Source: Magnolia sinica (taxonomy: Eukaryota; Streptophyta; Magnoliopsida; Magnoliales; Magnoliaceae). Taken from it: a DNA stretch of 64,000 nt. The position numbers and the translations under genes were made by a program. How positions within the stretch are numbered: the stretch's first letter is position 1; each line of letters begins with the position of its first letter. Under the pieces are notes generated by a model. It saw only the letters and a program-made list of their open reading frames with translations, was not told where the DNA came from and did no database searches. This document shows positions 1-64,000 of the stretch, in pieces. Where the stretch lies: the NCBI RefSeq assembly GCF_029962835.1, contig NC_080577.1, positions 4,340,001 to 4,404,000 of the forward strand, given 5' to 3'.

Positions 1-706
1 TGCCGAGCTCCGAACACTTGCTCCAAGCCTTGTAAGTTTGCACAAGAGAAGGACAAAGGGGACCCTGGCTAGTGCTGAGGCTCCCTCCGATGCCAAAGTC
101 AGGCTAGGAATCTGAGTCAAAGTAGTGTAATTGGAGCTTAGGGTGTGAAATATTGCATACCTTCTACTGTATATAAAACTCTTATTTATAGTGAAGATAG
201 GACAGTGTGGACCATAATTCTAGGCATAATTTTAGCCATTACATGAGATGTCAGGGAGTGATGGATGCCGGCAGTTATGCAAGAATCATGTCGTGGGCGG
301 TTGCTCCTGTCATGTGTTACTGGAAGAGAATTTTGTACCTAATTGATCTAGTTGAGCAAATACGTCCAGAGCTGAGCTTATCTCAGCCGAGCTCTATCAA
401 ACAATCGAGGACTACTTAGACTGGGTTTACCATAACTGAGTTCTATTACTCGGTCATGGATTGACCCAAGCACAACTAAATCGCTCTGAGCTATGGCATA
501 TTGAGGCCGAGCTGACCTACTGAGGCCGAGCTAACCTGCCGAGGGCGGGTAGACCTGTTGAAGCCGAGCTGAGTTGCCGAGGCTGACATCTCTATCTTGG
601 CCATTGAGGAGCTCATTGGTCATGACCGGTGCTGGCTAACCTCATGTCTCGCTGAGATGTCCGAGCCGACCCCTTCTCTTTAGTCAGTCCATTTTTACCC
701 ATAACA
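1..706 (+). repeat. Possible LTR fragment cut by the window edge
   Basis: The segment is rich in repeated GCCGAGCT-type words (near 1, 385 and 500-560) and has a TATATAAAA box near 169. It ends in CCCATAACA at 706, as LTRs of the TG...CA type do. No partner copy or internal region is visible, so the LTR label is a guess. It is a fossil at most. Confidence 0.3.
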
Positions 707-2820
707 GTTTGTATAGACCAACCATGAGCCCCGCATCTAAAATCCAAGTGCCCGAACAAATACGGAACTCGGCCTCTTGTAATATCATGTTTGACTATTT
801 TTTATTTTTTTTATAAAAAAAAAAGAAGAAGAAAAAAGAACCATTTACCTCGTCGAAAAACAACAAATGGCAAACTGGTATTGACCCAAGTATCTGACTC
901 ATGAGTTAAAATTAGGATGCAGATTAGGCACTGGCCTCACCTGTTCCTAGCTCCCTCGACCCCTGATGTGGTGGGGTTTGTTTGGAACTGGCTGTTACAA
1001 AAGCATGTTTAAAAAGTTATTGGTTGAGTATATATTTAACCAAGCTCATCTTTAACAATAGTCTGCCATCCAATTAAATCCAACCACATCAGAGATAGAG
1101 GGCACATGGTCCAGATGGGAGCGGTATCCAATCAACATCCATCAATTGTGACCAATTCAGATTGCATGGTGACTCCAACACCACATAGCTACATGTAACT
1201 ATGAGGTGTTGGGACATGGTGGCATTTGATCAGGCCATGTCCGCTATCAAAGACAAGGCCGGTTAAGTATATATTCGACCTAACAACTTACAAACATGTT
1301 TTGCATGAGCTTCACTTCTAACAGCAGCATGTAGCCCAATCAAATATTGCACGGCCCAACACCACCACCACCAAGCCATTTGGTGTTGAGTCACCATGCA
1401 ATCGCTGTCCAGGTTAGAATAAGAACCGAGCCTTGCTTGACAGCCAGTATTTATGGGATATGGCAGCCTCTGAGATGGGAGGCTGCACTTCCAACTTAAA
1501 CGGAACACATCCATTCATTTCAAGGGGGACCACAACAATAGAAAACCATGGATAGAATGAATGAAATGGTTGGATGATGGATTTAATCAAATGTAATGTG
1601 TGGCCGTCATGATGAAAGTATCCAGTTTTTGCACTCAAGTTCTCAAGGTGGGACCTACATTTTAAGCAACTTGGATGTTGTATACATGTGACACATTGGC
1701 CGTACCTGTTCAATGGAAATGCTCCTCAAAAAGGAATTATACCATAGGATTGGGGCTGGGGCGCATCTTGGGTTTCATCAAAAACCACATTTGCAAATCA
1801 GATTTGGTATTTGGGTCTAGTTTGGTGGTGTTATAGGCTTAAAGTCGTCAACCTAACCTCAAGTTAGATTAAGGCCTTGAGCTGCTCAAACCTAATATGC
1901 ATGAGTTATGACTAACATACATGATATAAATATAAAATTTCATCAAATCGCCAAACAGTAGTATCGATTTCATCCGCATTGGACAAATTTCATCAATCAC
2001 CTGCCAAAAGGCTATGGTCGATTTGATCATGCATCATGCTTAGTAAGTTTAACTCTTATCTTCGTAGGCCCTGGATATTGTTCCAGTTATGTCAAATTCC
2101 CCACAACCGTGCATGTTTCACGGATGACTTGCTGGTACAAATGGTGGTGTGGTCACAGTGCCAATGCCTAGTTGTTTAAGCTTCCTACTATGGGCACAGT
2201 TGGCCTGCAAATCAGGTTGGTCTCATGTACATTGGATGTGGATGAACTGAGTGGGCTGACTTGAATATTTAAGGGGGGGCAAATGGTAGGACCCAATCTG
2301 ATGGATGGTGGTTGATGATGGTGGGTGTTCAATGGGTAGTCAGGCCTTATTTGGGGGTAAGTTGAGCTTGGTAGTTTACTGTTGGATTCATTGGTTAAGG
2401 CATCTGAGAATCTCATCGTTGGCACATGGGTGGTGGTTGAAGTTTCTAGACCATCGTGATTGCTGTTAGATTCAAGATTTAAAGAGTATTGTAAGAAACC
2501 AGTACATATCACCTGATACGTACTGGCATGGCATATCAGCCCCCTATTGGGCTCAAATTGGTAGTGAATGATATGATACCCAAATCAATGATTTAAACCT
2601 AGGTTGAATTGCAAAAGTATATTCTACCGTTCTTTGATTCACTGAACAAATGGATAATAAAGTGAGGGAAATGTAGACTGATGGTTTGGATACTAGGAGG
2701 TTGCATTAGTTAGTCAGGGGGTCAAGCTGAAGGCTCTAAAAGGGCAAGGCCTAAAAAGACAATGGGGATAATAAGAAAAGACTGTAGAACCCATGGTATA
2801 ATTGACCATATGGTCCATGA
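707..2820. other. Gene-free stretch, unclassified
   Basis: No supported gene is visible. An imperfect inverted pair (GGTTGAGTATATATTTAACC near 1023 and GGTTAAGTATATATTCGACC near 1261) could bound a decayed foldback of about 260 bp. A short stretch near 928 (GATGCAGATTAGGCA) resembles an end of the family A foldbacks found elsewhere in the window. The rest is low-complexity intergenic sequence. Confidence 0.35.
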
Positions 2821-2890
2821 TAGAGTGGAGTTGCGGAACAGGATTCATGTAGCTGGCCCAATTAGCTAGGATAAGGCTAAGATGATGATT
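2821..2890 (+). mobile_element. RTE-type LINE 3' tail
   Basis: This sequence (TAGAGTGGA, then a GCTGGCCCAATTAG-like word, GGATAAGGCTAAG and a short GATGATGAT end) aligns by eye with the tails at 5126-5211 (+) and 8726-8815 (-). The pattern and the GAT-repeat end are typical of plant RTE-clade LINE 3' ends. Only the tail is left. Confidence 0.5.
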
Positions 2891-4107
2891 CTGCATCAGT
2901 TTCACTACCGGAGCTCTAATATGCATTGGTATACATTACCAAAACAACTTTCTAGTTACAATATCACATGATTGGGATTTGAATCAGCTTCAAAAGGAAA
3001 AGACTTTTGAGGAAGAAATAAAGCAATGAAGCATGGGTGGTAGATATCTTACAGAAGACCTAAGAGCCATGAGCCCTGGAAATACAATGTGCCATGTCCT
3101 ATTTCATATGGGAAAATCATGAAAGAAAAGGGAAGAGATTATAAAAAAAACTTGTAAGCCACAGAAGAGAGAAGCTACCACTATATGAAACTATTGACAA
3201 TCTCATCAAGAGATTATAAAAACATGTGTTTTTTTTTTTTTTTTTTTTTTTGAACTTATGAGAGAATAATTGAATATGCATTAAGATGAGAAAGAGGGAA
3301 GAAAATTCCCAAATTACAACCATTTCATGGACCCAAGTTCCGCTAATGCCACGGCAGGATCGTTAGAGTCACAATCCCCCAGGATAAACAACATGTTTAA
3401 CCCTTGGAAGGAGTATAATTTCCTTGACAACATTTACAAGAATCCCCAGGACAATGCCCTCCCCTTCAGCACAACGCAGGACAGCCAGACTGAGCCTTGA
3501 ACATCAACATCGATCTGGGGGACACATGAGGAGAGAGTTCTTATGGTCTCCCTCCTCAACGCCATCAATGAAGCAAAAGTGGAGCAGATTGCTAGTGTGG
3601 ACCCTGAAAAAACGCTGCATTAATTGAGCTCAGCTGACCTGTTAAGATCCCCCCTGCATCAATGGAATACACACAAATATAGATTTCTGTATTTCAGACA
3701 TAAAAATGAAGGATAGTAGACAGATCCCACACCCATGTTGTCTCATATGGCTGACAAGGGTACATGAAGGATTTCAGGGATACAGATATCAAAGTTCAAA
3801 ATGATGTCTGTCTGAAAACCACAAAATCTAGAGGCCACTGGCTCACAAGTTCTACATTTCAGTTGTCTTTGCACTATAACAAAGGGGAATCATGTCTGCA
3901 CCATAGAACAGAACAGTGGCAATAAACAAAGGAGAATGATATTTTTAACTTGTGCATGCACCAAATAGTGGAATTGTAAATTGAAGCTTCCTATACAGAT
4001 GAAGTGGGGTCAAGCAAATGGGTCAATTACTGTTTTTAAACATGGGTATGTTGAAACTGGTGTATGACAAGAAGAGGAATTATCTTTTAAGTACCTGAAG
4101 AAGCCAT
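2891..4107. other. Region 3' of the DUF212 gene, with a LINE-like poly-T
   Basis: This stretch probably includes the 3' UTR of the DUF212 gene, which ends at 4108. A poly-T run at about 3229-3251 is followed by sequence like the 3' end of a LINE read on the minus strand (a word resembling GAACTTATGAGAGAATAATTG). A plus-strand reading near 3390-3620 looks weakly coding but matches nothing I know. Confidence 0.35.
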
Positions 4108-7100
4108 TTAGGCTGCAACTAAGCAACCTTGACAGCAGAAGCAGGCAACCAAGATGCCAAGAAGGGCCCCAGCAATGACCTGAGATGGAGTGTGGCCAAG
4201 GAGTTCCTTAAGCTTCCTTTGGCTGATAGGATGCCATTGAAACAAATCTTCAATGATCAAATTAAGGACCTACATAAATCAACATTTCCTAAAAGCATGG
4301 TGAGCAGGAATAGTTAATTACAACTAAAGGAGCAAAATCCATCAGAAATCGAGAAACCTTAAACTAGTTCTAAACAGGCACAACATGTGGAGGGAAAATA
4401 CAACTCCCATTTCTTCTACTCCCCAGCTATCCCAAACGCTCATTTTGCTGGGGTTAATTAAGATTATAAATAGCTAAGGTTGGCCAAGTAATAACCAGAA
4501 ATCAACCAAAAACATTAGATTTTTATTTGAAAAATAATAAAAGCTTATTTGTAGAAACAAACAATCAAATTTACATCGAAATCACAGGCATCGATGTCAA
4601 AGTATGTAAAGAAACTAAAAGGGAGCCTAAAACATTCATAATGACAAACAATTTGATGACTACGGTGAGATGTGCCAATACAATACACATGCATTTTTTG
4701 CCATGCCTGCTTATGTTCTATCATTCTTTATTATTACTTTTGTATATGCACGACCATGAAAGTGTGGTTGTCCAGTCCTTGCCTTGGTTTGATGTATGTT
4801 GCTCAAGAATCAAGGAATGGATTAAAATTGCAGATTCCAAGAGGTTCTTTTAAAACACACTAGTGCAGCTAATATCAACATAGGGTTCGAGATTTTGATG
4901 AGAGGGTTTGTAAAACAGAAATCCCTACAATCTTTACTGTGCACTCCCCAATGATGTCCTCTGAATGATTGAATGATCATGCATCACATGACGCCTGACC
5001 TCTCCATATCTATGACCTTCTTCTCATTTTGATCATTCTCCTCTGTAATTGCAACAACTTTTCTTTTTAAACTTCTTTGCGGATCCTTGACGGTTTATTT
5101 TTCAGTTTTTATCTTCATATGGTACGTGATAGAGCAGGAATGACATAACGGAATTTGTGAAGCTGACCCCAATTATTTGGGATAAGGCTTTGATGATGAT
5201 GGTGATGATTTTTTGAGTGGTGGTGATGATTTTTTGAGTGGTAATTATAAATTTATTAAAAGGCCAAGTCAAAATTACCATAAGGGGCCAAGGGTTGTTT
5301 GGATTCGTTGAAATATAAAGTGCCCCCACACGGTAGTCACATGTGCCATCGTCCATCATCTACATACCCCATGTGTGCAACTGTCCATCTTTAGGTGCCC
5401 TACACGTGCCAATGTGCCATGTGTACAAGCATGTGCCACCATCTAGCTGAAAACACTGCACATGTAACATTGCGCCATATTTGCAACATGTGCCATCACT
5501 CATCTTTTAGTGACCCAAGTTCATATCCTAATGTGTCATGTGCAACATGTGCCACCCTCATCTTCAAACTCCCTGCATGTGCCACAGATTATTGAGCTAT
5601 ATGAGCCACCGTCCATCCTAAAGCACCATACACATGCCAAGCTTAGTACATGTGCCATCGATCACCTTCAAGTGCACCACGTGCAAACGTCCATTCAAGT
5701 GCCCCATCTGTGCCAATGTGCCACATGTACCATCTTAAAGCACTATATATGTGCCAATGTGCCACATGTATAACCACCATCTTCAAGTGCATCAACATGC
5801 GCACACCCCAACATGCCACATGTGTGATGTGGGATAATTAACCACTTGCTCTAAAAGCTCGAACTGTTAGAGTATGGCGAATTAATCCCTTTATCTCATA
5901 GCCCAAGCCCCATATCTCATAGGTTAGGACCTCGGCTGAACCCCCTTTGTGGGCCCCAAATCACATGGGTACCGCCTCACACGGGCCGCCCACCCCAAGT
6001 GTGTCCCCGCATCCCACAGGCTACCCCACTTGAATATGAGACCTCCCTCGTGGGCCCCGCTCACCCCGAGTGTTCCCACAAGCGACTCCATTTGAGCCCG
6101 GTGTGAAAATGCCCCTGCATTAATGTGCAATATGTGTCACCCTCATCTTTAAGCAACCCACATGTGTTATTGTGCCACATATGCCACCATCCATCTTTAA
6201 GAGCTGCACATGCGCCACATGTGTTAACATGCAACATATGTCACCATCCATCTTCAAGCATTCCACACGTGCCAATGTCCAACATGTGCCACCATCCATC
6301 TTCAAGCATCCCGTGCAATGTCCAACATGTGCCAATGTGTCATGTGTCCCAACATGGCACATGTGCCACAGTCCATCTTCAAGTAATTTTTTATTATTTT
6401 TTTTAATTTTAAATCTTTTGTTTTTCCAAACAACAGAATGGAAATGAAGAAATTATATTTGAAGAAAAACATCTTGAAAAACAATCATGGGAAACAACTT
6501 TTCGTTTATCACTATTTCCTAGAAATGGCATTTCCCAAGAAACACCATTTTCCTCAAATTTGTTGGCATTAATCCAAACAGGCCCTCAAAGGGAAATATT
6601 GTTGCCACTAAAAAAGAATTATCATCAAGGGAAGGAAGCCCATACATGGGAAAGAGAACCAAACACCTTTAGCAAGAACGTCAACCTCAAAATAAGTTTC
6701 ATTGCCAATGACAGTATTTTATTTTATTTTTTCATATTTATTTATTTGAGAAGATGATGAATTCATTAGAAAAGGCAAAAATAAAAGAAATATACAAGCC
6801 TCAGTGCCTCACAAAAGGTCAGCCAACCGACACTCAATGACACGATAGCCGGAGTAAAACAAGCGGATAAAAGAAGCAGACCCCATTCCTACCCAAAAGA
6901 AGGCAACACACATACAACCAACTTGATCAACCAGAAATAGCATCCTCCCACCTGTTGCGAAGAATATCGTTACTCTAAAATTCTAAATTCTGGAAGAAAG
7001 CCTCGAAAGAGCTCAATGTCCCCTTAAAATTATAGCATTCCTCTCTAGCAAAGGCCCCACAGAATAGCAAATGGCAATAGATTCCTCGTTAAACTTCCCC

Positions 7101-10100
7101 TAGTCAGAAGGCCCATCAATCCACTCTCATAGCGTTCTCTGACCTTAACATCAAGGTTTCGCAATGGAAAATAAAGAAGGAAAAGATCTAGCCAAAGGAG
7201 CCTCCCCAAGCCAAGCATCCTACCAAAACCAAACCCTATTGTCTTGGCCCACAACAACAAAGCACCACGCAAGATTATGCTGCCCACCATGTCACAGATA
7301 GCTTTCCTATTCTAATGGGGCCTTCCATGGATGAGATTTATAGCCTTCCAAACTTTAGAGCCCATATTCCGATAAGGGACCCCAAGGAACCAATCCCCAC
7401 AACTGGAAACTCCATACTTCCGAAGACTATCCTCCCTCCAGAAAGCCTCTAGCATTTCTCCAAATCTCCACCATCACTTACTTTGTAGAGCCCCATTTTT
7501 CTTCATCATCCTCCCACACTTAGACCTCCTTCCCCTTTCTTTTGGCCTTTACACAATATCCCACTTGATAAGATGAAACTTATGCCCCTCCTTCCTCACA
7601 CAAGAAATCTCTCTGAATCTTCTAAACTCTCCTTGCTGCAAGCCTGCAACAACCATCATACAAGGATACGTAGTCCACTTATGAGAATATCCTAACACCT
7701 AGGGATGGGTAGGATTTATTAAACCCAGCCAGCCTCCTATCAATTCTTTCAATGATTGGGTCCTAAAAGGAGGCAATGTTCACATTACCCCTGATAAAAA
7801 GGCCAACACATTTCATTGGAAGACTCAAAGTCTTACACCCCAAGAGCATCTCTTTGTTTATGACAACAACCACTAATAAGATCTTCCACAGGTTAACCCG
7901 AACAACCATTTGAAGCGTTGAAATACACCTTTGACTAGCGTCAAGTGATTCCTCAAAGCCTCACATAAGATAGGGATGTAATCAGCAAACTAAAGGTGAG
8001 AGACGATCACCCCTACCAATGCTAAATCCTCTGTAGGAAAATCCCTAATCTCATCCAACACAAAGGCAACCCTCCAAGACCAACAGTATCATTATTAACC
8101 CACAGAGCAGTGTTTTTGGAAATTCCTTGCACAAAAGAGCCAGGAACAAGTTCCTCATGAAGGAAAAGTTGAGCATGCCCTTAAAGGACTTTGAGAAGAA
8201 TACAAATTTTTACACGATTTTTTATTACCCACATAATTCTTCCAACCTTCATAAAACTGAGGTAAAGCCATGTTCCAAAAGGTGCAATTGACTTGGACCA
8301 AGAAAACAATATCTGCCAAGGTGTTAACCTCTCAAACTCAGACTAGAATGGCTGCTGTTGTGGTTGAACGTCTTGAGGAAGTACGCATGATAGAATCTCA
8401 AATGAGGTTATAATTAGAAGATTCAGAATGGCTAAGGATTAAAAATCGATGAGACCAGTCGCATAGGAACACTCCAGAATTGTCGTGGTTAACAGAATGG
8501 TTGTATGAGAGTGGGGGCATCATTACCGCTTCTGGCAGTCAAATCACCAGAGGTGCTAGTCCAATAGCAAACAGAAATTTATATTAGCAAAACTTTCTAG
8601 TAGATACAATGGAAAGTCAGAAACAGATCATTTTTCTTACAATTCAAGTAAATTTCTTACCATTATTCCTCGTATAGATGAGGAAATGTGGTAGCAATTT
8701 CTAATATATGATTGGTGCTTATTGTGATCATCATCATCATCATCTACGCCTTATCCCAACTAAATGGTCAGCTAGTTGAATACTGTTCCACCATTCCACT
8801 CTATCAAGGGCCATTCAAGTAGACCATAGGTCATCAAATCTACTCTTACTACCTCCACCCAGATGCTTTTGGGCCTTCCCCTTGCCATTTTAGAGCCTTC
8901 TAATTGTACCAATTCGCTCCTTCTAACCAGCACAGTTCTTGGTCTATATTGCACATGACCCATCATCTAAGTCTACTTTCCTTCATCTTAAACTTATTGG
9001 TGCTACTCTTAAGTTCCCTTGAATGCATGCATTTCTAATTCTATCCTTGTCTTGCCACTCATCCATCTCAACATCCTCATTTCAGCTATGCTCATCCTAT
9101 GAGCATGTTCCTTTGTTAGTACATGAAAAATGTCTTTTTCTAAGATTGCTGAAAAGTGGACAGTGAACGTGGCCTGAGTTTGAGACAGTGAATGGTAGGG
9201 CAAACGGTGTCTGATCAGAGTTATTCAAGCTTATTGAAAGAGCTTTCAACCAAAATTTGTTTCACCTCAACCCGACTTGTATCGAAGGAGATCCGCCCCA
9301 ATTACCGAGCATGTGTGCTACTGATCAGCGGTCTACAGTTGAGGATGCCTCAGCCATCTTGCAGGCCCTGTTTGATGGGCCAAACAGTGTTTGATCAACC
9401 TGATTCCAGGCCTGGCTTGTAGATCGTCGAATTATCTTTCCAATGAGTACAAGTTTCGCCCGATTCAACCATTAACGAGAAATTTATGGTCGATCTCTTG
9501 AGATTGGTCCGTGCAGAAAATAGAAGACAGTGATTAAGTAAAGCATATGACTTGAACCAATGGCGCTGTGCCACATGGTACTTTTTTTTAGTGGACGATA
9601 GCTATCCACTGAGTTCTTGTGGGCCAGTTAGGACATGACACGGGTAGGACCCCACCCCCCCTCGGATCTTCATTTCATCATTTGCTGAATCCTCTTCTCA
9701 TCAGCTGGATCTGTTCATTATCAACTGCTGCACCTGTTCATCAGATTGCTGGATCTATCTCAGCTCCATTGAAGATCTGCTCCAACTGATCGCAGGACCT
9801 TCGTTAGATCAGATCGCAAAGCATCCAGAGATCAATATCTTCTTCTTCTTCATTTCAATTTCCACGTCTTCTTTTACATATCTTCTTCTTCTTCTCCATT
9901 TTTATCTTTTTCTTCTGTTTTTTCTCTTAGTCAGATATAATCAGATTTAAACAGTGAAATCTGATTGAACCAGTTACATTACAGTAATATCGCGTCTGAT
10001 CGAATCAATTCAACTGCAATTAGATGATCTGATTGCTAGATCATATCACCACTGATCTCTAGATCAGATCACAGTCTATCACAGCCTCAGTTCATTCTCA

Positions 10101-12883
10101 GATTTCTGCTATATTTCTGTTCTGATTGTGGGTTAGTTTATTCCCTGTTTTAATCCCTCATTATAGCTTAATTTCCCCTTTGACTCTCTGTCCGGATCAC
10201 CCAGAAGTTGCTCAAGATCAACAGCCAACGGAGCCATCCATCAGATGGGCCATGTTCGAAAACCCATCGTCACTGCAGTGTTCTCATGGCAGTCACCATC
10301 GCAGCAGCATCACCTCCTTATATTTCTCCATCAATTATCTAAGTAGGAAATTGGTACTTTCTCTTTTTTTTTTTGGGAAAGATATCAGTATTGTATTAAG
10401 ACACAAAAAAGATTACAGAAATTGGAGAGAGAGTCCGCTGAAAAAGCAAACTCAACTAGGCTCCAATAAAAAGAAGATCAAAACCCTTCAAAAATTCTAC
10501 ATGAATAGCTCATTCTATTATTAACCGCTTTGCCTTTGAAGTAACAACCTCTATGGAATTTGAAACATCCATAAAACATCTCTCATTTCTTTCTTCCCAA
10601 ACCGACCACCAAACAGCGAGAATGGTAATCCTCCATAACCTAGTCCTTTTCTTACCTATATTGACCCCATGCCAAGCATGAAGGAAATGATCCACTGCTC
10701 CAGGAACGCACCAACTGATGTTGAACCAGGAACAAAAATCAGACCAAATTCTAGTGATGAAAGGGCAATGCACTAGGAGATGACCGACTGTTTCTTCATC
10801 CCGCATACAGCATAGACAGATGTTAGCAAGAACCATCCCCCTTTTCCTCAAGTTATCTACTGTAAGGATTTTCTTCTTGCCAACTAGCCAACCGAAGACC
10901 ACAAGAAGGAAATTGGTACTTATTGCAATATGCATGGGAAAGGTTCAATGCTCAATGAGAAATAGTGTGCTTTCTTTGACCAAGTGTGGCCCATGCTTCC
11001 ATGATCTAAGCTGCTCATCCAGCAAGCCCCATTATCTCCACAATCAAACAATCCTAGCATCTGACTAATAGCTTGCAAATGACACTTATAGCCAACGGTC
11101 CATATTTAACAAGGAACTTATCTGATAGTTAGGATCATCCAGCCGGTGAGAATCCTAATGCATCTCCAATCCGCCAAGCCACCCACCCATATGAACAGAT
11201 TGAATCACCAAAAAGCAGCCCCAGTTGTACAAGTCATCGGACCAAACAAACAGCTCAATACATCACCATGCATTCCTCAACAACACTTCTTGGTCCCAAA
11301 ATCACGACTTCTCACACACTGCTAATTCCAAACGTGGCTAAAACAGTTAAGGGAACAACAAGAAGAAGACATCGAGGACGACCAAAGAGAGTCCACCACC
11401 ATCAAGCCTTAGTCCGGACTAAAAAGAACAAATGCTTCGATCGGACCCGCTGGATGTGTATGGTCATGAATGTAAACCACCGACAGCAATCAGATCACTC
11501 TTGGCCAGATCTAACAGTTCAAGGTTTGCAAATCTCAAGGTTTTCTTCTCACTTTTTGCATATTTACCTGGTTCACAGAACCAGATTAGATAAACAATGA
11601 TGGGTTCCTTGCAATGGCCGAGAGATCCACATTCGAACCATTCCTAGTATCAGATCCAGCCAAGGAATTAATGCACTATCCGTTTTGAGCGTTGAGATTC
11701 AATCTTAGCCCTCCATTCGGCCCACTATAGTTGAGAGTCTTGCAAACAGAAGTCACCATTAATGGCTTTTTAATACCGTCATCCTAACAGGGAACATCTA
11801 ATTCAAGGCTGCACCTTTCTGCAACTACCTCTTACATCATAGGCCGCAACAGGACAATTCAAAACAGAACTTGATAATAACAGGCTCGAAACAATCAATG
11901 CCAATAGCAACCAAAGTCAAAAGTCCAAAACAATAAAAGCTACGCATTCCAATCCAAGCAAGGCCCAAAAAAAAAAAGAAAAAAGAAGAAGATAAAAAGC
12001 AGATCAGAACAATTCGTCTTACTGGAAAAGAATCCCATAAAGGAAGAACAAGCAACCATACCTCCGCTTGCATCCCGGCATGCCGGCGGACCCCGGTGGC
12101 GTCATACATCACTATGAGGCTGAACCCCAGGCAGACAGGGAAGAGCGAATCCCCCACCCCGTGGCAGAGCGCGACGGACGTCGTCAACGCCATGCACAGC
12201 GCCGAGTGCGACGATGGCATTCCTCCAGAGCTAAACAGGATCCTCAAGTCCCACTTCCTATCCACGAAGAAGTTCAAGAGCACTTTCATCGTCTGTGCGA
12301 GGGCCCACGCCAGCAGCCCCGAGACGAACGTCGGGTTCGCCGCTAACGTGGCGAGGAATGGACTGATGTGGACCCTCGCAGCTGCTGTCGTTGTGCTCAG
12401 GAGCGTCATGCCGATGCCGCCGCTCTGCAGGAACTCTCCGTCCTTCGGAAACTCCGATTTGACGGAATCCCTCACACGCGAAACCCATTTCCGTGACAGA
12501 ACGAAATCTCTGATGGTGTGGAGCAGACTCTCTGTGGGTGGATTGTAATCACATCGGGTTTTGAGGGTATTTGGGTTTGGAGTGTTCCTTGGTTTCTTGG
12601 AATTGAATTTGAAAAGGGAAGAGGGAAACTGAATTCTAGGGTTTGGAAGGTTGGAAATGGAAGAGATGGAAAGGGGTCTGACGCTAAGGGTTTCCATCAG
12701 AGACTCTGACGGTAAGGAGCTAAAGCTACATTTCAGTGAGAGAGATTTTGTAGATAACCGCTGAAAATGCTTGAAGAATCCCAGCAGCGTCTCATACAAA
12801 GGATACGATCCGATAACAAAGGCTCTGGTTTGTGGGGAAAATAACGGAAATGCCACTTGAATTTTGCAGGAAAGGGATTCCAC
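4108..12883 (-). CDS. DUF212 (acid phosphatase/vanadium haloperoxidase-related) membrane protein, two exons
   Basis: Exon 1 is 12062-12883 and exon 2 is 4108-4269. They join in phase 0: exon 1 ends HAGMQAE before a GTATGG donor, and exon 2 begins VLNLIIEDLFQ after a TTTATGTAG acceptor. The joined protein is 327 aa, or 265 aa if translation starts at the second Met (12697). The first 100 residues look like an organelle transit peptide. The DUF212 domain runs from about residue 150 to the end, with GGMPSSHSA at 219-227, YDATGVRRHAG at 260-270 and GHTPSQV in exon 2. Hydrophobic segments lie near 160-205, 225-260 and the C terminus (LLGILVACFCCQG). In the PAP2-like superfamily the PSSH and RRHAG motifs correspond to active-site motifs, but the enzyme activity of plant members is not established. 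The closest relative I recall is At3g61770. The 7792-bp intron holds LINE remnants and a minisatellite. Exon 2 has GCC TAA as its last codon and stop. The gene looks intact; expression is not shown. Confidence 0.88.
5126..5211 (+). mobile_element. RTE-type LINE 3' tail in the DUF212 intron
   Basis: GTGATAGAGCAGGAATG, then GAAGCTGACCCCAATTATTT and GGGATAAGGCTTTGATGATG, match the tail pattern of RTE LINEs. It lies antisense to the host gene. A 20-bp unit (GGTGATGATTTTTTGAGTGG) is repeated in tandem right after it, near 5201-5240. Confidence 0.55.
5345..6385. repeat. Decayed minisatellite (ACATGTGCCA words), split by an LTR-like insert
   Basis: Words such as CACATGTGCCA, CCAATGTGCCA and CCATCTTCAAGC recur every roughly 40-55 bp at 5345-5823 and again at 6123-6385. 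Between the two halves lies an unrelated 0.3-kb block (5828-6119). Units are degenerate and of uneven length. Short open frames on both strands come from the repeat and are not genes. It sits in the DUF212 intron. Confidence 0.7.
5828..6119 (-). repeat. Solo-LTR-like repeat, family R1
   Basis: This 292-bp block begins TGTGGGATAATT and ends CCCCTGCA on the plus strand. Two related units occur in the opposite orientation at 26003-26446, sharing GCAAGTGGTTAGTTGTCCT, TTCGAGCTTTTAGAGC and GGGGCATTTTCACAC. The TG...CA ends and small size suggest a TRIM-like solo LTR, but no clear 5-bp flanking repeat is visible. It has no coding content and is treated as a fossil. Confidence 0.5.
6745..8330 (-). 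mobile_element. L1-type LINE remnant (ORF2 C-terminal half) in the DUF212 intron
   Basis: Read on the minus strand, pieces of a plant L1 ORF2 appear in order. Near 8000 there is a degenerate reverse-transcriptase box (SHL-FAD). Near 7700-7800 is PIIERIDRRLAGFNKSYPS. Near 7600 comes QRDFLCEEGG, and near 7150-7260 VGQDNRVWFW followed by DAWLGEAPLARSFPSLFS. It ends at an AT-rich tail near 6717-6745. Many stops and frameshifts interrupt it, so it is dead. It lies in the same orientation as the host gene, and I could not find its target duplication. Confidence 0.75.
8726..9203 (-). mobile_element. RTE-type LINE remnant (ORF C terminus plus GAT-repeat tail)
   Basis: Minus-strand pieces read AEMRMLRWMSGKTRIE (about 9050-9095), MMGHVQYRP, VRRSELVQLEGSKMARGRPK and SIWVEVVRVDLM (about 8790-8966). 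These are the usual C-terminal blocks of plant RTE-clade LINEs. The end is a GATGATGAT repeat near 8731-8746. It is interrupted by stops and 5'-truncated. Confidence 0.72.
9204..10344. other. Intron interior, unclassified
   Basis: No gene is supported. The stretch from 9680 to 10130 is unusually rich in TCAGAT/GATC words and TTC runs (CATCAGATTGCTGGATC, ATCTTCTTCTTCTTC), as in the 5' region of some LTR elements. I see no LTR pair or coding domain. Confidence 0.3.
10345..10921 (-). mobile_element. 5'-truncated L1 LINE with a 15-bp target-site duplication
   Basis: The direct repeat AGGAAATTGGTACTT occurs at 10345-10359 and 10907-10921 and flanks a 547-bp insert (10360-10906). The insert starts with poly-T (10364-10374) on the plus strand, which is the poly-A tail of a minus-strand copy. 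The minus strand is open from 10935 to 10510 and encodes the reverse-transcriptase zinc-binding (zf-RVT) region: FGWLVGKKKILTVDNLRKRG, NICLCCMRDEETVGHLLVHC and ILAVWWSVWEERNERCF. The perfect duplication and long open frame suggest a fairly recent insertion. It lies in the DUF212 intron, in gene orientation. Confidence 0.9.
10922..12061. other. 5' part of the DUF212 intron
   Basis: This is intronic sequence between the L1 insert and exon 1. I see no further element. The minus strand stays open past the splice site to 11837, but those residues after MQAE are intron read-through. Confidence 0.5.
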
Positions 12884-13017
12884 GATCGAGAATATCGCAC
12901 TTCCACTGGAATATGCTAGAGACTGGAGAGAGCTGAGAGGGACCGTATGGAGGAGGAGAACTCGTGAGTCGAATTTCGTACATCATCTGTCGTAGAGAGC
13001 CAGTGCAAACAAAAATC

Positions 13018-13432
13018 TATGTGGGGCCAGCGTGATGTATGTGTGAAATCTGCTCCGTCCATCGTTTTCGTTGGCTCATGTTCAGGTGTTAGCCCATAAA
13101 TCAGGCCAATCCAAAACTCAAGTGGGCCGGGACACTGTGGATGAAGACGGCCACCATTGAAATCTTCCTGGGTTCCCCGTTATGTTTATACTCCATCCAA
13201 CCGTTCAATAGGTGATTACCATCAAGATGAAAGTAACAACCAAATATCCGTCTGATCTGAAACTTCGGTGGGCCCGGAGGAGGTTTCAGTGGTAAGCATC
13301 CGCATCCCCACTTGTCGCTGTGGCATGGCCCACTTGAGTTTTTTACTGGCCTTATTTTTCTTGTCATTATCCCGACATAAGCTGACACAAATGATGGACG
13401 TATCGGATGTTACGTACACATGACGGTGGGCG
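13018..13432. mobile_element. MITE family A foldback upstream of the DUF212 gene
   Basis: The left end (GGGGCCAGCGTGATGTATGT, then CTCCGTCCATC) and the right end (GATGGACGTATC, then CACATGACGGTGGGC) are inverted copies of each other, and the inner halves mirror as well (AAGTGGGCC and GGCCCACTTGAG). It starts about 135 bp upstream of the first ATG, so it may overlap the promoter. There is no coding content. Confidence 0.6.
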
Positions 13433-13551
13433 GCACGCATCTTTTTGTTTCATGGCCTACAGTAGGAAATTTGCGTCCGACGGTGCGAGAGTTCGATTTA
13501 CAGGGCTGGCTAACAATGGGCCGACGCCGAGCCCAGCAAAATAGATAAAAG

Positions 13552-13829
13552 CTTTGATGCTCTGGCGGTGTTATGTATGATACGCAGGCACTTATATCAT
13601 CGAAATTTTTATTATTTTTATTTTATTATATGACTATGGCCCGTAGTCATATAATATTGGACGGTTAAAAATGATAATATCCAACGGTTATGATTGTTCA
13701 GCCACCTTGGGATTTGGGATTGGCAACAGTGGGATGCACAATCCAGACCGTTTCATTTGAGTTAATATGTTGCCACGTGTACAACTTCCAAGTACCTGCG
13801 TATCAAGTGGCATACCAGTCAATCATAAA
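13552..13829. mobile_element. MITE family B copy (short, decayed right end)
   Basis: It begins CTTTGATGCTCTGGC with GATACGCAGGCAC inside, and ends with CCTGCGTATCAAG and a decayed CCAG...ATCA. The core shares GGACGGTTAAAAATGATAATA and TCCAACGG with the copies at 47690, 49197 and 61739. It lies about 670 bp upstream of the DUF212 start. Confidence 0.6.
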
Positions 13830-14384
13830 ACCGCTTATTTTGAACGCCACTTTCCTGAAGGCCCGGCCGGGGCCGTTGCCAGGGCTAGTTCGAAAGGGAG
13901 GAGTGTTTCCGTAGGCTGCAACCGCACATCAGCAACGCAAAAACACAACTTGAATGTCGAGATCCGAGACGTTGATCATGTGGGCCCATATCATGTGACC
14001 GATTTCAAATGTAGGTAGATCCACTTGATCGGTTTCACGACTGCGCAGAAAGTAGAAGGTCAGAAACTGATAACCATTGGCTCAATCCCACGCATATAGA
14101 ACTAGTGATCCGTGCGCCAGCGTAATTTCTGGGCTAGTGGCTTAAGACAGTTCACCGTCAACTCCATCTGATGAACGGCCCGGATCTAGTACAGCTATTT
14201 CGCTTTTGGTGGACTTAGTACGCTTTCAACTCGAGCCAGTAGGCTTTTTCTTTGGGAGTGGATCCGCTCCTCTTTTCTTGCACTTTCCCGTCAGCACCGT
14301 GCTCATGGGTCCCATTGGTGGATGTTTGTTTTGTTTAAAAGGATACGATTGGCCTTCGGACTAATATTGGGCTGTTTGGACGGT

Positions 14385-14540
14385 AGCGGATTGCGTCCAA
14401 CCCATTGTCGTACAATAAGCCGTCTGACCAGGGCTCACGTGGGGCCTACTGCGATGCATCTTTTTATCTATACCGTTTGTCAATTTTCTCAGATCATTTT
14501 AAGGTATGAGCCCACAAATAAGCCAGATCTAACATTCAAA
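14385..14540. mobile_element. Half of a MITE family A element
   Basis: GCGGATTGCGTCCAACCC begins at about 14386. It is followed by the usual left-arm words (GGGGCCTACTGCGATGCATC, AGATCATTTTAAGGTATGAG). No right arm follows, so only half remains. Confidence 0.5.
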
Positions 14541-15491
14541 TGAACCATACTAAGTGACTTGATTGTATCAAATGTACAAATGACTAAATGCAATTTGCAT
14601 GAAATGCAAATGTTCCGATGAATAGGTAACCGTCTTATTGTGATGTGTTTTATTAATATTCAGAATCTTTTATACAACAATGTAGCATCTGCCGATCACA
14701 TGTGGTAAGAATGACAACCGCTTTTTAAGATTATGGCTGTATGTATGTTTTTGAGTGTCTAACTTTTTTTTTGGGCAGGATACATGCTTCCTTTGAATAG
14801 GTATTCGTAATTCTCACAGTTTTTTTTTTCCTTTCTCGAGAGTAGCTTTTGTATAAATGTGCTGACACACGGTGGCATCTTTTCTGTTTGTTCTAGCCAT
14901 ATAAAGTTGGGGGTGATGTCATCTGTTTGTTCTAGCCACATAAAGTTGAGGGTAAGCACTTGTATATCTGTGATTTTTTTAACACCATCCATATTTAAGA
15001 AGCTCTATCATATGAATAGTCTTGATTGATCTCTCACCTTACCAAATATTATTGATAGGGATGAATGTACACCTTTCTCAGCCTAGAAGCTTCTACTTTA
15101 AGGCATGTTTAGTTTTCCGCACATCATAAATAAGATTTACTACTCATGAACCAGGAGTTAAATATACTCATAAAGAAAATTATAATCATTATATTTATAC
15201 ATTATAAACTATCATATTTTTATAGTGAAATGATAGAAAACTCATCAATGTAATCAAACCTAAGTGATATGGTGAAGAAGTAATCATTATTCATTTTCAG
15301 TTACTTTATGTTTGGGAAAAAAACAAACACCTTGACATGAAATTCCTCGAGAATTCTAATTTAACAATCAATGCCTTGCCTTTTTTTAAGGATCTAAAAT
15401 CAGCTTCTTAAAGAGTTAAAAGATCAAAATACCCTTATTTATTTTCTTCTAAAGTCTAAGTCGGGCATTGTTGGTGTCATGACAATGGGCT
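14541..15491. other. Gene-free AT-rich stretch
   Basis: No gene is supported. A 30-40 bp unit containing TTTGTTCTAGCCAYATAAAGTT occurs twice in tandem near 14886 and 14927. The rest is AT-rich and featureless to my reading. Confidence 0.4.
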
Positions 15492-16099
15492 TGTTGGGAT
15501 TTGGTCTGTGGAATTACACAGATATAAATCTAGGATAACAATCTAAGAGTATCAAGCAATCATAAGAGAACATAAAAATTTAACATGAAAAACTCTTGCA
15601 GGAAAAAACCACGGCAAAAAGCGACAAATCTTCACTATGAAAATAAAAATTATAAAGTGAGAGGACTTACCCGATTCAAACAACCTCGAATCTTACCCTT
15701 GTTACACTCTTTGATAACCCTAAAACCCTTTTAAAAACCCTTGAAATGCCTTTAAGAAGCCTTATAATACCTTAAAATGACCCTAGAAATTCCTATTTAT
15801 AAATAGGGAACTCCTACTTATGCACATCCCTAGAAACCGTTTCAAATTTACACAGTCCACGCAGAATTTACGCAACATCTGCATAACCCTTGACTAGTCA
15901 AAAGAAAGTTTCAACCAGTGGAAGGAACCTTCGACTAGTTGAGCCAGTCCTTCGATTAGTCGAGCGCTTCGGAACTCAAAAATACATCACTGCTGGACGA
16001 ACGGACTTCGACCAGTCGAAGGGAGCTTCGTTAGTCGAGTAGGCCTCTTGACTGGTCGAGCAGCGTGGGCAGACAGAAGATTTAAGACATCTTCTGACA
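15492..16099 (-). repeat. Left LTR of the copia fossil (3' LTR)
   Basis: About 608 bp with TG...CA ends. It shares long blocks with the right LTR, for example GACTTACCCGATTC, GATAACCCTAAAACCCTTTT and TTTAAGACATCTTCTGACA. Repeated GACTAGTCGA/GACTGGTCGA words occur near its right end. Confidence 0.8.
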
Positions 16100-18882
16100 A
16101 CTATCTTCACCATGTCTTTAATCTTCAATCGTGTAGCTATTTGACCTCTTCTCTTATCCCTGCATCGCATCATAACTTTAATTAACGCTTCTCGTGTACA
16201 CTCCGTCTTCTTTTTATGTCATCGCCAAGCCTAGAGAAGTTACACAGAACTTGAATTTTCTTGTAAGAATGACCTTGGTGAGCATGTCTGCCAGATCTAA
16301 ATTCAATTGCCTAACCACCTTTGCTCCTATCTTCCTAAAAGTAAAGACGTAGTCGTCTTATCATCTCACCGCCATCTAATGTAGCTTGCCGAGGTATTTA
16401 CTCATAATATCAATTGCCTGTAAAATAACCAGTCTAATACAGACCATGTCATGCACTGCCAACCGCATTTGAATAAGACTCATGAGATATATCTTGTTTT
16501 TCCTCATATTTTTTGGGACATGTCTTGAGAAAAACTTGAGGAGGTAACACTCTCTAACTTTGTCTAATCCATCACATTCTTGATCAATACCTACAAAAGG
16601 TATCTTACCTGTGATTACCAAAACCTGTTCCGCTTTCAGTCTCAATGTCGATAACCATCTTTGCAGTCCCCCGATCATTCATCCTGAATGTCCTACTTAA
16701 CCGAGTCTTTAGTACATTGATTTCATACACGTCATAATTGGCGATCTACATGTCATCAACATACTATTCCTGACTCACCGTGAAGGAATCAAACCATTGT
16801 CTAGGCGATAAGTCGTACCACGACCTCCTACAAACACTTTTTCTCACCCCCTTTAACTTCGAACCACTCTGGTTGTTTCATGTAGATCTGCTCTTCCAAT
16901 TTTCCATGCAGAAGTGCAGACTCCATATCCATCTTTTCCAACTCAAGATCGCATTGGCAACCAACGCCAATCATGGATCTAATAGACACCTGATATACCG
17001 GCGGGACGAATATCTCTGAGAAGCCGATCCCTTTTCTCTAAGTATAACTTTTTACTACCAACCCCGCTTTGTATGTATATTGTATCCTCCTAAAGATCCA
17101 CCTGCATCCAACCACTTTTTCGGCCCACTGGAAGCTCCACTAGCTCCCATGCGTAGGTTTATTATAACAAGTCCATCACATCGCCCATAATCACCTTCCA
17201 CTTCTCAACACCAAGCTCACCTAGAGCCATTTGAATAAAAGACGGATCCCATGCGATATTGGAGTTGTCCATGTACCTTGCCGATATCCTGTAATTATGT
17301 TGTGTGATTCTTCTCACAGGTGGCTGTTCTACCTGTTCCGTATTTCTGTTCGCGCGTCTTAGCCTTCATGCTCTACTCGCTCATGTGGTCATGCCCAACA
17401 TGTCACACATGTGCAGAGGTGAAATCCGCTACGGTTACTGCAACTCCACCTGTTGAAGTGCTCCCGATCAACTTGTAAACATTATCGAGTCATTGTACTT
17501 TCATGATTACACGTGCCCCCTTATATACTTTAAGGACACCATCAATACTTGTGAACCTACACCCTATAGCCTCAAGTGCACCGAGAGAAATTAGGTTCCT
17601 CTTCATGTTAGAAACGTGCCTCACCCCAGTCAGGGTATGTTCTGTTCCATCAAACATCTTAACACACACCATACCAACAGTCACAACATTATAGGCATTG
17701 TCATTGCCCATAAATATTTGTCTACCATCGCACTCTCTGTAACTGGTGAACCAACTCCAATGAGGAGTCATGTGAAAGGATGTCCCTGTATTTAGATTCC
17801 ACTCGCCCTTACAATCATCGTTTGGCCGTTTAATCGTAGACACAGACAAAACATCACCATCACATCCACTCGTCCATTTGATGTGGCAGCATTGGCCTCC
17901 TTGTATGAAGCCTCAGATTCTTCTATCTTAGATTTAGGATTTGTACAATCCTTCTTCACATGTCCTTCCATCCCACAGTTCCAGCACTTTATATTTCTTT
18001 TGCCCTTGCCCTTGGATTTGAATCTAGAACCTGAAGAACCTATACCTTGTTTAGAATTCCTACCCCTTATAAGCAGTGTATCAGAAGATATCCCCATGTC
18101 GACGTTAAGCCTTCTCATAACCTTCCCTTGAAAGGCTAAGATAATGGTATCAACACTCAGGATTTTATTCATGGTGCACAATGTGTCCTTTAATAACTCA
18201 CGATGCCGGAAGAGAATTCGGCAACATACATGCTTGTTCCTCGTCTTTCATCACTTTCTTCATGTTCAATAATTTGCAAACAAATTTATTGAAGTTGCTG
18301 ATGTGAGCCTCCAAATCTCCCCCCTCTGACATCTTAAAGTTATACCACTGTCGTTTTAAGTGTAGGCAATTTTTAAAGGATTTTTTCGCATAGACATCCT
18401 CTAACTTTGCCCATAACTTAGCCGCGGTTTTCTCCTTCATGACATTGTAGAGAACCTCATCCGTGAGACATAGACGGATCGATGATAAGGCCTTCTTATC
18501 AAGAGTATTCCAATCATTATCAGTCATAGTAGACTTTTGCTCCTCGAGAGCATCATCTTCGCATTTTTTGATTAAAGAATTGATCATTTTGATCTTCCAT
18601 AACTCAAATTTATTTTTTCCCGAGTATTTCTCAATATCATATCTAGTGCTTACAATTATTAGTTATCCCTCAGATTCAGATCTATGCCCCCACGATTGTT
18701 TTGATACCACTTGTTGGGATTTGGTCTGCGGAATCACACATATATGGATCTAGGATAGCAATCCAAGAGCACCAAAGTAATCACAAGAAAGGACTTACCC
18801 GATTCGAACAACCTCGAATCTTACCCTTGCTACATTATTTGATAACCCTAAAACCCTTTTAGAAACCCTTTAAATACTTGTA

Positions 18883-20152
18883 AGCCCTGTTTGGGCACGT
18901 GAAATATAGTGGCTTAATTGGTATTAGGAGGGATGGGATTCGCTAATCCTTGATGTGATGGCTCCGGAGCTGTTTGGATGACGGATGTCTCTCCACGTCT
19001 TAAGAGGGACTGGCGCGTGCAGTGGAGTCGGTGGGATTGTGAAATCCCACCGAGATACGCCCTGTCGCGAGGTAGAATCCCTCGAGTAAGAAGAAGACGA
19101 AGGCCGGCGTTAGCCACAACCTCACCTCTTTTGACAAGGCGCCCCATAGTAGGAAGAGTGGGCCCGATGACACATCGACCACCGAACTGACAGCTAACGG
19201 GTTGGCCACGTGTCCAGTCAAATCACTTTCCAGATACAACAAATACACCTCCAAAGCAGGCCCCACATCCGCCTCGCACGAAGATGTGGCTAGATATTTG
19301 CAGATCGATGCTCTCTTCTCTCATCTGAACCTGTCGCGCTCGTGAAAGATGCCCAACCTTTGAGCGCTAGGATTCTCTCTCTCTCTCTCCTTAGGTGGGA
19401 AAACAAAAGGTAACAACACCATTTGAACTTCTTTTCTTATAAGAGCTCTTCCCATTTTAGGAAAAATGATTCTCGATTTGTAAAGGTAGGGTTTTTTTTC
19501 TTTTTCCAAACTCCTTTCCTCCAAGGGCATTTTCATAAAAAAAAAAAAAACGTACAAGGGATGGAGGCGAGTTCCAGAGGCTTAACTGCTCCTTTCAACT
19601 TCAGAATTCGGAGATTCTATACTTTCCTTCTCCCTCGCCATAGACTAAACTTCCGGATATGTGGCCGAGATCGACCAGGAAGGTTGAACGGCTTCCGTTG
19701 ATGTTGTTCTGAGATGGAGTTTCGGAAGCTTGCGCCAGCTAAGATAGGGAAGAATACCGAGAAGAAAGTTAAGGAATGGCCATTCGAGCTGTGTGCAATG
19801 ATCATCAAGTGGGCCACAGTTATACACGGAATCACAATTTCTGTGAATAGACCATTCATCCTAATGCGGATACCATGTAATCAACGGCTTGGATCTCCAC
19901 ATTGGGTGAAGATGGAGGATGTGATGGCACTATGTGAAATCCACTTTAATCCAATGGGTAATCCAAACAAACCCATATGGGATAACCTAAGGGATGATTG
20001 TAGTCCCATGAAACTCAAACAGATCATGTGCTGCGCATGGGATAAATATGTACACGCAATGCAGCTGACCATCCACTGTAACTCATAAATGCTTAGGTGG
20101 CCGTAATTCCATCCCTTCTATTCCACCGCATTGCACGTGCCCAAATAGGGCC
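18883..20152. mobile_element. Harbinger-like non-autonomous DNA transposon inside the copia LTR
   Basis: The terminal inverted repeats are AGCCCTGTTTGGGCACGTG at 18883 and, read inward from 20152, GGCCCTATTTGGGCACGTG. The flanks are GTA on the left and TTA on the right. The undamaged LTR copy has TTTAAG at the matching spot, so a 3-bp TTA target duplication with one later change is likely, as for PIF/Harbinger. The interior (1270 bp) has a 124-residue open frame at 19714-20088 that I do not recognise and no transposase or Myb-like protein. It inserted after the retrotransposon. Confidence 0.8.
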
Positions 20153-20467
20153 TTAGGAAGCCTTAGAATACCTTAAAATGGCCCTAGGGACTCTTATTTA
20201 TAGATGAGGAACTCCCACTTACGCACCTTCTTAGAAACCGTCTCAAATTTACGCAGTCCGTGTATAATCCGCGCAGCATCTGCGTAACCTTCGACTAGTC
20301 GAACAAATTCCTTGACTGGTCGAGCACCTCGAAACTCCAAATACATCGCTACTGGACTTCGAGTCGAACGGACTTCGACCGGTTGAAAGGAGCTTCGACT
20401 AGTCAAGCGGGCCTCTTGATTAGTCGAGCAACGCGGGTGGACAAAAGATTTAAGACATCTTCTGACA

Positions 20468-20682
20468 ATAGAGCCGAGCTTGGCATTAACCCTATCCCGG
20501 GCTTTTGTGGCCTTGGCCATAGCACGGGCGCAAATCAGGCTAGAATGTTCAAGTCTATGTTAGAAAAAGAGGGAAATGATCAAATGTTTGAAATAATTAA
20601 AATTTAACAAATGTTTGGGGGCATCACCTCCACTACAACAAGCCCATTCATGATAATGGTTTTGATCATTGAGATATAAGAT
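20468..20682. other. Spacer between the copia fossil and a family C repeat
   Basis: No gene is visible. An inverted copy of the sequence just left of the copia element (AATGGGCTTGTTG) is seen as CAACAAGCCCATT near 20636; its meaning is unclear. Confidence 0.3.
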
Positions 20683-20993
20683 TACAGCTTGGGTTCAGGT
20701 CAACCTAAACCTAACTAACCCAACTTGAGTTAAGGTCAGAGTTCAGCTCAAGTTACAAGAATGCCAAGAAAATCTGAATTTCGATCAAATTGGGTTGGTT
20801 TAGGAATAATCACATGTAGGGTCACATCAGGTTGGGTCCGGTCAGGTCTGGTGGGTTGAGTCTAGAGGACTTTGGTTTGGGCGTTTTGGGTTGGAATTTG
20901 GGGCGGCTCAGCCTGTGGGCTGAGTCGTCTGGAGGTTAAACTGGGCTCTAAAAGACCCTCAAAACCCAACCCAACCTGCCCGAGTTGCACCCC
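20683..20993. mobile_element. Family C repeat (GGGTTGGG-rich, hAT-like)
   Basis: The ends read ACAGCTTGGGTT on the left and, inverted, GGGGTGCAACTCGGGC on the right. The interior is full of GGTTGGGT/AACCCAACCC words with matched strand switching, and TAATCACATGTA occurs as in the copy at 40278-40603. It has no coding content. The hAT label rests on general resemblance. Confidence 0.45.
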
Positions 20994-21519
20994 ATTGAAA
21001 CATTACAGTGGGCTTAAAGAGTGCTCTATGTTGTGTGAAAACAGCTCCTAAGTATTTTAAAGGCCCTTTTTTTTTAATTGATGGCCCATGATGATTAGAA
21101 TAGACTATTAGTCATTAGGCTTATGTGGGGCCATGTGTGTGACATCCAATCCACATGCTCACCTATCAGAATGATCCGACGAACCAAATAGCAAGCCGAT
21201 CGAATCAACAGATGGGTCACATGTGAATTTGGTTTTTGTGTGGTGTGCATTAATTCCAATGTCGTGGCCCACCCTCGATGATTGGGTATGCCTGATTTTG
21301 TTGATCTGACCACCATGCTGGGGTACATATGTTGGCAGGTTTGATACCATGATATGGGCCCCCATTAATGTCGGCTCCTTAGAAGGTAGGACATTTTGGT
21401 CATTTCACGCCAGGGTTTCGCAAAAATCCGCACAAATCCCGACTTGTTCTCCATGTCTACCCTCTACCATCCGGATGCAGATTAGGTGCGGCCTCGCCTA
21501 ACACAAGATGGTGCCGCCT
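20994..21519. other. Intergenic stretch
   Basis: No supported gene is present. The text is of the dispersed-repeat kind (TGGGGCCATGTGTG, GATCTGACCACCATGC), but I could not define ends. Confidence 0.3.
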
Positions 21520-22195
21520 TTACCGTGGGGCCCATACTGATGTCTTTATCCTATATCCACGCCGTCCATCCGTTTTTCCAGATCATTTTAGGACATAATC
21601 ACAAACATAAACCGGATCCAAATCTCAGGTGGACCATACGATGAGAAACTGTGGTGATTGAACCCTCCACCATTAAAAACTTACTAGGGCCCATCATAAC
21701 GTTTACTTAATGTATATTTGCCATCCAACCTGTTGGTAGGGTTACACAAATCTGGACGAGGGAAAAAAAAGGATATAAGTTGATAAAAAAAATTGGCTCA
21801 CAGGATGTTTTTCATGGTAAAAAGTTTTGTGGCTGGTAAGAAGTTTTTAATGGCCAATAACCTTAAATCCGTATATATTTATCCAATCCGTCCATCCATC
21901 CTGGAAGATCATTTTAGAGCATGATCCCAAAAATGAAATAGATTTAAGGCTCAAGTGGACAACACTACGTGAAGCAGTGGAGATTGAATTCCTACCGTTG
22001 AAAAGTTAAACTCCGGTGCCCCCAAGAAATTTTTAATGGTAAACTTTTAGTCACTACTGTTTTATGTGGGCTGGTCCACTTTAACCTTAAATCTGGCTTC
22101 TTTTTGGGCTCACGATATAAAATAATGATATGTCAAGATAGATGGACGGCGTGGATAAAACATATACATCAAGGTGGCCCAGAGAGTCCGTCTCT
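21520..22195. mobile_element. MITE family A, two overlapping or nested copies
   Basis: Left-arm sequence (CACGCCGTCCATCCGTTTTT, CAGATCATTTTAGGACATAA) occurs at about 21557, and a second left arm at about 21880 (CCAATCCGTCCATCCATCC). A right arm follows at about 22140 (GATGGACGGCGTGGATAAAA). An end-like CCAATCCGC lies at 22221. The three arms indicate one element inside or beside another. It lies directly upstream of the NUWA gene and may supply part of its promoter. Confidence 0.6.
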
Positions 22196-22287
22196 AGCTA
22201 GGTCCTGGAGGAGTTAGTACCCAATCCGCTCCCCAGACGCTCCCTTCAACCGGAACCAAAACCCTTGCAAAACCCCCCAACTCGCCT

Positions 22288-22291
22288 CCTG

Positions 22292-22323
<32 letters not shown>
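22288..22323 (+). promoter_or_regulatory. CT-rich 5' leader (Y patch) of the NUWA gene
   Basis: A pyrimidine tract (CTCTCTCTCTCTGTCTCTCT type) ends three bases before the ATG at 22326. Such tracts are common in plant core promoters and 5' UTRs. The transcription start itself cannot be seen. Confidence 0.5.
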
Positions 22324-22325
22324 AA

Positions 22326-24242
22326 ATGTCTCTTTCAAAGCCCTTCTTCTTCCATCTGAAATCCCATCTAAAACCCTACTACAACTCTCCCGTCTTCCTC
22401 TCCCTCCGCCACCTCTCCTTCGCCTCTCCCGAAGAAGCGGCTGCCGAGCGCCGCCGTCGCAAGCGTCGCCTCCGCATCGAACCGCCCCTGAACTCCCTCC
22501 GCCACCACAATCCCCCCAAACCCCACCAAAATGCCCCTCCCCCAAACCCCAATTCCCCCAAACTCCCTGACTCCGTCTCTGCCCTCTCCGGTAACCGCCT
22601 CAACCTCCACAACCGCATCCTCACCCTCATCCGTCAGAACGACCTCGAAGAGGCCTCGCTCCTCGTCCGCCACTCCATCTACTCCAATTGCCGGCCCACC
22701 GTCTTCACCTGCAACGCCGTCCTCGCCGCCCAGCTCCGTCAGTCCCGCTACGCCGATCTCCTCTCTCTCCACCGCTTCATCACCCAGGCCGGCGTCGCCC
22801 CCAATGTCGTCACCCACAACCTCCTCCTCAATGCCTACTGCGACTGCCGCCGCACTGACACTGCCCTCGAGCACTACCGCCAGGTCCTCAATGACTCGCC
22901 CTTCAGCCCCTCCCCCACCACTTACCGCATCCTCACCCGTGGCCTCGTCTCGTTTGCTGACCCTGCCAAGGTCGACCGCGCCCTCGCCCTCAAGGACGAG
23001 ATGCTCTCCCGCGGCCTTGCCCCTGACCCCACTGTCTACAGCCACCTGATGCTGGGCCTTGTCAAGATCGATGAGCCCGACAGGGCGCTGGGCCTCTTTG
23101 CTGAGTTGAAGGAGAAGATGGGGGGTTTTGTCGATGACGGTGTTGTTTATGGGCCCCTGATGAAAGGGTATTTCAAGAAAGGGATGGAGAAGGAGGCGAT
23201 GGATGTTTACAATGATATTGTATTGGGCGGCGGAGGCGGTTCTAGGATTAGAATGGGGGCCATTGCTTACAATTCGGTACTTGATGCATTGAGCAAGAAC
23301 GGGAAGCTTGATGATGCAGTCAAACTGTTCGATCGAATGATGGGGGAGCACGACCCACCGCGGCAGCTCACAATGAACTTGGGGAGCTTCAATGTTATGG
23401 TGGACCTGTTTTGCAGCGAGAAGAAGTTCACTGAAGCGACTGAGGTCTTCCAGAAGATGGGCGAGAAACGATGTGTTCCTGACACGCCTTCTTGTAACAA
23501 CTTGATCGAACAGCTGTGTGGCAATGGTATGGTTGCTGAGGCGGAGGAGATTTATCGTGAGATTTCCGAGCTGGGGGTGAGCATGGATGAGTGTACCTCT
23601 GTTCTGCTTGTGGATGCTTGTTTTGCGGAGGGCCGGGTGGATGATGCGGCACAGTATTTCAGGAAGATGGTGGAATCAGGACTGACACCAAATGTGGCGG
23701 CGTATAATAAGGTGATTGGTGGGTTGCTGAAGGAGGGGAAGGTTGACGAGGCGAAGGTGTTTTTCGATCAGATGGTGGAGAAGCTGAAACCAGACTCTGG
23801 AAGCTACGCTACTATGCTGAGGGGGTTGTGTGAGGGAGGGAAGTTGGATGAGGCACTTAAGATGGTTGGGGATGTTTTGAAAGAAGATAGCGACGGGGCG
23901 ATCTTGACTTCGGAGTTGCGTGAGTTTGTAGCGGAGGCTTTGAGGAAAGAGGGGCGGGAGGAGGAGTTGACAAGGTTGTTTGAGGAGAGGGAGAGGGAGA
24001 AAGCTGAAGCTTTAGCTAAGGAGGCAGAGGCGACCAATGCAAGTGCAGTGGCTGTTGAGGCCGTGGCAGAGAATGGGGATGTACTGGCTGGCAAGCAAGA
24101 GCAGAATGAAAAAACCCAAGCTGTTGAGGTTGAGGTTGCTACGGACACTGTTGCAGGCCCGGTAGAAGATGCCAGTAAGGATGCAGTGGAAGAAGCATCA
24201 AAGGCCAGGGAAGGTGGTGCAGCTGGACAGGTAGCAGCTTAA
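22326..24242 (+). CDS. NUWA: P-type pentatricopeptide repeat protein, NUWA/EMB1796 orthologue
   Basis: A single exon encodes 638 aa. Residues 1-30 look like an organelle presequence (Ser/Leu/Phe/basic). Next comes a block typical of the NUWA/GRP23 pair: LSFASPEEAAAERRRRKRR and LRIEPPLNSL at residues 30-58. About ten PPR repeats follow (roughly 125-520), for example NVVTHNLLLNAYCDC, TVYSHLMLGLVKIDEPDRAL and NVAAYNKVIGGLLKEGKVDE. A Glu/Ala/Lys-rich, probably coiled tail covers 535-638. There is no E or DYW domain, so it is P-type. It lacks the Gln-rich tail of GRP23 (At1g10270) and fits At3g49240 better. The Arabidopsis protein is known to work with DYW2 and E+ PPR proteins in C-to-U RNA editing in mitochondria and plastids, and it is needed for embryo growth. 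The first half is strongly GC-rich with C at third positions, the second half less so. An AATAAA at 24664-24669 is a possible but distant poly-A signal. Orthology is from memory of family sequence. Confidence 0.88.
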   Translation: MSLSKPFFFHLKSHLKPYYNSPVFLSLRHLSFASPEEAAAERRRRKRRLRIEPPLNSLRHHNPPKPHQNAPPPNPNSPKLPDSVSALSGNRLNLHNRILTLIRQNDLEEASLLVRHSIYSNCRPTVFTCNAVLAAQLRQSRYADLLSLHRFITQAGVAPNVVTHNLLLNAYCDCRRTDTALEHYRQVLNDSPFSPSPTTYRILTRGLVSFADPAKVDRALALKDEMLSRGLAPDPTVYSHLMLGLVKIDEPDRALGLFAELKEKMGGFVDDGVVYGPLMKGYFKKGMEKEAMDVYNDIVLGGGGGSRIRMGAIAYNSVLDALSKNGKLDDAVKLFDRMMGEHDPPRQLTMNLGSFNVMVDLFCSEKKFTEATEVFQKMGEKRCVPDTPSCNNLIEQLCGNGMVAEAEEIYREISELGVSMDECTSVLLVDACFAEGRVDDAAQYFRKMVESGLTPNVAAYNKVIGGLLKEGKVDEAKVFFDQMVEKLKPDSGSYATMLRGLCEGGKLDEALKMVGDVLKEDSDGAILTSELREFVAEALRKEGREEELTRLFEEREREKAEALAKEAEATNASAVAVEAVAENGDVLAGKQEQNEKTQAVEVEVATDTVAGPVEDASKDAVEEASKAREGGAAGQVAA

Positions 24243-24690
24243 CTAATGAACTTGGGTTGTCACCCTTTTTCATTTTTCTGAGATTTTGATTAGTAGTAAA
24301 TGTCATCTCTGTCTTATTCCTAAGTCGAGTTAGTACAGAAATGTGATGGATTGTCTTTCAGTTGTTATGGTGGGAGGTGTGTGACTAGGATATACATGGA
24401 TTGGTGGAACAGGCTTTTTGTTCTCAGTATTGACGGTATAGGACTTGAAAGTGTTATACATCACCCATTGTAGTAGAAACCTGGACTTCCATAATTATAA
24501 AGATGTTGGAGTTTCAATGTTAGATATCATTCTGTTCTATAGCTTGTATCATCATGCATTGTTCCTGTGCTTGTGATTGATTATGATGCTTGCCTCAAAC
24601 ATCTCTCCCCAGAAATTTAGGGTGCATTTTGGTGCTATCGGATTGTACTGCAACCATTGATCTAATAAAGCAAGTATGGCTGAATTGTAA
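24243..24690. other. 3' UTR and spacer after NUWA
   Basis: This is AT-rich sequence without open frames of note. It probably holds the NUWA 3' UTR. Confidence 0.5.
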
Positions 24691-24862
24691 TGTCCTTTTT
24701 TTTTTTTACATGCACACACACCCCACACACTCACGCCGTAGTGGAATTTCACCACCTATTGGTACTCAAACCCTTGACCGGGTGTTGAAACTCCTAAGAG
24801 TCTACCACCAGAGCAAGAGCAAGAGTCCTTCTTTAGCACTCACATTGAGGATATGAACTCCA
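24691..24862 (-). mobile_element. tRNA-derived SINE with a short target duplication
   Basis: The plus strand has poly-T at 24696-24707. Read on the minus strand, an A-box-like word (TGGTGGTAGACTC) and a B-box-like word (GGGTTTGAGTACC) precede that poly-A end. AATTGTAA flanks both sides (24683-24690 and 24863-24870). Size, pol III boxes, tail and flanking repeat together fit a plant SINE of about 170 bp. Confidence 0.65.
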
Positions 24863-26002
24863 AATTGTAAGCATGTTACTTTCATATTGGAATTGAAATA
24901 ATCATGCTGCCATCTGATTTGAGGCCTCCTTCACCGAAAGTTCACCTTTATTTTTTTGGCAGGTGGTGGGAGCACATCACCTGATGAATTTCATTGATTG
25001 AGAAAAATGAGTAAATCCATATAGAGGACCAAGAGCCTTTCCCCACCAAAACAACCCATATATAGAGTTCTATACAATCCTAAAAACACAATAACCTCTA
25101 TACACAATACATGCCACAATTCACAGCCCACTCAGATATAATGATGGATATGAACGAGATTCTTTCATCTGACGCCACCCTCCCTTTAAGACCTGCCTAG
25201 TCTAACACCACCCTCCCTTTAATATGTCTTGGGAGCTTCAATATGGCTATGTTTCAGTTCACCTATGCATCTGAATGCAGTCTTGAAGATTTATATTGGA
25301 TCTTGTATTGCGCATTTTCCATTATGTCACGTCACATTGGAAGCTGGATTTTGATGAGCAAATGGGTGCTGCTGGAATTTCATTTAGCAGTCCACTTTGA
25401 AAAAAAAAAAAAAAGAAAGAAAGAAAGAAAAGAAAAGAAGAAAAACAAACATACGACAGAAATTGTAGTGATTGGTTCAAGGAGCTACAACAGATTCTGA
25501 GAGATTCAAACCCTAGTAACAACTGTTGCAGTCTAATTCAGTCCCAAATGAATGCCTCCACTCGAATTTCAGTGATCTGTTGAATTGTTCACCGGGAAGT
25601 GGTAAATCAAGAGACCTAAACTTGGAAGTGGATTGTGGGCTGTTGACCATGGCAATCATAAATCTTTCATTTCCATTTCAAAACAAAGAAAATTATGTTT
25701 GCCCCAAAGCAATGGGTCATGTTTATCTAGTCAAGTACCTTACAGGGTTTGGCTTCTTTATATAGTAGGGTTGCATCATGTGTGTGGCTCCAGATTAGAG
25801 GGGGTCCCCTGATCTAGCAGCGGTAGTAGCGAGTTCACAAATGATGGGCTTCTTCAGGGGAAAAGAAGAAGAAGAAGAAGTTTGGTTCCCACTTTTTTGT
25901 GGTTTTTTAACCAAACAAAATCTTATCATCTTTGGGGAAATCCTTGGGAAACATTTATGAACAATCAAGCAGACCTTGCGTAGAGATTAAATGAAAGTAA
26001 AA
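24863..26002. other. Intergenic stretch with poly-A-rich tract
   Basis: No gene is supported. A purine tract of A runs and GAAA repeats lies at about 25400-25450. A GAAGAAGAAGAAG run lies near 25865. Confidence 0.35.
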
Positions 26003-26446
26003 GTAATGCAAGGGGCATTTTCACACTGGGCTCGAGTGGGGTGGCCTGTGGGATGTCGGGGCACACTCAGGGTGGACGGCCCGTGTGAGGCGAGACTCAT
26101 GTGATGTGGGGCCCACGAAGGGGTTTGGCCGATGACCTAACCCATGGGAAGTGGGGCATGGGCTATGAGATTAAGGGATTGATTCGCGATGCTCTATTAG
26201 TTCGAGCTTTAAGAGCAAGTGGTTAGTTGTCCTGTAGCTCGAGTGGGGTGGCTTGCGGGATGCCGGGGCATACTCGGGGTGAGCGGCCTGTGTGAGGTGA
26301 GACCCATGTGATGTGGAGCCCATGAGGAGGGTTCGGCCAAGGACCTAACCTATGGAAAGTGGGGCCTGGGCTATGAGATAAATGGATTGATTCGCCATGC
26401 TTTATCAGTTCGAGCTTTTAGAGCAAGTGGTTAGTTGTCCTACAGT
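26003..26446 (+). repeat. Family R1 repeat, two units in tandem
   Basis: GCTCGAGTGGGGTGGC begins units near 26030 and 26239, and GCAAGTGGTTAGTTGTCCT ends them near 26233 and 26441, giving a period of about 207 bp. The first unit also has the GGGGCATTTTCACACTGGGC start seen, inverted, at 5828-6119. The two units differ by scattered changes. It is an LTR-like fossil without coding content. Confidence 0.6.
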
Positions 26447-27654
26447 GTGTCAAAAAGTCTGCATCCACATTCCAAATGCTTTTGGAATTGAAAGTTCAGG
26501 CTCACACCCATGTGGAATGAGACTCGTCAGACACTGTTTTGCAGGCCATGAAAATGGATCAATATCTGTTCTGGCTAGCTTTTGTGGTTAATGAAGTTCA
26601 TGATATTATCAACAAGTTCAGTGTGTTAATTGTGCCCTAAACCTGAGGGAAGCTAATGAAAGTTTTTAAACAAATTTATTCAAAGAGCAAAAATGCAAAA
26701 ATGCATTATGCAGGGGGCTGAGAATGTCAGGTCCACTGAGGCTCTTAGGAGTGTTTGATTGTGGTTTTTTCTTTTTCTTTTTTCATTTCTCCACCAATCA
26801 ATTCCACAAAGAACTAGTTTGGTTCACAAATGTTTGTTAATTTTACATTTCCTGGCTTTTCTTCAAAAACCTTGCCCCAGCTTTCAGCTAAAGAAAGGAA
26901 AACCTAAAAAATTAAAACAGAACTTTAGACTTTTCCCAAGTTTCCGTATCAACCAAACAAGGTTTAATCATTCCCCAAGAAATACCAGGCGGATTCTAAC
27001 CTTACCCAGTAAACATATAAAGTAGGGAAAGAATTCCCGTAACAACCAAATTAAACATGCCCTAAAATTCCAAATAAGCTACTGACCAATCAACATAGCT
27101 GGGGTTGTAGTTGAACACCTTAATGATTATTCTTAACAGTAATGGAGTGGGTGAATTATGTACCTTCCATTTTTATGAGATATGATGATAACCAAAAAGA
27201 AGAAGAAGATTGTAATGAGTTCCAAGATTAGAAGTCTTGATTCGTTGGTCATAGTATATGCACGAACAATGATGAAGCAACATGGGCAGATAAATATTAG
27301 TTGGTTCTTTTGAAATGGGTCAATTTCAAAAATGCACCTTGTAAATAATTAAAAAGAACAAAAAAAAAAAAAAAACTATTAGACTGTTAATATTATCAGA
27401 ACCCTGCTGTACTGTCAACGATGCTTCCATTCAGATGAATTTCGATGGTCTTGCCCTTGGTTTTGTCATTTGTGTTGATACTAGTTCTACCTTGTATTGG
27501 TACTAATAGGAACAGTTTTGGGGTGTTATTTACCAGTAATGACAACCCAGTTATAGCAATTATGTCCATGTTAGCAATTATAGGAATTTCTGTGCATTAA
27601 GCCCATCATCACCCATGTATCTCTGGTTAGTCGCTCAATGTGTTGCACGACTGC
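26447..27654. other. Intergenic stretch
   Basis: No gene is supported. A-rich and T-rich runs occur, with a poly-A near 27360. I see no clear terminal repeats. Confidence 0.35.
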
Positions 27655-27780
27655 ATTTTTGAATACCCGGACTCAGATTTGATTGGGTTCGGTATCTGTC
27701 AGGTACCCATGGGTCTTTGGATCTAGATTTCGAGTAAATAAAAGCTTTTAAATGGCAGGGCCCACCCAATGTTGCACACA

Positions 27781-27815
<35 letters not shown>

Positions 27816-28058
27816 ACTCTCTTACATGTGTAATACTAATATTAAATATCATTCCTTTACTAGAGTAATGAATATAGTTAATATATGTAATATTAATATT
27901 AAAAACCAACTAGAACTGATCTGACCTGATTTTAACTGGGTCCAAGTTGATAGACTCAACCTGGACCCAGCTAGACTCGAATTTTAACTGGGTCCAAAAA
28001 GGTGAGACCTGAACCTGATCCAGTTTCTGGGCCGGGTCCAGGTACCACTACAGCCCTA
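27655..28058. mobile_element. Decayed hAT-like element with a (TG)n tract
   Basis: The right end, read inward, is TAGGGCTGTAGTGGTACC, a common hAT-type end. Its interior has GGTCCAGG/ACTGGGTCC words in both orientations. The left end near 27655 (GAATACCCGGACTCAG) is less clear. A (TG)n microsatellite lies at about 27785-27814. Confidence 0.4.
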
Positions 28059-28084
28059 GATCTAAGAACTCTGCCCCCTCTCCT

Positions 28085-28360
28085 GTTGGGTAAGTCAGTG
28101 CCAATTTCAATGGTCGCTTGTTGGGAAATCTGGGGCTGTCCGGAATTGCAGGTGTTCTTCAGGACTGGAACAGAAAGATTATTACGGAATTCTCATGGTC
28201 TATTGGCATAAGAGACTCTAACCATGCCAAAGCACCAACCCTGCTTCAAGCTTGCAAGATAGCAATGAATTTTGCATGGGGCCCAAACACTTTCAAGGGT
28301 GATTCTGGAAATGCTATCTTATGGGTCAGTATTGTGGCATTCTGTACCCTTAGAGAGTAG
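28085..28360 (+). pseudogene. LINE RNase H domain fragment
   Basis: The plus strand reads SANFNGRLLGNLGLSGIAGV, LQDWNRKIITEFSWSIGI, RDSNHAKAPTLLQACKIAMN and FKGDSGNAILWV. This follows the RNase H domain carried at the C terminus of some plant LINEs (usual start NFDGSSLGNPG, later SNxAEAxAL and GDS). The first catalytic Asp is Asn here and the SNxAEA Glu is Lys, so it would not be active. No other LINE part is next to it in the same strand. Confidence 0.6.
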
Positions 28361-28370
28361 CTGATCTGAT

Positions 28371-29037
28371 TGAGGAAGCGTTTGACCTGTGCCATGTTCA
28401 AGCAGAGATCATCTTAATGTAGTTTATTTCAGATATTTTAATTTTCAATTTTTTTTGTTGCTTTAGTAGTACAACGCTGTTAAGTTTTTTTCAGCCATCC
28501 ATTTGTTTCATGAGCCATGGTCCACACTTACAAGTGGAGATCCTTTACGAAGATGGACCATCAAAACTGCAGAGCTATGATCCAGCTTGAGGCCTTGCAT
28601 GCCAACAGCCACGAGCTCACTAATGCACAGACCATAGGCCTCAGGTGGCCATCTCATTAACGTCTGGTCAAAACCATGGCCCAAACAACAAGAAGGCCAA
28701 AGTTGGTTAAACAAAGCGCCAACTCTCATGGCAATGACAGTTTCAAATTGTCTCAATCGATATTAGTTGGCATGTGTGCACCACACGATGATGATCAGGT
28801 GGGACACACCACACCAAAACAGTTGATGCAACAAATACATATGGCTCACCTGATGGGTGGATCAGCTGGTGATCTTTGTTGGGCCCATGTTTTTTGCTGG
28901 CTCTATTCTGAAACCTATGCAACAGCAATTTGCAGTCCATGGTGTATGTGAATATATGGATCCTCGAAGAGGAAGAAATCCATCAAAGGTTGTGTATGTT
29001 TGCAAGTTACTCCCATTATTATCACTATTGCTGGACA
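28371..29037. repeat. Dispersed-repeat text, no gene
   Basis: Words such as GTGGAGATCCTTTACGAAGA and ATGGCTCACCTGATGGGTGG, followed by ATCAGCTGGTGATC, recur in related form at 62400-62460 and 63830-63870. This is therefore an old copy of the same repeat family. No ends were defined. Confidence 0.4.
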
Positions 29038-29040
29038 CTA

Positions 29041-29860
29041 CGGGCCTGTTTGGATACCATCAAATAAGTTACTTATGTTAAGTCATTGATTTACCTTTTC
29101 CACTAAGTTAGTTTGGTAGGTAAACATGATTGCATAACTTACATGATTAAAACTACTTATTCCCATAAGTTTTTTTTTTTTTAAATAGCATTTTAACTCT
29201 TCACTTTTCTCTCTCTCCATATCAAAGGAGGCCCACATGAGGGACTGTCCACATCAAGGTGGGCTTCACATGATGGATCATGTGTATTAACGTCATCCAC
29301 GTAATGGATGGCATATATCAAAGGTCAGCCCCTAACCCTTAATGATAAATAGCCGACATCCAAAATAGGCAGATATGATGGACGACCCACTTCAACGGTG
29401 GGAGCCACACGGTGGATGGTTGACACCAAAGGTGAGCTCCACATGATGGGCAATGGACATTGAAGCTGGCCCCTAATGATGAATGGTCCACATCCCAAGG
29501 CAAGCCCTGCATGGTGGGTGATCCACATCAAAGGTGGGCTCCACATGATGGGCGGTGGATATTAAAGGTCGGCAGCTAATGATAAATGGCCCACATCCAA
29601 AGTGGGCCCCCACATGATGGCCATCCCACATCAAAGGTGGGGCCCACACAATGAACAGCACATCAAAGGTTGGCCCCACATGATGGATGGTGGACGTGAG
29701 GGGGGCCAAATAGAGGTAGGTGGATGTGACAGTGGAAACCAAACATGTCTACATTTTGGCTGTAAGTAACATACTTTATCCGTTCAATAAGTTGAAACCA
29801 AGATAAGCTACTTGTGTCATAAGTAGCTTATCTAAAGTAACTTGGGATCCAAACGCCCCC
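29041..29860. mobile_element. 820-bp MITE-like element with an internal minisatellite and CTA target duplication
   Basis: The ends are CGGGCCTGTTTGGATACCA and, inverted, GGGGGCGTTTGGATCCCA. They continue into matching inner sequence (AAGTTACTTATG and, inverted, AAGTTACTTTAGATAAG). CTA flanks both sides (29038-29040 and 29861-29863), fitting a 3-bp duplication of the Harbinger type. The interior (about 29220-29720) is an array of roughly 55-65-bp units built on CCACATGATGG and ACATCAAAGGTGGGC. No transposase is encoded. Confidence 0.72.
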
Positions 29861-29926
29861 CTATGTATCATGGATGACCACCCATCAATACCATAAATAT
29901 AATAATCTATTATTGGTTTTATTTTG

Positions 29927-30028
29927 ATGGAATGTGTTTGGTTGCACCAAATTTCATGATTAACCACTCTAATTTGGTGTAAATTTTCATAATCTTTCAT
30001 GATATCCGGTGCAACCAAACACACCCTA
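29927..30028. mobile_element. 100-bp foldback MITE
   Basis: The left half (TGTGTTTGGTTGCACCAAAT, then TTCATGATT) and the right half (AATCTTTCATGATATCCGGT, then GCAACCAAACACACC) are near-perfect inverted repeats. They give a single hairpin of about 100 bp with the GTGTTTGGTTGCACC end seen in many plant MITEs. Confidence 0.7.
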
Positions 30029-31128
30029 ATTGAATTTATAAACCCAAGTATATGAATGTTTCTGTGAGATGGTTCATATTCTATCTATCAGACGTATGGA
30101 TACCATCAAGGACATGCATTTAAGTTTACATACATACATCCATGCTATGATGGCCATGCAACAACATGCACATGTAGCCACATTTCTGTGGTTTTCACCT
30201 GAGGAACTAGAAAAACACATATACCAGTTGAGGCTGCAGTTTTGGAGCAAAGAAATGCAACTTCTTTTGTCATGTGTAGAAAGGGAAACTCATAGGAAAC
30301 ATAGCCGGACTAAGGACAATCTACAGTCTATATTCAACTCACAGCATATTTCATCCTACATACATACACATATGGCCCACCTGTTGGGTGCATAAGGGGC
30401 ACATGATGGAGATGAACTACCATAGAGAGAAAATTCACGCCAATGGGTCCTCGCACTGCTTTGAAATAGCATTGTTCAGCTCTTGGGAGGTCTAGCGAGC
30501 ATCCGTCCGGGCCTTCTGTACATGGGAAGTCCCCAACAAGAAGAGTTACATGTCAATGAAGAACATCAGGGCATATAAGACTAGGAAGGACCAAATGGGT
30601 TCCTCAGCACTTATCAAAGCAGTTGAGGGTTCGTTTATGGAACATAAATTCACTCATTTCACTACGGAGCATGGTTTTAAGACTCTTCCAAGTTGGGTGC
30701 CACTTGGACGAGTTGACTCAGAATCAGCACTACCTGACCAGGTGGGTCCAGCTAATACACCCCCTGACTAAGGCAAGTCATGACTCAATTGAGACCAAAT
30801 GAACCAATGTGAGTCTTCGAGTCTAAGAGCCATGCTACAGAGAAAACGACCAAATGGGGTAGGCACCACTATAATCACCATTGCAATACATAATGACGAC
30901 AAGGCCTTCTGCACATTCCATGTTGGACTTGAAATGGTAGAAATTGCAGTTTGATGGCTACCCCACTCTCATCATTGGATCATTGAAATCCATTTCAATT
31001 GAAGATCCAAACACAGCTTCATTATGATAGATAAACTAAAACATATCATATCCAAAGCTCAAGCAATAGGGGGGAAAACCAAGGAGAAATAGAATTACTT
31101 CATTGAAGTTAGTTGCAAGTGAAAAAAG
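30029..31128. other. Intergenic stretch and EMB1703 3' region
   Basis: No gene is supported. Sequence near 30670-30780 (GGTTTTAAGACTCTTCC, GAGTTGACTCAG) resembles the ends of the foldback at 38662-39010. The 3' UTR of the EMB1703-like gene should occupy the right end. Confidence 0.35.
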
Positions 31129-34100
31129 CTACCTCTTGGTGGTTTTACCAGCGCTGAATACACCCTTCATTAAGGCGCCCATATCCACGGAGCGTTCCTG
31201 CATGATCTTATCATGGTACATTTTGCTTCCAATTTCAGTTATTTCAGCTTCCACCTCTTCCAGTGTTTGATCCACATTGAGTTGGAGCTCCCCCTTTCTG
31301 ATCACCGTTACATTGAATCCGTTGGCTTTGGCTTCCCGAAAAGCATCCTACAAGACACATGATTAGATGACCAGTCCCAATTTCACGGTACCCATCAAAT
31401 TTCAACTTAAAACAAGCACAAAGCACTTCTATCAACGAACACACCGTTTCTTTATACATCTTTAATAACAAAAAGCATGGCATTTATCCCAACATAGAAA
31501 ATGTGCAAATTGCAATGAATTTCCAAAACCGCATTTAGAAAAAAAAAAAAGAAGGGGGCCAATGGTGCATACCTTGGGAGGTTGTGCAACCACGAAAGCA
31601 CGGCCATTTCCGAGCATATCCATATGAGCCTGTATGATATAGCAAAGATTTTTACAATCTCCAGGGTCCTCGAAAGCAATGACATGGTGCTGCTTCGGTT
31701 CCAACTCGAGATCCACAGCCATCTCCAACGAATAAAATCCTACCCTTTGGACATTGTCTTCATTTGTGTATAGTTCAATGCACTGCAAACATCAGAAGGA
31801 AAATGCAGTGAAAATTAGTCAGGAGAAGTAACTCGTAGAAAAATCTCCTCATGTGGTCAGACAACTGCCTCCTACATTCTTGTTTTCAGATTTTATAAGT
31901 GGGGCCCATGTTTCAGTGATCCAAACCGGTGATATAATGCCCGATTGTGGATGGCTCATGCACCAAGAATCTACCAAATGGAAAAGATTAAGCCCTTCAA
32001 TAGATGACCAACAACTAGACGCTCATGAAAGAAAGACAGCAACAGTTCGGATTCAACCAGAAAATGGAAAAAGAGGCAAATATTTAGAATAAAAAAGGAC
32101 ATGGGTTATCTTCAAATCTGAGAGTCTTTGGCTCATTGGGTCCATATCAACAGTTTGGATCAATGAACCATCGGTCCGGCTTGTATGAACTGAAAACATG
32201 AAAGGTACAATAAAATCTTGCGGCCAAGCATTACATCATATCTCACAAAAGCATGGATATTTACCAGTACAAAGGGAAGATCTAACCACCACAGATAATC
32301 TTCTTCTTTTTCTTCTGAATATTCCCGGTATTTACTGACTACCGCTTGTGGTCCGAACATTTCCATCTCTCTTTTAAGCTTGTCCAATTTCTTCTCTATA
32401 TACCTTCGCCTCCTTTTGGGAATACGGGTCATCAAATCGGCTGCTTCCTGTATTTCTTTGTCGGTAATCCATCTGTCCAAATCCTTTCCCATATCCTTCA
32501 TTACGGATTTTATCTCTGGGTCTGTCTCTGCATTGTAAACTTCCTGGAACTCGCGGGACCATTTCTTTGTGTGCTGCCAATGCTCTTTCCCTGATTTTTT
32601 GCCAGCTCTGGTAGACCCATCACTGCCCTCTATAACTGTCTTGGGATTCGTAGAAGCACCACTCTCAGATATCTTCCGTAGATTACCAACTCCTGAGGAA
32701 GGGGAAGTGGCATCTGAAGATGGTTCTTTGGATTCCTGAAGGCCGTCCTGTATATCCCTGTTTGCAGGGTGGGACATTCCCAGGTTTTCAGCAAAGGACA
32801 CCTTCTGTTGTCCCACGAAGTTATTGAGAAATTCTGGGTCTTTATCTGGCGGTGGGCCTTTCCAACGGGGTATTATTTTCTCTGGTGGATCATCCAAGCT
32901 AATGCCATCTACAAAGAACAAGCAACCATATTAGTTTGGGCATGGGTGGAAATGGTGGCAGGACTTCCGATCGAACACGGTGCAATTTGAGTCATGGGCA
33001 TGGGTGGTGCTGGAAATGGAACCCGCCTTAGTCAGTCTTCAGTTACCCGCTTTTTCCACCCAAAACGACAAGTCAGATATATACAAAGACCTGAACATAT
33101 CTCGCTCGTGTTTTGACACTGGTGAATCAGACCTTGCCAGCCAGGAACACAGCTTATTATGTGAAATCATACTCAGCTTGATTGGTTGTTGATTAATTAG
33201 AATGACATGATGCAACCATGGTATTCAAAAACGGTAACGTAACGGTAACAGTGGGTCCCATTACATGATACAGAGTTGTAAGGTCTGTTCTTAAAAAAAT
33301 GGCCCATAATGAGCTGTGACAGTTTGATATGAGGCAGATACATTTTCTTCCTACAAGAAATTTTTTTACCATTACAGGGCCGTAAAGGCCCTTATGGCCC
33401 GTATCATAACAGCCATAAGGCTGGCTGTTACGACCACCATTACTGTTATTGAATACCTTGGATGCAAAACTACCGAATTAGTGGGATGCAAAGTTCCATG
33501 AATTAAGGAGAAGATTCAAGGAGCTCAATACCTGCTCCATAGTCTAGATTTTCAACCCTTGAATGGACCAATTCATGCAAACCCAATAGCTTCTCGTTCT
33601 CTATCTCAACTTTCCTCTCGAGACCTTTGAAGAATGCACTTTGATCTTCAGCATCCATCAAGTGAAAGGGGTCCCGCCCTGCCAACTCGTTTTCACGTAC
33701 TTGAAACACAATTTCCCTAAGATCATCATCCTTCATCCATCCAAGTTCATCATCGTCTTCTTTAAACCCCAATTGAGTTATATCGGCACTCGAATTTGAC
33801 AGATCTTGCACATTCTCTTTTGCCGCCATAAAGTTCTCTTGAAAACCAACTCCAATCTTCTTAGCAATAGGCTCGAATTCCTGGAAATTTTTTTCTATCC
33901 AACTCTGCTCAACTTTAAGCGATTTTGCATCTGCAAGGTTATCCACAGCAGTCGAATCCTGAGAACTTGTTCTGGATGTAGAAAGATAGTTCACTTCATG
34001 CCTTTTATCTGTACCATCTTTGCGCAAAGATGCAGCATTCAATGTTGCAGATGGTTTTAAACTTTCAGAAAAAGCAGTTGAGTTGGGCAAGGAATGCAGG

Positions 34101-36181
34101 GTGTCACTCTCCAACCCCTCTTTATCCAAAGTGAAATCTTCAGAAGCATTCTTGACAAATGTAGGATCTGACATCTCATCCAAGTTTGCATATTCAGAAA
34201 TCTGGTTTTTTCCATTGATTGCACAGCTTCCCTTGGTGCTAGGTTCTTCGTCATTTGAAGATTCAGAAATTTGGGTTTTCTCGATGGCCTGAATTGCTTT
34301 GCCATTGAGTTCTTCCTCATTTGAAGGACTACAGACATGAGGACCAATAGGCAGGCTTTTGATTCGAGATTCATGTAGAGGCTTCCCTTCATCTGTAAGA
34401 CTACCACGCGTCTGAGAGAGGTAGTTCCTAGCTTCTTCAACGGATCGTATGATCCTGGGCTTCATCTGGACAGAAATTTTGCTTGAAGAAGATGATTTAT
34501 GGTTGGGGGCTTTTCGGGACTCTGTCTCTTCTCCGGTGTCCAATGTATGAAGGGTACCAATCTCCCTCTCATTTGGATCCCGTATGACTTTCAGCTCATC
34601 TTTCGTAACCTCCTCACTTGAAGTCCTAGTATTACTTAAAGAATCACTATACTCTGCATCAGCCAAAATTTCATTGAAGCATTCTGTACCATCTGTCTTA
34701 CGATAGTCTGCAGATAAAGGTTTTGAAAGGATCTTTAGAAAGTCGGCACCCTTCTCTCCATCCATCTTACCGTCTTCTATCTCCACCACCAAATCCTCAT
34801 TACCCCTCACATCAAGATGTGATTGACTTTCAGAGACACCATCTGAGTTCAACCCTTCTACTGCTGCATCAGCTTTTTCATCAGCATTGGACTCGTCTAC
34901 GCTGGTTTTGACCTTAACAGCCTGCAATATGTCGGATACACTGCCATCATCTCTGTCACTATCATGTTGTGAAGGATCTTGCCGCTCAAGTTCCCGGGCC
35001 CGCCTTGCCATTTCTTGAATTTCTAGGATTTTATCATCAAAACCCCAGTCATTAGCAGTGATACTACCAGAGGAATCTGGAATCGCCAAATTCTCACTCG
35101 ATGCCTTTGCTCCCAGAATGCTCTTCATAAGTTCATGCTTATCCAACTGAGGCCTTTCAATGGGTCCCACTTGTGACTTGAACACCAAATCACTTGGAAG
35201 AACTTCCACATTACTGCCCTCCATCTTCCCTTTCTCCATCCTCGATCTCATCTTCCTCCTCAGCATTTCCTTCTCCAAACTTGTCAATTCCACCCCATCA
35301 TTTCTGGCCATGAACATCTTCTTCAATGTCCAAAAAACAAAGCAACCACACACCATCGCGAACCCAATCCGTGACAGCCTTGGAAACAAATCACCCCGAA
35401 GAGTAGCAGACCAGTCCCGATTGATGGTAAAAGATCGATCACCCTCGACAACAAACTTAGCAATCGAGCTGTTCTTTGGGAATTCATATTCCCTGATCTC
35501 AACCTCTCTAGCGATGAGCTTTGCCCGTGCAATCTTTGAATTCACATCTACTGCATCTCCACCGAGTTCATGCCTCCTGATGATTTCATCCTCGTTAACA
35601 GAAACCCGACTGACATTACCGTCTGAATCTTCAAAAACCGTGAAAACCGGGCCTGACCCAGTTCCCCAATACTCATTATCCTTCTTATACTGATCGACCC
35701 AATTCTCCAATCTACTCCACAGAACAGATTCCCCAAAAATATTCGATTTTTCTACAGTCACACTCTCGATATCATCTCCTTCGCTGCCTATATAAACACT
35801 GTCTTCTTCATTAACGTAAGGTGAAGCCAATTGGGGTTTTTTGTTTTCGGCAGGAACGTAGTTCGGGTTATTCGAATTGGGGTCCAGGATATAGGAATTC
35901 GGATTGCTACGCACCTTCCCTTCTTCAACGAGCTTTCTCCTCAACGAGTTCCGCCGCTTGGAAACCCGACTGAAATGTGCCGAAATGCAGAGCTCTTTTC
36001 TGCCACTGGGGATAGCGGGAGGGGTCCAAGATGGGATTTTTAGAATGAAATTCAACCGATTTGTGTTATCCCATGATGGTTTCTTTACGAATCGATTTGA
36101 AGAGTGGGGACTGGGTCTGAAAGCTGAAAATCCACAGAAAGAATGGGTTTTTCCGAGTGTTGGTGGATTGAAAGGATGCAT
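31129..36181 (-). CDS. EMB1703: EMB1703-like plastid protein needed for embryo growth, four exons
   Basis: The exons are 33532-36181, 32265-32908, 31573-31782 and 31129-31347. They sum to 3723 nt, or 1240 aa plus stop. All introns are GT-AG. The first junction splits a codon (YGA|DGISLDDPPEKIIPRWKGP) and the others are phase 0 (LDLPFVL|CIELYTNED and AQPPK|DAFREAKANG). Residues 1-70 look like a chloroplast transit peptide. A single hydrophobic span lies at about 270-290 (IGFAMVCGCFVFW). A long acidic, Ser-rich, probably disordered middle covers about 300-850. The conserved C-terminal part has DPPEKIIPRWKGP and a charged coiled stretch (ADLMTRIPKRRRRYIEKKLD). The relative I recall is EMB1703 (At3g61780, about 1.1 kb of codons), which is needed for embryo development; its biochemical role is not known to me. 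The start Met is the first in frame and is followed by a good transit-like sequence. A MITE sits in intron 1. CT-rich sequence (minus strand) upstream at 36319-36339 could be 5' UTR. Confidence 0.88.
33209..33467. mobile_element. MITE in EMB1703 intron 1 with GATGCAA flanking repeat
   Basis: The ends are CCATGGTATTCAAAAAC and, inverted, CAAGGTATTCAATAAC, around a 245-bp body. GATGCAA flanks both sides (33209-33215 and 33461-33467). The interior holds repeated GGTAACG/CGTTACC-like words. A 7-bp or slightly longer duplication would suit hAT or Mutator-type MITEs; I cannot decide between them. Confidence 0.65.
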
Positions 36182-36445
36182 TGAAGAAACCCAGTTAAGA
36201 GGAGGGATTTGAGAAGGTAAAGGAAGGAATTTTAGAGATTTGAATAGAGGGTTTAGAAATGTCGGTTGCTATGGAAGGGGTTAGAAGACGAGAGGTTTCT
36301 CTCTTTTGCTTTTGTTGCGAGAGAGAGGGAGAGAGAGGCAGGGCTAAAACCCCCGAATAATCCAAAGGAAGGCTCCTCAGGAAATAGCCCTGTTTTTCTA
36401 GTGAATATCAGATATACCAGCCAGAACTTTCCTGTGCAAAAACTT
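36182..36445. promoter_or_regulatory. EMB1703 5' region with a CT-rich leader
   Basis: On the gene strand a pyrimidine tract occurs at 36319-36339 (CTCTCTCTCCCTCTCTCTCGC type, about 140 bp upstream of the ATG). This is probably 5' UTR or core promoter. A family A MITE begins at about 36446 and limits the unique upstream sequence to about 260 bp. Confidence 0.4.
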
Positions 36446-36915
36446 GCCTGTAACGTGCGGTAATCCCGAGCTCTGTGGGGCCCACCGTGATTTTTGGGTT
36501 ATATCCACCCGTAAATCCGTTTTTAAAGAAAATTTTATGACTCGATTCCAAACATGATGGAGATACAAAATCAGTTGGGGCACACCAGAAGAAACAGTGG
36601 ATATGGAAATGTCTACCGTTGAAAACTCCTTGGGGCCACAGAACTTCTAGATCAGGTTGATATTTGTGTTTTCCCTTCATCCAGCTTGGAATCACCTTAT
36701 AAACGCGTTGAATGGCGTATGCGGCCCAGGAAGTTTTCAACGGCGGGCATTTCCATCTCCCATCTCCACTGTTTCTTGTGGTGTGCCCCACTTTGTTTTT
36801 TGGATGATGTTTTGGGATCCTGTCCCACAACGAGTTGGAGAAACAGATGGACGGAGTGGATATAACACAAACATCACGGTGGGCCAGAGCCTGCGATTAC
36901 AGGTTAGTCGCAATT
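36446..36915. mobile_element. MITE family A foldback upstream of EMB1703
   Basis: The ends CCTGTAACGTGCGGTAATCC and, inverted, CCTGTAATCGCAGGCTCTGG flank arms with GGGGCCCACCGTGATTTTTG and, inverted, GGCCCACCGTGATGTTTGTG. The middle shows the family words ACCGTTGAAAACTCC and GTGGTGTGCCCCAC. No coding content. Confidence 0.65.
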
Positions 36916-37212
36916 TGGGCGGGCTGGATCCCGGCCCATTTACGCCCAGGATTTTGGACAGTCAGGATTGAAGTCTTATGCCACGTGTACAGGGGACACG
37001 ATAACACCCTTCATAAACAGAAGAAAGATGCACACTGTAGTCTGCATGCATCCCATGACAAAAGAGAGACACGTGGTACATGGTACGTGTGAACATTGTG
37101 ATATCTCCCTCGTGGGTGGGCCATGGTAAAATGACTGCATGGAAGCCACGTACTCATCGCATCCTAACAATCCACTGAACGGGAACTTCGTGTTTAGCAT
37201 GTAAGCCATTGA

Positions 37213-37404
37213 CCATCCAGTCCGTTCAGAAGATGAGATCCACAGGGATGAATGGACACACCAAAATATCAGGCCATTCCGAAATTCAAGTGGGCCGTAG
37301 CTTGTTTGCATATGCCATCCAGTCCGTTCAGAAGATGAGATCCACAGGAATGAATGGACACACCAAAAAATCAGCCATTCGGAAATTCAAGTGGGCCACA
37401 CAGA
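37213..37404. repeat. Tandem duplication, 102-bp period
   Basis: CCATCCAGTCCGTTCAGAAG, with GATGAGATCCACAGG and GAATGGACACACC after it, starts at 37213 and again at 37315, with only a few differences and a short extra piece between. This is a recent local duplication in the spacer between EMB1703 and SINAT. Confidence 0.85.
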
Positions 37405-38069
37405 TCCTGTATACTATATTGATTGCTGATGTACAGGATCCGGTACATTTACAACCATGCCATGGCAATCCCAGCCGTGAAGCTGATGGGCAGGCCCCAC
37501 CTGTGATAGGGGATGCCACACAATTTCCAGTGAAAGGAAAGATCCTAATTCCTAACCACTTTGACCGCCGGATTGTTCAGGATCTTCTGATCTCCCAGAT
37601 TTTTTTTAGGATCCCACCATCCACTGCAGTGCCCATCAGATAAAAAGGGTTCAGATCGCCGAACTAATGGCCCTAGACATACAGAATCATCGTGCACTGC
37701 CAGCCAGAGAAAATAAAATAATCTGATTAGCCCTCAGACCATGGTTTAAAGAATAAGCAGCGACTCAACCTGACCATTGGCCCTGAGACGAGTCACGACT
37801 CACCCAAACCAGGTGACTCGTGATACCGAACAGGGTCGGGTCCGAACGAGTCCGAGTCTTAAGACCATGGCTCTAATCTCTACAACCATGAGTAGTTTCA
37901 AGAACTCCCAACACCACTCCGCCCATAATTAAAACAAAAGGAGTGTCAGCTGAATTCTCAAAAAACAACCCAAAAACAGACACAAGGCCACGGAAAAATA
38001 CAGGAAACACCAACACAACAAAGAATGCACACGTGTGGAAGGGCGTCCCGCCCACCTGCCTGCCTGCTT
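37405..38069. other. Spacer and SINAT 3' region
   Basis: No gene is supported. GACTCG/CGAGTC-rich text at 37740-37870, bounded by ATGGTTTAAAG and, inverted, CCATGGTCTTAAG, looks like a decayed foldback related to the one at 38662-39010. The right end should be the SINAT 3' UTR. Confidence 0.4.
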
Positions 38070-41000
38070 TCAGCTACATAGGTTTGGTATGCACGCCCCG
38101 CCATCCGGGTTCTGCTGCTCCTTCCATATCCGGCCAGTGACACGCAACTTCAGCTCCTTCTTATCGCCGCCGGAGAAGAAAAGGGCCATGCTCCTCTGGA
38201 TTATGAGTCCATCGTGGCTGTCGCGGACCTTCCGGTGGCTGTCGCGGATGCTCCGTGGGGTGCCCTCCCACACAAGCTTCCTCCCATTGCCCCCCACCTC
38301 AAGGCTGTAAGTGTAGTTCCGGGCCTCAGACTCATCGCCCATGAAGCGAAGAAACGCCATGTACACAGGCGCCATCCCGAGCTGGAAGGCCTCAAAGTGC
38401 AAGCAGAAGTATTGCCCGAAACAATGGAAAACCTGAAAATAACAAAATGCTACCCATGTAATACCGAACCACTATAGGAAATTTGGATATTGGCACCATC
38501 TGGTTAAAATGCAGTGTCATGAAATGAGATCAGCACAAAAGTTTGCACTGTGCACTTGGGGTTTCGGTTTCGTAAGCGGGGCCCATGATTCACTTATCCA
38601 AGCCGCTGATTAATTGGCTGCATTGATGATGGGCCACGCACCCAAAAAAATCCCAGTGAGGATCATAGTTTAAAAAACTAGAAAACTTCACTCGACTCAA
38701 TGCTCATCTGGGCCAAGTCGACTGGAAGACTCGATTCAATAGTTAATAACTACAAATTTAAAACAGCAGGGATAGTAGGAAGTATTCAAATTAGTTAACT
38801 ATGTACAAGTAATTATAGAATAAGACAATAAGCAAGCAATTGATGCATAGGTTGGTTGAGTGCTCTACCTCTTTATAAGAGGTGATGGGTTTGAATCCTG
38901 CCCATGTTTCTTTTCACTTTTGAGTTAGAGTGAGTCGTCTCGAGTCGACTTAATGAGTTGACTTGTCCGAGTTGGACATGTTTTGAGTCAGCGAGTTTTG
39001 GAACTATGGTGGGGACATCCTAAACCTTCAATTGGTGGCCAGTGAATAGAAGGTTAAATGGTTAAGAAAGATAATACAGCAACTGTCCACCTTTAAATCC
39101 AAAAAAGGCCTAAGAAGATTCGATGGCTGGGATCTTTCCAATCATATGAATGGCATACAAATGATCTTCCAAGACAAAAATCAGCAATGCCTCCCATGAA
39201 GTGAGGAAAGGCCCAATTATGAGATGATTAAGTTAGTCCAACAAGAATCCCAATTCAACGGCTGACTGGATCCCTGGTTCAGATCATCATACACATTTCC
39301 ATGTATGGGGTACACCGTACATGGTCTGGAGGCATGAAACACTACAGAGGCAGGTAATTGGATGTAAATATAAATGGAGGAATTACTGGTGCTAATTCAA
39401 CATGACACAGTTTCCTGATGGGCATGTTCCGTATGGTTCACAATGGATGACGGATGCTTGAAAGGTCTGCCATATTGGAAGATCCCAGCCATCGAATATT
39501 TTGCCTTACTTCCTGAACTGTTGCTGTATTAACTTGTCAACCTTCCACCATGGATTCCTGTTTGAAGGGTTGGGATCTTCCAACCGATAAGTTTTTTTTG
39601 GGGCATCCTCCATCATCCATAATGGACTCAATCAGATTGATATACAGAGCAGCGTACCATGGGGCCCACTACTTGATGGTAATGCGTGCATGTGAACAAA
39701 CATACTTACTGTGAGCATCCAGGTTGCGTTTTCGACCTCGCGAGGATTGGACTTGACGTAGCGATGGTTGAACGTGCACCCAGTGTGCATATCTACTTTG
39801 TGGTCGTCCTTCAGATGCGTGACGAGTGAAGGAATATCACCAACAATGGAGCATTCAGATCCTGCATACGGGCAGTTGTATGGTCTGAAACTACACTGGC
39901 CTTCGTGCTTGAGCTTGCTGTAGTACGGGAAGATCTCCGGGCAGCCTAGTGAGAAGTACTTGCAGGGGAGCTCGAGCGACTCAGCCACCTTCTCCAGCGC
40001 CAAACACCTGATATCGCCGAGCTCTTGCCTGCAAGTGGGGCACCGGTTATGGACCCTAGACTTACAGGTGGAGCATAGCGTATGCCCATTGTGGCACTGC
40101 CAGAACAACACTCAGAATCTTAATAATTCATGCCCAGTAAAATCATATACAAAAACCAAGTGGATAATAAGTATTAGAGAAAAACGATGACAGTTAATCA
40201 ATAAATACGAGGAAATTGTCCCCGTGATGTGATGCTACTGGCTAACAGCCAGAAAGAGGATTTACATGTCCTCAGCCCATACGGCTGCAACTTGGGTTCT
40301 AGTCAGATCGAACCTGATTGTCCCAACCTGAGTTTGAGTCGGGTTGGGTCGTTAAGGTCTTTGGGTTGGGTTTAAGTTGGAATATATCAACCTGGTTTGA
40401 ATTCTGGTTGGGAAAATTCAGGTCAGGTCAGGTTGGGATGGGAATAATCACATGTATTTGGGTTGGGTCAAGTATAAAGGACTTCGGTTGGGTTCTGGTT
40501 TAGCACCTCAGGTTGGGTCAGGATGTGGGTTGGGCCCTCTTGCTCTCGGGTTGGACTTGGGTTAACCCTCAACCAGACCCGACCCAACCTAGTTGCTCCC
40601 CCATCGACCCATGCATTGTATCCATATGTTCTTAGTTTTTACAAGTGATGCTAGTGGTTAATGATCAGGAGTGTCGATCTAATGGGCCCTGCTAATCTTA
40701 CTCCGACACTTTGAGATGGGCAGCTTACTCGTCTGAAACAGTAAAAAAAATTGAAGGTAAATGACAAACTGGATTCTGTTCCCAGGGGACATAAGGCCCT
40801 ACAGTGGATGGGCCATGGCCCCAAGTTTTCCTCAATGTGACAATTCCAACCCTTTCTTCCACTTTTGGCCTACAAATAGACTGTTAAGAAAAGAAATACA
40901 GCAACAATCAACATTCAACTGATAAAAGGACAGATGGGCAGTTTGGATCTTCCAATCTGGGAATTTTGAGCACATGGTCCATCAGCATGGGGCCCATCAG

Positions 41001-44000
41001 ATCAACAAGCTGGGTTGATGAATCATGGTCAAACTTACACAAACTGAGAACCATGGAGCACAAATTATGTAATTCCTCACCAGCAAACATTATCAAGTGT
41101 ACAAGCAGAATATAAAAGAGAAGTTCCTGAATCCATCTACATAAAATTCAACTAATGGCAGTTTCCATGTTGAACCAGAATCTTGGAACACATTCTAGAA
41201 CACTACCACTACTAGTACATTTTGGAATGGTATGCATAACCATGCATTATCATGTCCGTAAATGATGAATTTGGCAGATATAACCCTTAGGACAAAGTAT
41301 CAGAAAAAGAAATGCTTAAAATGCTCTTGACTTGCATGATTTATGTTATTTCAAGTGCAGATCTGATACTTTCCTGGGGCTGTTACAACCATTTCCAATC
41401 AAAGATCTTTACGTCTCTGCAAAGCAATGGCTGCACATACACTGTCAATGAATTCAATGAAGTCAATCCATCAAATCATAGATCATGGAGATTGGTATTT
41501 GTTGAAATTTACTTGGGCAATTCTGGATCAAGGTTGAGTCTCACATGGAGAAGATGCCCAACCAATGAAGAAGGCTGCCAACTTTTCTAATTCATTGCTC
41601 TGATGTGACCATATAATCATATGTCGGGATCATTCATCTACATGTTAGAAAACGCCACAGATTCTACAATCTAGATAATTATCTTATTTTACACTTGCCA
41701 CATCAACCTCTGTTCTAGGAAAATAATATAGACAGACAGGAAACTTTCCCGAATATAAGCAGAGGTCTAAAAACTCTCAATGGTTAGAAAACCACACTTT
41801 GCATTGGCGTCGCTACAGATGTGGAAAAATGAGACCACATAAGAATAGCAAATTTCCATCAAAATTCATGAAATTAGCCAATTATTGGCACAAATCTCCA
41901 TCAAAATTCAAGCCACTTTTTGTTTGGATAGGCAAGTATGGGCTTGAACCCCCAATCTCAGTGTTAAAATGCACAGTCTACCACTGAGGGATGGGCTCGA
42001 GCTCCAAAATCAAGCCTTTTGTTGTGGAAAAAGCTTAGCAGTGTGTGAGATGTGTTCTTTTTCTATATAATTGTGAGGGAAAAAAAAAGAGCACCTGCTT
42101 CACGTTTGTCATACTTTCCTCCATCACAAGCTTGGGAACAGTTACTGACAGAATCAACTGAGAAAGAAAAAAGCATTTAACTGCTCCTTAATGTAGACGA
42201 AGAGTGTCCACATGAGAAATTGAGAACAGTCCACATTAAAAGTGGAAGAAACTCTGCCAGCTTCCAAAAATGCAACATGAAACATAGATGCATTTCATAG
42301 CTATTAACAAACAGGACCAACTAAGGAATCATTCATATCTGTTTTCAATTTCCTTCCACCAGTTCATATCCTAGTTTAGTGTGTTCCTGGGAGAAATTCA
42401 ATTGGTTCAAGCCCTCATGAGGGCTTGCATAAGAATGATGAATCTCATGGAAATACAATGGAACAAAGGTTTGATCCTATTCATTTGTAGTACGTAAGTA
42501 TACCATTCGAGAAAATTATAACATTCTAAAAGTTGCAAGTTCAAAACAATTGGGAATTTTTCAGAGATTGGATGCAATTAGTAATTTGTTATCTGAATTT
42601 ACATAATGAAATCTCATTCTCGATTATATGAGAATGTTTATGAAAGTGTTTCATTTGCTTCTTCTCTTACATGGGAATCTTATTTTCCTTGAATGAATCC
42701 TTATTTTTTGCCTCATTTTTCTTTGATGATTGATTCAACCTCTAATCAGAAAGATATAACCTTGGTTATATTTCATCTCTTCAATAAGTTCTGTTGAAGA
42801 TGTATCATTCTAAAATTTTCAAGTTCGAAACAATTGGGAATTTTTCAGAGATTGGATGCAATTACTAGCCCGTGACCTGGATTTATATAATGAAACCTCA
42901 TTCTCGATTCTACAAGAATGTTAATGGAAGTGTTTCATTTGTTCTCTTACATGGAAGTTTCATTTTCCTTGAATGCATCCTGATTTTTGGCCTCATTTTA
43001 ATTTGATGATTGATCCAACCTTTGATCAGAAAGATATACCTTGGTTATATTTCTTCTTCAACAAGTTCTGTAAAAAGCATAAAGGCTCTATTATTCCCAT
43101 GGAGAGGAGTACCTATGATTAGGTTCACAGGAAATTTCCAAATGAATACTTTAAACAAGATATTTCAATTTTTTGTTTGACAATGTTCAACTCTATGTAT
43201 GCCTCTACCAGTAGTGTAGATTGAATGTATAGAATTGTGTAGGAACTGAAACCATACATCCCATCATTGGGACTCAAACCACAGCCACATAACATAAACA
43301 AGCTCATCATTACAATGAACCTGTTGCAAGCACCAATCACATTTTATAATGTCACCTCATCATGTCATTTCTAGAAAAGAAAATTTGGGGCATCTACATC
43401 CTACATAGATGTTCTTTCTTTCCCTTTCCGTTTTTTTTTTTTGGTGAAGGATATACATAACAAAAGACGCTAAACAAAAGACAAAGCATCGGATCTCTTC
43501 TAGTCTATGAGAAAAGGTGGCATATTTCAGTCAAGTGCATTTCCAATAAAACTTTAAAGCTGTGGCTTCCATCCAATATCATTTCCTTATAAGATCTAGC
43601 CCTAGACCAACAAATTCCTAAATGACACCTCCCTTTCCTGAAATTTCGTTTCATGAATACAACAGCAAAAGCGTCCCTGACATTTGCTTAGGCTGCAATT
43701 CTGCTTCAAGACCCATGCTGTCAATGTTTCTCTGCAGCATTCAATTAATAACTCGTTGTACTCTAAATCTCATCGGCAAGGAACAAGAAAGACTTAGATT
43801 GTTGAGCATTCTTTATTCTCAAATTATTTGAAGTGACAAATAACATTTTTCATAGAAGAATTCCCCCGTTCTTTAAATTCAAAACACAAGCATAACTCTC
43901 ATTTAAAGGTGGACGTTCAGAAGGTCCTCAAGTGTAAGTCTGCACTGGGTAGGTAGAGTATATCCCAATTTGATAAGAATCCAAAGACCAGAAGCCAGTA

Positions 44001-46665
44001 CATTAGCCCCCTTTTCTTCGTGCATGGAAAATGTCCTTGCATCTAGTCTTCCAAGTCTTACAGAAAGGGGATTTACCCTCCCATTATCCATATCTGGAAT
44101 TGAAATAGTACATTTTTAAAAAACTTTTTTGAGAGGTAATCAGTTATTGAGTAATTTTATAACAAGAAATGAGAATACAAAAGGGGAAAGAGGAAGACAG
44201 ATAGTAAGAGATTATCCCATATACTCCTATACAATGGGAGGGATAGAACTCCTCAAAAGGCCTAAAATATCTTGCATATTACAGACCCTTAAGTATACAT
44301 TTTGTAAAGCCCAAAAGATTGGCCACCCTCTAGCTTTCAGGGAAAAAAAAAAACTCCCATAGTACGACGTGGATGTTGAAGGTCCTATTGTTGCATTCCT
44401 TGCAAATGGACCAAAATACTGCTCATGTTGCCAATTTCCAGAATATCCTTTTGCTTTGAAACTCCATTTTCTAGATTGAATAAGATCTCTATAACCTGGC
44501 ATGACACGCTATGTCATTAGCAGGACTAAAAACCTCCACCAGATCCCCGATGCAAATTCACAATGCAAGAGTAAGTGCTTTACTAATCCCACATCATTCA
44601 TTCATAGAAAACCACACCAATTTATAAGCCCCATGTTTCTAGATAGGAGACAGTCAATTGTCAAATTTTATCATTCACAACTAGCCATCCAAAAGTGACT
44701 AGGGGCCCAAAAATCGCCATAGATGTACCAAAGGAGCACTCTGATCATAATTCCCACTGCCAAGTAACCCCTTTTTTTTTTCCTTGAAAGATGAAGCACT
44801 TTATTAAGCAAAGCCAAAACAACACAGCCAAAACGGAAATAGAGAAACAACAACAACAAAAGAAAACTAAAATACAACAACCAGCCCCCTGAACTGGAGA
44901 AAAACCCACGAAGGAACCCTAAAGGGAACTCAAGGTGCCCAATCTCTAAAATACAACAAAACCCTACTGAACACTCTAGTACAAGAAACCCTCAACTTGT
45001 AGAAGCAACAATTATTCCTTTCAGTCCAAATAGCCCAAAGAACAGCAAGGAAAATAATCCTTCACTTTTTTCTTCCAAGGAGCCCCCCTACTTCTGCATG
45101 CCACGATCAAAAGAGACATTCTATGAAGTAGGGCATCATCCACGAGATCTTGGCCAGGGCTAGAACTAGCGTCCATATCTCCACAGCAAAAGGACAATAA
45201 AGGAAGAGGTGTTCAATTGATTCAAACATCAAAAGGACAATGAAGGAAGAGGTGGTCAATCAATCCAGCATCTTGAAAACACATCAGGCATGCATTAGTC
45301 AAAGGCATGCCTCTTTTCCTCAAGTTCCGCAAGAACCCAACTCCTCCTAACCATCCACTCGAAAGCAACGATTTTATGAGCAGCCCCATAAAACCAAACA
45401 ACTCCCATATGGCAGCAACTCGCCAAAGAGACCAAAGAAGTGAGGGACCCGTAGAAGGAATGCACCGAAAAGGAACCCGAGTAGCCCATAAAATGATCTT
45501 GTAAAAAGTTTGGAAGATTTTTCAAATTTCCACCTCCAAATTCAACAGATTGAGGCCAAAATAAGAAACTTTGAATGCAATCTTGAAAATGAGCAAAATC
45601 ATTAATTTCCTCATCAGAAAATGGAAGTAATGAGACCATATAGTGGTATTCCCTACCATATTGACACACTGAGAAATAATGGTTCCCTTGTTAGCTGCAA
45701 TTCTGTAAAGCCAACGGAAGGAAGCAACCGATCTTCCGAAACACCCCAGGTCTTCCGAGAATTGAATATGTGATCGATCACCAACTACATATGATAGGCC
45801 ATACAAGAAACTACCAACACCCACCGATTTTCTGACACACCATGGGTCTTCCCAAAATTGAATATGTGATCGATCACCAACTACATATGATAGGCCATAC
45901 GAGAAACCACCAACACCTACCACAGCTTTCCCAATGCACGAAGATCTATAATCAGAAGAGTGTAAGGTAAACCATCTGCCCTCTTGAGCACCATATTTGC
46001 TAATAATAATTTGCTTACATAATTGATCTTCCTAAGAGACGAACCTCTATAGCCATTTCCAGGATAATGCATGATTCACAAGATGAAGATATTTCTGACC
46101 CATTCCCCCATTCACCCACAGGTTGATACTTCTTTCCATCCAAGCATATGAAATTTCTTTTTCTCACTCATCTCATTCCACAAAAGTCTCTTTGGAGCTT
46201 CTCAATGCACCGGATAATAATCACAAAGAGTTGGAATAGGTTCATAAAATGAACCAAAAGATTAGCAAGAGCAGCTTTATTTAGGGTGCTGCCACCCCCA
46301 AAAGAGAGAGATTTGCTTTTCCACATCGAAATTTTCCTTCTAACTCGGTATATGACCGTGTCCCAAAGATGGGGTTACAGCTTTAGATAATCTTAAACTT
46401 TTGAAAGAAATTTTGAATAAAAAGATGAAACCATGATTTTATGGACCGGTTCCCACGCAAAACACCATTTGGTAGAAAGCAATATGAAATACAGCAGGCA
46501 ATGCTGATTGAACAATTATGCTGGAAGCAGGACTAATCACCATTAGAACTGACAGCAATGGGACCTTCCATCAAAAGGAAGTTTAATACAACATGCACAA
46601 GCAGACACATCTGATATCATCTATTACCTGCCATATGAAGCAGGAGAAAAGCAAAACACCTGAAA

Positions 46666-46713
<48 letters not shown>

Positions 46714-47413
46714 CAGATATAACCACCAACTTCTAGCAAAAGGCACAATCTTCCTAAAAATAATGAAGAAAGAAAGAAAATAACCAAATTCTTCATAACC
46801 CCATTTGGCATTTCCGTTCCTCTCAAATCTATACGCCACAAGCATTAATCCAGAAATTCTCTACCAGATTGAATTCAGCGAAGAACAACCCAATCATAGA
46901 AAGAAAAAGGATTGATCCACATTAACAATTCCCCAAAACCGTGCCGCATTCTATCAAAATTCCATTCCTTGGGGATTGTACAGAGAAATCAATCCCTCTA
47001 CCAAAAAAAAAAAACAATCATAATTTTTTTTTAAAATCCCAAAAAAAAAAAAAGAAGCTCAGATCACCAAATCATCCAGAACCCATCTCGCATTCCCCCT
47101 CGAATTCCAATCCCAAGAAACCGAACGACGTAAAACCCAGAAAATTCAATCCCTGACAAACAAACAACCGCACCCAAAATAAAAAACGGACCTGATGGAT
47201 TGGTGGGTACATGGAATTGGTGCAGACAGGGCATTCGAGCAGCTCGTGGACGCTACTCGTCGGAGGAATCACCGAAGAGACATTGGAGGAATTGTTGCTG
47301 TGGTGGGTCTTGGAGAATGTATGGTGGTGATGCTGGACCGTTGTCGTAATGGTAGAATCATCATCGTCGATCCCATCAGACGATGAAATGCATTCAATGG
47401 CATCCAAATCCAT
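38070..47413 (-). CDS. SINAT3: SINAT-type RING E3 ubiquitin ligase, three exons
   Basis: The exons are 47192-47413, 39710-40096 and 38070-38432. They sum to 972 nt, or 323 aa plus stop, within the 305-327 aa normal for plant SINAT proteins. All joins are phase 0: [14 protein letters not shown] and [16 protein letters not shown]. The C3HC4 RING spans about residues 61-98 (CPVC, CHNGH, CSTC, CPTC). The SINA zinc-finger/TRAF-like domain covers about 115-319 ([37 protein letters not shown]) and the end is CIPNLCS. The N terminus is acidic, then His/Ser/Asn-rich (DDDDS, QHHHHTF), as in the SINAT3/SINAT4 group. Such ligases work as dimers and mark target proteins with ubiquitin; Arabidopsis members act in growth, light, stress and autophagy signalling. 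The subgroup is inferred from the N terminus and neighbours. Intron 1 is 7.1 kb with LINE remnants; intron 2 is 1.3 kb with a foldback. The intron 1 donor (GTCCGT) is a little off consensus but fits the family junction. Confidence 0.95.
38662..39010. mobile_element. Foldback element in SINAT intron 2 with a tRNA-like core
   Basis: The ends ATCATAGTTTAAAAAACTAG and, inverted, ACCATAGTTCCAAAACTCGC mark a 349-bp element with GACTCG/CGAGTC-rich arms. At its centre (about 38848-38912) lies a tRNA-like sequence, described separately. Confidence 0.55.
38848..38912 (+). other. tRNA-like sequence (possible decayed tRNA or SINE head)
   Basis: GGTTGGTTGAGTGCTCTACC looks like a D arm. ACCTC-TTTATAA-GAGGT makes a 5-bp stem with a 7-base loop, anticodon position TAT. 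GGGTTTGAATCC resembles the B box and T arm. The T stem pairs poorly and I find no clean acceptor stem, so it is not called as a working tRNA gene. Confidence 0.35.
39011..39709. other. SINAT intron 2, repeat-derived text
   Basis: This is intronic. An inverted theme is seen between 39115-39135 (GAAGATTCGATGGCTGGGAT) and 39478-39500 (GAAGATCCCAGCCATCGAAT), suggesting a decayed foldback of about 380 bp. No coding content. Confidence 0.4.
40278..40603. mobile_element. Family C repeat in SINAT intron 1 (hAT-like)
   Basis: The ends are GGCTGCAACTTGGGTTC and, inverted, GGGGGAGCAACTAGGTTGGG. The interior is dominated by GGTTGGG words with TAATCACATGTA, as in the copy at 20683-20993. No transposase is seen. 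Confidence 0.5.
41925..42003 (-). other. tRNA-derived sequence, possibly a SINE head
   Basis: The minus strand reads CCATCCCTCAGTGGTAGACT, an A-box-like start, and then GGGGGTTCAAGCCC, a good B box (GGTTCRANYCC). A stem-loop between them is imperfect. A SINE 3' end is not clear, so this could also be a decayed tRNA copy. It lies in SINAT intron 1. Confidence 0.4.
42516..43078. repeat. Tandem duplication, 284-bp period, in SINAT intron 1
   Basis: CAATTGGGAATTTTTCAGAG starts at 42547 and 42831. Shared blocks continue through AATGAAATCTCATTCTCGAT-like sequence, GTGTTTCATTTG and AGAAAGATATA-CCTTGGTTATA. The copies differ by perhaps one base in ten, so the duplication is not recent. Confidence 0.8.
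43429..44110 (-). other. Intron stretch with a poly-T and two unexplained coding-like frames
   Basis: A poly-T at 43429-43441 followed by GGTGAAGGATATACATAAC looks like a LINE tail on the minus strand. Two minus-strand frames are not explained. One at 43903-44091 begins [18 protein letters not shown] and continues [15 protein letters not shown], after a TTCAATTCCAG acceptor-like word. Another near 43640-43740 reads [20 protein letters not shown]. They could be fragments of an inserted or captured gene, or chance. I do not recognise them. Confidence 0.25.
44126..44770 (-). mobile_element. L1-type LINE 3' fragment
   Basis: Minus-strand pieces HFWMASCE and [17 protein letters not shown] follow the zf-RVT region of plant L1s (compare GWLVGKKKILTVDNLRKRG in the copy at 10360-10906). 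The 3' UTR-like part ends in A-rich sequence at 44126. It is interrupted and adjoins a second LINE at 44771. Confidence 0.55.
44771..46400 (-). mobile_element. L1-type LINE remnant in SINAT intron 1
   Basis: Poly-T at 44772-44781 marks the poly-A end of a minus-strand copy. Read on the minus strand from 46400, the pieces are [45 protein letters not shown] (twice, 45750-45920) and [20 protein letters not shown] (about 45340-45400). A roughly 90-bp tandem duplication causes the doubled [10 protein letters not shown] block, and a roughly 48-bp one lies at 45189-45262. Stops and shifts show it is dead. It lies in gene orientation. Confidence 0.75.
46667..46709 (+). repeat. (GA)n microsatellite in SINAT intron 1
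   Basis: About 21 uninterrupted GA units, which read as (TC)n on the gene strand. It lies 480 bp from the intron 1 donor. Confidence 0.95.
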
Positions 47414-47423
47414 TCATGCAAAT

Positions 47424-47562
47424 GAGAGAGAGAGAGAGAAAGAGAGAGAGAGGGAAGAGAAAAAAACCTCTGGCTTTTTGGGTTTCTCTCTCTTTCTTCG
47501 TTTGAATTCTCCCTCCCTCTCCCTTCCTTCTTCGAATCCAAAAACCAGAAGAAAGATTAAAC

Positions 47563-47603
<41 letters not shown>
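47424..47603 (-). promoter_or_regulatory. SINAT 5' leader with two (CT)n tracts
   Basis: On the gene strand, a CT tract at 47424-47453 lies 11 bases upstream of the ATG. A purer (CT)n of about 40 bp lies at 47564-47603. Both would fall in the 5' UTR or core promoter, where GAGA/CT repeats are common in plants. The transcription start cannot be placed. Confidence 0.6.
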
Positions 47604-47605
<2 letters not shown>

Positions 47606-47689
47606 TCTTCGGTTCTTTTCTTGCTTTCCGGGTCTTTCCGTGTAATGAGGGATGGAAGCCACACCGTCGAATAATTAAAGAGAAAAAGG

Positions 47690-48089
47690 CTTTGATACTC
47701 TGGCAGACAGTGGTGGATGATACGCAGGCACTTCGAAATTGCTCAGAAATCGCATACGCCGCATACATGCAATTTAAAACAAAACCGTTCCAGTTATGGG
47801 TCCCAGTTTACATGTTTGACGAACCCATAGATTACGCATATTTGATTATCTGACCACTGAGTTGATGGACATCTATTGAACGGTTAAAATGAAAAATATC
47901 CAATGGTCAGTTTTTTAATTTTCAACAAGTGTCCGTGAATCATAGGTAGGGGTCGCTCATCCAATCTAGAATTGGGACTATGACTTAGAAACGGTGAGCT
48001 TTACAGTTTATTGAATTTAATTGTATGCCTCGTTTACAATTTATATATGGCTGAGTATCTTGTGTTATAATCCACCAGAGTATCAAAAT
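47690..48089. mobile_element. MITE family B copy, 277 bp upstream of the SINAT ATG
   Basis: The left end CTTTGATACTCTGGC with GGATGATACGCAGGCAC, and the right end, inverted, TTTTGATACTCTGGTGG, bound a 400-bp element. The core has GACATCTATTGAACGGTTAA and ATATCCAATGGTCA. No coding content. Its position puts it at or in the SINAT promoter. Confidence 0.75.
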
Positions 48090-48194
48090 GCTGCTTTCTG
48101 AGTCGCACACGTGTGCATCCGGCCAGGCCACACATGTGGTGGGCCTGTAAGTATACGTGCCTTGGGGCGCAGAGTATATTCTCGGATCCACCGA

Positions 48195-48602
48195 GGTTGG
48201 AGCCACCTTCATGTACGTGCCTTACATCTACGCTGTCGATCCGCTTTGACAGCTTATTCCATGCATGGTATAAAAAACGTGAAGCCAAACCAAATCTCAG
48301 ATGGACCACAATAGAAAACAGTGGTGATCGAATACCCGTAAATAAAAACTTCTCAGGGCTATCAGAATGTTTATTTTCTCATATAAGGTTAAAAGACCTG
48401 TATGAAAAGACCATACAAATATCATTTTGATTCAAAACTTTGATAGTTTACAAGAAACTTTTAACGGTCAATCAACACTGTTCCTATGATGTGGTCCACT
48501 TGAGATTTATATCTTCTATCTATTTTTACCATACTCTAAAATAAGCTCTCAAAACGGATGGAATATGTGGATGTAAGGCACGTATATCAAGTTGGGTCCT
48601 AC
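48195..48602. mobile_element. MITE family A foldback
   Basis: The left arm has TACGTGCCTTACATCTACGC and, inverted, the right arm has TACGTGCCTTACATCCACAT. The interior has the family words AAACCAAATCTCAGATGGAC, GTGGTGATCGAA and GATGTGGTCCACTTGAG. Confidence 0.65.
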
Positions 48603-49196
48603 GGTCAATGATCGACCCGCGCCCGTGTCGTTGGTCTTCTTGTCTCTGACCATCTGTTTTTCAAATTAGTGCGTGGACCGAATTTTGGGCTGGGGCACTT
48701 TCAAGGTGGGCCCACCTGTTAGTGCCCGTATATCGTACCGTGTGCCGCGGAACGCCCCTTTCAGTTTCTTCTCCCGAGGATCGCCTGTGGACTTTTCTGT
48801 CCAGCAGGTCCTGCCAATCTGGTTTCTTTTCCATGTAGTGTTAGGTGGAGCTGTAGGCCAACACCGCCCACCCATCAGATCATGTCTTTGTCTGGCACTT
48901 AACTGACAATAACTTTAAACGAACGGTATCAGGCATGAGAAGAGTGACCTTGATATGGACGGTGGATTTGAAAATGGTTGTGTTCACAAAAAGCAGGCCG
49001 TTTCTTTCTTGAGATTTGTATACAGACAGGATGTACAAGATGGACGGATCGGATTAGCATTAATACTTACAGAATTAAGCAGTTGGGGGACACTGACTGA
49101 TTCTTGATCCACCGCGTTGGATGAGAGTCTCTTAACCAAGTTTAACAGGTGTTTAACACTATTAACGGACAACGTATCAGTAGGGGAATGGGAGTT
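48603..49196. other. Intergenic stretch
   Basis: No gene is supported. A minus/plus open pair near 48670-48900 is short and matches nothing I know. Confidence 0.35.
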
Positions 49197-49591
49197 ATTT
49201 GATACTCCGGCTGCGTGTGACGCTTGATACACGTGCACCAAACATTAACTCAAATAAACCGATTGAATTGTAGAGCAGATTGTCGCTACGTCACTCCCAT
49301 GATTATGTTGATCGTAAATTTCTAAATTTTGATTCATGGACGCTGTTTTTTTTTTTTTTTTTTGAAATAAGACTGTTGGATATTTTCATTTTCAACCGTC
49401 CAATAAATACCCACCAACGGGATAGAAAGAAGAATTTTTCTTTATTGATTATGATATATCTAAACTGGGACCAACGAATTGGACAGTTTAATTTGAGCTG
49501 TTTTTCTTTATTATTATTATTACGTATGCAGTTTTTTAGTAATTATACGTGCATGTGTATCATCCATCAAGTTTTGCCAGAGAATCAAAGT
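49197..49591. mobile_element. MITE family B copy
   Basis: The left end TTTGATACTCCGGC with GACGCTTGATACACG and the right end, inverted, CTTTGATTCTCTGGC bound a 395-bp element. The core (GGATATTTTCATTTTCAACC, GTCCAATAAATACCCACC) is the inverse of that in the other copies, so it lies in the opposite orientation. A poly-T lies near 49346-49362. Confidence 0.65.
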
Positions 49592-51429
49592 TTTTCTGGA
49601 AGGTAAATTACACGAGCCTCGACCCAAGCCTTTGCACATTATACATGAGTTTTCACTTCCCACAAGCGAGCCGTAGTTCATCGATCGAGACCATTGATAT
49701 TTTGGGACACTCTTAGATGGACCATATCCAACAATTTTATCAATAGGATAATCTTACGTTTCACTTCGTGGCCAAAAAATAGACTGCTGCAAAAGAATCA
49801 CAACAATATTCATGTTTAAGTCATAAATTTCCGAAATTGTTGACCAGGATCTTCTTATGTGAAAGAGTTCCGATGCATGGTTAATTTTAGATCTACAGTA
49901 GGACGCAACAGATCGATGGTCCAGATTATTGGAACATGGGCCCTACTTTATGAGCAGCGAAATTGCGAATACGGTGGAAAATCCCTCTGGCTGATACAAA
50001 TGGAATGATTGTATCCTGCCTAGAGAGATAATCCGCGGGGCCATCTTGATGTCTGGGTAAAATGAGCTAGATCAAGTCTCAAGTGGACCACTGAGTGGGA
50101 ATTGAACGCTGACCATAAATGATTATTATTATTATTTGAGAACTGCAGCAGTTTTGGATCAAGCTGATTGTTTTTTTATTTTTCTTTCTCAAGATCCATA
50201 TTTATATTACCTTGTTAGAAGTTGGATGACAAAAAACATCATGGTTTTCCCTAAGAAGGTTTCGAGTATGGGTATCATTATCATTGTTGCTTTTAGTGGT
50301 GTGGTCCATTTGGGTATTGCATTTGCTTTTTTTTTTTTTACTATAATAAAATGATATGTAAAGATGGAATAATGGTGTGATTAAAACTAATAAATCACTA
50401 TGAACCCATAGAGCCCTATCTGAATGAATTTTCGAGGGTAGGATGCAGTCTTGGATATAAATATTTTAAATTATTAATTAAAATAATCATCAATTATAAC
50501 ACCATAAATATAATGATCTCAACATCTGAAGCTATTATTAATTTAAATATTTGGCTTTTTTTCAAGATGAAAATACACACCTGCTAGTTGTCCCCTCATA
50601 CAGTGATAAATTTTCAAAGAAGTTGAGAGGGCCTTTAGGGAATGGCAACCCCTCGACCAATCTGATCTATTCAATATCAGACAACTAGCGACCCACATTA
50701 TGGTCATTTTTAAAAAAAAGAGTTATACATGGCCCGCAACTATATTAACACTGTGTTAATTCCAAACTATTTCCTCTAATGTTGTACATTTGTGAAAACT
50801 TTTGCATATAAAATAAAATTAAAACCTCTTTTATGTGGACGACTTAAATCTACTTGACAAATGAACCATGCTAAATGAAATAGTTTATAATTAATGCAAT
50901 TGCGGCTACAAACAACTCTAATTTTTTTTTGAAATGATTTTCTTATGTGTTAAAGATTATTCGATAAAAGTAAATGGATCAAATCAAATGATGGATGACT
51001 CCGGTTATCTCCAAGTATTAGTTTAATAAAGCCCATAACTCATTCTTAAAAAGACCTCTTGGACGTACCAGTATTTTTGTACTAAAAACAGCTAAATAGT
51101 AACTGGTTGCAATCTAATTGGACTGTATCATACAAACCATAATTGCTGACTGGCACGGACCAATGGCAATACAGGAAAGCAGAAAAGTCATGGTTCATGC
51201 ACAATGGCACATGTAACTTCAAACACGTGTCCCGGTAGAAAATATTTTTTTTTGAATTTGAACCAGGGGATGATTTTACATTTGGCTACCAATAAGACAG
51301 TTGACATCACCCGTTCAATTCTTGATGGGCCCACGCGTGCACAGTTTAGATGGTGAAGGAGCACGTGCGTAGATCTTCATACTCTGCCCATGTATCAAAT
51401 GACCCGTCAAACCGATATATCCCAGTTGC
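49592..51429. other. AT-rich intergenic stretch with a family A fragment
   Basis: No gene is supported. Words near 50040-50120 (CCATCTTGATGTCTGGG, TCTCAAGTGGACCACTGA) are a decayed family A piece. The rest is AT-rich. Confidence 0.4.
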
Positions 51430-51945
51430 TTCAGTTCAGTATGGACGCGGATTAGCTACTCACAGGTTGCGTAGCGAATCTCGCTACCGAAGTGACGTCA
51501 CCAAATTTTGTGGACCCCACCATTATGTATGTATTGTATCCACACCGTCCATAATTTTGGAGAGATCATTTTATTTCATAATACAAATAACGAAGCAGAT
51601 CCAAAGATCCAGTAGACCACACCACAGAAAAAAGTGAGCACGGTGATGCGCACCGTTGAAACCTTCCTAGGTCCATAGTAACGTTTATTTCAGATCCAAC
51701 CTGTTAATAAGTTAACACATATATGGAAAAAAGGAAAAAAACAAATATCACTTTAGATATGGTTACTAAGAAGTTTTTAATGGTAGGCGTTCAATCCCCA
51801 CTATTTTCTATGGTGGGTCCATTTGGGCTTTCGAACTACCTCATTCTTTAGTTCACGTCTGAAAATGATATCTCCACAATGATAGACAGTGTGGATACAA
51901 TACACACATAATGGAGGGGCTCACCAAAGTGGTTGACGCTATATA
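51430..51945. mobile_element. MITE family A foldback next to the satellite
   Basis: GGACGCGGATTAGCTACTCA begins it. The left arm has TTGTATCCACACCGTCCAT and the right arm, inverted, has TTGTATCCACACTGTCTATC. The interior has GAAACCTTCCTAGGTCC and GGTGGGTCCATTTGGGC. The satellite array begins right at its right edge. Confidence 0.7.
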
Positions 51946-54480
51946 ATGGAGGGGTCAATTCAATGCATTTCATGGTCAATTCCCTTCACTTCACGGTTAT
52001 TTCCACACATTTCACGTCAATTCACTTCACTTCATGGTCATTTTCATGCATTTCACGGTCATTCTAGGCTATTCCGTGTTGATTCACGGTCATTTCTATA
52101 CATTTCACGGTCAATTCGCTTTACTTCACGGTCATTTCTATGTATTTCACGGTCATTTCGCATCACGTCACAGTCATTTTCATGCATTTCATGGTCAATT
52201 CACTTCACTTCATGGTCATTTCTATGCATTTCACGATCATCCTTACTGATTACATGTTGATTCACGGTCATTTCCATGCATTTCGCGATCAATTCCCTTT
52301 ACTTTATGGTCATTTCCACGCATTTCATGGTCAATTTGCTTCACTTCACGGTTATTTCTATGCATTTCACAGTCATTCTCAGCAATTCTGTGTTGATTCA
52401 CGGTCATTTGCGTGAATCAACACGGAATCGCCGGAATGACCGTGCATTAACACGGAATCGCTAGGAATGACCGTGAAATGCATGGAAATGACCGTGAAAT
52501 GCATGAAAATGACAGTGAAGTGAAGCGAATTGATCGTGAAATGCGTGGAAATGACCATGAAATGAAAGGAATTGACTGTGAAATGCATTGAATTGACCGT
52601 GAATCAACACAGAATTGCCGGGAATGACCGTGAAATGCATGGAAATGACCGTGAAGTGAAGCGAATTGACCGTGAAATGCATGAAAATGACGGTGACGTG
52701 AAGCGAATTGACCATGAAATGCGTGGAAATGACCGTGAAGTGCAGGAGATTGACCTTGAAATGCGTGAAAATTACCGTGAATTAACACGAAATCGTCGGG
52801 AATAACCGCGAAATGTATGGAAATGACTATGAAGTGAAGCGAATTGACCGTGAAATGCGTGAAAATGACCATGAAGTGAAGGGAATTAACCGTGAAATGT
52901 GTGGAAATGACCGTGCATCAACATGGAATCACCAGGAATGACCATGAAATGCATGGAAAGGATCGTGAAGTGAAGCGAATTGACCGTGAAATGCGTGGGA
53001 ATGATTGTGAAGTGAAGGGAATTGACCGTGAAATATATGGAAAGGACCGTGAATCAACACGGAATCACCAAGAATGACCGTGAAATGCATGGAAATGATT
53101 GTGAAGTGAAGCGAATTGACCGTGAAATGCATGGAAATGACCGTGAAGTGAAGGTAATTGACCGTGAAATGTGTGGAAATGACCGTGAATCAACATGGAA
53201 TCACCGGGAATGACTGTGAAATGCATAGAAATGATTGTGAAGTGAAGCGAATTGACCATGAAATGCATGAAAATGACTGTGACGTGAAGCGAATTGACCG
53301 TGAAATGCTTGGAAGTGACTGTGAAGTGAAGGGAATTGATCGTGAAATGCGTAGAAATGACCGTAAATCAACACGGAATCGCTGAGAATGACCATGAAAT
53401 GCATGGAAATGATCGTGAATTGAAGCGAATTGACCATGAAATGTGTGGAAGTGATCGTGAAGTGAAGGGAATTGATCGTGAAATGCGTGGAAATGACCGT
53501 GAATCAACACGGAATCACCGGGATGACCATGAAATGCATGGGAATGACCGTGAAGTGAAGCGAATTGACCGTGAAATGCATGGAAATGACCGTAAGTGAA
53601 GGGAATTGATCGTGAAATGGGTGGAAATGACCATGAATCAACACGGAATCGCCGGGAATGACCGTGAAATGCATGGAAATGACCGTGAAGTGAAGCGAAT
53701 TGACTGTGAAATGCGTGGAAATGATTATGAATCAACACGGAATCGCCAGGAATGACCGTGAAATGCATGGAAATGACCGTGAAGTGAAGCGAATTGACTA
53801 TGAAATGCGTGGAAATGATTATGAATCAACACGGAATCGCCAGGAATGACCGTGAAATGCATGGAAATGACCGTGAAGTGAAGTGAATTGACCGTGAAAT
53901 GCACAAAAATGACCATGACGTGAAGCGAATTGACCATGAAATGCGTGGAAATGACCATGAAGTGAAGGGAATTGACCGTGAAATGCGTGGTAATGACCGT
54001 GAATCAACATGGAATCGCTAGGAATGACCGTGAAATGTATGGAAATGACCGTGAAGTGAAGCGAATTGACCGTGAAATGCGTGGAAATGACCGTGAAGTG
54101 AAGGGAATTGACTGTGAAATGCGTGGAAATGATCATGATTCAACACGGAATCGCTGGGAATGACCGTGAAGTGAAGCGAATTGACTGTGAAATACATTGA
54201 ATTGATCGTGAAGTAAAGGAAATTGACCGTGAAATGTATGGAATTGACCATGAAGTGAAGGGGAATTACCAAAATTGACCATGAAGTAAAGTGAATTGAC
54301 CATGAATGTGAAAGGAATTGACTGTGAAATGCATGGTATTGACCGTGAAATGAAATGAATAAAATTCACCGCGAACTGATTGAAATTGATCGCGAAGTGA
54401 ATGAAGTAAATGAAATTGATCGCGAATTGATTGAAATTGACTACGAAGTGAATGAAATGGATTTTCAACCATTGGCATGA
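51946..54480. repeat. Inverted higher-order satellite of 21-bp TGACCGTGAA monomers
   Basis: The array is built of 21-bp monomers headed TGACCGTGAA. They come in type A (tail ATGCRTGGAAA), type B (tail GTGAAGCGAAT) and type C (tail GTGAAGGGAAT), plus a 31-bp marker unit D (TGACCGTGAATCAACACGGA, then ATCGCCGGGAA). The usual order is D-A-B-A-C-A. Up to about 52406 the units read on the minus strand; from about 52412 to 54480 they read on the plus strand, so the array is one large unequal palindrome. D units in the right arm start at 52594, 52772, 52908, 53044, 53180, 53358, 53494, 53628, 53722, 53816, 53994 and 54130. Beyond 54150 the units lack D and drift to TGATCGCGAA forms. Open frames of up to 192 residues on both strands follow from the 21-bp period and are not taken as genes. 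Confidence 0.93.
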
Positions 54481-54809
54481 TGAAATATTGAAAAATAAGT
54501 TGGTTAGCTAAAGTGTCATCTGCTACCCAAAATCCTTTATGTTACATGAAGTAACTCATTCTGGCTTAAGAGATATGTTTATTAACGAATAAAGAGAAAT
54601 GAATAAAAAAAGAGATTTTTTTTTAATTTTTATTTTTATATGCTTATATATATATAACTATGTGTTAGAAATAAATGTAGGGGAGAAAAAGTTCTCCTCG
54701 TAAATTATTATTATTATTATCTAAGTAGACAGGTGGGACAGCGAGTCAGGTTGGCCAGGCAGGATTTTTTCGTTTTTTTCCTTTTTTTTTCCATTGTAAT
54801 CCTACTACT
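54481..54809. other. AT-rich spacer
   Basis: Low-complexity AT sequence with TATATATATA near 54645 and ATTATTATTATTAT near 54705. No gene or element is defined. Confidence 0.5.
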
Positions 54810-55235
54810 TTCTATGGTCCCATTATGATGTATGTGTTATATCCAAACCTTCCATCTATTTGGCAAACTCATATTAAGGCTTGAGACGAAAAATAAGACA
54901 GATCTAGCTATCAAGTGGACCACACCGTAAAAGGCAGTGGAGGATTGAACGTCTACCATTGAAATCCTTTCAGGGGTCACAGAAGTTTTAAACCAATAGG
55001 TTCATCCAGGTCTTTGTGACCTTATGAATAGATTGGATGGAAAATATATGTTATGGTGGGCCCTATGAAATTTTTATCAGTGAAAATCAAGTTTCCGGCT
55101 GCTATTTGTGGTGTGGTACAGTTGATCTTTGGATATGATTTTTTATTTTTTATTCCGATAATGCTTTGAAAAGATCTCGAAATATGGATGAACGGTGTGG
55201 ATATAATAAATACATCATTGTGGGGCCATATCGAG
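54810..55235. mobile_element. MITE family A foldback
   Basis: The left arm (GTCCCATTATGATGTATGTG, CTTCCATCTATTTGGC) and right arm (GATGAACGGTGTGGATATAA, TACATCATTGTGGGGCC) are inverted copies. The interior has TATCAAGTGGACCACACCGT and GGTGGGCCCTATGAAATTTT. Confidence 0.65.
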
Positions 55236-55360
55236 GACCCTCAGCGCTCGTCTTCGCACACCAGCCAATCGGGTTGGAATGAATGACGGGGGTGTTTTGG
55301 TCCCTTGAAAAGTCGGCCGTACACAGGAGAGTATTCTTGGAAGCAAAAAAGAAGGGAAGG

Positions 55361-55407
55361 GGATTGCGTACTGAGTAAGCGTACTGAGTAACTCAGTACG
55401 CAATCCG
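55361..55407. repeat. 47-bp palindrome made of family A termini only
   Basis: GGATTGCGTACTGAGT and its perfect inverse ACTCAGTACGCAATCC flank about 14 bases (AAGCGTACTGAGTA). Read on the minus strand, its first 28 bases equal the left end of the full element at 55836. It thus looks like an element reduced to its ends. Confidence 0.85.
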
Positions 55408-55835
55408 ATTTCAAAAAGAAGTGGGCTAAAAATGGCTGGTAGGCCATAAATGGGCCGTACAGTAGGAAATATCTCATCCGTGCCCGACCAGACAAGGACA
55501 TCGAGAGCAGAAACGAGGAGAGCGGAGGATCTTCGCAGATGGAGAGTTTCCAAAGACTCAAATTGCCAATTCCTTGTCTGTGGGACTCATGTTTCCATAA
55601 TCAAGACCGTTGATCTAAGATTCCACCGTGGATAGGTCTGTCCCAAAATCTCAAATATTATAAAATACTAATCATTCTATCAGAAAATGTACGGTCTAGA
55701 TAGCCGAACCGGCGGGCCTCACACGTGCAGAATTCCGTGAAAGTGCGAGTTTGTTAAAGCTTTGGATCCTGTATATATCAGTCCACGTAATTGAAGTGGT
55801 CCCTGGGTTCCAGCTTAGGTGGAAAAGGACGGAAT

Positions 55836-56364
55836 CGGATTGCGTACTGAGTTACTCAGTACGCTCTTATCGTACTGAGTAAACTCAGTTGGGCCCACCG
55901 CGAATGCGTGTGGTTTATCCACGCCGTCCATTCGTTTTTCCAGATCATTTTATGGGTTCAACCCAAAATTGATACATATATAAAGTTCAAGTGGACCGTA
56001 CCACTGGAAAAAGTGGAAATATTGATTTCAACCGTTGAAAACTTTCTAAGGCCCCCAGTGATGTTTATTTGTCATCCAACCTGTTCATAAGATAGGAAAG
56101 ACATGGATGAAGGGAAAACACAAATATCAGCTTGATCTAAAACTTCTGTTGTCCCCATGAAATTTTCAACGGTAGATGTTCAATTCACACTGTTTCCGGT
56201 GGTGTGGTCCATTTGAGGTTTGTATATACTCCATTTTTTCAGTAAAGCCCTAAAATTATGTGTTAAAAGAGATGAACGGAGTGGATATAATGTATGAATG
56301 ACACTAGGGCCCACAGAGTTTACTCAGTACGCTTACTGTACTGAGTTACTCAGTACACAATCCG
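55836..56364. mobile_element. MITE family A foldback with compound palindromic ends
   Basis: Each end carries CGGATTGYGTACTGAGTAAC- or CGGATTGCGTACTGAGTTAC-like sequence followed by further GTACTGAGT/ACTCAGTAC palindromes (55836-55890 and 56317-56364). The arms have TTATCCACGCCGTCCATTCG and, inverted, TATATCCACTCCGTTCATC. There is no coding content. It lies about 430 bp right of the terminal-only palindrome. Confidence 0.75.
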
Positions 56365-56488
56365 CTTCCGAAAAGGACCGCCGGATAGGTAGGGCCCAAC
56401 AACGGCTTTGTACCGGAACCCTTCATATCTAATATTCTGGGGTGGCCCCCTTCATATCTAATAGTGCCAGAATGTCATGTGCGGGTGG

Positions 56489-57020
56489 TAATTGCATACG
56501 TTCGGACGTACGTGACTTCCGTTCAGTTGAGCTTCTGGGTGTCCGATGTGACGTGCGTGTAGGATCCAAACTGTCCATCAGGTGCGTTGCCTCGTGTTCA
56601 CCGTACATCTCGATAATCGTTCTGATTCATAGCTCATGTGGGTCACTCCACAGAAAAATGTAAAATTACGCCTATAACTCCACACACATGTGGTATGGCC
56701 CACACGAATTATGGAATGGTTTGTCGTATCCCTTCATCCTAGTGGGGCCATTTTGATGACTGGATTGGATGGGATATAAACAGCATGCTGGGCCTCACAC
56801 ACGATCTGAAAATTTCTTTGGTGGGTGCCTCCCTCTCCTTCCTCAGTGTGGTCTGGCCCACCTGAGTTTTAGATTAGGCTGACTTTTGGGCTTTAAGCTT
56901 AAGATGGAGGGTAAATGGGTGGCCCTCTGATGGACGGGTTGGATGTCCCAGCCACGTCACGTGACTTCCACACAGCTCAACCATACGGGAACTCACATGG
57001 CATTCGAACGTATGTAATTA
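56489..57020. mobile_element. Foldback element with about 100-bp inverted arms
   Basis: The left arm starts TAATTGCATACGTTCGGACG and the right arm, inverted, starts TAATTACATACGTTCGAATG. Both continue through GACTTCC/GTTGAGCT-like and CATCAG words. A second copy of the end (CATTCGAACGTATGTGATCA) lies 82 bp further right at 57083. No coding content. Confidence 0.55.
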
Positions 57021-57527
57021 TTCCCCAATCGTGTGTCATAGATAGACTCGTTAGAGTGGACCCCACAGAGGACACTCAGATACATTCGAACGTATGTGAT
57101 CATTCTCCGTTCATGTGATAGACGTGTATATTGAACCATTTGAGATGAACGGTGTCGATTGATACGTGGCCCCACCGCATGGACTCTATAGCTCTACCTC
57201 TCTTGCAAAGATTAACCAAATGGGAAGAAAGACCTCACGGGAATGGCCCAAAGGCTAAGACGGATGGCTGAAGGCCCATGATCGGATGGTTGGGAATGTC
57301 CGGGTGGTGATGACTGGTTTAGGATTACGGTGGGACCTACTGCAATCGAGTGCAGGACCTTCAGGTATGTCCACCACACCAACCATAGTTTTGGGCCGAA
57401 CGTCTCATATGCAGAACTGGGCCTTAATGAAGAAGGCCCATAAGCTACCTTAGAACCGATTTTCAATCCCAGTGAGCAAGCGGACCGGGTCTGGACCTGC
57501 TTTTGGCAACTTCTTCCATGTTGCAGC
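57021..57527. other. Intergenic stretch
   Basis: No supported gene. Apart from the repeated CATTCGAACGTATGT at 57083 nothing stands out. Confidence 0.35.
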
Positions 57528-58345
57528 TAGGGCTGTCAATTTTCCGGGCTCGGGTCTGGAAAAATCAAAATTTTGAATAGGCCCGGTCCAAATAGTTCAA
57601 AATCCGGCCATAGCCAACCCAGGCCAGGTCTATTGATAGCCGGGCGTGGATTAGGTTGTTACGACGGAACACCTTAGTGGGGTTACCCTTTACCGTGGGA
57701 CTCACCTTGATGATATTTTGTATATCCATGCCGTCCATCAGTTTTTCCAGACCATTTTAGGATGTGGTCCCTAAAATTAAGAATATCTAAATCTCAGGTG
57801 GACCACACCACAGGAAAAAGTGATGATTGAAGAGCCACCATTAAAAACTTCCCAGGGCCCACCCTAAGATGATTTGTAATGTTTATTTTCCATCCAACCC
57901 ATTGATAAGGTCAAAAAGACCTGCATGAAGGGCAATAATAAAGATAAGCTTGATCCAAAACTTTCATGGCCTATAAAAAATTTTTAATAGTCATTCTCCA
58001 TTTTTTCCAGTGGTGTGTAATCTGCTTAAATTTTTTAAAAAACCATTAAATGATCTTAAAAAACAGATGGACGGCATGGATATACAAAAAATCTCATAAA
58101 GATAGGCCCCACACGGTAAGGTTAACACCCACTAAGGTATTTCTGGGTAATTAACACCTAATCCACTCCCTAATTGCTGGGGCTGCAATGGGAAGGTGGG
58201 CCCCGAAGGTACCTGAACACGCCCGACATGGTTGGGTATAGGTGTGTCTAAGTGGGTGTGGGTCCAGGTTAATGTACTGTTTCTCACCTGATTAATAATT
58301 TGGGTGAGGGTGGGACCCGGAGCCGAACCTACTCATATTATACAT
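57528..58345. mobile_element. Decayed hAT-like element split by a family A MITE
   Basis: TAGGGCTGTCAATTTTCCGG at 57528 is a typical hAT-type end, and the GGTCTGG/CCAGGTC-rich text after it stops at about 57647. GGGTGTGGGTCCAGG text resumes after 58172. The right end is not clear. Between them lies a complete family A element (57648-58172). Confidence 0.45.
57648..58172. mobile_element. MITE family A foldback with long inverted ends
   Basis: The left end GTGGATTAGGTTGTTACGAC, with ACACCTTAGTGGGGTTACC, and the right end, inverted, GTGGATTAGGTGTTAATTAC, with ATACCTTAGTGGGTGTTAACC, pair over about 65 bp. They continue into arms with ATATCCATGCCGTCCATC. The interior has CTCAGGTGGACCACACCACA. Confidence 0.8.
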
Positions 58346-58635
58346 AATGCCTATATGTCGAATGATCCAATTTAGATATGCTTGTTCGACAACACTTTTA
58401 TATGTGAGGTTCACCACTGCATTTGCAGTATACATACTTTCAACTCATCCAACTAGATTAAGCGGTAGTCCTGGAGGTCGGTCCAATCCAACCATAAAAT
58501 AAGATGAATTCAGAGGTTTTTGGATGATTATTCATTATTATCTAATACGCCGTCCACTTTATAATTGGATTGGGCTGATTTTAGAGGCATCCCAAAATTA
58601 TGGAATTGCTTATTTAAGAACTTATCGCCCATGAC
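58346..58635. other. Intergenic stretch
   Basis: No gene or bounded element is visible. Confidence 0.4.
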
Positions 58636-58868
58636 ATGGGTCTAAGATCCGAACCATCCACATGATACAACAGTATCCCATGAAACTCCGAGGGCCCAAC
58701 TTTTACCACGGTCAAAACTTTAGTGGGTCATGTTAAAGGAGAGGAAAATCAAGGGAGGAAACTGTTACTTTTTACCATGGCCCACCAAAGTTTTGGATCG
58801 GGATAAAAGTTACGCTTTAGGAGTTTCAAAGGATGATGCCTCACATGAATGGCACAGGTCTTACACTT
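58636..58868. mobile_element. Foldback MITE, about 95-bp arms
   Basis: Left-arm words GTCTAAGATCC, AACCATCCACATGA, CATGAAACTCCGAGGGC and CAAAACTTTAGTGGGTCATG are matched, inverted, on the right (CAAAACTTTGGTGGGCCATG, TTTGAAACTCCTAAAGCG). The spacer is about 43 bp. Confidence 0.7.
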
Positions 58869-60103
58869 ATAGATGAGTTCTTGTAAAGTTTTCATGAATT
58901 CCTGTGATAATGGTGAGCATTCCTATGTATATAATGCCATTATGGGTCCCATATGTGTGGATATCAGTAATCCATCCTTTTCTTTTAAAAATTTTAAATC
59001 AAAGAATGAATATTTGAGGAGAGGACATGCCTAGAGGTACAAATATGAGTTAAGATGGAATGGTGTGGCTCATAATCAAAGAACATGGTTGTAAGATTCT
59101 TATCAAGTTGGCCACACATGATCATTGGTTTAGGTCTAACTGGTGGATTATTCAGATTGAGTGATTCGGTGAGACTTACTTTAGTCGTGATCTTTGTAAA
59201 TAGATTTGGGGCGGGACGCCTGAACTGTTATCCTTATACTCAGTTATTAAGCTAGATATGAAAACTTACTATGTGAAGACCCTAGAGGAAGAAGTGCAAT
59301 GGATAAACTTCTAGTCATCTTTCGTATGTACAGATGTCTTAGTCCCTCATTAACACAAGCGAGAAAACCTTAGTTCTATTGAAGGTTCTCCTAAAGGCGT
59401 GAGGTGCGGAAGATCAAAATTCTTATCGGCGAAATGTTTTCCTAATCAATATACTTTAAGATTATGATTTTAAATCTCCATTGTTAATGATAGATAATCC
59501 GTCAATTCTACAATATATGTATAACAATGGATTCATCCAATGCCTCTAGGGGGCATGAGACTACTCATTTGGTAATGCAATCATTTGGCTGGGTCGATTA
59601 AATAGAATTTCAAATAAGTGGATTTTAAATCCTCACTTTTTGTGAATTTTGCATTTCCTTTATTATTGTTTTTTTAATTTGAAGGCCAAAAAGTCACACT
59701 TGTAACATATGTTCCTAGGTTACTAATCTTTTGTATACAAGTTAATTTGTTGATGATATCTCAAACTAATTAGATTATTAATTGCATTTATAGAATGATT
59801 TGATTAGACCAAACATTGACCATGTAAATCAATGGTTAAAAACAGTTACTTAGTCCATCGGCTGTGATCCTATGCTTGTAGGCTTGAAATTTTATCATTT
59901 TTTGCTAAAGTATATATTTTAATAAATTTATTAAAATTATTGTATCAATTATCATATATATATACACTAATTAATTAAAGATATTAAAGTTAATTTAGTA
60001 ATTAAATTCAAACTCATATAAAAATAATACCCAATTATTTTTGAATTACTGGGTTTTTGAATCTAGGGTGCCAAACACAATTGAAAAATTCATAATCCAA
60101 GGG
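58869..60103. other. AT-rich intergenic stretch
   Basis: No gene is supported. Codon-like structure is absent and the AT content is high near 59880-60050. Confidence 0.45.
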
Positions 60104-61036
60104 ATTTTCAATAGGGTTGTTCCCGAGTTCAACTAGCTCGAAAAACTTGCTCGACTTGGCTCGAGTCAGCTTGGATTAACTGAGCTTGAATGGCTGATTC
60201 AGGCCGAGTCATACTAATTACTTGAAACTTGAGTTGAGTTTGAGACGAGTTCGACCAAGGGGCATTTTAACTCGACTCGAAGCTCGAACTCGAGCTCGAC
60301 TCGGCTCGATTAATAAATATATTAAATATTATATATTATATTAATATAAGTTTTAACTTTTAACTTAAAAAAAAAAAACAAACAAACCCTAGAGTCTCTA
60401 CCCTACTGCATGCACCCCCTTTCCCTTTCTCTTTCTCTACGCGCTGTCAGCTACACGCTCACCTAGACCACTACCACTAGTTTTCATTTTAGCTCCACTA
60501 TAGTATGATTTTAATCTCTTGAGATTTATTTCTTGGGTGAGAAACCTAAGAAATTCAAGATGGGTTCTTCTCAGATTTGTTAGAGCTTCAAGGAAATCCA
60601 ATCATCTAATTGGTTAGAGCTCTTTACTGGGATTTCTGATTTGTATTTTGCTCTGTTTCTTTTTTAGTACTTGAATTTTTGCTGGTGGAAGAAGATCAAG
60701 AATAGATCGATTCTTATAAGTTTTCTCATTTGATTCAAAGTTTTGCTTGGTTGGTTTTTTCATTGGATTTTGCTTTGATTCTTCTAAGATATTTGAATTT
60801 TTCATCAATGGAGGAGGATCAAGAACAAAATTCATTACTCTCTCACCCTTTGACTCGAGGTAAATTTGACTCGACTCAAACCACTAGCTTGACTCGACAG
60901 CTTTGGCAAACAAGCCAAGCTTCAATATTGAGCTCGAGGCTGAGCTCGAAATCAAGTAAACCAGGGATAAGCTGAGCCGAGCTTGGCCCACCTCGATTCG
61001 ACTCGACTCAACTCGATGCCCACCTCTAATTTTCAA
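60104..61036. mobile_element. hAT-type non-autonomous transposon with a perfect 8-bp target duplication
   Basis: ATTTTCAA occurs at 60104-60111 and 61029-61036 and flanks a 917-bp element (60112-61028). The terminal repeats are TAGGGTTGTTCCCGAG and, inverted, TAGAGGTGGGCATCGAG. Subterminal regions are packed with CTCGAC/GAGTCGAG words. The interior (about 60370-60850) has plant gene-like 5' UTR text (CCTTTCTCTTTCTCTACG) and a local duplication around GATCAAGAA. No transposase (BED or dimerisation domain) is visible. An 8-bp duplication with a TAGGG-type end is diagnostic of hAT. Confidence 0.88.
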
Positions 61037-61738
61037 TGAACCTTTATGTAATTGCATATATGTACTATATGGTGGATGGGCCATGTTCCAAAACGCGCAT
61101 ATTTGGGCAATCCTAGCCATTCAATCAATAAAGGCCAACTTACACGCTCACATTTGATGAGAAAAGGTCCACTAACGAGATGATTGGATTAGTACAATAA
61201 AAAAAGATTTTGAATTAGTGGCCACTAAACCACGGATCCCACAGGATGACTGGTTTGTACTATAACACAGGTGACACGTGCATGGCACACGTTATGATGA
61301 AAATGTCGTGCGTCCAAATGTGGTGGACCAGCTCCCGCTGCGAAATCATCTAAATACCTGTTTTATTGTTAAGACTCGCACGTTACACAATTTAAAGAGG
61401 GTGGTGGCCCATCCCTCTTACATATCCAGACCTTGCAAATTGTGGGCCCCATCTCACGGAGCCAATCTACAAAATTACAATGATCAATCAATCCTAACCA
61501 TCAATTAATGGCTTTCAAATGAATGACCAAAACTAAAATATATATAGGGAGTGGAAAAATGAAATTTATAATATCATCTTCCGTTGAAAATTTTCGGTTA
61601 TGCTCAATCAACAGTTGAGTCAGCAATTTGGGCCCTACGTAATAATCTGCTCGCGCATGTCCGTGTATGAGGTGGGCCCCACAACCCCACTTGTGTGAGT
61701 CAGAAAACACGTTCTCATACAATAATACAAGAGATAAG
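61037..61738. repeat. Dispersed-repeat text, no gene
   Basis: GGGCCATGTTCC, CAATCCTAGCCATTCAATCA and ATGGGCCCC-type words are of the dispersed kind. No ends or frames are supported. Confidence 0.35.
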
Positions 61739-62140
61739 CTTTGATACTCTGGCAAAGTGTGATGGACGATACGCAGGCAGGACAAAATTACTCGGATATT
61801 GCGCATGTGGAAATACAAGTAATTAAAAAAATAAAATAAAAATCCAAACCGTTAGCTTAGATGTATCATGAACCTACAATTGCGGTGATTTGATGACCTA
61901 ACTACCCAATCGGTGGACATTTATTAGATGGTTGAAAATAAATATATCCAACGGCCCTTGGTCAACAAAAAAGTGTCCACCAATCAGAGATTACCATCGT
62001 TCAACCAAATTGATTTTGGTAGTGTCGCCTAGAAACAGTGCGGACCGAAATTTAGTCGGTTAATTTGAGTTAAGATGCATCACGGATACAAATGCATATT
62101 ACCTGCGTATCAAGCGTCATCTGCAGCGAGAGTATCAAAC
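61739..62140. mobile_element. MITE family B copy, best preserved
   Basis: The left end CTTTGATACTCTGGCAAAGT with GGACGATACGCAGGCAG and the right end, inverted, GTTTGATACTCTCGCTGCAG with GCTTGATACGCAGGTAA bound a 402-bp element. The core has GGACATTTATTAGATGGTTG and ATATCCAACGGCCC. Confidence 0.8.
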
Positions 62141-62631
62141 AACTCCAATCATACAATCTTACAGAACATAGAAGACAAGATTTGTACGTATTTTAATACG
62201 AGTAACGCTCATATCCAACCGAATGGACAGTGAATAACCGTCCAACTAGTAGATTACTTTCAAATTTTTATGCATTCCTGGAATCCAACCGTCCAATAGG
62301 TTAGCCTCAATAAAGGATCTTCCAGTGCAAAAATCAGCTCACTCCACTCATCACCTGAGTCACACCAAAAAAAATGAATTTCCACTAATACAGTATCGAA
62401 AAACATATATGGCCCACCTAATGAATGGATTAGTTGACTAATGGTGAGGTCAACCTTGTTGACGGTTTGGATTTCATAAAACATCATAGGATGAGAAAAT
62501 CTCTCTGGTTGGATGGTAAATTAATGGTACAACCGGTTGGACATGAACATCACTTTTAATATTGGGAGACTTTCGAGCGTGCATGCATAGATGGGGAAGG
62601 GAGTATCGAAAAGGACAGGAGTCACTTAAAC
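62141..62631. repeat. Dispersed repeat D, first copy
   Basis: ATATGGCCCACCTAATGAAT, TGAGGTCAACC, CTCTGGTTGGATGGTAAATT and GGTTGGACATGAAC occur in the same order at about 63820-63960. Ends are not defined. Confidence 0.5.
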
Positions 62632-63180
62632 GGACACGGATTGCGTCCTACCCCCTCCCGTCTCCAGTTGGGAACTGGCAAGAGCTTTGAGTGGCCATCG
62701 TGATGTATGTGTCTTATCCACACCGTCCATCCATTTTTTCGTATCATTTTAGGGTATAAACCCAAAAATGAGCAGAACCAAGACTCAAATGGACTACACA
62801 ATGGGGATTAAACTCTTACCGTTGAAAACTTCTCAGGGGCCATAGAAGTTTTGAATGGAGCTAATATTTGTGTTTTATCTTCATCCAGGTATATGTAAGT
62901 TTGTAACTTTATGAATACTTTGGATGAGAAATAAACATCACGGTGGGTCCTAGTAATGTTTCAACGGTGATAATCATTATCACCGCTGCTTCCTATGGTG
63001 TGGTCCACTTGAACATTTTATATAGATAAATTCTGGGCCAATGCCCTAAAATGTTATGAATAAATGGATGGACGGTGTGGATAAGACCCATATATAACGG
63101 TGGCCACTCAAAGCTCCTGCCTGTTCCCAGCTGAAGACCGGGGGGGGGGGTGGGTGGGGTGGGAGGACGCAATCCGCGTC
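62632..63180. mobile_element. MITE family A foldback with a (G)n-rich right end
   Basis: CGGATTGCGTCCTACCCCC starts it and, inverted, GCGGATTGCGTCCTCCCACC ends it. The arms have TTATCCACACCGTCCATCC and, inverted, TTATCCACACCGTCCATCC. The centre shows GGTGATAATCATTATCACCG, itself a perfect palindrome. A GGGGGGGGGGTGGGTGGGG tract lies near 63141. Confidence 0.8.
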
Positions 63181-64000
63181 ACCGTCCACTCCCTCATGGG
63201 GTTTACGTTTGTCGTCGATCGAATAATCTCAGGTAAAATGTTCACATACTATACGCAAACTTTACATGCTACACTTTCGTTTCTGCAAACTAGTTACATG
63301 TTTGTAAAATCCGATCCGTGGAAAAGGTGGGACGCTCCATAAAGATCATCCTGGTTGAAAATTAGCATAGTTTATTGATCATGTAGCTAGGCCTTTGAAT
63401 TCAATGGACGGCCTATTTTTCTACTTCATCTATTAATTGGTTAGTGGATTGTCCCAATTTTTGTGTTGGGTTGTCCTTATAGTGTGATCAACCATTTTGA
63501 CGGTTCAGATTTTCCACAGATATGACACATTGGTAGAATGAAAGGGTTGTATGTGAAAGCTAACATGAAATGCTCCACGTAAATATAGTAAGATATCGTG
63601 AAAAGCTTGCGTAGGTAGAGCACTAACAGTCGGTGGGCCTATTTCTCCAATTAATTTTCAACGGAGATATGTTACCGTTAAAACAGCAGATAATTTCCAA
63701 CCTGCCCTATGCCTGAAAGATCTGAGCCGTCCAATTAGTTGGAAAAAGCATCCTGAAGAATCATCAGCTGGGCCACAAGCAAAAGAAGAAGAAGCACATA
63801 GCCGCTGATATAATAAAAATACAAGTTTGGCCCACCTGATGAGTGGATGAGGCGTGGTCAACCTTTTGGAAGGGTTGAACATGGTACACACGTGATTAGA
63901 TGGAAACTATCTGGCTGGTTGGACGGTAGATTAGTCGCCTAATCAGTTGCACATGAACGTCTCTCTCCTTTATTAGCGGTGGTGGGAATCTAAATAGGCG
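63181..64000. repeat. Spacer and dispersed repeat D, second copy
   Basis: No gene is supported. The right part (about 63690-63985) repeats, in the same orientation, the sequence described at 62240-62570, including GGCCCACCTGATGAGTGGAT and CTGGCTGGTTGGACGG. It may run past the window edge. Confidence 0.45.

Follow-up and report, generated by a model that had tools for sequence, protein, structure and literature searches.

A minisatellite array with a single orientation switch in gene-bearing DNA of Magnolia sinica

We found a tandem array of about 2.5 kb that reverses its orientation once in a 64,000-nucleotide stretch of Magnolia sinica DNA (the window). The flipped array is real, yet it looks like fairly ordinary repeat evolution. 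Its two arms have diverged from each other, and the left arm, turned back, continues the right arm in phase. The origin that we favor is an old inversion in place of the array's left end. The sequence comparisons make this event, and its early date, probable but by no means certain.

Structure of the array

The array lies at positions 51953-54462. It is built of 21- and 31-bp units, which is a minisatellite scale. It was parsed by dynamic programming against four consensuses taken from the window (D, 31 bp; A, B, and C, 21 bp each). The basic higher-order repeat (HOR) is D-A-B-A-C-A and contains 136 bp. HOR variants of 178 bp (an extra B-A), 94 bp (D-A-B-A), 115 bp, 134 bp, and 187 bp were also present. 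The periods reported by TRF for the array include 21, 42, 94, 115, 136, and 178. Autocorrelation peaks were found at 136, 42, 178, 21, and 94 bp, with lower ones at 31, 10, and 11 bp. With at most one mismatch, TGACCGTGAA had 91 matches in the window, 4 of them outside the array; 100 shuffles gave a mean of 3.77 and a largest count of 9.

The left arm reads DABACA-DABABABA-DABACA on the minus strand. The right arm is read on the plus strand, contains 90 units over about 2,050 bp, and opens with DDAABACA-DABABABA-DABACA. There is one switch and no spacer, with minus-strand reading to 52409 and plus-strand reading from 52411 (Table 1). The ratio of observed to expected CpG was 1.31 in the array versus 0.58 in the whole window. 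Minus-strand frames of the array run without stops for up to 211 amino acids (e.g., 53190-53825). They are unlikely to be coding, because 136 is not a multiple of 3.

Table 1. Features of the array and its surroundings, in window coordinates
Feature	Position	Strand	Remarks
Left arm	51953-52409	-	Three HORs (136-, 178-, and 136-bp types) with 20 units in all, 457 bp
Orientation switch	52410		Single base matching neither arm consensus (our reading)
Junction hairpin	52390-52423		Perfect stem of 13 bp, loop of 8 nt
Right arm, regular part	52411-54251	+	R1-R13: 187, 178, 136 (one 134), 94, and 115 bp
More homogenized core, R5-R12	53051-54136	+	Mean internal distance 10.2%, versus 16.8% in R1-R4
Right arm, decayed edge	54252-54462	+	Last nine of the 90 units
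Palindromic MITE-like element	51496-51938		In the flank, outside the array; its right end is 14 bp from the array
Palindromic MITE-like element	21871-22167		Listed as inverted repeat
Palindromic MITE-like element	36460-36900		Listed as inverted repeat
Palindromic MITE-like element	48196-48602		Listed as inverted repeat
Palindromic MITE-like element	55830-56370		Listed as inverted repeat
Palindromic MITE-like element	57642-58170		Listed as inverted repeat
Palindromic MITE-like element	62651-63147		Listed as inverted repeat
SINA-type zinc-finger exon	39632-40111	-	
ORF, possible first exon of the SINA-type gene	47072-47413	-	Some 7 kb upstream of the zinc-finger exon; no Pfam match

The initial annotation had described a satellite array that reverses once and forms a large unequal palindrome. 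The unequal palindrome and its single reversal were confirmed by the unit parse, the strands of TGACCGTGAA, a 10-mer strand test, and the inverted pairs. Within the array, all TGACCGTGAA matches keep to the minus strand as far as 52406 and to the plus strand from 52437 onward. Ten-mers shared with the right-arm core (52800-54100) were counted in seven bins. The three left bins had 0 forward and 75 to 91 reverse matches. In the four right bins (one of them within the core), there were 52 to 127 forward and 0 reverse matches. Aligned with the right arm, the left arm scored 584 as its reverse complement and 17 forward, and 200 shuffles gave a mean of 32.5 and a maximum of 48. The longest among the inverted pairs listed contained 394 nt with 86% identity. 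The arm lengths first claimed (about 460 and 2070 bp) are within some 20 bp of those parsed. The D-A-B-A-C-A order holds for the basic form, and the 178-, 94-, 115-, and 187-bp forms stand beside it. The word satellite is generous at 2.5 kb, and minisatellite array fits better.

Divergence of the arms

The arms were compared over 450 bp in 11 registers by gapped alignment, and identities were 83.8 to 87.5%. The register symmetric about the junction (the mirror register) reached 85.3% and ranked 7th of the 11. The HORs were also aligned slot by slot. This alignment contained 15 HORs and excluded R13, the edge units, and the first D and first A of R1. Mean distances were 17.5% among left HORs, 15.7% between left and right HORs, and 12.1% among right HORs, and the HORs beside the junction differed more from one another than those of the core (Table 1). 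Neighboring right-arm HORs were only slightly closer than nonneighbors (11.2% versus 12.3%).

The mirror triplet (L1-R1, L2-R2, and L3-R3) was 17.5% different. It ranked 1,235th of 1,320 ordered triplets and last of the 10 consecutive runs. Under three other cuts of R1 it ranked 990th to 1,162nd of 1,320 and 8th of the 10 runs. When CpG sites were left out, it ranked 1,272nd to 1,311th of 1,320 under the four definitions of R1. The mirror register is thus never the best, and the extent of its shortfall varies with the method. By sequence, the arms have no sign of maintenance for mirror pairing.

In the HOR tree, 11 of the 12 inner branches were open, and L3 and R1 were not grouped. A single clade of left HORs was neither shown nor rejected (p-AU, 0.239). 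R9 and R10 (53635-53822) are adjacent 94-bp HORs with 97.9% identity. No other pair in the HOR matrix is closer, so theirs is probably the latest duplication.

Counted against the majority consensus, CpG transitions affected 25 of 82 left-arm sites and 60 of 306 right-arm sites. Non-CpG transitions were found at 19 of 367 and 44 of 1,366 sites, respectively. The excess at CpG sites fits putative methylation of the cytosines.

Origin of the inverted end

The course of events that we favor is as follows. A local minisatellite array may have grown head-to-tail through slippage and unequal exchange, from a founding motif of probably about 10 bp to the 136-bp HOR. Later, but not recently, the left end (about 457 bp) would have been inverted in place. 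The breaks would lie at the left edge of the array near 51952/51953, beside the MITE-like element, and inside the array near 52410. After the inversion, the arms would no longer have been able to pair head-to-tail, so exchange would have homogenized the right core while the left arm and the junction-side units drifted. Decay of methylated cytosines would have added CpG transitions. A possible mark of the left breakpoint is the 12-mer ATAATGGAGGGG. It is found at 51908-51919, in the end of the MITE-like element, and at 51943-51954, at the left edge of the array, 35 bp apart and nowhere else in the window.

The phase of the arms agrees with such an event. At the outer end of the left arm, the next HOR position expected is 134, and the right arm starts at position 133. 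Flipped back, the left arm therefore joins the right arm in continuous phase with a 1-base overlap. Among the 136 simulated end phases, 2 gave a near-perfect continuous joint (at least 89 of 90) and 4 reached at least 80. The parse agrees with the phase: after its last D, the left arm has the five units A-B-A-C-A, which complete a whole HOR. The joint stretch after the flip-back matched the consensus at 72 of 90 bases. In ungapped scoring, position 134 was slightly ahead of position 92 at 60 bases (54 versus 52) and at 42 bases (38 versus 37), and position 92 was ahead in the 90- and 115-bp windows. Position 134 was retained because the gap-aware parse gives a whole HOR and a 20-bp B unit in L3 breaks the ungapped registers. 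Over the initial 33 bases, the right start at 133 stands out, with 26 matches against 18 for the runner-up. It ties with 103 at 60 bases, and R1 has two D units.

L3 and R1 become neighbors only after the flip-back. Over all sites they were the closest of the 36 left-right HOR pairs under all four definitions of R1. The distance was 12.6% under two definitions and 9.7% under the two with the first D of R1, and the lead was small in the basic cut (12.6% versus 12.8% for the next pair). Without CpG sites, the pair ranked first of 36 where R1 was defined with its first D (two definitions) and 6th or 8th where it was defined with its second D (the other two). L3 and R1 have three variants in common, each found in only 2 or 3 of the 15 HORs, which is the highest count of any pair. 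CATTGAATTGA was found at three places in the window, namely, L3, R1, and 54195. The phase and neighbor tests were devised after the parse had been seen, and we take them as suggestive of the inversion, not as proof.

The array could instead have arisen by snap-back (fold-back) replication, a palindromic duplication in which the polymerase reversed where it met a short inverted match and made one arm as a copy of the other, with the mirror blurred later. The perfect 13-bp stem with its 8-nt loop exactly at the switch would suit this origin. So would the D unit close to the start of both arms, the order outward from the junction (the 178-bp form second and the 136-bp form third on both sides), and the middling rank of the mirror register in the gapped alignment. 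Slot by slot, however, the mirror register is poor under every definition of R1. L1-R1 ranks only 9th to 25th of the 36 pairs over all sites, where L3-R1 is first, and the phase fit of the left outer end would be left to chance (2 to 4 of 136). We consider this origin rather unlikely. A young palindrome or a sequencing fold-back needs the mirror register to be the best, and its lower rank argues against both a palindrome in a read and a recent snap-back duplication.

Tandem arrays are easily misjoined, and a wrong join of two arrays or two reads could also give a flipped array. A palindrome from a missed adapter would have near-identical mirror arms, but the arms differ by about 15% in the mirror register. 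A random join need not be continuous in phase, whereas the flipped-back order is. We hold an assembly artifact to be improbable. Slightly more improbable still is the remnant of a foldback-type transposon with terminal inverted repeats built of short tandem repeats. The array has inverted arms of short modular repeats, which resemble those of foldback elements, but no common terminus was seen beyond the general likeness of the units. The 8- to 10-bp target duplication was absent at the array ends (51900-51975 versus 54440-54520). In the single 9-bp match between the ends, which has one mismatch, the left copy sits within an array unit. The copies of an 8-bp match, also with one mismatch, are at 51924 and 54508, over 20 bp beyond the ends. 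The 7-bp inverted match TGGTTGA near the array ends may be a chance one. There is also no middle domain, as the arms abut with one unassigned base, and no second copy of the array within the window.

If the left end was inverted in place as we propose, the array offers a small example of an inversion that seems to exclude part of an array from homogenization. The divergence of the left arm, the junction side, and the core can be read side by side in one array.

Folding potential

The region across the junction (51950-52920, 971 nt) was folded as RNA. The plus strand gave -635.6 kcal/mol, versus a mean of -270.5 (standard deviation, 7.0) in 20 shuffles. The minus strand gave -588.7 kcal/mol, versus a mean of -257.6 in 20 shuffles. 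The predicted plus-strand fold contained 427 pairs (36 of them G-U), of which 416 were between the arms, and the longest run was 47. For 970 nt taken from the right arm alone, the fold was ordinary (z, -1.49). The initial annotation had suggested that a transcript crossing the junction could fold into a hairpin with arms of about 450 bp, and in energy this is plausible. The fold of the whole array pairs the left arm with scattered parts of the right arm and so defines no single stem.

The initial annotation held single arrays that flip outside centromeres to be uncommon in gene-bearing plant DNA. Inverted repeats as such are not rare in the window, and hairpin-capable DNA is common there. Nine other inverted repeats were listed, with spans of 160 to 541 bp. 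Two of them were folded, and both were much more stable than their shuffles (z, -20 and -12).

A hairpin RNA and small RNAs made from it by Dicer are possible if the locus is transcribed. A further reading is that transcription of the flipped array supplies Dicer with a hairpin. The inverted minisatellite would then be a new small-RNA locus, and it would silence similar arrays at other sites or methylate the stretch upstream of the neighboring SINA-type gene. We regard this chain of predicted steps as improbable. If the hairpin is expressed, the array would illustrate a route from a tandem array to an inverted-repeat source of small RNAs. As it stands, the array is a local curiosity, and any function of a hairpin is hypothetical. 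The spacing of AA has a peak at 10.4 to 10.5 bp in both arms. Bent DNA is not claimed, because 8.5 bp scores the same in the right arm.

Comparison with known systems

The closest likeness is to the macro-dyad symmetries of Tribolium satellites, which their authors describe as documented exclusively in Tribolium (PMC13081366). Those arrays, as described there, also change orientation, in most cases as two opposed subarrays. They too have the potential to form hairpins, and their units at the switch are diverged. The present array likewise has one repeat family in two opposed orientations. By the same account, the macro-dyads extend from a few kilobases to tens of kilobases and lie in large regions that are likely (peri)centromeric; the present array is a single one of 2.5 kb in gene-bearing plant DNA. 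The inversion sites in Tribolium are reported to be conserved across thousands of sites (PMC13081366). Were the small-RNA reading true, the macro-dyad arrays, so far reported in Tribolium, would have a plant counterpart on the gene side.

The Tetris foldback transposon is reported as a case in which foldback repeats can seed satellite arrays (PMC4079207). Its inverted arms, as reported, are built from tandem repeats, as in the array; the array differs from it in having neither a target duplication at its ends nor a middle domain.

The array is also like the plant long-hairpin small-RNA loci in that its inverted arms are able to fold as RNA. IR71 and IR2039 of Arabidopsis are such loci and are described as linked to 21-nt RNAs and high methylation (PMC5910406). 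Any transcript of the array is likewise predicted to fold into a long stem. In Physcomitrella, 132,656 inverted repeats are reported to make up 6.2% of the genome, with a median arm identity of 79%. The Pp21SR small-RNA loci there are described as enriched in inverted repeats, and most Pp23SR loci are not (PMC2600652). The palindromic MITE-like elements of the window have hairpin potential like that of the array; unlike the array, they have related copies in the window.

According to a figure legend, a plant centromere paper plots satellites by forward and reverse strand (PMC10910784). These charts suggest that there is nothing new as such in plant satellites of mixed orientation. A literature search returned no gene-side plant case of a flipped array among the matches listed (titles and abstract beginnings). 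Of 234 papers with at least one of five repeat words, the 15 listed look unrelated, again from titles and abstract beginnings. Exact array patterns had no match in bacterial and archaeal genomes or viral contigs, which are nonplant collections and silent on plants. We judge the array to be a private one with an inverted end, of an already known kind.

Genomic setting

The array lies in gene-bearing DNA, and the window contains a PPR gene as well as the SINA-type zinc-finger exon of Table 1. The ORF listed in Table 1 looks to us like the first exon of the SINA-type gene. If so, the array is about 4.5 kb upstream of this ORF. No array remnants above chance were found elsewhere in the window (best E value, 4; reversed-sequence control, 3). 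Across the whole window, Rfam gave 0 matches at the gathering threshold and ARAGORN gave 0 genes.

TRF reported no tandem array within the flanking MITE-like element (51496-51938). Relatives of this element were found right of the array, at 54820-55225 and beyond, and the MITE-like elements beside the array match several others in the window by blastn. The window also contains a 208-bp tandem duplication at 26030-26441 with 87% matches. Pieces of a Copia-type retrotransposon lie on the minus strand at 17490-18662, with Pfam matches to Retrotran_gag_2 and Pol_BBD.
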